Assembly (NCBI GenBank): GCA_022013895.1
Contig: JAKLPK010000039.1
Location: forward strand, 1 to 41,935
Source of the DNA: Cellulomonas sp.
Lineage (GTDB): Bacteria > Actinomycetota > Actinomycetes > Actinomycetales > Cellulomonadaceae
Length of the DNA stretch: 41,935 bases
Direction: 5' to 3'
The notes beneath the pieces are model-generated. The model did no database searches, was not told where the DNA came from, and worked only from the letters and a program-made list of their open reading frames with translations. Below, piece by piece: positions 1-41,935 of this stretch (positions within the stretch are counted from its first letter, which is position 1; every line of letters begins with the position of its first letter). The translations under genes and the position numbers were made by a program.

Positions 1-2125
<2,125 letters not shown>

Positions 2126-2170
2126 GCCCTCGGAGCTCACCGGCCCGGCAGTGAACGGGCGGGCAGTGCA

Positions 2171-2198
2171 CGGGCCCGGCGGTCGACCGCCGGGCCCG
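2171..2198. terminator. Perfect 28-bp palindrome between convergent genes
   Basis: The 28 bp form a perfect palindrome. As RNA this is a 12-bp GC stem (arms start CGGGCCCGGCGG) closed by a UCGA tetraloop on either strand. It sits between the end of nrdF and the end of the convergent phosphotransferase-like gene, so it probably serves as a bidirectional terminator. There is no U-tract, which is common in actinobacteria. Confidence 0.7.
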
Positions 2199-2203
2199 AC
2201 CTG

Positions 2204-2953
2204 TCAGCGGGTGACCTCGACCATCGCGCGGACCAGCCCGGCCGCCCGCGGGACGAGCTCGCGTTCACCGGGCACCAGCCACGGTTCGACGATCCGGTGC
2301 GCCGCTGCCGAGTCGAGTGCGGCGTCGGGCAGCGCGGCGGAGGCGTGCAGGAACGCGGCGAGCAGGGCCCTCGCCGCGCGGGCGTGCTCCTCACCGTCGT
2401 CGCAGGCGACCTCGGCGATGAGCAGTGCGGTGGTCGCCACGTCGACGTGCGGGGAGCCCAGGGTCGCGCTGCCCCATGCCACGACCGACGGGCCGTGCTC
2501 GTCGGAGAGCACCACGGTGCCCGGGTGCAGGTCCAGGTGGACGATGACGTGACCGGCACGTGCCCCCGGCAGCAGGTCCTCGGGCACCGGGACCGCATGG
2601 AGCTGGGCCTGCAGATCGGCGAGCAGCCGTGCGGCGTCGACGATCGGCACCTCACCGGAGGCCAGACCCTGCAGCAGCGTCGGGCCGTGCAGCCGTTCCA
2701 TCTCGAGGTCCGGGCCGCCGCGGTGCACGGCCCACGGCACCGGGACGCCGTGCGCCGCGAGGTGGGTGAGCAGCTGGGCCTCCGCACCGGCATCGGCCCC
2801 CGAGCGGTAGCGCCGGAGCACCCGGGTGTCGTCGAGCGCGTAGAGCGTGGCGAAGGCACCCGCATCCATCACCGGGCCCGGATCGTCGGGACCGGCCGCG
2901 GCGTGCGGGTGGGGCACCGTGTGGCCGTTGGCGTCGACGTGCGCGTGCACCAT
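2204..2953 (-). CDS. Phosphotransferase (APH/choline-kinase fold) family protein, probably a pseudokinase
   Basis: The 249-residue protein has the C-terminal lobe pattern of the aminoglycoside phosphotransferase/choline kinase fold. The catalytic loop reads HLDLHPGTVVL where active members have HxDxxxxN, so the aspartate is kept but the Mg-binding asparagine is threonine. The next metal-binding motif, usually IDW, reads VAW, so that aspartate is missing too. The lipophilic LLADLQAQLHAV helix before the loop is typical. The N-terminus is His-rich (MVHAHVDANGHTVPHPH). It starts at ATG 2953 and converges on nrdF. The fold assignment is fairly safe; loss of activity is inferred from the two substitutions, and no substrate can be named. 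Confidence 0.75.
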   Translation of the reverse strand: MVHAHVDANGHTVPHPHAAAGPDDPGPVMDAGAFATLYALDDTRVLRRYRSGADAGAEAQLLTHLAAHGVPVPWAVHRGGPDLEMERLHGPTLLQGLASGEVPIVDAARLLADLQAQLHAVPVPEDLLPGARAGHVIVHLDLHPGTVVLSDEHGPSVVAWGSATLGSPHVDVATTALLIAEVACDDGEEHARAARALLAAFLHASAALPDAALDSAAAHRIVEPWLVPGERELVPRAAGLVRAMVEVTR

Positions 2954-3017
2954 TCAGTGACGGTATCCCGCGGCTCCGCCACGTGCCCGGGATTCGTCGA
3001 CCGGGCCGGGCGCCGAC

Positions 3018-3839
3018 CTACCCGGGAAGGCGGGCGAGCCGCCGCAGCCGGTGCACCGCCTGCTCATGGCTGGCCGGTAGATGCTCCGTCCAGACCCGGA
3101 CCGGACGACGGGTGACGGCGCCGACCTCCAGCCGTGCGCAGCGCCGGACGATCGCTTCCTGGAGAGTGTCGACGCGACCCGTCAGGTCCAGGTCGCTGTG
3201 CGCCAGCACGACGAAGACCCCGCCGCCGAGGCTCGCCATCGGCTGCGCTGCGCCGAACGTCTCCCGCAGACCTGCGCCGACCGCGGCCGAGCGGGCGGCC
3301 CGCAGGTACGGGGACACGATGCCCGCGGCGACGTCGACCAGGACCAGCTCGTGGGTGCGGGCCGGCGGCAGCGACAGTCGCTCGCCCTCTGCGTAGGTCT
3401 CGGCCAGGCGGACCACGAAGTACTGGTGCGTCGGGAGCCCGGTCTCCGGGTCCATCGCGCTGCCGTTCACCGCGGCGCCGGCCTGTGCATCCGCCCAGCC
3501 CTCGGCGACCGCGCGGACCACCTCCAGGGGCGGCGGCCCCAGCTCGGCGGCACGGTAGAGGCAGGCCAGGTCGTCGAGGGCCTCCCCGATGCCCACACCG
3601 ACGTCACCGCGGGCGCGGCCGAGCTCCTCGGCGGCCTCCAGGGTGTCGGCCCGCGCGACGAGGGCCGAGACAAGGGGGTCCACCGCCGGGTGGTACCAGT
3701 CCGACGGCCGCAACCAGATCGAGTCGAGACTGGTCGCGCGCCACCGTTCTCGCAGGCCGCCACCCGAGGGGGGGCCTGCGTCCGTTGCGGTGCTCACATC
3801 TGATGAGAGCGGGGTGCGGGCGGAACGTGACGCGACCAC
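3018..3839 (-). CDS. Degenerate GGDEF-domain protein
   Basis: The C-terminal half (residues about 125-270) follows the GGDEF fold: MDPETGLPTHQYF matches the usual DPLTGLPNRRxF entry, HELVLVDVA the first strand, and ASLGGGVFVVL sits where RxGGDEFxVL should be. The active-site signature is therefore GGGVF. The metal/GTP residues are lost and no diguanylate cyclase activity is expected. The N-terminal half is an alpha-helical segment of unknown role starting with a WLRPSDWYHPAVDPL stretch. The GTG at 3839 is the longest start; GTG 3797 is an alternative. It is transcribed divergently from the sigma-factor fusion across 80 bp, so shared regulation is plausible. Fold confidence is moderate; function is unknown. 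Confidence 0.65.
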   Translation of the reverse strand: MVASRSARTPLSSDVSTATDAGPPSGGGLRERWRATSLDSIWLRPSDWYHPAVDPLVSALVARADTLEAAEELGRARGDVGVGIGEALDDLACLYRAAELGPPPLEVVRAVAEGWADAQAGAAVNGSAMDPETGLPTHQYFVVRLAETYAEGERLSLPPARTHELVLVDVAAGIVSPYLRAARSAAVGAGLRETFGAAQPMASLGGGVFVVLAHSDLDLTGRVDTLQEAIVRRCARLEVGAVTRRPVRVWTEHLPASHEQAVHRLRRLARLPG

Positions 3840-3919
3840 ACTCAGGTTGTCGTGCAGTTCACCCGATCTGCCCTGTGTGACACTCTTGTGAGTCGGGCTG
3901 CGACGGGAAGCGGGGCACG

Positions 3920-6900
3920 GTGACGATCGACGGTCTGGAGCACGGCGCCCTCGGTGACGCCGAGCTGCTCGCAGCCGTCCGCAGTGGGAACCAGGCCTCG
4001 TTCGCCCAGCTCTACGACCGGCATGCGAGTGCCGCGCTCGTGGTCGCCCGGCAGTACACGGACTCCCCGCAGGATGCGGAGGACGTCGTCGCCGACTCCT
4101 TCGCCGCGGTGTGGTCCGCGCTGCGCAACGGCAGCGGACCGCAGGAGGCGTTCCGCGCCTACCTGTTCACCGTGGTGCGCCGGGTCGCCGCCGTGCGTCG
4201 CGACCAGGGCCGCCGCACCGAGCCGACCGATGACGTCGCGACGTTGGAGGCCGGCACCGTCCCGATGGCCGGCGCCGACGACCCCACCATCGAGGGATTC
4301 GAACGCTCGGTCGTCGCCCGGGCCTTCCGGTCGCTGCCCGAACGGTGGCGGGTGGTCCTGTGGCACAGCGAGGTCGAGGGGCTGTCGCCGGCGCAGATCG
4401 CACCGCTGCTGGGCCTGAGTGCCAACAGCACCGCAGCACTTGCCTATCGCGCGCGCGAGGGGCTGCGGCAGGCGTACCTGGCCGAGCACCTCGCGACCCC
4501 GCTCGACGAGGGCTGCCGAGCGGTCGCCGGCAAGCTCGGCGGCTATGTGCGCGGTGGGCTCGGTCCCCGGGAGACCCGGCAGGTGGCCGACCACGTCGAC
4601 GGCTGCCTCGAGTGCACGGCCCTGGTGGCCGAGCTCGGCGACGTCAACCACGGGATGCGGGCGGTCATCGCCCCGCTCGTTCTCGGTGTCCTCGCGGCGG
4701 CGACGCTGGCCAAGGGGCTGCCGATCGGCGGGGGTCTGGCGGCGCTGCCGTTCGGGCTCGGGGCGGGTGCCGGTGCGGGTGCTGCGTCCTCCGGTACCGG
4801 AGGAGCTGCTGCGTCCTCGGGAACGGGTGGTGCCGCCGCGGGGGGTACCGGCGGTGCCGCGGGCACGGGGACCGCCGGCACGGCCGGTGCGGGCACGGTG
4901 GGTGCGACCGGAGCGGTGGGGACGGCCGGGGCCGGTGCGGGAACGGCTCTCGGTGGTGGCGCCGCTGCCGGTGCCGCCGCCGTCGCGGGAGGTGCGGCGT
5001 CGGGAGCCGCTGCCACCGTCGGTGGCGTGCTCGCCGCGCTCGCTGCGCTGCCTGCGGTGGCCGTCGCCGCCGTGGCCGTCGCGGTGGTGGCGGTGGCCGC
5101 GACGGTGGTGGTGGTCGCGCAGGCGGTGGGTGGGGGAGTCCCCGCCGCGGACGGGCCGGTCCCGACGTCGATCACCTCCAGCTCGGCCGAGCAGGACGCG
5201 CCGGCCCCGGACATGTCCCCCGGCCAGCAGCCCGAGCTGGAGCCGACGTCCGCGGTGTTGGCTCCACCGGCCACCGCGACCGCCCTCCCGACGGCCGCCG
5301 CTCCGACGAGCCCCGCTGCGACGGAGCCCGCCACCACGCTCGCCGAGCCCCAGCCGGAGGCGAACCCGACGCCGGTCGCGACCGCGACCCCCGAACCCGA
5401 CCCGGCCGAGGTCGTCGTGGACGTCCCCGACGGGGGGCTGTCGCTCACCGCGGGGCTGGACGACCAGACGCTCACCCTGGGCATCTCGAACGTCGGCGGG
5501 CAGGATGCGACGGCGGTCACGGCCGAGGTCCTGCTGCCGACCGGCGTCAACCTCACCGGTCTGCTGGAGGGGAACCTCATCGCCTCGGTCGGGGCGGCCG
5601 TCCCGGCGGCATCCACGTCCTGGGTGTGCGTGCGCGGCAGCGGTGACGTCGCGGCGCGCTGCACGGTCGGCTCGCTGGCCGCGGGTGCCCGTACCGAGCT
5701 GGTCCTGCACGTCTCGGTGGACGAGTCGTACGAGGCGTCGGACGGCGCCGTCGGGCTGCGCTTCGACGGCGTCGCCGGCCCGTCGGTGTCGTCACTCCCG
5801 GTTGTGATCGCCGCAGCCCCGGCCCGGATCGCGTTGCGTGGGTCCGTCCCGGCGGTGGCACTGGTCGAGGGGCGTAGCCGTACCCTCGCCGTCGTCGTCG
5901 CCAACGAGGGCGCCGTCGCGACCACCACCTCCGCACCCGCGCGGGTGGAGATCGCCCTGCCGACGGGGGTGCGCAGCACCACCTCGACCAGCGGGCGGTG
6001 GACCTGCACCCCGGGCACCGGAACGATCGTCTGCACCGCGGCGATGCCGGGGCGGTCCACCTCGACGCTGCAGCTCGACCTGGTGGCGCGGCCCGGCGGC
6101 GCCTCGGCGAGCGGCACGGTGGGACTGAGCTTCGGCCCCACGCGCTTCGTCGGTACCGCCCTCGTGCCCTACTCCGTCGTCGCACCCGCCCGCCTGGCGG
6201 TCACCACGACCCCCGAGCCGGATGCCCTCGCGCTCGGCGCCGCGACGGACATCCCGGTGACGGTGACCAACTCGGGAGCGTTGCCCTCCGAGCAGGTCAC
6301 CCTCACCCTCACCCGCCCGGCCGACGCCGCGTGGGCCGGGGCCGCGACGGGTGACGGCTGGACCTGCCAGATCATCGACGAGGCCCAGCTCTGCTCGCAC
6401 GACGGGCTCGCGCCGCAGGCCGGGGCCTCGCTCGACGTCCACCTCACGGCCGTCGCCGGGAGGTTCGACGGGCTCGGTGACCTGACCGTCGCCGCGAACG
6501 CCGAGGACGCGGATGTCGACGGGGCCGTCACCGTCGGGCTGAACGCCCGTGCGCCGGTCGTCACCGTCGGCACCACGGGCGCCCGGCTGCTGCTCACCGA
6601 CGGGGAAGCGGGCACCGTCTCGTTCTCCGTCGACGTCGCCGCGGGGGCCGATGCGTCCGGCGTCACCGCCACGGTGACCCTGCCCGCCGGGATCGCCTAC
6701 GCCCCCGATGCGGGGGAGCAGACCCCCGGCTGCGTGCAGGGGGACAGCGAGCGCCAGGTGGTGTGCGATCTGGGGGTGCTGACCGCCGCGACCAGCACCC
6801 AGGTGCTCGTCCACGTCCAGGCATCCCGGGCCGTCACCGCGGCGACGATGATCGCTGTCTCCGCCGATGGCGGGATCACGGCGAGCGGCTCCGTGCCGGT

Positions 6901-7870
6901 GGTGTCCTCCTCGGGCGGGCTCGTCCCGCGGGCGTCGTTCACCGGCGATGTGCACGTGACCCAGGTCGGCGCACCGCTGCTGTCCTGCACACCGTCCATC
7001 GTCTGCGGCTGGGTGGTGGACCAGGGGCTCTGGGACAACAACGGTCTGGCGATGACCCCGCTCGACGACGCGCCCCCGCAGCAGGTCGACCGTCCGGAGG
7101 TGGGGGCGAACTCCTCCACCACCTCGTTGGTGGCCCCCGCCGGGGCGTCCGTCCTGTGGGCCGGGCTGTACTGGTCGGCAGATGCGGCTCCGGGCGACAG
7201 CTGGAGCACCGACCGGGACGTCGTGCGGCTTGCCGGTCCTGGTGTGGAGTCCACCGAGGTCCGCGGTGCCGTGATCACGGAGGTGACCGACCGCGCCTCC
7301 GGTCGGTACTACCAGTCCTATGCGGAGGTCACCGATCTGGTGGCGGCGGGTGGGGCGGGCACTTGGTCGCTCGCCGACGCCGCCATCGCGACGCCGGCGG
7401 CGCAGACCGACACCGCCAACTACTACGCGGGCTGGGCGCTCGTCGTCGTCTACGGAACGCCGAGCCCGGCATCGACGACGGCGCGATCGGTCACGGTGTA
7501 CGACGGTGGGTCGTGGATCGGGACGGCGGCCGCGGCGCCGGCGTTCGAGTTCGCCACCGAGGCCGGGACCCAGGCGACGATCGGGGTCGTGGCCTGGGAA
7601 GGTGACGGGATCTCGACGAGGGACCAGCTGCTGCTCAACGGCTCGGCGCTGACACCGTTGCGGTGGAACGGTTCGACAGGGTCGGCCAACAACGCCTTCG
7701 ACTCGACGGCGACCGGCTGGGGGCACCTCAACTCGCTGGGCGTCGACGTCAAGCCGTTCGCGCCGGTGCAGATGGCATCCGACATCGGATCGCTCACCGC
7801 GACGACCGCCGGTGACCAGTACCTGATCGGTGTCGTCACGGTGGAGTCCGAGGTCCCGACCGTCCCGTAG
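3920..7870 (+). CDS. ECF sigma factor fused to zinc-finger motif, membrane segments and Ig-like/DUF11-type exterior
   Basis: This is one uninterrupted frame of 1316 codons from GTG 3920. Residues about 1-190 form an ECF sigma-70 factor: region 2 (FAQLYDRHASAALVVARQYT) and region 4 (LPERWRVVLWHSEVEGLSPAQIAPLLG). Residues 224-231 (HVDGCLEC) give an HxxxCxxC anti-sigma zinc-finger motif. A hydrophobic stretch follows at about 246-265, a Gly/Ala/Thr low-complexity run to about 365, a strong membrane helix at about 370-404, and a Pro/Thr-rich linker to about 495. Four Ig-like (DUF11/CARDB-type) repeats, each with paired cysteines, fill about 497-1005. A C-terminal module (SFTGDVHVTQVG, LWAGLYWSADA, YAGWALVVVYG) resembles actinobacterial surface proteins. 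The layout suggests a membrane-tethered sigma factor with an external sensor, as in ECF groups with long C-terminal extensions. Proteolytic release is inference. Confidence 0.88.
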   Translation: MTIDGLEHGALGDAELLAAVRSGNQASFAQLYDRHASAALVVARQYTDSPQDAEDVVADSFAAVWSALRNGSGPQEAFRAYLFTVVRRVAAVRRDQGRRTEPTDDVATLEAGTVPMAGADDPTIEGFERSVVARAFRSLPERWRVVLWHSEVEGLSPAQIAPLLGLSANSTAALAYRAREGLRQAYLAEHLATPLDEGCRAVAGKLGGYVRGGLGPRETRQVADHVDGCLECTALVAELGDVNHGMRAVIAPLVLGVLAAATLAKGLPIGGGLAALPFGLGAGAGAGAASSGTGGAAASSGTGGAAAGGTGGAAGTGTAGTAGAGTVGATGAVGTAGAGAGTALGGGAAAGAAAVAGGAASGAAATVGGVLAALAALPAVAVAAVAVAVVAVAATVVVVAQAVGGGVPAADGPVPTSITSSSAEQDAPAPDMSPGQQPELEPTSAVLAPPATATALPTAAAPTSPAATEPATTLAEPQPEANPTPVATATPEPDPAEVVVDVPDGGLSLTAGLDDQTLTLGISNVGGQDATAVTAEVLLPTGVNLTGLLEGNLIASVGAAVPAASTSWVCVRGSGDVAARCTVGSLAAGARTELVLHVSVDESYEASDGAVGLRFDGVAGPSVSSLPVVIAAAPARIALRGSVPAVALVEGRSRTLAVVVANEGAVATTTSAPARVEIALPTGVRSTTSTSGRWTCTPGTGTIVCTAAMPGRSTSTLQLDLVARPGGASASGTVGLSFGPTRFVGTALVPYSVVAPARLAVTTTPEPDALALGAATDIPVTVTNSGALPSEQVTLTLTRPADAAWAGAATGDGWTCQIIDEAQLCSHDGLAPQAGASLDVHLTAVAGRFDGLGDLTVAANAEDADVDGAVTVGLNARAPVVTVGTTGARLLLTDGEAGTVSFSVDVAAGADASGVTATVTLPAGIAYAPDAGEQTPGCVQGDSERQVVCDLGVLTAATSTQVLVHVQASRAVTAATMIAVSADGGITASGSVPVVSSSGGLVPRASFTGDVHVTQVGAPLLSCTPSIVCGWVVDQGLWDNNGLAMTPLDDAPPQQVDRPEVGANSSTTSLVAPAGASVLWAGLYWSADAAPGDSWSTDRDVVRLAGPGVESTEVRGAVITEVTDRASGRYYQSYAEVTDLVAAGGAGTWSLADAAIATPAAQTDTANYYAGWALVVVYGTPSPASTTARSVTVYDGGSWIGTAAAAPAFEFATEAGTQATIGVVAWEGDGISTRDQLLLNGSALTPLRWNGSTGSANNAFDSTATGWGHLNSLGVDVKPFAPVQMASDIGSLTATTAGDQYLIGVVTVESEVPTVP
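4760..5030 (+). repeat. Gly/Ala/Thr low-complexity coding repeat inside the sigma fusion
   Basis: Imperfect tandem codons encode short blocks such as SSGTGGAAA (twice in a row) and GTAGTAGAG. The run separates the zinc-finger/first hydrophobic segment from the main membrane helix and looks like a flexible linker. Such GC-rich tandem coding repeats are prone to length changes between strains. Confidence 0.7.
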
Positions 7871-7926
7871 GTGGTGTGTGGGGTGTCTGTCGGGGTGCCG
7901 CGGGGTGCTAGCCGGGTGCCCAGCGG

Positions 7927-8562
7927 TCAGACGATGCCGTACAGCCGGTCGCCGGCGTCGCCCAGGCCCGGGACGATGTAGGCCTTCTCGTTGAGACGCT
8001 CATCGACCGCCGCGACGACGACCTTCACATCGGCGCGGTCGCCGACGAACTTCTCGACGGTGGCCAGGCCCTCGGGCGCGGCGATCAGGCAGATCGCGGT
8101 GACGTCGCGGGCGCCGCGGGTGAGCAGGTAGTCCATCGCCGCGACCAGGGTGCCGCCGGTGGCGAGCATCGGGTCGAGCAGGAAGCACTGTCGGCCGGAC
8201 AGGTCGTCGGGCAGCCGGTTGGCGTAGGTGATCGCCTCGAGCGTCTCCTCGTCGCGGCGCATGCCGAGGAACCCGACCTCGGCGGTCGGCAGCAGCCGGG
8301 TCATGCCCTCGAGCATGCCGAGCCCGGCGCGCAGCACGGGGACCACCAGCGGGGGCGGGTCGGCGATCTTCACACCCGTGGTCGCGGTGACCGGGGTGCG
8401 GATCTCGACGTCATGCACCGCGACGTCCCGGGTCGCCTCGTAGGCGAGCAGGGTGACGAGCTCGTCGACGAGCTGCCGGAACGTCGGCGACGGGGTGTTC
8501 TCGTCGCGCAGGACGGTCAGCTTGTGGTGGACGAGGGGGTGCTCGGCGACGTGCAGGCGCAT
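7927..8562 (-). CDS. upp: Uracil phosphoribosyltransferase
   Basis: This 211-residue cytosolic enzyme joins uracil to PRPP to make UMP in pyrimidine salvage. The N-terminal [13 protein letters not shown] and [13 protein letters not shown] are family signatures, the PRPP-binding loop is D130PMLATGGT138, and the C-terminal uracil-site region contains [13 protein letters not shown]. Length is normal. It starts at ATG 8562, 82 nt from the divergent tadA gene, and its 3' end faces the sigma fusion. An NCS2 permease that could import uracil is encoded at 22905-24236, not adjacent. Confidence 0.97.
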
Positions 8563-8644
8563 GTCGGCAGCCTAGTGGGCGGCCGGCGACCGCGACCCGG
8601 GCCGTTTCCGTGACCGGGGACGTCCGGGCGGCGAAGATGGTGCC

Positions 8645-9109
8645 GTGCGAGCACACGATCACGAGGTCGCGGCCATGGGCGTGGCGCTCGACGAGGCACG
8701 GGCGGCGCTGCTCACGGGGGACGTCCCGGTCGGGGCGGTGGTGCTCGGACCCGGCGGGAAGGTGCTGGGTCTGGGCCGCAACGCCCGTGAGGCCGAGGGG
8801 GACCCGACGGCGCACGCCGAGGTGCTCGCGCTGCGTCAGGCGGCGGCGGTCACCGGTTCCTGGCGGCTCGACGGGTGCACGCTCGTCGTGACGCTGGAGC
8901 CGTGCCTCATGTGTGCCGGCGCGATGGTGCTGGCGCGGGTGCCACGGCTCGTGCTGGGGGCGTGGGACCCGAAGGCCGGGGCGTGTGGCTCGGTCTGGGA
9001 CGTCGTGCGCGACCGGCGGACCGTGCACCGGGTCGAGGTGGTGGGCGGGGTCCGGCAGGACGAGTGCGCCGAGGTGCTGCGCGAGTTCTTCGCGGAGCGT
9101 CGGCCCTGA
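8645..9109 (+). CDS. tadA: tRNA-specific adenosine deaminase (A34 to inosine)
   Basis: This 154-residue zinc deaminase of the TadA/CDA fold should convert A34 to inosine in tRNA-Arg(ACG). H57-A58-E59 supplies a zinc ligand and the proton shuttle glutamate, and P86-C87-x-x-C90 (LEPCLMCAGAM) supplies the two cysteine ligands. It starts at GTG 8645, divergent from upp, and its stop codon lies inside a 7-bp tandem repeat. A related nucleoside deaminase cannot be fully excluded, but the upp-tadA-tRNA-Ser arrangement is common in actinobacteria and fits TadA. Confidence 0.9.
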   Translation: MRAHDHEVAAMGVALDEARAALLTGDVPVGAVVLGPGGKVLGLGRNAREAEGDPTAHAEVLALRQAAAVTGSWRLDGCTLVVTLEPCLMCAGAMVLARVPRLVLGAWDPKAGACGSVWDVVRDRRTVHRVEVVGGVRQDECAEVLREFFAERRP

Positions 9110-9131
9110 GCCCTGAGCCCTGAGCCCTGAG
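9104..9131. repeat. 7-bp tandem repeat, four copies
   Basis: The unit CCCTGAG is present four times head to tail, beginning in the last codons of tadA; the first TGA is its stop codon. A fifth partial unit (CCCC) follows. Slippage here could add or remove units without altering the protein because each unit carries the same stop. Confidence 0.9.
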
Positions 9132-9144
9132 CCCCGGTCACCGA

Positions 9145-10005
9145 TCAGCGGGACGCGGTGGGCAACGGCGGCAGTCGGTCGGCGAGCGCGGTGAGCGTCG
9201 GCGAGGTCCCGGCGTGCAGCGTGAGGTCCGCGAACCGGTCGCCCCGGGTCTCGCCCCGGTTGACCACAGCCACCGGGATCTGCCGCTGGGCGGCCCGTCG
9301 CACGAACCGCAGCCCGGACTGGACGGTCAACGAGGACCCGGCGACCAGCAGCGCCTGCGCGTTGTCGACCAGGGCGTACGCCTGCGCGACGCGTTCGGCC
9401 GGCACCGTCTCGCCGAAGTAGACGATCTCGGGTTTGAGCATCCCGCCGCACGGCCCGGGGCCACCGTCGGGGTCGGGCGCCCAGCAGTCGGCGATGACGA
9501 AGCCCTCGGTCGCCTCGATGACCGCATCGGCGTCGGGCGCGATCTCGACGTCCGCGACATCGGCCGCGAACCCGGGGTTGAGCTCGTCGAGGCGCGCGGC
9601 CACCTCGGCCCGTGAGTAGCGGTGCCCGCAGCGCAGGCAGACCACCCGGTCGTAGCGGCCGTGCAGGTCGATGACGGTGGCCGACCCGGCCTGCTCGTGC
9701 AGCAGATCGACGTTCTGGGTGATGAGACCGCTCACGAGCCCGCGCTGCTCGAGCCGGGCCAGCGCACGGTGCCCGTCGTTGGGCAGTGTCCGGTGGACGT
9801 GCCGCCAGCCGACGTGGTTGCGCGCCCAGTAGGTGCGCCGGAACGCCTCGTCGGACACGAACTGCTGGTAGGTCATCGGCCGACGGGGCGGGGAGTCCGG
9901 ACCCCGGTAGTCGGGGATGCCGGAGTCGGTCGAGACGCCCGCACCGGTGAGCACCACGAACCGCCGACCGGCGAGCAGCGCCACCAGCTCGTCGAGGGTT
10001 CCCAC
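9145..10005 (-). CDS. Sir2-family NAD-dependent protein deacylase
   Basis: The 286-residue sirtuin removes acyl groups from lysines while consuming NAD+. The Rossmann signature is G21AGVSTDSGIPDYRG35, the catalytic region contains TQNVDLLHEQAG (N98, D100), and the catalytic base is H115 in IDLHGRYD. Four zinc cysteines are present: C123, C126, C174 and C186. GSSLTVQSGLRFV is the late NAD-binding motif. The overall pattern resembles class II (SIRT4-like) bacterial sirtuins rather than CobB. It starts at GTG 10005, with tRNA-Ser 73 nt away on the other strand. No adjacent acetyltransferase hints at its target. Confidence 0.94.
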   Translation of the reverse strand: MGTLDELVALLAGRRFVVLTGAGVSTDSGIPDYRGPDSPPRRPMTYQQFVSDEAFRRTYWARNHVGWRHVHRTLPNDGHRALARLEQRGLVSGLITQNVDLLHEQAGSATVIDLHGRYDRVVCLRCGHRYSRAEVAARLDELNPGFAADVADVEIAPDADAVIEATEGFVIADCWAPDPDGGPGPCGGMLKPEIVYFGETVPAERVAQAYALVDNAQALLVAGSSLTVQSGLRFVRRAAQRQIPVAVVNRGETRGDRFADLTLHAGTSPTLTALADRLPPLPTASR

Positions 10006-10078
10006 GACTCCACCGTAGGCGGGCGGGGCGCCGGCACCGATTCGGTCGCACGTGCTCGGCTCCGGTATCCTGCTCGGC

Positions 10079-10168
10079 GGTAGCGTGTCCGAGCGGCCTA
10101 AGGAGCACGCCTCGAAAGCGTGTGTGGGTGAAAATCCACCGTGGGTTCAAATCCCACCGTTACCGCCA
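10079..10168 (+). tRNA. tRNA-Ser (anticodon CGA), CCA encoded
   Basis: The acceptor arms GGTAGCG and CGTTACC pair with one G-U, followed by discriminator G and an encoded CCA (10166-10168). The anticodon stem is CACGC/GCGTG with loop CTCGAAA, giving anticodon CGA for UCG codons. The T-arm is GTGGG-TTCAAAT-CCCAC. The long variable arm between the anticodon and T stems (GTGGGTGAAAATCCAC) is the class II feature expected for serine. Confidence 0.97.
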
Positions 10169-10192
10169 TGTGGTGTCTCAGGACATCGGAAT

Positions 10193-10223
10193 AGCCCGAA
10201 CCCACGATCTGTGGGTTCGGGCT
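10193..10223 (+). terminator. Hairpin terminator after tRNA-Ser
   Basis: Perfect 13-bp inverted repeat: AGCCCGAACCCAC, loop GATCT, GTGGGTTCGGGCT. It begins 24 nt after the tRNA CCA end. The following bases (ACTTCTGTG) are only weakly T-rich. Likely terminator for the tRNA transcript. Confidence 0.8.
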
Positions 10224-10391
10224 ACTTCTGTGTGGGGGCGGGTCCGCGGGGGCGGCCGGTGGACGCAGTCACGGTCCGGGTCGTCCGGCAGGTCACACCG
10301 ACGATCTCGCCGGGCTCCTCGTGGCCCCCGAGTTCTGTCGGACCTCCTGACGCGTCCGCCAGGGCGCCAGGAACATCCTGAGCCCGAACAG

Positions 10392-11597
10392 TCAGCCCGA
10401 CGCGATCTCCGGGCGGCCGAGCAGGTAGCCCTGCCCGGATGTGACGCCGAGCTCGAGCATGGCGTCACGCTCGGCCGCCGTCTCGACACCTTCGGCGAGC
10501 ACGTGCATCCCCGTCCGCTCGGCGAACGTCACGAGCATGGTGACCAGTGCCGCGCGGCTCGGGTCCGTGTCGACGCCGCGGGTGATGCCGATGTCGATCT
10601 TGATGGTGTCGGGCTTGAGGTCGAGGATGTGGCGCAGACTCGCGAAGCCGGCGCCTGTGTCGTCGACCGCCACCTTCGCACCCTGCTCGCGCAGCGGCGC
10701 GAGCGCTGTGTTGAGCTGGGCGTAGTCCGCGACCGGCACGTGCTCGGTCAGCTCGATCACGACCTGGTCCCACGGGACTGGCCCCAGCTGCTGACTCAGC
10801 CCGTCGATCACGGTGCTCGGTGAGAAGTTGATCCCGAGCCTCGTCCCGTCGGGTCGTCCCGGGAGGAGCGTGATCGCCTTGCGGGCGCATGCGATCTCGA
10901 GCTCGGGGGTCAGCCCGACCTCGAGCGCTGCGGCGAACCAGGCGGCGGGGTGAGGGAAGGGCGCGGCGGGGAAGCGGGCGAGGGCCTCGGCTCCGATGAC
11001 CTCGCCCGACCGCATGTCGACGATCGGCTGCGCGGCGATCCGGAACGCGTCGCTCTCGATCACGTCGAGGATCGCCCGCCGGGCGTCATCGGTCCTGCCC
11101 GCGAGCACGGCCAGGTCCGGCTCGAACAGGCCCAGTCGTGCCTTGAGCCAGGCGCGGTTGCGCCGCAGCTCGAGATAGGCCGAGCGGGTTGCCAGCAGGT
11201 TGCGCACCCGGAGCACCAGCTCGACGGTGTCGAAGGGCTTGCGCACGAAGTCGTGCGCGCCCAGTGCGAGCGCGCGCTCCACGCTCTGGTGGGCGTCGTC
11301 CGCAGTGATGACCACGACCGGGAGGTAGGTGTCGCCGGCGTGTCGCTGAACGACCTGGAGGACCTCGTAGCCGTCCATCACCGGCATGCGCAGGTCGAGG
11401 AGCACCACGTCCGGGTCGTGGGTCAGGAGCAGCCCCGCCACCGCCGTCGGGTCCTGGACCTCGATGACCTTCTCCAGACCGGCCCGGCGCAGGACCTTGC
11501 TGACGAGCGCGGTGTTCGCGGGGTTGTCGTCGACCACGAGCACCGTGCTGTCGGCGGTGTGGGCGAGCGCGCCGGAAAGCGAGCCGGGACGGGGCAC
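10392..11597 (-). CDS. REC-EAL response regulator, predicted c-di-GMP phosphodiesterase
   Basis: Residues about 17-135 form a receiver domain with D23-D24, phospho-acceptor D68 (LLDLRMP) and K120. Residues about 180-400 form an EAL domain with a full active-site set: E204 of EAL, N257, E282 (IELTE), D312-D313 (VDDTGAGF), K333 and E369 (AEGVET). It should hydrolyse c-di-GMP under phosphorylation control. I chose GTG 11597: GGAGG lies 8 nt upstream and the kinase stop codon ends just before it, giving translational coupling. A GTG at 11633 would add 12 residues overlapping the kinase gene. No membrane segments. The kinase encoded immediately upstream is the obvious partner. Confidence 0.92.
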   Translation of the reverse strand: MPRPGSLSGALAHTADSTVLVVDDNPANTALVSKVLRRAGLEKVIEVQDPTAVAGLLLTHDPDVVLLDLRMPVMDGYEVLQVVQRHAGDTYLPVVVITADDAHQSVERALALGAHDFVRKPFDTVELVLRVRNLLATRSAYLELRRNRAWLKARLGLFEPDLAVLAGRTDDARRAILDVIESDAFRIAAQPIVDMRSGEVIGAEALARFPAAPFPHPAAWFAAALEVGLTPELEIACARKAITLLPGRPDGTRLGINFSPSTVIDGLSQQLGPVPWDQVVIELTEHVPVADYAQLNTALAPLREQGAKVAVDDTGAGFASLRHILDLKPDTIKIDIGITRGVDTDPSRAALVTMLVTFAERTGMHVLAEGVETAAERDAMLELGVTSGQGYLLGRPEIASG

Positions 11598-11599
11598 GA

Positions 11600-13528
11600 T
11601 CAGTACCTCCGTGCCGTCGGGTGATCGAGCCACGACAGGACCTCGGCGACGTCGACCGGTTTGGTGAGGACAGCCTCCGCCCCCAGGGACTTGAGCCGTG
11701 CGCCCAGGCCCGGGGTGGCGTCGGCGGTGACCACGACGACGGGGACACCGTCCATCGTCGGCAGCTGCAGCAGGCGCTCGAGCACGGCCTCGCCGGGCAT
11801 GTCCGGCAGGTGCAGATCGAGGAACACCAGATCGGGCCGTTCCTCGGCGGCGGCGGCCAGACCGGCCGAACCCTCGGCTGCGGTCCGCAGCTCGGTGCCT
11901 CCGTGGAGATCTGCGATGCGGGACATCAGGTGCGTGTTCGTCGGGTTGTCCTCGATGCAGAGTGCTCGGATCCTGCGGCTTGTGGGCGCATGGGCCACGG
12001 GGGGCAGCGGGATGTCGTCGATCGGACTCGCGGTGGAGGTCGGCAGGATCAGGGAGAACACGGTGCCCTCACCTGGCGTGGAGGCCACTTCGAGACGTCC
12101 GCTCATGACACGAGCGAGGCCCTGGCTCAACGTGAGCCCGATCCCGGTCCCTTCCACCGCGGTCTGCTCGGCCCCGAGCCGGTCGAAGGGCTCGAACACC
12201 CGGGCGAGCTGGTCGGGACTCAGCCCGTGGCCGGTGTCGCGCACATGCACGGCGAGCGTCGCATCGGCGCGGACCTGTGACGAGACGACGACCGAACCCC
12301 CTGGTCGGTTGTACTTGACGGCGTTGGTGAGCAGGTTGAGCAGGATCTGGATGACCCGCTGCCGGTCGGCCCACACCTGACCTGATCGGTCGTTCTCGCT
12401 CGCCCATCCGACGGTCACGTCGGCCTGCTCCGCCAGGGTGCGCACGAGGTCCAGCGCCTCGTCCATGGCATCGGCGACCGAGACCGACTCCATCGACAGC
12501 GAGATACGACCCGAGTCGATCCGTGAGATGTCCATGATCTCCGTGAGCAGCCTGAGCAGGTGCTTGCCCCCGGTACGGATCTGACGGACCGCATCGCTCT
12601 GGTCGTCCGTGAGGTCATCCATCGCCAGGAGCTGCGCGAACCCGAGGACGGCGTTGAGCGGGGTGCGCAGCTCATGACTCATGCGTGAGAGGAACACCGT
12701 CTTCGCCAGGTTCGCCGCCAGCGCCTCGTTGCGCGCAGCCTCGTAGCGGGCCGCAAGGTCGCGGGCCTGAGCCTCCGACGCCTGCAGCGCCTCATTGGCC
12801 TGGTGCGCCGCCTCGGCGTCCCACCAGCCCGCCACCCGGCCCACCACCGTGCCGTGCTCGTCGAGGATCGGCCGGACCCGGACGTTCAGCCACCGGTAGT
12901 CGCCGGACTTGCACCGCAACCTGGCCTCGAACTGACCGGGCTCGCCCCGGGAGACACCCGCCTGCACCGCGGCGACGCTCGGCACGTCGTCGGGATGGAC
13001 GAGCGTGATGAAGGCGATCCCGGCCATCTCCTCGGGCAGCCAGCCCATGATCGCCGTCACCGAGGGCAGGACCCAGACGATCACACCGTCGTTGTCGCCG
13101 AGAACCACCACGTCGTTGACGTTCTCCGCCAGGAGCCGGTAGCGCTCGGCCAGCGCCCAGTTCTCGGACACGTCCACGATCTGCGAGATGAAGTACTCCA
13201 GCGCCCCGGACTCCCCCCGGACGCACGCCACCGACAGGTCGCCGTGCACGATCGTCCCGTCGGGCCGCAGGTAGCGCTTCGCCAGCCGGTAGCCCTCGCG
13301 TTGCGACTCGAGCATGCCCTGGACGAGCGCGACGTCCTTCGCGACATCGTCAGGGTGCGTGAGCTCCTGCCAGGTGGCGGCGGCCAGTTCCGCCCGCGTG
13401 CGGTCGAGGATCGCGCACAACGCGTCGTTGACCTCGAGGAACGACCCGTCCGGGGCGACCAGCGCCATACCGACGCCCGACTGGCGCATCGCCAGCCCGA
13501 ACCGCGGGTCAGTCCGAGGATCACTCAT
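11600..13528 (-). CDS. Cytosolic PAS-PAS hybrid histidine kinase with receiver domain
   Basis: The 642-residue protein has, in order, a PAS domain (about 10-120), a second PAS domain with PAC (about 130-245), a coiled linker, a HisKA dimerization domain with H285 (FLSRMSHELRTP), an HATPase domain (N402 in LLNLLTNAVKYN, D431TGHG, G461TGIGL) and a C-terminal receiver domain with D571 (FLDLHLP) and K623. There is no membrane helix or signal peptide, so the stimulus is intracellular, perhaps redox, small ligand or light through PAS. ATG 13528 (MSDPRTDP) is preferred; an upstream in-frame ATG at 13615 adds only arginine-rich non-domain sequence. The coupled REC-EAL gene suggests a phosphorelay lowering c-di-GMP. 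Confidence 0.92.
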   Translation of the reverse strand: MSDPRTDPRFGLAMRQSGVGMALVAPDGSFLEVNDALCAILDRTRAELAAATWQELTHPDDVAKDVALVQGMLESQREGYRLAKRYLRPDGTIVHGDLSVACVRGESGALEYFISQIVDVSENWALAERYRLLAENVNDVVVLGDNDGVIVWVLPSVTAIMGWLPEEMAGIAFITLVHPDDVPSVAAVQAGVSRGEPGQFEARLRCKSGDYRWLNVRVRPILDEHGTVVGRVAGWWDAEAAHQANEALQASEAQARDLAARYEAARNEALAANLAKTVFLSRMSHELRTPLNAVLGFAQLLAMDDLTDDQSDAVRQIRTGGKHLLRLLTEIMDISRIDSGRISLSMESVSVADAMDEALDLVRTLAEQADVTVGWASENDRSGQVWADRQRVIQILLNLLTNAVKYNRPGGSVVVSSQVRADATLAVHVRDTGHGLSPDQLARVFEPFDRLGAEQTAVEGTGIGLTLSQGLARVMSGRLEVASTPGEGTVFSLILPTSTASPIDDIPLPPVAHAPTSRRIRALCIEDNPTNTHLMSRIADLHGGTELRTAAEGSAGLAAAAEERPDLVFLDLHLPDMPGEAVLERLLQLPTMDGVPVVVVTADATPGLGARLKSLGAEAVLTKPVDVAEVLSWLDHPTARRY

Positions 13529-13802
13529 CTGCGCACCGTGGAGTCGACGCCCGCCCCGGCCCGCAACGTGCGGGGTGGCGCCACTCCGAGCCTCTCGTCG
13601 GACGTGTCGGTTCACAGGAACCGTAACTCACGACACCGTCGGCGCCACCGGTGCGGTGCCGCAGGTGCTCGATGAGCGGGGGCCCGCTCCATCACGAGTT
13701 CCCAGCAGGCCATGGCCGCACCACGGCGCTCCGCGCGCGCCCGCGCCCCCGATGAGGTCTCATCGACAGGGACGTCCCGCAGCCCGCCCCAGGAGGCCCC
13801 CC

Positions 13803-14423
13803 ATGGCGACCCTCGTCTCGACCCTGTTCATCGCCCTCGACGGTGTCGTCGAGATCGACCCGGCCTGGCACTTCCCGTACTTCGACGAGCACATGGGTGC
13901 TGCGGTCGAGGAGGACTACGAGGACGTGGACGTTCTGCTGCTGGGCCGCGTCACGTACGACAGCTTCGCGGGCGCTTGGCCGGAGCGGGAGCGCGCCGGC
14001 GGTGAGGACGCGGTGTTCGCCGCTCAGCTGGGTGACGTGCGCAAGGTCGTGGCGACCCGCGGGGATGAGGACCTGGGCTGGCGCAACGTCGAGGCCGTCC
14101 GGGGCGATCTGGTCGAGGCCGTCGCCGAGCTCAAGCAGACGCCGGGGGTCGGCAAGATCCTCGTGGCCGGATCGGTCAGCGTCGTGCGCCAGCTCATGGC
14201 GGCCGGGCTGCTCGATGAGCTGCGGCTCCTGGTGCACCCGGTCGCAGCCCGCCAGGGGATGCGCCTGTTCGACGAGGGGGAGCCGATCTACCCGCTGCGC
14301 CTGCTGGCCTCGCAGGTGTTTCCCACGGGCGTGGTCCGGCTGGTCTATGCGCCGGGGACACTCCCGGGGACCCAGCAGTACGAGGACGTCCTCGGCTCGG
14401 TGCCGGGTGCCGGCCAGGGCTGA
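13803..14423 (+). CDS. Dihydrofolate reductase-like (RibD C-terminal) family protein
   Basis: The 206-residue protein fits the RibD_C/DHFR-like superfamily, NADPH-dependent reductases of varied substrates. It begins with a short strand and ALDGVVE, has VLLLGRVTYDSFAGAWPE where DHFR-like proteins have the GRxTY nucleotide motif, and VGKILVAGSVSVVRQLMAAGLLDELRLLVHPV near the end. The start is ATG 13803, with AGGAGG 6 nt upstream, so the much longer in-frame extension upstream is not coding. The 274 bp between it and the divergent kinase gene hold no gene I can support. No pathway can be assigned from context. Confidence 0.88.
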   Translation: MATLVSTLFIALDGVVEIDPAWHFPYFDEHMGAAVEEDYEDVDVLLLGRVTYDSFAGAWPERERAGGEDAVFAAQLGDVRKVVATRGDEDLGWRNVEAVRGDLVEAVAELKQTPGVGKILVAGSVSVVRQLMAAGLLDELRLLVHPVAARQGMRLFDEGEPIYPLRLLASQVFPTGVVRLVYAPGTLPGTQQYEDVLGSVPGAGQG

Positions 14424-14443
14424 CGTCCGACCCGGCCGGCACC
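14406..14443. terminator. Inverted repeat between convergent genes
   Basis: GGTGCCGGCC (14406-14415) pairs perfectly with GGCCGGCACC (14434-14443), and an inner GGG/CCC can extend the stem. It overlaps the 3' end of the DHFR-like gene and faces the convergent SRPBCC gene, so it probably terminates both. Confidence 0.6.
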
Positions 14444-14451
14444 TGTCCGCG

Positions 14452-14940
14452 CTACCCCTCGGCCAGGATCGCGTCGATCTGCCCCATGGCCTCGGTCATG
14501 CCCTCGACCATGCCCATGTCGAGCAGCTGCTGCATCTGCTCCACCGAGCCGAACCGTGAGACGACGGTCATCTCGGTGCCGTCCTCCGTCTCGGCGAGGT
14601 CGAGCCGCATCTGGATCACCGGCATCGACGGATCCGGCTCACCGTCCGGTCCGGCGAAGCCGTCCTCGAGCTCGAGGGACCGTGGTTCGTCGACCGTGCG
14701 GAACAGCCACCAGCCGGCGGCCGTCGTGCCGTCCGGACCGGTCATGTGGTAGCGCGACCGGCCGCCGGGGCGCAGGTCGTGGGCGGTGAACGTGGCCGGC
14801 CAGGTCGGCGGGCCCCACCAGCGTTCGAGCTGGCGCGGGTCGGCCCACAGCTGCCACACCCGGGTGGGTCGGGCGGCGAGCCTGGCGATCACGGTCAGGG
14901 TGAGGGACTCGGTGTCGGGGATGGTGCTGATGACCGTCAT
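14452..14940 (-). CDS. SRPBCC (AHSA1-type) family protein
   Basis: The 162-residue START-like protein shows the family opening (VIARLAARPTRVWQLWADPRQLERWWGPPTWPATF), a GGRSRYHMTGPDG strand pair, and a C-terminal helix (EQMQQLLDMGMVEGMTEAMGQIDAIL). Such proteins bind hydrophobic ligands in a helix-grip pocket; many are stand-alone, without known chemistry. It is encoded 16 nt after an ArsR-type regulator and is almost certainly in the same operon. ArsR/SRPBCC pairs are frequent in actinobacteria. Ligand unknown. Confidence 0.9.
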   Translation of the reverse strand: MTVISTIPDTESLTLTVIARLAARPTRVWQLWADPRQLERWWGPPTWPATFTAHDLRPGGRSRYHMTGPDGTTAAGWWLFRTVDEPRSLELEDGFAGPDGEPDPSMPVIQMRLDLAETEDGTEMTVVSRFGSVEQMQQLLDMGMVEGMTEAMGQIDAILAEG

Positions 14941-14956
14941 GTCGTGTCCTCCGGGG

Positions 14957-15307
14957 CTAGTCCTCAGGGGTGGGTGGTGCGGGGGGCGGGGTGAGCAGGT
15001 CCTCCATCCGTCCGATCCGGTCGCGCCAGAGCGCCTCGTAGCCGTCGAGCAGCCGGGCCGCGGTGGCGAGGGTGCCGAGGTCCGGGTGCACCACGGCCAG
15101 TCGGCCGCGTCGTTCCTTGGTGACCAGGTGGGCCCGTTCGAGCACGGCGACGTGCTTCTGGACTGCGGCGAAGCTCATCTCGTAGGTCTGGGCGAGGGCC
15201 GAGACGGACGCCTCGTGACAGATCACCCGTCGGACGATGTCCCGTCGGGTCGCATCGGCCAGAGCGGCGAACACCCGGTCCGTCGCCACGTCTTCATCTA
15301 CAACCAT
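14957..15307 (-). CDS. ArsR-family winged-helix transcriptional regulator
   Basis: The 116-residue protein has the winged-helix core FAALADATRRDIVRRVICHEASVSALAQTYEMSFAAVQKHVAVLERAHLVTKERRGR, shown here in part as a description of helices H1-H4 and wing. The recognition helix is SFAAVQKHVAVL. There is no CxC metal motif, so it is a non-metal ArsR type. ATG 15307 is the right start: a palindromic operator spans it, and the upstream in-frame extension would cross into the divergent phosphatase gene. It likely represses itself and the downstream SRPBCC gene. The signal is unknown. Confidence 0.93.
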   Translation of the reverse strand: MVVDEDVATDRVFAALADATRRDIVRRVICHEASVSALAQTYEMSFAAVQKHVAVLERAHLVTKERRGRLAVVHPDLGTLATAARLLDGYEALWRDRIGRMEDLLTPPPAPPTPED

Positions 15308-15316
15308 GTGGTTGTA
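15299..15316. promoter_or_regulatory. Palindromic operator over the arsR start codon
   Basis: TACAACCA and TGGTTGTA form a perfect 8-bp inverted repeat around a 2-bp centre. The arsR start codon lies in the middle, so a bound repressor would block both transcription start and translation. The symmetric site and location indicate autoregulation. The site may also influence the divergent phosphatase gene 70 bp away. Confidence 0.75.
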
Positions 15317-15385
15317 CGTTAGACCGGTCCGCCCACGGGCGCAACGGCCCGGCGAGCCTCCCGTCCGATGTGCGAGGCTCGTCAC

Positions 15386-16186
15386 GTGACCGATGCCGAC
15401 CCGTTCGTGGTCTCCGCCTCCGCCGTCTTCAACCTGCGTGACCTGGGCGGGCGCCCCGCCGCCGACGGCCCCGTCCCGCGCGGCCGGGTCTTCCGCTCCG
15501 GTGAGCTCGCAGACCCGCGCGCGGCGCAGGACCCGGCGATCGTCGCGCTCGGGCTGCACACCGTCGTCGACCTGCGCACCAGTCACGAGGTGCACGAACG
15601 CCCCGACCACGTGCCGGCGGGCGTGCGGTACCTGCACCTCGACGTGCTGGCCGACATGCCGCCGCAGGCCGCCGCCGACCAGGCCCGCCTGATGACCGAC
15701 CCGCACGCGTTCACCCAGTCGTACGGCGGGTTCGACCCCGTCGCCCAGATGCAGGGCACCTACCGCGACCTGGTGGTCGGCGGCTCGGCCCGGACCGGCT
15801 ACGCGGCGTTCGTCCGCGCCGTGCTCGCGGCCGAGGGCGCCCCCGTCCTCGTGCACTGCACGGCCGGCAAGGACCGCACCGGCTGGGCCACCACGCTCCT
15901 GCTGCTGGCGGCCGGGGTCGACGACGCGCAGGTGCGGACCGAGTACCTCGCGGTCAACCCGGCCGTCCGCCAGGCGTTCGCGCCGATCCTCGAGCGGTAC
16001 GTGGCCAACGGGGGCGCCGCCGAGGTGCTGGCGCCGATGCTCGAGGTGCGGCCCGAGTACCTCGCCGCGGCGTTCGAGCAGGTCGAGCTCGAGTTCGGCG
16101 GCTTCACCGGCTACCTGCGCGACGGCCTCGGTCTGGACGACGACGAGGTCCGGGACCTGCGTGCGCTGCTGACCGCGCGCGTGTGA
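15386..16186 (+). CDS. Tyrosine/serine protein phosphatase (DSP-like, Y_phosphatase3)
   Basis: The 266-residue protein carries the cysteine phosphatase P-loop H157-C158-TAGKDR164-TG, with C158 the nucleophile and R164 the phosphate-binding residue. The N-terminal NLRDLGG and FRSGEL are family signatures of bacterial PtpB/Y_phosphatase3 enzymes, and the K following the glycine in the loop is typical of those also active on phosphoinositides. GTG 15386 is preferred because GAGG lies 8 nt before it; ATG 15368 adds six residues. It is divergent from arsR and 10 nt upstream of the LLM oxidoreductase gene, so these two may be co-transcribed. There is no signal peptide, so it should act in the cytosol. 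Confidence 0.9.
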   Translation: MTDADPFVVSASAVFNLRDLGGRPAADGPVPRGRVFRSGELADPRAAQDPAIVALGLHTVVDLRTSHEVHERPDHVPAGVRYLHLDVLADMPPQAAADQARLMTDPHAFTQSYGGFDPVAQMQGTYRDLVVGGSARTGYAAFVRAVLAAEGAPVLVHCTAGKDRTGWATTLLLLAAGVDDAQVRTEYLAVNPAVRQAFAPILERYVANGGAAEVLAPMLEVRPEYLAAAFEQVELEFGGFTGYLRDGLGLDDDEVRDLRALLTARV

Positions 16187-16196
16187 GGCTTGGCCC

Positions 16197-17144
16197 ATGG
16201 ACCTGCGCATCTTCGTCGAGCCCCAGCAGGGCGCGACCTACGACGACCAGCTCGCGATCGCCCAGGCGACCGAGGACCTCGGTTTCTCGGGCTTCTTCCG
16301 CTCCGACCACTTCCTCGCGATGGGTGACGGCGACGGACTCCCGGGACCGACGGACTCCTGGCTGACGCTCGCCGGACTCGCGCTGCAGACCCGGCGCATC
16401 CGGCTCGGCACGCTCGTGTCCTCCGCGACGTTCCGGCTGCCCGGGATGCTGGCGATCCAGGTCGCCCAGGTCGACGCCATGTCCGGCGGGCGGGTCGAGC
16501 TGGGGCTCGGCGCCGGCTGGTTCGACACCGAGCACAGCGCCTACGGCATACCGTTCCCGGACCACCGCCTGGACCGGCTGGACGAACAGCTCGAGGTGGT
16601 GAGCGGGCTGTGGGGCACCCCCGTCGGTGACCGCTACTCCTTCGACGGGACGTACTACCAGCTCCTCGACTCGCCTGCGCTCCCCAAACCCGTGCAGCGC
16701 TCGCCCCTCGACCCGACCCGCGCGGGTCTCCCGCTCATCGTCGGCGGGATGGGTCCGCGACGCACACCGGCCCTGGCCGCCCGCTTCGCCGCCGAGCTCA
16801 ACCTGCCGTTCCCCGAGCTCGACGCGATCCCGGGGGCGCTCGACCGGGCCCGGCAGGCATGCCGCGACGTGGGTCGCGACCCGGCGACGCTCACCCTGTC
16901 GATCGCCCTGGTCACCTGCGTCGGACGCGACGATGCGGAGCTGGCGCGCCGCGCGGAGGCGATCGGCCGGGAGCCTGCCGAGCTGCGTGAGCACGGGCTC
17001 GCGGGGACGCCGGCCCAGGTGGTCGACCGGCTCGGGCAGCTACGGGAGCTCGGCCTCGCCCGGGTCTACCTGCAGATGCTCGACCTGCACGACCTGGACC
17101 ATCTCGTGCTGATCGCCGACGAGGTCACCCGCCAGCTCCCCTGA
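16197..17144 (+). CDS. LLM-class (luciferase-like) oxidoreductase, probably F420-dependent
   Basis: The 315-residue TIM-barrel protein shows the bacterial luciferase-like pattern: LGFSGFFRSDHFLAM near the N-terminus, RIRLGTLVSSATFRLPGMLAIQVAQVDAMSGGRVELGLGAGWFDTE in the centre (conserved LGAGW) and a C-terminal helical segment ending in DHLVLIADEV. The sequence type matches actinobacterial members that use coenzyme F420 rather than FMN; that assignment is by resemblance. ATG 16197 is 10 nt after the phosphatase stop. Substrate unknown. Confidence 0.9.
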   Translation: MDLRIFVEPQQGATYDDQLAIAQATEDLGFSGFFRSDHFLAMGDGDGLPGPTDSWLTLAGLALQTRRIRLGTLVSSATFRLPGMLAIQVAQVDAMSGGRVELGLGAGWFDTEHSAYGIPFPDHRLDRLDEQLEVVSGLWGTPVGDRYSFDGTYYQLLDSPALPKPVQRSPLDPTRAGLPLIVGGMGPRRTPALAARFAAELNLPFPELDAIPGALDRARQACRDVGRDPATLTLSIALVTCVGRDDAELARRAEAIGREPAELREHGLAGTPAQVVDRLGQLRELGLARVYLQMLDLHDLDHLVLIADEVTRQLP

Positions 17145-17156
17145 CCGGGGCCGGTC

Positions 17157-18488
17157 TCACCGGGCGTGCACGAGCTCCCTCGCCACCTCGACCGAGGGTG
17201 CCTTCACCAACCGTCTCGCCGTCGCCAACCAGACCACGACGAGCGCCGCGTTGCGGCCGACCAGGACGAGGGTCTGCAACGGCTGCCCGCCGATGATTCC
17301 GCCGTACACCCACGGGAACACCACCTGGGTGGCCAGAGCGATGCCCAGCATCCACACGGCGGTGCGCCGCCAGTGCGGCAGCCCGAGTGCCAGGGCCACG
17401 GCGACGGGCGCCGCCAGCCAGGTGATGTACTGAGGTGAGAGCACCTTGTTGGTCACCAGCATGGTGAGCACCACGAGCAGCGAGCCCCGTACGACGAGCT
17501 CGGCGGCGGGCAGCGGGTTCGGGCCGGTCGAGCGCCGACGCCACAGCAGCCACACCACGACGAGCAGGGCGAGACCGAACACGGTGTCGAGGACCGTGAT
17601 CAGGGTCGGCACCCCGGGGCCGTGCACCTCGTAGGTGATGATCTGCGAGTTGTAGATCCGGCTCACCGAGGACGACACCAGGCCGACGAGCAGCCACGGC
17701 GACGCACCCACCGACTCGAGCTGGAGCCCCCGGTCGCCCTGCGCGAACAGGAACGACGTCACGTTCCCGGCCCCGCCGAGCAGCGCGACGAACGCGACGA
17801 TGACCGCGCTGAGCGCCGCGGCCGGCGCGATGACGTCCTTGAGCGGGCGCTTGACCGCCAGCACGATCGGCAGCAGCAGCGCACCCGGTGCCACCTTGAT
17901 CCAGGCGCCCACCGTGAGCAGCAGCGTCGCCACCCGCGGCCGCTTCTCCAGCTCCAGCAGCCCGAGGATGCACAGCGGTGCGACGAAGGCGTCGAGCCGC
18001 CCGACGGCGACCGGGCCCAGCGCAGCCAGGAACACGATGAACCACACGGCACCGTTGATCCCGCCCCGACGACGCAGCAGGGCCCGCATGGCGATGGCGT
18101 TGAGGATCGTGACGAGGACGGCCCAGCCCAGCCCGAAGGTCCGGTCGTTGTAGCCGGCGAGCTCACCGACCAGCAGCATCGGGACCAGGGCGCCCACCGG
18201 GTAGACCCAGGCCGTCGTGAACACCGGCCAGGTGCCGACGTTGACGCCGTACCAGACCCAGGCCCGGTACAGGCTGAGGTCCCAGAAGACGCGATCGGGC
18301 ATGAGGACCACACCGCACAGGGCGATCCAGGCGTGGACCAGCGCGAACCCGAACCACACGATGGTGCGGGGCTCGAACCTGGAGGTCAGGCTGGACGGCA
18401 GGTAGGACAACAGCGTGACCTCCGGGTGGGGTGGGGCCAGGTCAGGGTACGTGTCCCTGATGTGGGTGCCCCCGCGCCCGGCCACCAT
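17157..18488 (-). CDS. GT87-type polyprenol-phosphate-dependent mannosyltransferase-like membrane protein
   Basis: The 443-residue protein has about ten or more hydrophobic helices. An early D-rich loop (LMPDRVFWDLSLYRAW) after the first helix is typical of GT-C glycosyltransferases, and the later KVLSPQYITWLAAPVAVAL motif is characteristic of the actinobacterial DUF2029/GT87 (PimE-like) family. These enzymes add mannose from polyprenyl-phosphate-mannose to lipoglycans or proteins outside the membrane. ATG 18488 is chosen, with GGGGAG 6 nt upstream; the next gene upstream ends at 18502. Acceptor unknown. Confidence 0.87.
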   Translation of the reverse strand: MVAGRGGTHIRDTYPDLAPPHPEVTLLSYLPSSLTSRFEPRTIVWFGFALVHAWIALCGVVLMPDRVFWDLSLYRAWVWYGVNVGTWPVFTTAWVYPVGALVPMLLVGELAGYNDRTFGLGWAVLVTILNAIAMRALLRRRGGINGAVWFIVFLAALGPVAVGRLDAFVAPLCILGLLELEKRPRVATLLLTVGAWIKVAPGALLLPIVLAVKRPLKDVIAPAAALSAVIVAFVALLGGAGNVTSFLFAQGDRGLQLESVGASPWLLVGLVSSSVSRIYNSQIITYEVHGPGVPTLITVLDTVFGLALLVVVWLLWRRRSTGPNPLPAAELVVRGSLLVVLTMLVTNKVLSPQYITWLAAPVAVALALGLPHWRRTAVWMLGIALATQVVFPWVYGGIIGGQPLQTLVLVGRNAALVVVWLATARRLVKAPSVEVARELVHAR

Positions 18489-18501
18489 CACGTGCTCCCC
18501 G

Positions 18502-19116
18502 TCAGCTCGCGGCGGGCGAGGACGTGGCGAGCAGGGTCTCGACCGCGACACAGCCGGTGGGGCTGGTCAGCGGGGTGCTGGGGTCGAGCCCGACCTGGTC
18601 GGTGGCCACCAGATCGCTGAAGGCGGTCCCGAGGACGAGATCGACCGTGGCGTCCGTCCGGGTGGCGTCGAACTTCAGGGTCGCACCGCTGACGTGCGCG
18701 GCCAGCGTGTAGGCCTGCGCGATCCCGGACGAGCCGAAGATCACCACGGCGGTGTCGGTCACGGTCGACGTGTAGTTCTCGGTGAGCGCCACGACGAACC
18801 CGCGGGCCGTCAGCGACGCACCCGTCAGCCCGGCGAGCCCGACGCGACCGGCCCCGTTGAGCACGTTGACGGTGATCTGGCCGGCAGGCACCGGGAGGGT
18901 CCCCTCCGGCAGGCACGGCACGGCGACGGAGGTCGCCTCAGGGCTTGCGGTCGAGAACCCGCGACTGAAGAACGGCAGGTTCGTGGTGCCGGTGAAGACG
19001 GCGGCGCCGACGACACCCGCGACGGCCATGACCGCCAGGATCACGCCGAACACGACGGTCTGGCGTTCGTGCATGGCGCGCCTGCGCTGGGCCCGCGCCC
19101 GGTCGATGTCGCTCAT
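18502..19116 (-). CDS. Membrane-anchored LytR C-terminal-domain protein
   Basis: The 204-residue protein starts with a charged cytoplasmic tail (DRARAQRRRAMHERQ), then one membrane helix (about 20-42) and an extracellular LytR_C domain, recognisable from ITVNVLNGAGRVGLAGLTGASLTARGF and the later TVDLVLGTAFSDL. LytR_C domains occur alone or after LCP cell-wall ligase domains; here there is no LCP domain. Two cysteines (in VPCLPEG and TGCVAVE) could form a disulfide. Its start overlaps the stop of the small VapB-like gene by 4 nt, so the two are translationally coupled. A role in cell-envelope assembly is inference. Confidence 0.9.
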   Translation of the reverse strand: MSDIDRARAQRRRAMHERQTVVFGVILAVMAVAGVVGAAVFTGTTNLPFFSRGFSTASPEATSVAVPCLPEGTLPVPAGQITVNVLNGAGRVGLAGLTGASLTARGFVVALTENYTSTVTDTAVVIFGSSGIAQAYTLAAHVSGATLKFDATRTDATVDLVLGTAFSDLVATDQVGLDPSTPLTSPTGCVAVETLLATSSPAAS

Positions 19117-19406
19117 GTGGTCAGCACCCGCGCATGCAGGACGCGCCGGCCCTGGAGTGCGGCACGCACGGCCCGGTGCAGACCGTCCTCGAGGTAGAGG
19201 ACACCCTTGTACTGCACGACGTGTGCGAAGAGGTCGCCGTAGAACGTGGAGTCATCGGCGAGCAGCGCCTCGAGGTCGAGGGTGCGCTTGGTGGTGACGA
19301 GCTCGTCGAGGCGCACCAGGCGTGGGGCGACGTCGGCCCACTGCTTGATGGTCTCGACGCCGTGGTCCGGGTAGGGCCGCCCGTCGTTCACCCCCTTGAA
19401 GATCAC
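19113..19406 (-). CDS. Small conserved actinobacterial protein (VapB-like by name, ParB-like motif)
   Basis: This 97-residue protein, starting at GTG 19406, resembles a family common in actinobacteria that is often labelled a VapB-type antitoxin. Visible features are MIFKGVNDGRPYPDHG, RLVRLDELVTTKRTLDLEALLADDSTFYGD and YLEDGLHRAVRAALQGRRVLHARVL. The last segment resembles the DGHHR motif of ParB-like nuclease/CTPase folds. No VapC-like PIN toxin gene lies next to it, and it is instead coupled by a 4-nt overlap to the LytR_C gene, so an antitoxin role is doubtful. Function unknown. Confidence 0.75.
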   Translation of the reverse strand: MIFKGVNDGRPYPDHGVETIKQWADVAPRLVRLDELVTTKRTLDLEALLADDSTFYGDLFAHVVQYKGVLYLEDGLHRAVRAALQGRRVLHARVLTT

Positions 19407-19489
19407 TCGAAGAGTCTAGGTGACGGTGCCCTGAGCCTCGCGTCAGTCCCAGGGATGACCGGGGTACGACCATCGGACGGGTGGCATGC

Positions 19490-19524
19490 GAACGGCGGCA
19501 CCCCCGTGGGGGATGCCGCCGTTC
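19490..19524 (-). terminator. Strong hairpin after cspA
   Basis: GAACGGCGGCA (19490-19500) pairs with TGCCGCCGTTC (19514-19524), and an inner CCCCC/GGGGG extends the stem around a GT loop with one bulged base. It lies 16 nt beyond the cspA stop codon. There is no U-tract on the minus strand. Confidence 0.8.
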
Positions 19525-19540
19525 AGCGTTCAGAGGTTCC

Positions 19541-19744
19541 TCAGGCGGGAACGACGTTCGAGGCCTGCGGACCCTTGGGGCCCTGCTGGACGTCGAACGT
19601 GACCTTCTGGTTCTCCTCGAGCGTGCGGTAGCCGCTCGAGGTGATGGCCGAGTAGTGGACGAACACATCAGCGCCGCCATCCTCGGGGGCGATGAAGCCG
19701 AAGCCCTTCTCGGCGTTGAACCACTTCACGGTACCTGCTGCCAT
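19541..19744 (-). CDS. cspA: Cold-shock protein, CspA family
   Basis: The 67-residue single OB-fold RNA chaperone contains both nucleic-acid binding motifs, KGFGFI (RNP1) and VFVHYSAI (RNP2), after the standard opening [17 protein letters not shown] 19744 is preceded by AAGGAG. A long AT-richer stretch upstream (about 19745-19900) with no coding signal is probably the 5' leader through which such genes are thermally controlled. A strong terminator follows. The gene is monocistronic. Confidence 0.97.
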
Positions 19745-19934
19745 TGCTCTGTCTCCTTGCGGGTGATGGTCGACCCCGACGACCCGGGACCGGTGAATCA
19801 CGGTGGTCGTCGTCCGCCCGAGACTGAGGTTCGCATGTAACGAATTCGCCTGCACGAGCGTGGTGTGACAACTACAGCACTGCGACTACGACGAGCAGCC
19901 TAGGGCTACGGTGGTCGGCCTGTCGAGAGGTGAT

Positions 19935-20312
19935 TCAGTCCGACGCGCGGCAGTCGAGGGCGACGACAGCGGCGACCTGTTCCTTGTCGATCGTCACCTC
20001 GTCGACGACCACGGCGAACGATCCCGAGGACCCGTCGAGGGAGTCCAGACAGGCGGGCCAGCCGGCCGTGTGCGTCGCACCGTCGGACCCGATCCACAGC
20101 GGTACGGACGAGCCGATCCCCAGCGTGTCCCCACCGACGGCGGCCGTCGCACCATCGCCGTCGACGGTCACGGTGGCGACCTGCCAGTCGGTGCTGTCCT
20201 GCCGGCCGGCGCCGAGGCTCCAGCCGGCCCCGAACGCGATGGTCATGGCGGCCAGGGGGACGACCAGCCGGCGTACCAGCTCGGAGCCGCCTGGTCGGGA
20301 GGGCGCGGTCAT
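19935..20312 (-). CDS. Membrane-anchored or exported hypothetical protein
   Basis: The 125-residue protein begins with a charged tail (MTAPSRPGGSELVRR) and one hydrophobic segment (LVVPLAAMTIAFGAGWSLGAG), so it is exported with an uncleaved anchor or signal. The exterior has a pair of cysteines (WPACLDSL, ALDCRAS) and a strand-rich pattern (VATVTVDGDGATAAVGG, SFAVVVDEVTIDKEQVAAVVALD). ATG 20312 is preferred, with GGGAGA about 10 nt upstream; an upstream in-frame ATG at 20453 adds sequence without a signal. I do not recognise the family. Confidence 0.65.
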   Translation of the reverse strand: MTAPSRPGGSELVRRLVVPLAAMTIAFGAGWSLGAGRQDSTDWQVATVTVDGDGATAAVGGDTLGIGSSVPLWIGSDGATHTAGWPACLDSLDGSSGSFAVVVDEVTIDKEQVAAVVALDCRASD

Positions 20313-20476
20313 GGTCGTCAGTCTCCCGTACGGCGGGCGGCTGACCGGTCCGTGGTCGACGTGACCTGCCGCACGTCGGTGGACGACGCCTGACTTCACC
20401 CGGCATGGGCGGTTCGGGTCCACCAGATGGACCGAAATGGCACCCGAGGCCACGACCTGTACGTCAGGATCGTCCG

Positions 20477-21442
20477 GTGCGTGTTGCGGTGGTCCCGAGC
20501 ACGAGGGCGCGCTACCTCGTCCTGGCCGAAGCGGCGGGCGGTGCGCTCGCCGTGCTGGGCGCGATCGTCCCGCGGGCGGGCGCGTCCGAGCCGGCGACGG
20601 TCTGGGGGGTGACGGGGGTCGCGATCGGTCTGCTCGCCCTGGTCACCTGGCTGCTGCGGCAGCATCGACGGACGCTGGTCGTGAGCCTGACGCTGGTGCT
20701 CGCGGCGGTCGCGCTGCTGCTGGCTGCGACACCCGACCCGGCCGCGGCGGCCACGCTCGCCATCCCCCTGATGCTCGGCGGGCAGCTCGGGGCGTTCCTC
20801 CTCCCGATGCGCCGGTGGCGACGCCTGGCCTGGTACTCCACGGGGCTCACCGCGGTTGCCGTGGTGCTCAGCCCGGCCGGTCTGGACGTCCCGCAGATGA
20901 TCGCCTCGGTGGCCCTGGTGGGTCTGGGGCAGCTGTTGATCGGCCGGGTGTACGCCCAGGTGCACGACCAGGCCACGACCGATGCGCTGACCGGCGCCTA
21001 CAACCGCACCGTGCTCGACCGCACGGTGCTCAGCGCCATCGGGGCGGCCTCCTCCGGCGCCCGGCTCAGCCTGGCCGTGCTGGACCTCGACGGGCTCAAG
21101 GAGCTCAACGACACCGCCGGGCACGCCGCGGGTGACCGGGCGCTCATCGACGTGGTGCGGGTGCTGCGCGACGGCCTGGAGGCCGACGACATCGTCGCCA
21201 GGCTGGGCGGCGACGAGTTCGTGGTCCTGTTCGCCGACCAGGACGAACGGTCGGCGGCGCGCTGGCTGAGCCGGGTGCGCGAACGTTCGGCGCATGCGTG
21301 GTCGTTCGGGGTGACGCAGGTGCGGGCCGACGACACGGTCCTGAGCGTGCTCAAACGCGCCGACGACGCCCTCTACCGGCACAAGGCCCAGCAGGATGAC
21401 GACGAGATCGACGCAGGCCTCGACCGGTCCGCGCTCGGGTAG
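20477..21442 (+). CDS. Membrane diguanylate cyclase (GGDEF)
   Basis: The 321-residue protein has about five hydrophobic helices in residues 15-158 and a GGDEF domain in 165-310. The catalytic signature is intact: DALTGAYNR, VLDLDGLKELND, and G244GDEF248 preceded by AR. It should make c-di-GMP from two GTP at the membrane. The inhibitory I-site RxxD is broken: the arginine position is E235, so product feedback is probably absent. GTG 20477 is chosen, with AGGA 7 nt upstream; the longer frame from 20405 is proline/arginine-rich non-domain sequence. It opposes the REC-EAL phosphodiesterase at 10392-11597. Confidence 0.92.
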   Translation: MRVAVVPSTRARYLVLAEAAGGALAVLGAIVPRAGASEPATVWGVTGVAIGLLALVTWLLRQHRRTLVVSLTLVLAAVALLLAATPDPAAAATLAIPLMLGGQLGAFLLPMRRWRRLAWYSTGLTAVAVVLSPAGLDVPQMIASVALVGLGQLLIGRVYAQVHDQATTDALTGAYNRTVLDRTVLSAIGAASSGARLSLAVLDLDGLKELNDTAGHAAGDRALIDVVRVLRDGLEADDIVARLGGDEFVVLFADQDERSAARWLSRVRERSAHAWSFGVTQVRADDTVLSVLKRADDALYRHKAQQDDDEIDAGLDRSALG

Positions 21443-21451
21443 AGCCGGGGT

Positions 21452-21961
21452 TCAGCGCCTGCGGTCGATGACGCCGCGGACCAGCTCGGCCTGGCCCAGG
21501 TGCTGCAGAGAGTCGGCCAGCACGCTCATCAGCCGGACGCCGCGGGTCACCGGCGGGTCCCAGCGGCGGTCGATCACGTCGTCCAGGTCCTCCGGGCGCA
21601 GTCGCGCCAGGTAGGCGGCGGTCGCGGTCGCCGTCGCCGCCTGGTAGCCCAGGAGCAGGTCGGCCTCGGCCACCACCAGTGCCACCTGGTCGGAGGTGTG
21701 CCCGTAGCCCATGTCGGACGGCTCCAGCGGGAGGGCGAAGCGGTCGGCCCAGCCCTGTGCGGTCCACACCTGCTCGGTGCCGGCCAGGGGCGCGATCTGG
21801 GCGTCCTCCTCGCGCGCGAGGTGCCAGGCGAGCCACGCGATGGTGTTGGCCTGCGGGTCGAGCCGGTAGGTCAGGGCGGCGCGGTCGAGCCCGGCCAGAC
21901 AGCGCTGCAGCTCCGCACCCACCCGACCGAATCCGTCCGTGAGGACGTCGACACCGTTCAT
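21452..21961 (-). CDS. DinB/DUF664-type metal-dependent protein
   Basis: The 169-residue four-helix-bundle protein matches the DinB-like DUF664 group (mycothiol-dependent transferase-like). Candidate metal histidines appear in WLAWHLAREEDAQIA and in DSLQHLGQAELVRGVIDRR near the C-terminus, where the family's third ligand lies. ATG 21961 follows GGAGGG at good spacing, so the 11-residue upstream extension is excluded. It is encoded convergent with the diguanylate cyclase and 36 nt downstream of the FetB-like permease gene. Reaction unknown; mycothiol S-transfer is a family-based suggestion. Confidence 0.85.
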   Translation of the reverse strand: MNGVDVLTDGFGRVGAELQRCLAGLDRAALTYRLDPQANTIAWLAWHLAREEDAQIAPLAGTEQVWTAQGWADRFALPLEPSDMGYGHTSDQVALVVAEADLLLGYQAATATATAAYLARLRPEDLDDVIDRRWDPPVTRGVRLMSVLADSLQHLGQAELVRGVIDRRR

Positions 21962-21997
21962 GTGCCCTCCTGGGGTCAGCTCTGATCCTCGCACCGG

Positions 21998-22744
21998 TCA
22001 GCCGAGGGGTTCGGGTCGGGTGGTGGCCGGAGCCAGCCAGTGAGCCAGCAGGACGGCGGCGATGGAACCCGCGGCCATCACCGCGCTGAGCACCACGAGC
22101 TGGAAGCGCCCGGCCTCCAGCGGGGACACCCCGCCGAAGATCGCCCCGACGAAGGCCCCCGGCAGCGTGACCAGCCCGGTGGTCCGGGTCTGGTCCGTCG
22201 TCGGGATGAGGGCGTGGTGGATCGACTCGCGGGCGATCGTCGCGGTCGCCTGGCGGCCCGTGGCGCCGAGCGCCAACCATCCCTCGACCTCCTCCCAGTG
22301 GTCGCGGGTCAGCTGGTTGAGCTGGCGTCCTACCAGGGTCGCGATGGACATCGAGTTGCCGATCACGATGCCGCCGATGGCCAGGGCGTAGCGGCTCGTG
22401 AGGGTCAGCGCACCGGTGCCGAACACGACGGCCAGGGCGACGAGCACACCGGCGCCCATCGAGCCCGCGACCAGCCCCAGACGGGCCAGGTTCGCGCCCA
22501 GCCGTCGGGTCGCCGTCCAGGCCGCCACGGAGAACATGACCAGCAGCGCCAGGCCCACCCACCACGGGTTCTGGATCACCCCGGAGAGCACCAGGGCGAC
22601 GGCCGCGAGCTGGAGCCCGCCGCGCAGCACCGCCCAGGCCGGCGCCCACGGGTGCGGGGTGCGTCGCACACCCAGGGTCGCGGCGGTGACCGCCACCAGG
22701 ACGGCGACGCCCAGCAGGGTGTGGGCGAGCTCGTCCGACGGCAC
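21998..22744 (-). CDS. FetB/UPF0014-type ABC transporter permease-like protein
   Basis: The 248-residue integral membrane protein has about seven helices and the UPF0014 (YbbM/FetB) hallmark region GGIVIGNSMSIATLVGRQLNQ, followed by E-rich WEEVEGWLALGATGRQA and LVTLPGAFVGAIFGGVSPLEAGRFQLVV. In E. coli FetA-FetB exports iron under oxidative stress. No fetA-like ATPase gene is adjacent here, so the partner must be encoded elsewhere. GTG 22744 is the chosen start because upstream codons encode arginine-rich non-membrane sequence. Confidence 0.85.
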   Translation of the reverse strand: MPSDELAHTLLGVAVLVAVTAATLGVRRTPHPWAPAWAVLRGGLQLAAVALVLSGVIQNPWWVGLALLVMFSVAAWTATRRLGANLARLGLVAGSMGAGVLVALAVVFGTGALTLTSRYALAIGGIVIGNSMSIATLVGRQLNQLTRDHWEEVEGWLALGATGRQATATIARESIHHALIPTTDQTRTTGLVTLPGAFVGAIFGGVSPLEAGRFQLVVLSAVMAAGSIAAVLLAHWLAPATTRPEPLG

Positions 22745-22904
22745 GGGCCAGACGCTAGCCCGGGGCGCGGGGTCGCGCCGACTGGCGCGGCAGGGTTCGC
22801 GACGACGGGATCGGGGCGAACGGCGCACAGCGGGGGCACCGGGTCGCGCTAGCCTCACCCCGGTGCCGGCGAGGACGCCGGGGTGGATGGTCGGGGAGGT
22901 CGCG

Positions 22905-24236
22905 GTGGCGTTCGGGTGGCAGGTTCACGGAGACGGCCGGGACGTCCCCCCGGGCCAGGTGGTGGCGCCCGGTGAGCGGCTGACCTGGCCGCGGACCATC
23001 GGTATCGGGATGCAGCACGTGGTCGCCATGTCGGGGGCGACGTTCCTCGTCCCGCTCATCACGGGCTTCCCGCCGCAGACGACGCTGTTCTTCTCGGCGA
23101 TCGGCACCCTCGGGTTCCTGCTGCTCACCCGCAACCGGCTGCCCAGCTACCTGGGCTCGTCGTTCGCCTTCATCGCGCCGATCGCGGCCGCGAAGTCCTC
23201 GGGTGGGATGGGCGCCGCGATCGGCGGCGTGCTGATCGCCGGGCTGGCGCTCACCCTGGTCGGCCTGATCGTGCAGATCGCCGGGTCGCGGTGGATCGAC
23301 GCGACGATGCCGCCCGTGGTGACCGGCACCATCGTCGCGCTCATCGGCTTCAACCTGGCGCCGTCGGCCTGGGGCTCGTGCACCGACACCGGCTGCTCCG
23401 GGGTGCGCGGGGCGCCCGTGACGGCCGTTGCGACGATCGCCGCGATCGTGCTGTCGACGGTGCTGTTCCGCGGGCTGCTCGGGCGGCTGTCGGTGCTGGT
23501 CGGGGTGCTCGTCGGGTACGCCGTCGCCGCGCTGCGCGGTGAGGTGGACTACACGGCCATCGCGGCCGCGCCCCTGCTCGGGCTGCCGACCTTCACGGCG
23601 CCGACGCTGTCGCTCAGCGTGCTCGGGCTGTTCCTGCCCGTCGTCGTCGTGCTGGTCGCGGAGAACATCGGGCACGTGAAGTCGGTGGCCGCGATGACCG
23701 GCACCGACCTCGACCCGCTCACCGGACGGGCACTGCTGGCTGACGGGCTGGCGACCACCCTCGCCGGGCTGGGCGGCGGTTCGGGCACCACGACGTACGC
23801 CGAGAACATCGGGGTGATGGCGGCCTCGCGGGTCTACTCGACGGCCGCGTACTGGGTCGCGGCGCTCACGGCCTTGGTGCTGTCGATGTCACCGCGGTTC
23901 GGGGCCGTCATCGGCACCATCCCGGCCGGGGTGCTGGGCGGGGCCGGCACCGTGCTCTACGGGATGATCGGTCTGCTCGGTGCCCGGATCTGGGTGCAGA
24001 GCAAGGTCGACTTCTCGCACCCGACGAACCTCGTGCCGGCGGCCATCGCGCTCATCATCGGCGTCGCGAACTACACCTGGACCGTCGGCGACCTGGAGTT
24101 CCAGGGCATCGCGCTCGGCACGGCCGCGGCGATCGGGATCTACCACCTCATGCGGGTGCTGGCCCGGTGGCGCGGGACGTCGCTGGAACCGGCGACGCCG
24201 GCCTCGGTGCCGGGGGGCGACGAGCTGGTGCGGTAG
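22905..24236 (+). CDS. NCS2 nucleobase:cation symporter, uracil permease-like
   Basis: The 443-residue protein has the 14-helix NCS2 layout. Diagnostic stretches are GIGMQHVVAMSGATFLVPLITGF, the VLVAENIGHVKSVAAMTG motif in which the glutamate binds the base, and GGGSGTTTYAENIGVMAASRVYS with the second conserved glutamate. It should import uracil or another pyrimidine with a proton. GTG 22905 has GGAGG 5 nt upstream; ATG 22887 would add six residues. It is encoded divergent from the FetB-like gene. It could feed the Upp salvage enzyme encoded at 7927-8562. Confidence 0.92.
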   Translation: MAFGWQVHGDGRDVPPGQVVAPGERLTWPRTIGIGMQHVVAMSGATFLVPLITGFPPQTTLFFSAIGTLGFLLLTRNRLPSYLGSSFAFIAPIAAAKSSGGMGAAIGGVLIAGLALTLVGLIVQIAGSRWIDATMPPVVTGTIVALIGFNLAPSAWGSCTDTGCSGVRGAPVTAVATIAAIVLSTVLFRGLLGRLSVLVGVLVGYAVAALRGEVDYTAIAAAPLLGLPTFTAPTLSLSVLGLFLPVVVVLVAENIGHVKSVAAMTGTDLDPLTGRALLADGLATTLAGLGGGSGTTTYAENIGVMAASRVYSTAAYWVAALTALVLSMSPRFGAVIGTIPAGVLGGAGTVLYGMIGLLGARIWVQSKVDFSHPTNLVPAAIALIIGVANYTWTVGDLEFQGIALGTAAAIGIYHLMRVLARWRGTSLEPATPASVPGGDELVR

Positions 24237-24243
24237 GGCGGTC

Positions 24244-24999
24244 CTAGTCCAGGACCACGAGGTGGCCGGTGGCGTCGAAGGCCGCGGGGCGCACGTCGAC
24301 CACCCAGGCCGGGTCGAGGGCGGCGTACACGTGCGGGTACCGCTCGCCGTCGCCGCCGTCCTCCTCGACCACCCGCACCCCGTCGGCCTCGATGGTGTCG
24401 GCGTCGAGCACCAGGACGCACATGGCCTCGGTGGACCCGCGGTACACGGCACGGGCGACGGCGGGGAGCTGCCGCGGGTAGCTGGTGTGCACGAAGCCGA
24501 CCTGGTCGAACGTCGCCCCCCGGGTCGAGGCGCGGTAGGTGCCCGAGTCCAGGGCGTCGTGCCAGTCGGTCACCGTCGCGAGGTGCCACAGGTGGCGCGG
24601 TGCGGGCGCCGTCTCCAGCGCGCGGGCCAGGGTGGCGGACCAGCGGTCCTGCTCATCGACCACGAAGCACAGCTCGTTGGCCTCCGGGTCGCGCAGCACC
24701 ACGTAGCCGTCGCCGTGGGCGTCCAGCTCGCGCCGACCGGTACGAACCGCACCGAGCCGCTCGGCCCGGACCAGGGCGTGCCGGGCGTCGCGCACCCGCA
24801 CGTCCAGGTGCAGGCGGTTCTTCGGGGACTGCTTCGGTTCGGGCACCTTCTGGAAGGCCAGCATCACCGGTGACGCGTCGACCACGGCCCAGCCCTCGTC
24901 GAGCGCGGCCCAGCGCACCCCCAGGATGCCGGCCCAGAACCGAGCCAGCGCCGCCGGGTCGGTGCAGTCGATGACGACCTCCTGCACGGTGATTCCCAT
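24244..24999 (-). CDS. VOC-domain / DUF952 fusion protein
   Basis: Residues 1-120 form a VOC (glyoxalase-like) domain: VQEVVIDCTDPAALARFWAGILG, an LHLDVRVRD strand and GYVVLRDPEANELCFV at its end. Residues about 135-250 form a DUF952 domain: HLWHLATVTDWHDALDSGTY, RGATFDQVGFVHTSYPRQLPAVA and YPHVYAALDPAWVVDVRPA. DUF952 proteins resemble ADP-ribosyl or small phosphate-handling folds of unknown activity. Both halves are usually separate proteins. ATG 24999; it converges on the NCS2 gene with a 7-nt gap. Substrate unknown. Confidence 0.88.
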   Translation of the reverse strand: MGITVQEVVIDCTDPAALARFWAGILGVRWAALDEGWAVVDASPVMLAFQKVPEPKQSPKNRLHLDVRVRDARHALVRAERLGAVRTGRRELDAHGDGYVVLRDPEANELCFVVDEQDRWSATLARALETAPAPRHLWHLATVTDWHDALDSGTYRASTRGATFDQVGFVHTSYPRQLPAVARAVYRGSTEAMCVLVLDADTIEADGVRVVEEDGGDGERYPHVYAALDPAWVVDVRPAAFDATGHLVVLD

Positions 25000-25041
25000 G
25001 TCGGCTGACCCTAGCCTCAGCGCTCCGGGATGGCCCGGGAG

Positions 25042-25692
25042 TCAGACTGTGCGTTCGGCACGTGCACGGATGCCACGCAGCATCTTCTCCGTCATCACGA
25101 AGCTGACGGCGCAGGTCGGCTCGGCGATGGCGGCCGACCACCCCGAGCTGTAGGTGTAGCGCTCGCGTACCACGAGCCGCGTGGAGCCGCCGCGTGCCCG
25201 GCGCAGCACGAACGCCCACGTGTAGTGGTAGGGCGGCGGCGCCTGATCGGGCAGCTGCACGCTGCGCAGCACCAACGAACGTTCGGGGACGACCTCGGCC
25301 ACCTCGAGCGCGACGCGGGGGTGCAGGTGCACGGCGTCGCCGGTCGCGAGGTTCTGCCAGCGCTCCTCGATGGTGTCGGCCGAACGGACGTCGCAGCCGA
25401 ACACGTTCTCGAGCCAGTCGTAGGAGTAGAAGCCGCCGCGACCCTGCCCGAGCTGGACCACCCAGCGCCAGACCTCCTCGGGCGGGGCGTCGATGGTGAC
25501 CCCCCGGGTGGCGACGAGGTTGGCGTTCTCGATGAGGTCGTCGCCCGCGAGCTCGGCGTCCAGCTCGGCCTCGGTGGCCCCGAAGTGCAGCGCCCAGGAG
25601 CGCAGGATCGGCAGGTTGGCGGCGATGAGCACCGCCACCGAGAGCGCGGCCTGGCGGCTGGAGGGGCGGGGGATCCGTCGGACGGGGGACAT
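25042..25692 (-). CDS. SRPBCC family protein with N-terminal hydrophobic helix
   Basis: The 216-residue protein has one hydrophobic helix at about 13-30 (AALSVAVLIAANLPILRSW), an acidic segment, and a START-like SRPBCC domain from about 60: GVTIDAPPEEVWRWVVQLGQGRGGFYSYDWLENVFG, which is a recognisable actinobacterial subgroup. The domain may be membrane-anchored. ATG 25692. Neighbours on both sides are unrelated single genes on the same strand. Ligand unknown. Confidence 0.85.
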   Translation of the reverse strand: MSPVRRIPRPSSRQAALSVAVLIAANLPILRSWALHFGATEAELDAELAGDDLIENANLVATRGVTIDAPPEEVWRWVVQLGQGRGGFYSYDWLENVFGCDVRSADTIEERWQNLATGDAVHLHPRVALEVAEVVPERSLVLRSVQLPDQAPPPYHYTWAFVLRRARGGSTRLVVRERYTYSSGWSAAIAEPTCAVSFVMTEKMLRGIRARAERTV

Positions 25693-25778
25693 GGTCCGAG
25701 CCCATCACGCCTGGTCGGCGCAGTCCAGCGAGCCGGGCGCGTCGGGGCGCCCGGGTGGGCCGACCGGGGGGTGGGGCC

Positions 25779-26189
25779 TCAACCGGTGGGGTGGGGTGCG
25801 GTGCCCGGGTCGGGCCGAGCACCGAGCGCGGCGCGGGCCCGGCGCGACAGACCGGCGACGACGAGGGTGTGCGACTGGTCGACGAGATCGGCCACCAGAT
25901 CGTCGCTGAGCGCCGACGGCCCGCCCGCGGCGAAGCCGAGCGTCAGGTCGACGGTGATCCAGTGCTGCTTGTTCAGGTGGTAGCCGGGGGTGATCGACGG
26001 GTGCTCGTGGCGCAGGGTGCGGCCCCAGTACGGGTCGCACTTGAGCGAGACCGCGGCGCCGGTCCCGGAGAAGAGCGCGAAGATCTTGCCGGCCACCTTG
26101 AGCACCGCCGTCGACGCATCGAATGGGTAGGTGAGGTAGGCGCCGGGCAGTGTGAGCCCGTAGTCGCGGACCTGCACGACGGTGCGCAT
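25779..26189 (-). CDS. MmcQ/YjbR-family protein
   Basis: The 136-residue protein shows the MmcQ/YjbR pattern: LTLPGAYLTYPFDASTAVLKVAGKIFALFSG, VSLKCDPYWGRTLRHEHPSITPGYHLNKQHWITVDL and a C-terminal helix (LVADLVDQSHTLVVAGLSRR). These small proteins have a CyaY-like DNA-binding fold in solved members; biological roles are unclear. ATG 26189 (MRTVVQVRDY) is preferred over the in-frame ATG at 26324, whose extra 45 residues are not family-like. It diverges from the ABC uptake operon. Confidence 0.88.
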   Translation of the reverse strand: MRTVVQVRDYGLTLPGAYLTYPFDASTAVLKVAGKIFALFSGTGAAVSLKCDPYWGRTLRHEHPSITPGYHLNKQHWITVDLTLGFAAGGPSALSDDLVADLVDQSHTLVVAGLSRRARAALGARPDPGTAPHPTG

Positions 26190-26303
26190 CGGGGTGCTCT
26201 GGTCGTCCACGGGGACAGCATGACGGGCTGCGGTGACAGAGGCGGCCCGTCCGCTCCGGGTGGCCCGACGCGATGCGCGGGGCGGATCGCTCTCGGCGTT
26301 CGG

Positions 26304-26324
26304 TATAATCGTTCTCATTCTCAT
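26304..26324 (+). promoter_or_regulatory. -10 box with overlapping TTCTCAT direct repeats (candidate metal-responsive operator)
   Basis: TATAAT (26304-26309) is a consensus -10, and two TTCTCAT units (26312-26318, 26318-26324) follow immediately, where transcription should start. On the other strand this reads as ATGAGAATGAGAACGATT, similar to half-sites of Fur/Zur-type boxes. No good -35 is visible. The ABC uptake operon starts at 26350. Metal control is a suggestion only. Confidence 0.45.
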
Positions 26325-26349
26325 CTGAGCCGAACCCCGAAAGGTCCCC

Positions 26350-27492
26350 GTGTCGCTGCACGCCTACGCCCGGCCGGGGCGTGAGCCTTGCGGGCCTGCG
26401 CAGGAACCGCACGCCTCCGGGCCGCAGGGCGCCGACGATGCGCTCGCCCGGATCCGGGCCGACCGGGGCCGCGTCCGGCGTCGCACGTCCGGTCTGGTCC
26501 TCGTGCTCCTCATCTGCATCGCCGCAGCCGCCGGGATCGGGCCGGTGCCGATCTCACCGCGCGTCGTGCTGGAGGTGCTCGGGCACCACCTGCTTGCCGT
26601 CCCGGCCCAGCTCGACGTGCCCGAGACGGTCGAGCAGATCGTCTGGACCACTCGGGCTCCGCGGGTGGCGATGGGTGCCGTCGCCGGTGCCGCGCTGGGC
26701 GTCGCGGGTGCCGTGCTGCAGGCCCTGGTGCGCAACGTGCTCGCGGACCCCTACATCGTCGGCGTGAACGCCGGGGCGTCCACCGGCGCGGCCGTCGTCA
26801 TCCTCGTCATCGGGAGCGGCAGCGCGCTCATGCTCTCGGGCGCCGCACTGGCCGGTGCGGTCGGGGCCACCGCCCTCGTGCTCGCCGTGGCCGGGGCCGC
26901 CGGGCAGCGCGGGCCGAACCGCATCGTGCTCGCCGGGATGGCCGTCGGCTACGCGCTCAACGCCGTCACCAGCTTCCTCATCTTCTTCTCCGGATCGCCC
27001 GAGGCCGCGCGATCGGTCATGTTCTGGCTGCTCGGCTCGTTGGCCATGGTCCAGCCGCAGGCGCTGGTGGCAGCGGCCGTCGCCACCGGGATCGGGCTGA
27101 CCGTGCTGCTGGCCGTCGCACCCCTCATCGACGCCCTGGCCTCGGGCGACGACTCGGCGCGGTCCACCGGCATCGACCCCGAACGCGCCCGGTTCGCGGT
27201 GATGGCCGGGGTCTCGGCGATGGTCGGGGTCGTCATCGCCGGGGTCGGCGGGGTCGGCTTCGTCGGGCTCGTCGTCCCGCACCTGGCCCGGCGGCTGGTC
27301 GGTGGCCGGCACCGGGCGGTGCTGCCGGTCGCGGCCCTGCTCGGCGCGGCCGTCCTGGTGACCGCCGACACCATCGCCCGGACCGCGCTCGCGCCGCTGG
27401 AGCTGCCGGTGGGCGTCGTGACCGGCGTCATCGGCGCGCCCTTCCTCCTGTTCCTCCTCCGTGGATCCGGTACCCCCCACCGGCGCGGATGA
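26350..27492 (+). CDS. FecCD-family ABC transporter permease
   Basis: The 380-residue protein has a polar N-terminal tail of about 50 residues and then about nine to ten helices of the FecCD/BtuC type. Signatures are VEQIVWTTRAPRVAMGAVAGAALGVAGAVLQALVRNVLADPYIVGVNAGAS and GVGGVGFVGLVVPHLARRLVGGRHR near the C-terminus, the loop that contacts the ATPase. The family imports ferric siderophores, haem, cobalamin or F420-0. GTG 26350 follows GAAAGG. It is the first gene of a four-gene unit with the binding protein, ATPase and methyltransferase. Confidence 0.93.
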   Translation: MSLHAYARPGREPCGPAQEPHASGPQGADDALARIRADRGRVRRRTSGLVLVLLICIAAAAGIGPVPISPRVVLEVLGHHLLAVPAQLDVPETVEQIVWTTRAPRVAMGAVAGAALGVAGAVLQALVRNVLADPYIVGVNAGASTGAAVVILVIGSGSALMLSGAALAGAVGATALVLAVAGAAGQRGPNRIVLAGMAVGYALNAVTSFLIFFSGSPEAARSVMFWLLGSLAMVQPQALVAAAVATGIGLTVLLAVAPLIDALASGDDSARSTGIDPERARFAVMAGVSAMVGVVIAGVGGVGFVGLVVPHLARRLVGGRHRAVLPVAALLGAAVLVTADTIARTALAPLELPVGVVTGVIGAPFLLFLLRGSGTPHRRG

Positions 27493-27524
27493 CCCGGCGC
27501 TCGCGCCACGTCGAAAGGAAACCC

Positions 27525-28541
27525 ATGCACGTCCACCCCCACCCCCGGGCCCTCGCCGCAGGAGGTGCAGCCCTGCTCGTGCTCGGCCTGGCCGCCTGCT
27601 CCGGCGGTACCGCCAGCGCGACCTCGGCGGTCTCGTCCTCGGCCACCGCCACCTCGGCGTTCCCGGTGACGATCGACAACTGCGGAACCGAGGTGACCCT
27701 TGAGCACGAACCGACCCGCGTGCTGCTGGTCAACAACGACTCGGTGGCCAACCTCGAGGCCCTCGGCGCCATCGACCGCGTCGTCGCGATCACCGCGACC
27801 CCGCAGACCGGGCTCTACTCGGCGGACACCTACACCGCGCTCGACGCCCTGCAGGTGCTGTCCACCACCACCAACTCCACGGGCGGTTCGGTGGTCTCCC
27901 AAGAGGCCATCCTCGGGGCGGACCCGGATCTGGTGATCGCCCCGGAGAACGCCGTCGACCGGACCGCACTGGCCGCGGCCGGGATCGCCGTGTACTCCCC
28001 GACGGCCTACTGCGCCGACCCGCCGGCCGAGCTCACCCAGACCGCGACCTTCGACCGGGTGTGGGACGAGCTGGCCACTTACGGCCGGCTGCTCGGCCTG
28101 CAGGACGAGGCCGCCCAGGTGATCGCCGACACGAAGGCCGAGGTCGCCGACCTCGGCGCCGCGGACGCCGGCACGGCCGTCGCGCTGTACGTCTCGTCCG
28201 GCGGCAGCGTGCTGTCGCCCTACGGCGGGCCGAGCATGGTGACGCCCGTCTTCGAGGCCGCCGGGCTCACCAACGTGTATGCCGACAGCGACCAGCGGGT
28301 GTTCGACGCCAGCATCGAGGACCTCACCAGTCGCGACCCGGGCACGATCGTCCTGCTCTACTCCGGTGACGACCCGGAGGCCACCCGCAGCGCGTTCCTG
28401 TCGGCCCCGGGCGTCTCGGCGCTGACCGCCGTGCGCGACGACCGGGTGGTCACCCTGGCGTTCCCCTACACGGACCCGCCGACGGTGCTCAGCACCCAGG
28501 GCCCGGCACAGCTGCTCGCGGCACTCGCCGAGCTGTCGTGA
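27525..28541 (+). CDS. FecB/BtuF-type ABC transporter substrate-binding lipoprotein
   Basis: The 338-residue protein has a lipoprotein signal peptide ending in the lipobox LAAC (ALLVLGLAACSGG), so it is anchored by lipid outside the membrane. The periplasmic-binding domain opens with FPVTIDNCGTEVTLEHEPTRVLLVNN, then GADPDLVIAPENA and a long central helix, typical of the FecB/BtuF fold. The opening resembles proteins proposed to bind F420-0 in actinobacteria, but siderophore or cobalamin are equally possible. ATG 27525 follows AAAGGAA. Its stop overlaps the ATPase start by 4 nt. Confidence 0.92.
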   Translation: MHVHPHPRALAAGGAALLVLGLAACSGGTASATSAVSSSATATSAFPVTIDNCGTEVTLEHEPTRVLLVNNDSVANLEALGAIDRVVAITATPQTGLYSADTYTALDALQVLSTTTNSTGGSVVSQEAILGADPDLVIAPENAVDRTALAAAGIAVYSPTAYCADPPAELTQTATFDRVWDELATYGRLLGLQDEAAQVIADTKAEVADLGAADAGTAVALYVSSGGSVLSPYGGPSMVTPVFEAAGLTNVYADSDQRVFDASIEDLTSRDPGTIVLLYSGDDPEATRSAFLSAPGVSALTAVRDDRVVTLAFPYTDPPTVLSTQGPAQLLAALAELS

Positions 28542-29335
28542 TCCGCGCGGACGGCCTGGTCGTCGCCTACGGGGCGCACCGCGTCCTGGACGGTGTCGAC
28601 CTCGCCGTCCGCCCCGGACAGGTCACCGGGGTGGTCGGGCCCAACGGCTGCGGCAAGACCACCCTGGTCCGGGCGCTGCTGCGGGCCGTGCGGCTCGCAG
28701 CCGGGCGGGTCGAGGTCGACGGCCAGGACGTCGCGCGACGGTCCCGCCGCTGGTTGGCCCGGCGCATCGCCTACGTCGGGCAGCACGCCGAACCCGACCC
28801 GGCGCTCACCGTCGCCGATGAGGTGGGCCTTGGCAGCCTGGTCCGCACGGGTGCGCTCGTCACCGGCGCCCGGCACGACCGGACGGTCGTCGAGTCCCTG
28901 GACCTGGTCGGTCTGACCCATCTGGCCACCGCGCACCTGGCACAGCTGTCCGGCGGTGAGCTGCAGCGCGTCGGCATCGCCCGGGCCATCGCCCAACGGG
29001 CCGATCACGTGCTGCTCGACGAACCGCTCAACCACCTCGACGTCCGTCACCGCCTGGAGGTGCTCGCGCTGCTGCCCCGCATCGCCCCCGCCGTGCTCGT
29101 CGTGCTGCACGACCTGGACCTGGCCGCCCGGTACTGCGACCAGGTGGTCCTGCTGGACCAGGGCCGGGTCGTCGGGGCCGGCGCCCCTGCGCAGGTGCTG
29201 GCGCCGCAGGTGCTGGCCCGGACCTACGGCGTGCGGGTGCGCCGCGTCATCGGACCCGACGACCACCCGCACTTCGCCTTCACCCTGCCGGACGCGCCCG
29301 CTCGTCCGGCCCCATCCCCTGAGAGGACACCATGA
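28538..29335 (+). CDS. FecE/BtuD-type ABC transporter ATPase
   Basis: The 265-residue ATPase is complete: Walker A G34PNGCGKTT42, Q-loop Q82, signature LSGGE (137-141), Walker B ending in D161-E162, and H-loop H191. It powers the FecCD-type permease. GTG 28538 overlaps the binding-protein stop, and its own stop overlaps the methyltransferase start, so the unit is translated as a coupled set. Length and order match siderophore/cobalamin-type ABC cassettes. Confidence 0.95.
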   Translation: MIRADGLVVAYGAHRVLDGVDLAVRPGQVTGVVGPNGCGKTTLVRALLRAVRLAAGRVEVDGQDVARRSRRWLARRIAYVGQHAEPDPALTVADEVGLGSLVRTGALVTGARHDRTVVESLDLVGLTHLATAHLAQLSGGELQRVGIARAIAQRADHVLLDEPLNHLDVRHRLEVLALLPRIAPAVLVVLHDLDLAARYCDQVVLLDQGRVVGAGAPAQVLAPQVLARTYGVRVRRVIGPDDHPHFAFTLPDAPARPAPSPERTP

Positions 29336-30126
29336 CCACCACCGACCTTGACCCCGAGGCCCGCACCCGGACCGCCCTCGACCTGGCCCTGCGCTGGGAC
29401 GCCCAGCAGACCGCCTATGTCCGCCACCGCGCGGAACGGTTCGCCACCATGGCCCGCGTGGTCGCCGGGGTGTGCGCCGGGGTCGCCCAGCCGCGGGTGC
29501 TCGACCTGGCCGGCGGCACCGGCGCCGTCGGGGTCGCCGTCCAGCAGGCCGTCCCCGGTGCGCGCGTGGTGCTTGCGGACAAGGACCCCGTCCTGCTCGC
29601 CGTGGCGGCCGACCGGTTCGCCGGCGACGACCGCTGGACCGTGGCCGATGTCGACCTGGACGACCCGGCGTGGGCCGCGCATCCCGCGCTGGCCGAGCCG
29701 TTCGACGCTGTCGTCAGCTCGACCGCGCTGCACTGGCTCACCCCCGCTGTGCTCACCGGCGTCTACTGGACGCTCGCGCAGATCGTGCGGCCCGGTGGTG
29801 TGGTGCTCAACGGCGACCACTTCCTGTACGACGAGCACCACGAACCGGGGCTGCGCGAGATCGCGCGGGCCGATGACCTCGCGCAGCAGCAGGACGCCCT
29901 GGCCGAGGGGGTCGACACCTGGGACCAGTGGTGGGACGCCGCGCAGACGGTCCCGGCCTACGCCGAGGCGGTGCGCCGCCGCGCCCAGGTGTGGGGTGCC
30001 GAGCTGGGGGCTCCGCCCAAGGTCACCGTCGGGTTCCACGTGGAGGCGCTGCGCAGTGCCGGGTTCACCCAGTCCGGGACCGTCTGGCAGTACCTGGACG
30101 ATCACGTGATCTACGGCATCCGGTGA
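29332..30126 (+). CDS. Class I SAM-dependent methyltransferase
   Basis: The 264-residue protein contains the SAM-binding motif I VLDLAGGTGAVGVAV (about 56-70), an acidic motif II (VVLADKDPVLL) and the later FDAVVSSTALHWL, typical of class I methyltransferases. It starts at ATG 29332, overlapping the ATPase stop by 4 nt, and so is part of the uptake operon. Such methyltransferases often accompany actinobacterial FecCD-type cassettes, where their substrate is not established; it might modify the imported ligand. Confidence 0.9.
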   Translation: MTTTDLDPEARTRTALDLALRWDAQQTAYVRHRAERFATMARVVAGVCAGVAQPRVLDLAGGTGAVGVAVQQAVPGARVVLADKDPVLLAVAADRFAGDDRWTVADVDLDDPAWAAHPALAEPFDAVVSSTALHWLTPAVLTGVYWTLAQIVRPGGVVLNGDHFLYDEHHEPGLREIARADDLAQQQDALAEGVDTWDQWWDAAQTVPAYAEAVRRRAQVWGAELGAPPKVTVGFHVEALRSAGFTQSGTVWQYLDDHVIYGIR

Positions 30127-30182
30127 GGTCCGGCGGCTGACCTCGGGCGGCACGCGACGACGCCATCGGCCACAGTGAGCGG

Positions 30183-31448
30183 GTGCTGACTGCCGCCTCG
30201 GGTGCCGGGACCGTCGTGGCCGTCGGGCTGCTGCTCGCGGTGCTCGCGTTCTCGGTGACCCGCCCGCGTGGGCTGCCGGAGGCGGTCGCGGCCGTCCCGG
30301 CGGCGGCGATCGTCGTCGTGACCGGTCTGGTGACCTGGGCGCAGGCCGGGGAGGAGGTCGCGGCGCTCGCGCCCACGGTCGGGTTCCTGGCGGCCGTGCT
30401 GGTGCTCGCCGAGCTGGCGCGGGCCGAGGGCGTGTTCGCCTGGGCGGGCGCCCGGATGGCCTCGGCGAGCCGAGGGTCGCCGCGGCGGCTGCTCGGCGCG
30501 GTGTTCGTGGTGGCCTCGCTCACGACGGCGGTGCTCAGCCTGGACGCCACCGTGGTGCTGCTCACGCCCGTCGTGCTGGCCGCGGCGACGGCGGTCGGCG
30601 CCCGGCCCCGGCCCGGGGTGTACGCCAGCACCCACCTGGCGAACTCGGCGTCGACGCTGCTGCCGGTGTCGAACCTCACCAACCTGCTGGCGTTCGCCGC
30701 GAGCGGGCTCACGTTCGCCGGATTCGCGGGGCTGATGGCGGCGCCGTGGCTGGTCACCGTGGCCGTCGAGTACGCGGTGTTCCGGCTGTTCTTCCGGGCC
30801 GATCTGGCGGCGCCCGCGCACGAGGTCCGATCGTCGGCCCCGCCTGCGCCGCGGTGGGCGCTCGCGGTGCTGGCGCTCACCCTCGTCGGGTTCGCGGTGG
30901 CCGAACCGCTGGGGGTGGCACCCGTCGTCGTCGCCGGGGTCGCCGTGCTGGTGCTCGCTGCCGGACGGTTGCGGACCGCGCCCCGGGCGACCGCGACGAG
31001 CATGGTGCGGGCCGTCAACCCGCTGTTCCTGGTGTTCGTGCTGGCGCTCGGCGTCGTCGTGCTCGCCGTGCGGCGCGGACCGGTCGGCGATCTGCTGGTC
31101 ACCCTGGTCCCGGCCCGGCCGGACCTGCTCGGGCTGCTGGTGGCCGCCGGGCTGGCGGCGCTCGTCGCGAACCTGCTCAACAACCTGCCGGCCACGCTCG
31201 TGCTGGTGCCGGCCGTCGCGCACTCACCGGGACTGGTGCTCGCGACGCTGCTCGGGCTCAACATCGGGCCCAACCTCACCTACGTCGGGTCGCTGGCGAC
31301 CCTGCTGTGGCGTCAGGTGCTGCACGGCCACGGGCACGCGCCCTCGGCCGCGGTGTTCATCCGTCTGGGGCTGGCGACGGTGCCGGCCGCCCTCATCGCC
31401 GCGGTGCTGGCGCTCTGGGTCTGTCTGCAGGTGGGAGGCGTGTCATGA
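30183..31448 (+). CDS. ArsB/SLC13-like ion transporter
   Basis: The 421-residue protein has about eleven or twelve helices in two halves. Each half carries a re-entrant motif of the ion-transporter superfamily: SLDATVVLLTPVVLA with HLANSASTLLPVSNLTNLLAF, and ANLLNNLPATLVLVPAV with GLNIGPNLTYVGSLATLLW. This is the ArsB (arsenite/antimonite) and SLC13 pattern. No ArsR-CxC regulator or ArsC gene is adjacent, so arsenite export is unproven and the substrate may be another anion. GTG 30183. The downstream Usp-like gene overlaps it by 4 nt. Confidence 0.87.
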   Translation: MLTAASGAGTVVAVGLLLAVLAFSVTRPRGLPEAVAAVPAAAIVVVTGLVTWAQAGEEVAALAPTVGFLAAVLVLAELARAEGVFAWAGARMASASRGSPRRLLGAVFVVASLTTAVLSLDATVVLLTPVVLAAATAVGARPRPGVYASTHLANSASTLLPVSNLTNLLAFAASGLTFAGFAGLMAAPWLVTVAVEYAVFRLFFRADLAAPAHEVRSSAPPAPRWALAVLALTLVGFAVAEPLGVAPVVVAGVAVLVLAAGRLRTAPRATATSMVRAVNPLFLVFVLALGVVVLAVRRGPVGDLLVTLVPARPDLLGLLVAAGLAALVANLLNNLPATLVLVPAVAHSPGLVLATLLGLNIGPNLTYVGSLATLLWRQVLHGHGHAPSAAVFIRLGLATVPAALIAAVLALWVCLQVGGVS

Positions 31449-31861
31449 CGATCGTGGTCTGGCTGGTCGAAGGGACGTGGGAGGCCTGCGTCGACGCCGT
31501 GCGGCGGCTGCCCGACGGGCCGGTGGCGCTGCTGCACGTGATCGACGACGACGTGGCCGACGCGTGGGCCGGGGCGCCAGCGGGGTTGATGGGGCGTGGT
31601 GGGGGACGTGGGGACGTCGGGGCGCTGGAGGCGGCGGGACGTGGGCTGCTGGAGGCCGCGCTCGATCGACTGGGGCGCGAGGCCGAGGTGTGGCTGCGGG
31701 CGGGGCGGTCCGAGCACGTCGTCGTCGGGGCGTGCGGGGCCGGGGACCTGCTGGTGATGGCGCGGGACGACCCTCGGCCGGGGCCGCACAGCTTCGGGCG
31801 GGCCGGGCGGTTCGTCGTGGATCACGTGGGGTGCGATGTGCTGGTGGTGCGGGGTGGGTGA
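31445..31861 (+). CDS. Universal stress protein-like small protein
   Basis: The 138-residue protein has the alternating strand-helix layout of the Usp fold and ends in GPHSFGRAGRFVVDHVGCDVLVVR, which matches the usual G-SVA-YLLRHAPCPVLVVR nucleotide-binding C-terminus. Its middle is unusually Gly/Arg-rich (GLMGRGGGRGDVG). ATG 31445 overlaps the stop of the transporter gene, so the two are translationally coupled; the protein may modulate the carrier. The family assignment rests mainly on the C-terminus. Confidence 0.75.
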   Translation: MTIVVWLVEGTWEACVDAVRRLPDGPVALLHVIDDDVADAWAGAPAGLMGRGGGRGDVGALEAAGRGLLEAALDRLGREAEVWLRAGRSEHVVVGACGAGDLLVMARDDPRPGPHSFGRAGRFVVDHVGCDVLVVRGG

Positions 31862-31941
31862 TTGGGGTGGTGGGGCTGGTGGCGCTGTCCATGCAGCGAG
31901 GGTTCTAGTTCTTGGGCTCCGCTCGCGGGACGGAGTTTCGG

Positions 31942-31965
31942 AACGTGCTATCTAGCCCGGAGCTG
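31942..31965 (+). promoter_or_regulatory. Candidate Cascade target of the upstream crRNA-like RNA
   Basis: AAC (31942-31944) could serve as a PAM and is followed by a 21-nt stretch starting GTGCTATCTAG. Against the guide of the crRNA-like RNA (starting GTGCTGTCCAG at 32125) positions 1-5, 7, 8, 10, 11, 13, 15, 19 and 20 match, 13 of 21. Mismatch 6 is the base flipped out in type I-E Cascade. The stretch ends exactly where the -35 box TTGACA begins. A match of this quality can arise by chance, so confidence is limited. Confidence 0.45.
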
Positions 31966-31994
31966 TTGACACCAGACCATCTCCGACCTAGCCT
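31966..31994 (+). promoter_or_regulatory. Consensus-like promoter upstream of the crRNA-like RNA and cas operon
   Basis: TTGACA (31966-31971) and TAGCCT (31989-31994) are separated by 17 nt, an optimal housekeeping sigma spacing. The transcript would start near 32001, cross two CRISPR-like repeats and could read into cas3. Confidence 0.7.
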
Positions 31995-32040
31995 CGCTTC
32001 TCAGGCGGGGCACGTGGCAGCCAGTCGCGAGCAGCTTGAT

Positions 32041-32084
32041 GGTGGAACCTCTCCGGCAACCCAGCCGGTTGCGGTTTCCCCACC
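32041..32084 (+). other. Leader hairpin of the crRNA-like transcript
   Basis: Nested inverted repeats: GGTGG/CCACC outside, AACC/GGTT in the middle, CCGGC/GCCGG inside around loop AACCCA. It stands about 40 nt after the predicted start and just before degenerate repeat 1. It may protect the RNA or affect readthrough. Confidence 0.5.
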
Positions 32085-32090
32085 GACCCG

Positions 32091-32123
32091 TTCTTCCCCG
32101 GTGGTGCGACTCGGGGGTGGTCC
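32091..32123 (+). repeat. Degenerate CRISPR repeat 1
   Basis: Its last 12 nt (CGGGGGTGGTCC, 32112-32123) are identical to the 3' end of the array repeat, including the complete 7-nt handle. The 5' part reads TTCTTCCCCG against GTCGTCCCCG in the array. The stem is CCCCG/CGGGG with an 11-nt loop in place of the usual 4-nt loop, so this copy is 5 nt longer. Cas6e recognition is plausible but weakened. Confidence 0.75.
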
Positions 32124-32145
32124 GGTGCTGTCCAGTCGGATTCTC

Positions 32146-32173
32146 GTGGTCCCCGCCCGCGCGGGGATGGTCC
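32146..32173 (+). repeat. Degenerate CRISPR repeat 2
   Basis: 25 of 28 positions match the array repeat at 41342. The changes are C to G at position 3, T to C at 13 (in the loop) and G to A at 22 (first handle base). The Cas6e stem CCCCGC/GCGGGG (32151-32156 and 32161-32166) is unchanged. It lies more than 9 kb upstream of the array and on the same strand. Confidence 0.9.
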
Positions 32174-32202
32174 GGGTCGGCGTCGCGCCAGCCCGGACCA
32201 TC
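32166..32202 (+). terminator. Long hairpin overlapping the second degenerate repeat
   Basis: GATGGTCCGGG (32166-32176) pairs perfectly with CCCGGACCATC (32192-32202); inside, GGCG/CGCC continue the stem around loop TCG. TGTTC follows. It recruits the handle half of repeat 2 into the stem, so no second functional guide is expected, and it may end the small RNA or attenuate cas transcription. Confidence 0.6.
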
Positions 32203-32211
32203 TGTTCAACC

Positions 32212-32263
32212 TCGCCCATCAGGGCGATTGCCCCTTGACGTCGCCTTTCGGTGCGGCAAGGGT
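32212..32263 (+). promoter_or_regulatory. Short hairpin and possible second promoter before cas3
   Basis: TCGCCC-ATCA-GGGCGA (32212-32227) is a perfect 6-bp stem-loop. TTGACG (32235-32240) follows, and 17 nt further AAGGGT (32258-32263) is a poor -10. A weak dedicated cas promoter starting close to the cas3 start codon is possible. Confidence 0.35.
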
Positions 32264-32274
32264 CGTGCTGGCGG

Positions 32275-35115
32275 ATGGGGGGATCCGGGGTGTGGAACGC
32301 AGCATGGGCGAAGGCGCCACGGCCTGTCGACGATGGCGCCCCCCTGTGGTCGAGCCTCGCAACGCACCTCGATGACGCGGCGAGGATCGCAGGTCGCCTG
32401 TGGGACGAGTGGGTCGGCTCAGGTCTGCATCGCCTCGTGGAGAAGGACGTCGGGAACTCCGCCCGTACCGTCGCCCTGGCAGCCGCGGCGCTGCACGACA
32501 TCGGCAAGCTCACCCGGGCTTTCTCCGCTCAGGAGCCGTCCATGCGGGCGCATATGGAGAAGGCCGGGTTTGGCTACCTGAGCAGAGCGTCGCCCGCGGA
32601 CGCTCGTGTGCTGCCGCACAGCCTGGCCGGACACGTCATCGTGCGGGACTGGCTTGTCCAGCAGGGCGTCCCGGAGCGGCACGCCGCAGCGTTCGCCACG
32701 ATCGTCGGGAGCCACCACGGGACGTTCCCCTCGATGGCGGTCGTCCAGGAAGCGGGTCGGCGCAGGTCCTTGTTCGGCGACGACGAGTGGGACACGGCCC
32801 GTCATGAGCTGCTCGCCAGGGTCGTCGCGGACCACGGGCTCGCAGGCCTCGTGGACACGCTGCGGGAGCACCGGCTGAGTGACGCGACTCAGGTGGCGCT
32901 CGCGGGCTTCGTCATCGCAGCCGACTGGATCGCTTCCAACTCCGATCTCTTCCCGCTGTCGCCCGCGTTCGCAGCGCCGCGTGCCGCAGGTCCCGTTCGT
33001 GCCGAGCTGGCGTGGCACGACCTCGCGCTGCCAGCGGCGTGGGCGCCCACCGACGAGTGCCTGACGGCCTCGGCGACCGAGTTGTTGCGTGCGAGGTTCC
33101 CGCACGCCAGCGCCTTCGCGGCCCGGCCGGTCCAGGAGCTCGCGGTGCAGGCGGCCCGCACCATGGCCGAGCCCGGGCTGCTGCTCATCGAGGCGAGCAT
33201 GGGCACGGGCAAGACGGAGGCGTCGCTGCTGGCCGCCGAGGTGATGGCACGGCGGTGGGGATACTCCGGCGTCTTCTACGGACTGCCGACCCGGGCCACC
33301 ACCGACGCGATGTTCCACCGCGTCCTCCAGTGGTGGTCGACGGTCCCCGACCGTCACGGCGACGCGACCAGGTCGGTCGGGCTACGGCACTCCTCGGCCG
33401 GCCTCAACGACGAGTTTCGCGGCCTCCCGAGGGGGGCGACGCCCGGGCGCGACGGCGCAGCCTTCTTCGTCGGGCCGCCCAGCGACGTCGGGCGAGACGA
33501 GGTGGAACAGGTGCGCCACCGCCGGGACACCGCGCTCGACGTCGTTGTCCACCAGTGGACCTCGGGCCGCAAGAGGGGCGCGCTGGCCGACTGCGTCGTC
33601 GCGACCATCGACCACGAGCTGATGGCGGCGCTGGTGGCCCGGCACGTGCAGCTGCGGCACCTCGGGCTGCTGCGCCAGGTGGTGGTGCTCGACGAGATCC
33701 ACGCGGCCGACACGTGGATGCGGGTCTACCTCGAGCGGTCGCTCGAATGGCTGGGGCGCTACGGCGTGCCGGTGATCGCCCTGTCCGCGACGCTGCCGCC
33801 CGACCAGCGCGCCGCGCTCGTGCACGCGTACGAGCGAGGTCGGCGCGCTGGGCTGCCCGAGGTCGCCGAACCGCTGCCTGCCGTGCCGGCCACGCACGAG
33901 TACCCGGTGGTGACGGCGCTGGCAGCCGGTCAGGTCTCGCAGGTCTCGCGGGTCTCGCTGGTCGCGTCCGAGGTCGACGTGGAGTGGCTGCCGGACGACC
34001 TTGAGGTGCTGACTGGGCGGCTGTCGGCAGAGCTCGCTGAGGGTGGCTGTGCCCTCGTGGTCTGCAACACCGTCACGCGTGCCCGCACGCGGTACGTCGC
34101 GCTGCGCGAGCGCTTCGGCGACCGCGTCAGCCTCACCCACTCGCGGTTCATCGCCCGCGACCGGGCCTCGAAGGACGCTGACCTGGTGCACGCGTTCGGG
34201 CCTGGGCCGGGCGGTGCCCGTGACGGTCGCATCGTCGTGTCGACCCAGGTGGCTGAGCAGTCCCTGGACATCGACTTCGACCTGCTGATCAGCGATCTTG
34301 CGCCCGTCGACGTGCTGCTGCAGCGCGTCGGACGGCTGCACCGTCACGACCGCCCACGGCCGGGCGGCTTGGCCCGTGCGCGTCTGATCGTCACCGGCGC
34401 TGACGTCGGTGTCAGACCCCAGGTGGACGGTGGGTCCATGAAGGTCTACGGGGGGCATCTGCTGCTGCGCACGGCCGCGCTGCTTCGTGAGCTCGTCGAG
34501 GCGGGCCGGCCCATCCGGCTCCCGGCCGACGTGCCGTTGCTCGTCGACCGCTGCTACGGCGACGAGCCGCTCGGCCCTGCGGCGTGGGTCGACGAGATGG
34601 CGGCGGCGCGTCAGGAGGCCGTCGACCTCGCGGCGGAGACGGCGCGGAATGCCGGGAGCTTCGCGCTCGCGGCGCCGTCGCCGCGGGGCAGCGTCCTGGG
34701 CTGGAGGCTGCGTTCCGTCGGGGATGCGACCGACGGTACGCAGGGGGCTGCGCAGGTTCGTGAGCCGGACGGCGGTTTCGAGGTCGTCCTGCTCGAACGC
34801 GCCGAGGACGGGCTGGCGCTGCCCGCGCACCTGGGGGACGCGCGGGCCCTGCGCACCGACATGCCGCCCTCGCCGGCGATGTCGCGGGCGCTCGCCGGCT
34901 GCCTCGTGCGCGTGCCGGGCTGGGTCACCACGCGCCCGTCCGACGCCGCCGCCATCTTCGACGATCTGAACGTCAACTACTTCCCGGCCTGGCAGAAGGA
35001 CCCCGTCATGGGCGGCCAAGTGATCCTCGTCCTCGATGCCGACGGGAACGGCCACCTGGGGCGCTTCCCCGTCTCCTACGACCCGACCCTTGGCCTGGAG
35101 GTTCTCTATGCCTGA
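32275..35115 (+). CDS. cas3: Type I-E CRISPR helicase-nuclease Cas3
   Basis: The protein of about 946 residues joins an HD nuclease and a superfamily 2 helicase, the effector that degrades DNA marked by Cascade. HD-domain residues: H74-D75 in LHDIGKL, HSLAGH and SHHG. Helicase motifs: Walker A MGTGKTEASL (about 310), DEIH (VVLDEIHAADTWM), SAT (ALSATLP), and the C-terminal QVAEQSLDIDFDLLISD and QRVGRLHRHDRP. The CTD follows to the end. The start is uncertain among GTG 32251, ATG 32275 and GTG 32290; the family-like sequence begins at WAKAPRPVDDG. Its stop overlaps the cse1 start region by 8 nt. All catalytic motifs are intact. Confidence 0.95.
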   Translation: MGGSGVWNAAWAKAPRPVDDGAPLWSSLATHLDDAARIAGRLWDEWVGSGLHRLVEKDVGNSARTVALAAAALHDIGKLTRAFSAQEPSMRAHMEKAGFGYLSRASPADARVLPHSLAGHVIVRDWLVQQGVPERHAAAFATIVGSHHGTFPSMAVVQEAGRRRSLFGDDEWDTARHELLARVVADHGLAGLVDTLREHRLSDATQVALAGFVIAADWIASNSDLFPLSPAFAAPRAAGPVRAELAWHDLALPAAWAPTDECLTASATELLRARFPHASAFAARPVQELAVQAARTMAEPGLLLIEASMGTGKTEASLLAAEVMARRWGYSGVFYGLPTRATTDAMFHRVLQWWSTVPDRHGDATRSVGLRHSSAGLNDEFRGLPRGATPGRDGAAFFVGPPSDVGRDEVEQVRHRRDTALDVVVHQWTSGRKRGALADCVVATIDHELMAALVARHVQLRHLGLLRQVVVLDEIHAADTWMRVYLERSLEWLGRYGVPVIALSATLPPDQRAALVHAYERGRRAGLPEVAEPLPAVPATHEYPVVTALAAGQVSQVSRVSLVASEVDVEWLPDDLEVLTGRLSAELAEGGCALVVCNTVTRARTRYVALRERFGDRVSLTHSRFIARDRASKDADLVHAFGPGPGGARDGRIVVSTQVAEQSLDIDFDLLISDLAPVDVLLQRVGRLHRHDRPRPGGLARARLIVTGADVGVRPQVDGGSMKVYGGHLLLRTAALLRELVEAGRPIRLPADVPLLVDRCYGDEPLGPAAWVDEMAAARQEAVDLAAETARNAGSFALAAPSPRGSVLGWRLRSVGDATDGTQGAAQVREPDGGFEVVLLERAEDGLALPAHLGDARALRTDMPPSPAMSRALAGCLVRVPGWVTTRPSDAAAIFDDLNVNYFPAWQKDPVMGGQVILVLDADGNGHLGRFPVSYDPTLGLEVLYA

Positions 35116-36787
35116 CGACGTCGCCGAGTTCAACCTCCTCGACGAGCCGTTCATCCCGGTGCTGAGGCGAGACGGCAGGGCGACCACCGTGTCGCTGATG
35201 GGGCTGTTCGCCGAGGCAGCCGAACTCGACCGGATCACAGCCGAGCTGCCGACCCAGTCGTTCAGCCTGGTGCGGCTTGCGCTCGCCGTCGCGCACCGGG
35301 CCTTCGTGTCCCTGACACCTGCGTATGACGAGGACGTCCGCGACGTGGTCGACGACCTCGCGGAACGTTGGCCGCAGGCGGTCGAGGAGCAGGTGCGGCC
35401 GTACCTGGAGACGCACCGCGCTCGGTTCGACCTCTTCGACCCCGAGCTGCCGTTCTTCCAGACCGCCGGTCTGCACACGGCGAAGGGTGACGTGTCAGAG
35501 CTCGGCAAGATCGTTGCGGACGTGCCGAACGGGAGCCCGTACCTCACGGCGCGCTCGGCCCGCAGCCTGCGCCGGATTCCCGCCGCCGAGGCCGCACTCT
35601 GGCTCATCCACACGCAGGCGTACGACCCCTCGGGCATCAAGACGGGCGTCGTCGGCCACCCCCGCGCCAAGGGCGGCAAGGTCTATCCCGAGGGCACGGG
35701 TTGGACCGGTCAGCTCGGTGGTGTCCACCTGCTGGGCGCCAGCGTGCGCGACACCCTCCTGCTCAACCTGTGGGCCGCTAGGCCGGCTGCCGATCGGATG
35801 GACGTCGACCTGCCACCGTGGGAGCGCCCGGCCCAGACGCTCGCATCGGCCCCCGACTTCGCGTACCGCCCCGTCGGACCCGTTGACCTCTACACGTGGC
35901 AGCCGCGCCGCATCCGGCTCGTGCGAGCGCCCGGCACGACGGACGTCACCGGGGTGTTGCTCACCTACGGCGACAAGTTCACTGTCCAGGAGCGGCAGAA
36001 CCTCATCGGCCTCGAGCCGATGAGCACATGGCGCTACTCCAAGCCGCAGACCGCCAAGTTCGGTCGGACCATCCACATGACGCGCAAGCGCGATCCAGGC
36101 GTCCAGCTCTGGCGCGGGATGTCGACGCTGTTGGCGGCGCGTCAGCAGCGTGGCACCGAGGACGACCTTCGCCCGCTGGTGCTGGAGCACGCTGCCTGGC
36201 TCGACGGTTCGCCGCTGCTTCCCGACGGTCTCGTGCGGCTGACGTCGGTCGAGGTGACCTACGGGTCGAACGACTCCGTCGTCGACGCCATCGCCGAGGA
36301 CTCCCTGGACCTGCCGTCGCGCGTGCTGCGACCCGACGCCGTGGAGCTGCGGACCGTCGCCGTCGACGCGGTCGAGTCGGCGCGTGCAGGCGTCACCGCG
36401 CTGCGGAACTTCGCGGCCAACCTCGCGACGGCGTCCGGGGCTGATCGCGAGATCCTGGACGGGCCGCGCAACCGCGCGAGCGACCGTGCGTACGCGGTGC
36501 TCGACCGCTCCTACCGGCGCTGGCTGCGCGAGAACCTGCCGACGGCCTCGGATGACCCGTCGGTCGCCGAAGCTGCCTGGCACCGCGAGGCCATGCGCGC
36601 CCTGCTGGTGATCGGCGAGCAGCTCGTCCAGGACGTCGCCCCCGCTGCCTGGCTCGGTTGGGGCGGGGGTTCCGGGCCGCGGATCGACGTGGGGAAGGCC
36701 GACGTCTACTTCCGCCGCGCACTCGACAAGGCGTTCCCGAAGGCCCGTCTCGATCTCGCCGTCTCTGCCACCGAAGGAGTCGCATGA
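35108..36787 (+). CDS. cse1: Cascade large subunit Cse1 (Cas8e)
   Basis: The 559-residue protein is the type I-E large subunit that recognises the PAM and recruits Cas3. The opening FNLLDEPFIPVLRRDGRATTVSLMGLFAEA is the Cse1 signature, and FDLFDPELPFFQTAGL follows at about 115. The C-terminal part is helical. ATG 35108 has GGAGG 6 nt upstream and overlaps the end of cas3. The next gene, cse2, starts within its stop codon. Somewhat longer than E. coli CasA (about 500 residues), normal for actinobacteria. Confidence 0.95.
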   Translation: MPDDVAEFNLLDEPFIPVLRRDGRATTVSLMGLFAEAAELDRITAELPTQSFSLVRLALAVAHRAFVSLTPAYDEDVRDVVDDLAERWPQAVEEQVRPYLETHRARFDLFDPELPFFQTAGLHTAKGDVSELGKIVADVPNGSPYLTARSARSLRRIPAAEAALWLIHTQAYDPSGIKTGVVGHPRAKGGKVYPEGTGWTGQLGGVHLLGASVRDTLLLNLWAARPAADRMDVDLPPWERPAQTLASAPDFAYRPVGPVDLYTWQPRRIRLVRAPGTTDVTGVLLTYGDKFTVQERQNLIGLEPMSTWRYSKPQTAKFGRTIHMTRKRDPGVQLWRGMSTLLAARQQRGTEDDLRPLVLEHAAWLDGSPLLPDGLVRLTSVEVTYGSNDSVVDAIAEDSLDLPSRVLRPDAVELRTVAVDAVESARAGVTALRNFAANLATASGADREILDGPRNRASDRAYAVLDRSYRRWLRENLPTASDDPSVAEAAWHREAMRALLVIGEQLVQDVAPAAWLGWGGGSGPRIDVGKADVYFRRALDKAFPKARLDLAVSATEGVA

Positions 36788-37455
36788 CCGCGTCCACCTC
36801 GGCACCCCCCGACCTCGCCACGCCGGAGCGCCACGAGCGCACTCTGGCCGTCGCAGTCGCGGCTCGTGCTGCTCAGCTGCAAGCCGCCAGCATCCGTCAG
36901 GTGGGCGACGCCGTCGCCCGCATCGCGCGGCTGCGCCGTGCGGTCGGAGCCGCTCCCGGTGCCGAGCCCGATGTCTGGGACGACACCATCGGGCTCGTCC
37001 CGCGGGGGGAGCTCGGTCGCGGGGACGACCCGAGCAGGGCCGAGACCGCAGCCCATGTCGCGATGACGCTGTTCGCCGTGCACCGGCAGGGCAAGTGCGT
37101 CACCGCCCACGTTCAAGGTGTCTCCTTCGGCCGCGCGGTGCGTGCACTGTCGCGGCACCGGGGCAGAGGGCAGGACGAGTCGGAGGGAGTGCGGCGCCGC
37201 TTCGACGCCGTGCTGACCTCCGACGAGCCCGAAGAAGCGCTGTACCACCTGCGAGGGCTCGTTCTGCTGCTGCGTGACGCCCAGATCGCCCTCGACTACG
37301 GACGGTTGGCGAGCGATCTCGTCGACCTGTGGACACCTGCCCGGGCGGACACCCTGCGCCTTCGATGGGCGCGCGACTACCGGCGGTCCGCGCCGGATCA
37401 GGCCGCCGATCAGACGACCACCACGACCAGCACGACCGACGAGGAGCAGGCATGA
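36784..37455 (+). CDS. cse2: Cascade small subunit Cse2 (Cas11e)
   Basis: The 223-residue all-helical protein forms the dimer along the Cascade belly that stabilises the R-loop. Family-like stretches are AVARIARLRRAVGAAPGAEPDVWDDTIG, VAMTLFAVHRQGKCVTAHVQGVSFGRAVRALSRHRG and ALYHLRGLVLLLRDAQIALDYGRLASDLVDLW. The C-terminus is a Thr-rich tail (QTTTTTSTTDEEQA). ATG 36784 overlaps the cse1 stop by 4 nt, and its own stop overlaps the cas7 start by 4 nt. Confidence 0.93.
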   Translation: MTASTSAPPDLATPERHERTLAVAVAARAAQLQAASIRQVGDAVARIARLRRAVGAAPGAEPDVWDDTIGLVPRGELGRGDDPSRAETAAHVAMTLFAVHRQGKCVTAHVQGVSFGRAVRALSRHRGRGQDESEGVRRRFDAVLTSDEPEEALYHLRGLVLLLRDAQIALDYGRLASDLVDLWTPARADTLRLRWARDYRRSAPDQAADQTTTTTSTTDEEQA

Positions 37456-38615
37456 CCCCCCAGCGCACCTTTATCGACATCCACCTGCTGCAGTCGGTGC
37501 CGCCGAGCTGCATCAACCGCGACGAGACCGGCAGCCCGAAGTCCGCGCGCTACGGCGGCGTGCGTCGTGCCCGCGTCTCCTCGCAGGCGTGGAAGCGCGC
37601 CACGCGCAAGCGGTTCGCGGGTGAGCTCGACGAGAGTGACCTGGGAGTACGGACCAAGCGTGTGGTCGACCTGGTGGCCGAGCAGGTGCGCGCCGGGCGG
37701 GAGGATGTCGACCCCGAGACAGCGGTGGAGCTGGCCGCAGCGGTCGTCGATGCGGCAGGCCTCGGACTCGAGAAGTCCCGCGACAAGGCGCGCGTCGAGA
37801 GCAAGTACCTCGTGCTCGTGTCGCGTCAGCAGGCGGGCACCCTCGCGCGGCTCGCACTCGACGCGTTCGAGTCCACCGGCGAGGTGGCGTCGGCCGTCAA
37901 GGCGCTCGCCGGCAGCAAGAAGCAGGCCAAGCATTCGTTGGCGACAGGCAACTCCGTCGACCTCGCCCTGTTCGGGCGGATGGTCGCCGACGACACCGAC
38001 CTCAACGTCGATGCCGCCTGCCAGGTGGCGCACGCGCTGTCCGTGCACGCGGCCGCCAACGAGTTCGACTACTTCACGGCCGTCGACGACCTCAAGGTCG
38101 AGACCGCGGAGGGTGAGGCGGCGGATGCCGGCGCGGGCATGATCGGCACGGTCGAGTTCACCTCGGCGACGCTGTACCGGTACGCGACTATCGATGTCGA
38201 TGAGCTGATCCAGAGCCTGGGCGACGTCGCGATGGCCCAGCGGGGGATCGAGGCGTTCCTTCGGTCCTTCGTGCTGTCGATGCCGACCGGCAAGTCGAAC
38301 ACCTTCGCGAACTGGACGGTGCCGGAGGGCGTCGTCGTGACTGTCCGCACCGACCAGCCCATGTCGTGGGTCGGCGCGTTCGAGCAGCCGGTGCCGCACG
38401 CGCCCGAAGGTGGGTATGCCGAGCCGGCGGCCGAGGCCATGGTGGCGTGGGCGTCGGAGCTCAGCCGTGTGTACGCCCCCGGGGCGCGGACATGGACCGT
38501 CGGGCTCGGGCGGGTCGGCGCCGCGTTGGCGGCGCTGGGCGACTCCGTGCCGTTCGCCGAGCTCCCCGCGCGGGTCGCGGCCCAGGTGACGGCCGATCGC
38601 CCGGCGCTCGCATGA
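37452..38615 (+). CDS. cas7: Cascade backbone subunit Cas7e (Cse4)
   Basis: The 387-residue protein is the repeated backbone subunit that holds the crRNA guide. Signatures are FIDIHLLQSVPPSCINRDETGSPKSARYGGVRRARVSSQAWKRATRKRF at the N-terminus, with the RNA-contacting RRARVSSQ stretch, NSVDLALFGRMVADD, and VEFTSATLYRYATIDVDEL. The thumb region SMPTGKSNTFAN is typical. Six copies are expected per complex on a 32-nt guide. ATG 37452 and the next gene both overlap by 4 nt. Confidence 0.96.
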   Translation: MTPQRTFIDIHLLQSVPPSCINRDETGSPKSARYGGVRRARVSSQAWKRATRKRFAGELDESDLGVRTKRVVDLVAEQVRAGREDVDPETAVELAAAVVDAAGLGLEKSRDKARVESKYLVLVSRQQAGTLARLALDAFESTGEVASAVKALAGSKKQAKHSLATGNSVDLALFGRMVADDTDLNVDAACQVAHALSVHAAANEFDYFTAVDDLKVETAEGEAADAGAGMIGTVEFTSATLYRYATIDVDELIQSLGDVAMAQRGIEAFLRSFVLSMPTGKSNTFANWTVPEGVVVTVRTDQPMSWVGAFEQPVPHAPEGGYAEPAAEAMVAWASELSRVYAPGARTWTVGLGRVGAALAALGDSVPFAELPARVAAQVTADRPALA

Positions 38616-39325
38616 CCACCCTCGTCCTGCGGCTCGCTGGCCCGATGCAGGCGTGGGGCACCAGGTCGCGGTTTGCCTACCGGTTCACCGACGCCCAGCC
38701 GTCCCGCAGTGCGGTGCTCGGCCTGCTCGCCGCCGCCCAGGGGCGTCGTCGCGTCGACCCGATCGACGACCTGCTGGACCTCAGGTTCGGGGTTCGTGTC
38801 GACCAGCCCGGCGAGGTGATCCGCGACTTCCAGACCGCGCGAAGTCTCGACGGCCAGCACGCCCAACCGTTGACGTACCGGTACTACCTGTCGGACGCCG
38901 TCTTCGTGGCGGCGGTCGAGGGGCCTGAACCGCTGGTCGCCACGTTGAGCGATGCGGTCCAGCGCCCGCGTTTCCCGCTGTTCCTCGGACGGCGGTCGTG
39001 CCCGCCGGCGCGCCCGCTGCGCGTCGCCGTCCTGCCCGGGTCGATGGACGACGTGCTGGCCTCGACCGAAGAGGACGTCGGCGTCCCCTGGCAGGCCGCG
39101 ACCTGGTGGCAGGTTCGCCAACCGGCAGAGGTGGCGCTCGACATCGTGCGCGACATTCGGCCCGGGGAGACGTCCGACGAGCTGACGCCCGACGTACCTC
39201 TCTCGTTCGACCCCGACCACCGCCGGTTCGCGATGCGGCCGGTGATGCGGGCGACGTGCTCGTTCCGCAACCCAGCCGCGGCACGGCCCGGGATCACCGA
39301 CCACGTCCCCATGACGATGTCCTAA
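38612..39325 (+). CDS. cas5: Cascade subunit Cas5e
   Basis: The 237-residue RAMP protein caps the 5' handle of the crRNA. The opening LVLRLAGPMQAWGTRSRFAYRFTDAQPSRSAVLGLLAAAQGR is the Cas5e signature, with the PS-S-V-G-L motif. YRYYLSDAVFVAAVEG and FPLFLGRRSCPPARPL follow. ATG 38612 overlaps the cas7 stop. A 12-nt gap to cas6 is the largest internal gap of the cas operon. Confidence 0.95.
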   Translation: MTTLVLRLAGPMQAWGTRSRFAYRFTDAQPSRSAVLGLLAAAQGRRRVDPIDDLLDLRFGVRVDQPGEVIRDFQTARSLDGQHAQPLTYRYYLSDAVFVAAVEGPEPLVATLSDAVQRPRFPLFLGRRSCPPARPLRVAVLPGSMDDVLASTEEDVGVPWQAATWWQVRQPAEVALDIVRDIRPGETSDELTPDVPLSFDPDHRRFAMRPVMRATCSFRNPAAARPGITDHVPMTMS

Positions 39326-39337
39326 GGCGGTAGCTCG

Positions 39338-40000
39338 ATGTACTTGACCCGGATCGAGATCGACACCCATCGGCGGGACTCCCGCCAGGTGCTCTCGTCA
39401 CCGCACCGGATGCACGGGGCGGTCGCGACGTGCTTCCCGCCGTCCGCCCGACCAACACGCCCGCTGTGGCGCATCGACGTGACCCGCGACGCCACGCTGC
39501 TGTATCTGCTGAGCGACACCCGTCCCGACCCGACGGGTTTCGTCGAACGGCACGGCTGGCCTGCCGCACAGGCGTGGATGACCCGGGACTACACGCCCGC
39601 GATCGAGGCCGTCGACGGCGGTCGACGGTTCGGGTTCAGGGTGCGCGTCAACCCCGTGCGCAGCGTCCGGCCGGAGCCCACTCCCGGCGACGAGGGGCCG
39701 CGGCCTCGCGGGCAGCGGGTGGGCCACGTGACCGCCGACCAGCAGCTCTGCTGGTTCCTGCGGCGAGCCGAGGGCTGGGGCTTCTCGGCGGGCAGCACTG
39801 AGGAGCCGTCGGCGACGATCGTCGAACGCAAGGTGTGGCGGTTCGAGCGCGGCGGCAAGCCCGTGACCGTCTCGACCGCCGCGATCGAAGGCGTGCTCAC
39901 GGTGACCGATGCGGATCGGCTGCGGAGCGCACTCGTCGACGGTCTCGGTCCCGCCAAGGCGTACGGCTGCGGGCTGCTTACCCTCACCGCACCCCGATGA
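39338..40000 (+). CDS. cas6: CRISPR RNA endonuclease Cas6e
   Basis: The 220-residue protein cleaves the repeat RNA at the 3' base of its hairpin and remains bound. The N-terminal MYLTRIEID strand, H23 and H26 (SPHRMHGAV, candidate catalytic histidines) and the C-terminal glycine-rich loop GLGPAKAYGCGLLTL identify it. Its substrate stem in this genome is CCCCGC/GCGGGG, present in the array and in degenerate repeat 2. ATG 39338 follows AAGGCGG. The stop overlaps the cas1 start by 4 nt. Confidence 0.95.
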   Translation: MYLTRIEIDTHRRDSRQVLSSPHRMHGAVATCFPPSARPTRPLWRIDVTRDATLLYLLSDTRPDPTGFVERHGWPAAQAWMTRDYTPAIEAVDGGRRFGFRVRVNPVRSVRPEPTPGDEGPRPRGQRVGHVTADQQLCWFLRRAEGWGFSAGSTEEPSATIVERKVWRFERGGKPVTVSTAAIEGVLTVTDADRLRSALVDGLGPAKAYGCGLLTLTAPR

Positions 40001-40950
40001 GCCAGATTCCCGGCGCACGGCCAACGGACCCGCAGGAGTTGGTGCGCGTCTCGGAGCGAATCTCGTTCCTGTACGTCGAGCACTCCGTGATCCACCGGGC
40101 CGACAACGCCATCACGCTGACCGACGAGCGTGGGACCATCCACGTGCCAGCAGCGCAGCTCGCGAGCCTGCTCGTCGGACCGGGGTGTCGAGTGACCCAC
40201 CACGCGGTGATGCTGCTCGCCGAGTCGGGGACGTCCGTGGTGTGGGTCGGGGAGAATGGGGTCCGCTTCTACGCTTCGGGGCGAGGGTTGAGCCGTTCGA
40301 GCCGACTGCTCGAGGCGCAGGCTCGCCTCGTGAGCAACACGCGCACACGGCTGGACGTCGCCCGGGCGATGTATGCGATGAGGTTCGTCGACGAGGACGT
40401 CTCGGGGCTCAGCATGCAACAGCTGCGCGGTCGGGAGGGGGCGCGGGTGCGTGCTGTGTACCGCGAACACGCGGAGCGTACCGGTGTGGTGTGGAAGCGT
40501 CGTGACTACCGACCCGACGCGTTCGAGGCATCAGACCCGGTCAACCAGGCTCTCTCGGCGGCGAACACGGCCCTCTACGGGGCGGTCCACTCGGTAGTCG
40601 TTGCACTGGGATGCTCGCCTGGCCTCGGTTTCGTCCATACGGGCTCGGACCGAGCCTTCGTGCACGACGTCGCCGACCTCTACAAGGCAGAGTCGACGAT
40701 CCCCGTTGCTTTCGACATCGTCGCGGCAAGACCCGACGACGTACCTGCTCAGACACGGCGCGTGATGCGCGATGTCATCTACGAGCAGCGCCTGCTCGAA
40801 CGGTGCGTCAAGGACATCCGTCGGCTGCTGCTCGGAGACGGGGACGACCTCAACGACGAATGGGCTGACGTGAACGTGCTCTGGGCGGGCGGGACCTCGA
40901 CAGTTGCAGGCGGCACGAACTACGGCCCGGAGGATGGGCCCGACTGGTGA
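39997..40950 (+). CDS. cas1: CRISPR integrase Cas1 (type I-E)
   Basis: The 317-residue integrase has its metal site intact: E147 in GREGARV, H214 in GFVHTGSD and D227 in HDVADLYK (D224 also conserved). These positions agree with E141, H208 and D221 of E. coli Cas1. SFLYVEHSVIHRADNAI and VWVGENGVRFYASG are type I-E features. ATG 39997 and the cas2 start both overlap by 4 nt. The locus should be able to acquire new spacers. Confidence 0.97.
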   Translation: MSQIPGARPTDPQELVRVSERISFLYVEHSVIHRADNAITLTDERGTIHVPAAQLASLLVGPGCRVTHHAVMLLAESGTSVVWVGENGVRFYASGRGLSRSSRLLEAQARLVSNTRTRLDVARAMYAMRFVDEDVSGLSMQQLRGREGARVRAVYREHAERTGVVWKRRDYRPDAFEASDPVNQALSAANTALYGAVHSVVVALGCSPGLGFVHTGSDRAFVHDVADLYKAESTIPVAFDIVAARPDDVPAQTRRVMRDVIYEQRLLERCVKDIRRLLLGDGDDLNDEWADVNVLWAGGTSTVAGGTNYGPEDGPDW

Positions 40951-41297
40951 TCGTCATCGTCCTGACGGCGGTTCCGGCCGGTCTGCGCGGCGTCCTGACC
41001 CGGTGGTTGCTCGAGATCGGTCCCGGGGTCTTCGTGGGTCACGTCTCCACCCGCGTGCGTGACCACATCTGGGATCGGGTAGTCGACGGGGTTGGGCGCG
41101 GCCGGGCGATCATGGTTTTCTCGAAGCGCTCAGAGCAGCGTCTCGACTTTCGCGTGCATGGCCATGAATGGACTCCCGTGGACCATGACGGAGTCTCGCT
41201 CATGCTCCGACCGAGCTCCGATCGTCCCCGGCGAGACGCGCCCCGCGGCTGGAGTCGCGCCGAACGAGCGATCAGGGGAGCACCCCGCCGAAAGTGA
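40947..41297 (+). CDS. cas2: CRISPR adaptation protein Cas2 (type I-E)
   Basis: The 116-residue protein opens with MIVIVLTAVPAGLRGVLTRWLLEIGPGVFVG and continues VRDHIWDRVV, the type I-E Cas2 pattern. It dimerises between two Cas1 dimers. A C-terminal basic extension (DRPRRDAPRGWSRAERAIRGAPRRK) makes it longer than the roughly 95 residues of E. coli Cas2. GTG 40947 overlaps the cas1 stop. Only 44 nt separate its stop from the first CRISPR repeat, so part of the leader must lie inside this gene. Confidence 0.95.
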   Translation: MIVIVLTAVPAGLRGVLTRWLLEIGPGVFVGHVSTRVRDHIWDRVVDGVGRGRAIMVFSKRSEQRLDFRVHGHEWTPVDHDGVSLMLRPSSDRPRRDAPRGWSRAERAIRGAPRRK

Positions 41298-41341
41298 ATC
41301 GCCATCGGAGCTGGCGCGACTATCGTCCCAGGTCAAGAAGT
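41298..41341 (+). promoter_or_regulatory. CRISPR leader (3' part)
   Basis: The 44 nt between cas2 and repeat 1 contain no gene. They include ATCGTCCCAGG (41322-41332), which echoes the start of the repeat. The array is on the same strand as the cas genes, so this is the leader end and repeat 1 is the newest. No clear promoter fits in 44 nt; it probably lies within cas2, or the array is read with the operon. Confidence 0.6.
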
Positions 41342-41935
41342 GTCGTCCCCGCCTGCGCGGGGGTGGTCCCGCGAGCGTCACCCCACCAGCGAGCACCGCA
41401 TAGTCGTCCCCGCCTGCGCGGGGGTGGTCCGCGGTCGGACACCGCTGTCTGGGACAGGAACAGGTCGTCCCCGCCTGCGCGGGGGTGGTCCCCCCCGGGC
41501 AGCGAACGCGTGCGAGTCAGGGCGGTCGTCCCCGCCTGCGCGGGGGTGGTCCGGACGGGCGACTCATCGCCAGGTGCCTGATCTGGTCGTCCCCGCCTGC
41601 GCGGGGGTGGTCCGTCCTCCGGCAAAGCGGAGACGGCCGTCAGCTCGTCGTCCCCGCCTGCGCGGGGGTGGTCCTCCCCCGGCAGGATCAGACCGCCTTC
41701 AACGAGAGTCGTCCCCGCCTGCGCGGGGGTGGTCCCGCACAGGTGTCCGGCGACGCGCAGGTGTACGAGTCGTCCCCGCCTGCGCGGGGGTGGTCCCTAC
41801 GTCACGGCACGCGACCTATTCCGCCTCCGGTCGTCCCCGCCTGCGCGGGGGTGGTCCCCCGTGCCGCGCCGAGCCCGGACACGTCGGTCCGTCGTCCCCG
41901 CCTGCGCGGGGGTGGTCCGTCTCGGACGGTGGCCC
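41342..41935 (+). CRISPR. Type I-E CRISPR array, ten identical repeats (runs off window)
   Basis: Ten 28-nt repeats start at 41342, 41403, 41464, 41525, 41586, 41647, 41708, 41769, 41830 and 41891, always 61 nt apart, so nine spacers of 33 nt are complete and a tenth is cut at the window end. All ten repeats are identical. Each starts GTCGTCCCC, forms the stem CCCCGC/GCGGGG around CTGC and ends GTGGTCC. Cas6e cleavage after the stem leaves an 8-nt handle whose last base is the first base of each spacer unit (C five times, G four, T once). The perfect conservation indicates an active, leader-proximal part of the array. Confidence 0.99.

What the first reader, a model, noticed from the sequence alone, without database searches (positions are those of the whole stretch)
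32091..32173. Two degenerate CRISPR repeats form a mini-CRISPR upstream of cas3 (CreR/CreA-like RNA)
Seen in sequence: two repeat-like copies 22 nt apart, more than 9 kb from the array and on the same strand. Copy 2 matches the array repeat at 25 of 28 positions with an unchanged Cas6e stem. Copy 1 keeps the last 12 nt exactly, and its stem is CCCCG/CGGGG with an enlarged loop. Known: CreR and CreA RNAs of type I and V systems have a repeat-spacer-repeat form near cas genes and guide the effector to a promoter without cleavage. Inference: processing would give a roughly 50-nt RNA with a 21-nt guide, 11 nt short of normal, which would assemble a smaller Cascade and favour repression over Cas3 cleavage.
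Basis: partly seen in the sequence, partly recalled or inferred. Interest (0 to 1): 0.92.

Follow-up and report, generated by a model that had tools for sequence, protein, structure and literature searches.

The report
Guide RNA silencing its own CRISPR
Just in front of this bacterium's CRISPR genes lies a worn-down two-repeat mini-CRISPR whose short guide matches the likely control region of those same genes, so the defence machinery probably uses it to switch itself down; the same design recurs with different guide sequences in related bacteria.

Summary
The repeats are real: copy 2 (32146-32173) matches the array repeat at 25/28, copy 1 (32096-32123) keeps its last 12 nt, the gap is 22 nt. 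Guide 32125-32145 matches 31945-31965, beside an AAC PAM, at positions 1-5, 7, 8, 10, 11, failing at 6 and 12 (bases Cascade flips out) and at 9. The site abuts the window's only TTGACA-N16-18-TANNNT. The same anatomy, each guide fitting its own cas3-upstream site, recurs in 25 of 75 actinobacterial type I-E loci (window included), 9 of 48 more, and 9 of 80 named loci (partly overlapping). Over 34 curated pairs position 12 matches in 6/34, positions 10, 11, 13, 14 in 111/135. Spacers are 21-22 nt (14) or 33-34 nt (17), two 6-nt Cas7 steps apart; three differ. I read it as a CreR-type, Cascade-guided autorepressor of the cas operon. CreR is known for types I-B, I-E and V-A; the recurring 12-nt-shortened guide may be new. 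RNA and repression are untested; the two nearest Cas3 relatives lack the element.

The parts
31942..31944 (+). PAM, AAC, of the predicted Cascade target
   Evidence: AAN precedes the target in all 34 curated pairs (AAC 25, AAT 6, AAG 2, AAA 1), but AAN was a search criterion there, with no PAM filter, 11 of 12 best-scoring sites had AAN. AAN is reported as the effective PAM of the Streptomyces avermitilis type I-E system (PMC12231136, section 7 part 1 read).
31945..31965 (+). predicted target (protospacer) of the mini-array guide: matches at 1-5, 7, 8, 10, 11, 13, 15, 19, 20; mismatches at 6, 9, 12, 14, 16-18, 21
   Evidence: AANGTGCTNTCNAG, a pattern written to fit this site, occurs once in the 3.76-Mb genome, here
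31966..31994 (+). promoter-like site TTGACA-N17-TAGCCT reading towards the mini-array and cas3; abuts the target
   Evidence: only match of TTGACAN{16,18}TANNNT on both strands of the window, expected 0.01 (pattern chosen after seeing the site); the stricter E. coli-type scan found none
32096..32123 (+). degenerate repeat 1 (psi-R1): 5-bp stem with 11-nt loop, 5' handle GTGGTCC (32117-32123) intact
32117..32166 (+). predicted mature CreR RNA, 50 nt (inferred from Cas6e cutting 3' of the stems)
   Evidence: inference from repeat anatomy; fold of this stretch keeps the 3' hairpin
32125..32145 (+). guide, 21 nt (32124 is the eighth, PAM-side handle position)
32146..32173 (+). degenerate repeat 2 (psi-R2), 25/28 to the array repeat, stem intact
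32251..35115 (+). cas3; likely real start GTG at 32290 (MWNAAWAK)
   Evidence: NCBIfam; the alignment consensus begins xxxWAK
41342..41918 (+). canonical type I-E CRISPR array, 10 repeats before the contig ends

Best explanation
The element is a type I-E CreR: a minimal CRISPR turned regulator. Inferred steps: a transcript, most simply from the promoter at 31966-31994, runs through the mini-array into cas3; Cas6e cuts 3' of both stems and frees a 50-nt crRNA-like RNA (32117-32166) with an intact 5' handle and a 21-nt guide; it assembles a Cascade probably shorter by about two Cas7 subunits; this binds 31942-31965 next to an AAC PAM by limited seed pairing, abutting the -35 box, and blocks RNA polymerase, lowering cas (and its own) transcription. 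Cas3 attack is avoided because pairing beyond the seed is poor. Canonical crRNAs and anti-CRISPRs compete for or disable Cascade and so relieve repression. Shown here: repeats, guide, target, PAM, 6-nt match periodicity across related loci, quantised guide lengths. Not shown: transcription, processing, binding, repression.
For: Target beside a promoter-like site. With no PAM filter, 11 of 12 hand-picked mini-arrays had as best-scoring site in about 960 nt one with AAN and a complete 1-5,7,8 seed; L152 did not. Wrong-locus pairings reached this in 8 of 888, shuffled guides in 11 of 2400. Of 257 guides that follow a handle and stem, 19 had such a target (one, L140, a plain array spacer that I dropped), against 3 reversed and 1 complemented decoys. 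Over 34 curated pairs positions 10 and 11 match in 29/34 and 32/34, position 12, which no search scored, in 6/34, position 6 in 5/34: the flipped-base rhythm of Cascade. Copy 1 keeps the handle (mean 6.1/7) and loses the 5' end (4.0/9); copy 2 keeps the 5' end (7.6/9) and loses the handle (3.1/7) in 25 loci (biased by how the copies were found), as described for creA (PMC9458426 and PMC8501985, passages).
Against: No RNA or expression data. The window's pairing alone is modest (13/21, mismatch at position 9; chance of a seed-plus-AAN site per locus about 0.5-1%); the case rests on the family. 50 of the 75 loci have no accepted element, and degenerate repeats without a target also occur (L152, L148, L163). 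The relaxed scans had no decoys of their own, with like criteria, reversed guides gave hits in 4 of 80 loci against 11 real. The two nearest Cas3 relatives show none. The window's copy 2 keeps 6/7 of the handle, less worn than most. The lowest-energy fold of the precursor pairs copy 1 with copy 2; the fold with both Cas6e hairpins lies 1.9 kcal/mol above. A promoter scan around 25 targets gave modest enrichment (8 sense, 11 antisense in the top 10%; its range stopped one base short of the window's promoter, whose score there was poor).
Confidence: 0.85

Rival explanations
1. Decayed remnant of an older CRISPR array; the seed match is coincidence.
For: Copy 2 is nearly intact; full arrays do lie upstream of cas3 in some relatives (for example L048, L055, L122, L137, L140); the nearest relatives lack the element; the chance of such a site in one locus is about 0.5-1%, small but not nil.
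Against: Other mini-arrays match their own cas3-upstream sites far above wrong-locus and decoy controls; decay does not predict a 6-nt match rhythm or a cluster of 21-22-nt gaps.
Confidence: 0.07
2. CreA of a CreTA addiction module: the guide represses a small toxic RNA between the promoter and copy 1, not cas3.
For: In Halobacterium hubeiense creTA lies just upstream of the cas operon and CreA pairs by positions 1-5 and 7-11 (PMC8501985 passages); about 100 nt lie between the promoter and copy 1.
Against: 31995-32095 holds no TTA, AGA, ATA or CTA triplet in any frame (one AGG), and the + strand frames starting there run on for 74-181 codons through the mini-array; no CreT-like rare-codon mini-gene.
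Confidence: 0.06
3. Cas6e acts on the two hairpins as a processing switch in the cas3 leader; no guide function is needed.
For: The mini-array lies on the sense strand between promoter and cas3, so cutting would also change the cas3 mRNA 5' end.
Against: In other loci the mini-array lies on the strand opposite to cas3 (L045, L051, L116, L131, L132, L153, L156, L157, L159); guide/target matching would be unexplained.
Confidence: 0.04

Closest known systems
CreR (cas-regulating RNA; types I-B, I-E, V-A)
   Same: Mini-CRISPR beside cas genes; partial complementarity to the cas promoter. [quoted passage not shown] more in passages of PMC12737573. The primary paper (Liu et al. 2023, Cell Host Microbe) is not held.
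   Different: In 19 of the 41 distinct mini-arrays I accepted, the window's included, the spacer is 21-22 nt (21 of 41 if one of 14 and one of 27 nt are counted); I cannot say whether the primary paper reports short guides.
CreA of CreTA (type I-B)
   Same: Two degenerate repeats, psi-R1 keeping the handle and psi-R2 losing it; seed 1-5 and 7-11 suffices, 6 and 12 free (PMC8501985, PMC9458426; passages).
   Different: No toxin-like mini-gene here; the I-E repeats form hairpins; one mismatch within 7-11 (position 9).
Engineered short-spacer repression with type I-B
   Same: A 24-nt spacer repressed without interference in Haloarcula (PMC10989794, abstract) and spacers of 26 nt or less in Parageobacillus (PMC10551041, passages); a natural 21-nt guide fits.
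   Different: Different subtype and fully complementary designed guides; PMC10551041 says that no evidence showed shortened crRNAs guiding repression in the E. coli I-E system.
Standalone repeats/mini-arrays surveyed by Shmakov et al. 2023 (NAR; recalled, not held)
   Same: As recalled, a computed catalogue of crRNA-like elements whose spacers partly match cas promoters.
   Different: Could not be checked for actinobacterial I-E loci or guide lengths.

Membership tests
CreR | repeat-spacer-repeat unit apart from the array, beside cas genes | tested here: met
CreR | seed (1-5, 7-11) complementary to a cas promoter, next to the PAM | tested here: met
   9 of 10 seed positions, AAC PAM, abutting TTGACA-N17-TAGCCT; position 9 mismatched, as in 10 of 34 curated pairs; the promoter is predicted, not mapped
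CreR | limited complementarity beyond the seed (no full R-loop) | tested here: met
   13/21 in all, 4/10 at positions 12-21
CreR | Cas6-dependent small RNA | not testable with these tools
   no RNA data; stems can form
CreR | Cascade-dependent repression of cas genes | not testable with these tools
   needs an experiment
CreA (CreTA) | adjacent toxic RNA gene with rare codons under the targeted promoter | tested here: not met
   no TTA/AGA/ATA/CTA triplet in 31995-32095
canonical CRISPR array | near-identical repeats and 33-nt spacers | tested here: not met
   copy 1 shares 15/28 with the repeat, gap 22 nt
canonical CRISPR array | adaptation leader | tested here: inconclusive
   the 60 nt before the array share with 31861-32250 only words of 7-8 nt; the leader itself is not defined

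The most novel reading that the evidence does not exclude
Actinobacterial type I-E systems have repeatedly evolved a dedicated short-guide CreR whose spacer is cut by exactly two Cas7 steps (33/34 to 21/22 nt), assembling a smaller regulatory Cascade that pairs with a cas3-upstream promoter by the seed but is not competent for normal interference, so that the size of the complex separates regulation from immunity.
Probability: 0.4. Interest if true: 0.78.

Novelty: new variant of a known kind. Interest (0 to 1): 0.64.

Why it matters
[quoted passage not shown] This gives loci, guides, PAMs and targets that make the question directly testable, and a set of natural guide/target pairs showing which positions type I-E Cascade may need for repression. 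The two quantised guide lengths suggest that Cascade size is tuned to uncouple repression from cleavage, which would also help gene silencing with native type I-E systems whose Cas3 is intact. I cannot exclude that the CreR primary paper (not held) already reports part of this.

Tried and rejected
Rfam on 31700-32400 gave three weak matches far below their gathering scores. Blastn of the region against plasmids found nothing; blastn of the array against phages found nothing, so the PAM could not be read from spacers. In 81 genomes of the genus (own included) the 539-nt region gave only short matches outside the own genome (best 46 bits), so no orthologue of this mini-array was found and conservation of the window's own guide could not be tested. 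The first PWM scan and assumed that genome-search loci are oriented; they are not. The shift+5 decoy (11 AAN hits in 8 loci) is invalid because a shifted guide matches its own place; I count only the reversed and complemented decoys. An early wish to read meaning into the target base at position 6 was dropped: 5/34 matches is only somewhat below chance.

Choices and rows dropped: the 12 mini-arrays were picked by hand, before targets were sought, from the 18 loci with repeat pairs (11 taken; L055, L122, L140, L142, L144, L145, L148 left out as arrays or array edges) plus L114 added by hand (handle 5/7). The window's own target had already been seen by eye then. Seven of the 81 other genomes with a Cas3 match were not fetched (G587, G714, G732, G749, G819, G833, G902). 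Searches gave matches in 94 genomes, but loci for at most 30 each; the 48 not seen before were scanned. One search kept the best 80 of 506. Dropped as array spacers, inverted repeats or matches to a repeat: L140; L139, L140, L155; L179, L192, L199 and extra rows of L180 and L188; L231, L244 and one of two L284 rows. L269 and L284 are the same elements as L176 and L113. L122 (31-nt gap) and L159 (14-nt gap) have uncertain copy-2 borders.

Full report
What is there. The window is contig C251 of an unnamed assembly (3.76 Mb, 304 contigs), an actinobacterium by its Cas3 relatives. A complete type I-E operon runs from cas3 to cas2 and is followed by a CRISPR array of 10 identical 28-nt repeats at 61-nt spacing, cut off by the contig end. 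Before cas3 lie two repeat-like copies: 32096-32123, of which the 3' stem arm and 5' handle are exact, and 32146-32173, 25/28 to the array repeat with an intact stem. The gap is 22 nt. This confirms the observation.

The target. In type I-E the base after the 7-nt handle belongs to the PAM side (recalled), so the guide is GTGCTGTCCAGTCGGATTCTC. In the 389 nt before cas3 the best site apart from the guide itself is 31945-31965, score 20 against 16 for the next; elsewhere in the 42-kb window two other sites also score 20, with CTG and ACG before them. The site is preceded by AAC, matches at 1-5, 7, 8, 10 and 11, and fails at 6, 9 and 12. The pattern AANGTGCTNTCNAG, written to fit it, occurs once in the whole genome, here; the backwards control pattern also occurs once. 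The site abuts TTGACA-N17-TAGCCT at 31966-31994, the only match of TTGACAN{16,18}TANNNT in the window (expected 0.01; pattern chosen after seeing it). AAN is the reported effective PAM of the S. avermitilis type I-E system (PMC12231136, section 7 part 1 read). Taken alone this is suggestive: a seed-plus-AAN site arises by chance in about 0.5-1% of guide/locus pairings.

The family test. I fetched the cas3 neighbourhoods of 74 other type I-E loci (74 of 81 genomes with a match), found each locus's own repeat (four loci had no array in view and a neighbour's repeat was used), and looked upstream of cas3. Paired degenerate repeats recur. For 12 mini-arrays picked by hand (window and L114 included) I scored every site within about 960 nt without a PAM filter: in 11 of 12 the best site had AAN and a complete 1-5,7,8 seed; L152 failed. 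Guides paired with the wrong locus reached the same in 8 of 888, shuffled guides in 11 of 2400. A strict scan of 257 guides that follow a handle and stem gave 19 loci with a target, of which I dropped L140; reversed guides gave 3 hits and complemented guides 1. With L114 and six loci from a relaxed scan without decoys the count is 25 of 75 loci, window included; 50 have no accepted element. In 48 further loci from two families, 12 gave a hit and I accept 9 (no decoys). In 80 named loci, some of them the same genomes as before, 11 gave a hit and I accept 9, two of them already counted; decoys there gave hits in 4 loci (reversed) and 1 (complement), so a few accepted elements from the relaxed scans may be chance. 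By eye the guides differ from locus to locus, apart from close pairs (L177 with L188, L151 with L286), and each fits its own region.

Signature of Cascade. Over the 34 curated pairs (25 + 9), match frequencies are 29/34 and 32/34 at positions 10 and 11, 6/34 at 12, 25/34 at 13, 25/33 at 14, 8/33 at 18, and 5/34 at 6. Position 12, scored in no search, against positions 10, 11, 13, 14 gives Fisher p = 2.6e-12; positions 18, 24, 30 against their neighbours p = 0.0098 (pairs taken as independent, which a few are not). This is the rhythm of a type I effector, in which every sixth guide base is not paired; in CreA, changes at 6 and 12 were tolerated while the ten others of the first twelve were needed (PMC8501985 passages). 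Position 9 is weaker than expected in this family (24/34). Copy 1 keeps the handle and copy 2 the 5' part and stem, as reported for creA psi-R1 and psi-R2 (PMC9458426 passages); my search criteria favour this pattern, so it is supporting only.

Guide lengths. The 34 spacers measure 21 (10), 22 (4), 33 (10), 34 (7), 27, 31 and 14 (one each). Of the 17 that are not 33 or 34, 15 equal 3 or 4 modulo 6 (p = 4.5e-6 against one third). The seven additional distinct elements add 21 (4), 22 (1) and 33 (2). The classes differ by 12 nt, two Cas7 steps. On a quick Cas3 tree of 123 rows the short class (16 rows, 14 to 27 nt) needs 14 changes, at least 10 of them forced by well-supported branches, and is not clearly more clustered than shuffled labels (66 of 500 as low). 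The tree program warned of long branches (among them L113, L132, L136, and L045 joined with L162). Thus mini-arrays come and go, and the short length has probably arisen repeatedly, unless the elements move between loci.

Mechanism. The mini-array lies in the predicted leader of cas3 on the sense strand, downstream of the targeted promoter. The simplest loop is that one promoter makes both the cas mRNA and the precursor; Cas6e frees the 50-nt RNA; a Cascade carrying it returns to the promoter and lowers both. Review passages describe CreR as competing with crRNAs for Cas proteins and as relieved by anti-CRISPRs (PMC12737573). Short guides repress without cleavage in type I-B (PMC10989794 abstract; PMC10551041 passages), but in type I-E shortened Cascades are said to keep reduced cleavage (PMC7296934 passages), so here the poor pairing beyond the seed (4/10 at positions 12-21) is the likelier safeguard. 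The precursor can fold with both Cas6e hairpins at 1.9 kcal/mol above its minimum.

Novelty. CreR in type I-E is stated in print (PMC13131331 passage). No held paper has three or more of the terms type I-E, Actinobacteria, CreR, degenerate repeat, cas3 promoter; in the listings of other searches for CreR and standalone repeats I saw nothing on this. A 2025 actinomycete review in which CreR does not occur asks whether such regulation exists. The primary CreR paper and the Shmakov survey are not held, so the short-guide class is new only as far as I could read. I file the window element as a CreR member on the sequence features tested, with RNA and repression untested.

Noticed in passing
32166-32176 / 32192-32202: A perfect 11-bp inverted repeat (GATGGTCCGGG / CCCGGACCATC) begins at the end of the stem of copy 2, takes in its handle and folds strongly, without a T-run after it. 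It may sequester the second handle, end the precursor or shape the cas3 leader.
   Followed up: partly
L154 and L287 (cas3-upstream regions): One guide fits two AAC-flanked sites near cas3 (L154; L287, Amycolatopsis arida), hinting at double operators.
   Followed up: no
34 curated pairs, guide position 9: Position 9 is mismatched in 10 of 34 pairs although CreA of type I-B was reported to need 7-11; type I-E repression may tolerate it.
   Followed up: no
31958-31965 and 41306-41313: The short word CGGAGCTG is shared by the target and the sequence just before the array; probably chance.
   Followed up: no
L045, L051, L116, L131, L132, L153, L156, L157, L159: In these loci the mini-array lies on the strand opposite to cas3, so it must be transcribed separately there, unlike the window's sense-strand layout.
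   Followed up: partly
30833-30860: A 23/28 repeat-like stretch inside an open reading frame upstream of the gap; stem not kept, so probably chance.
   Followed up: no
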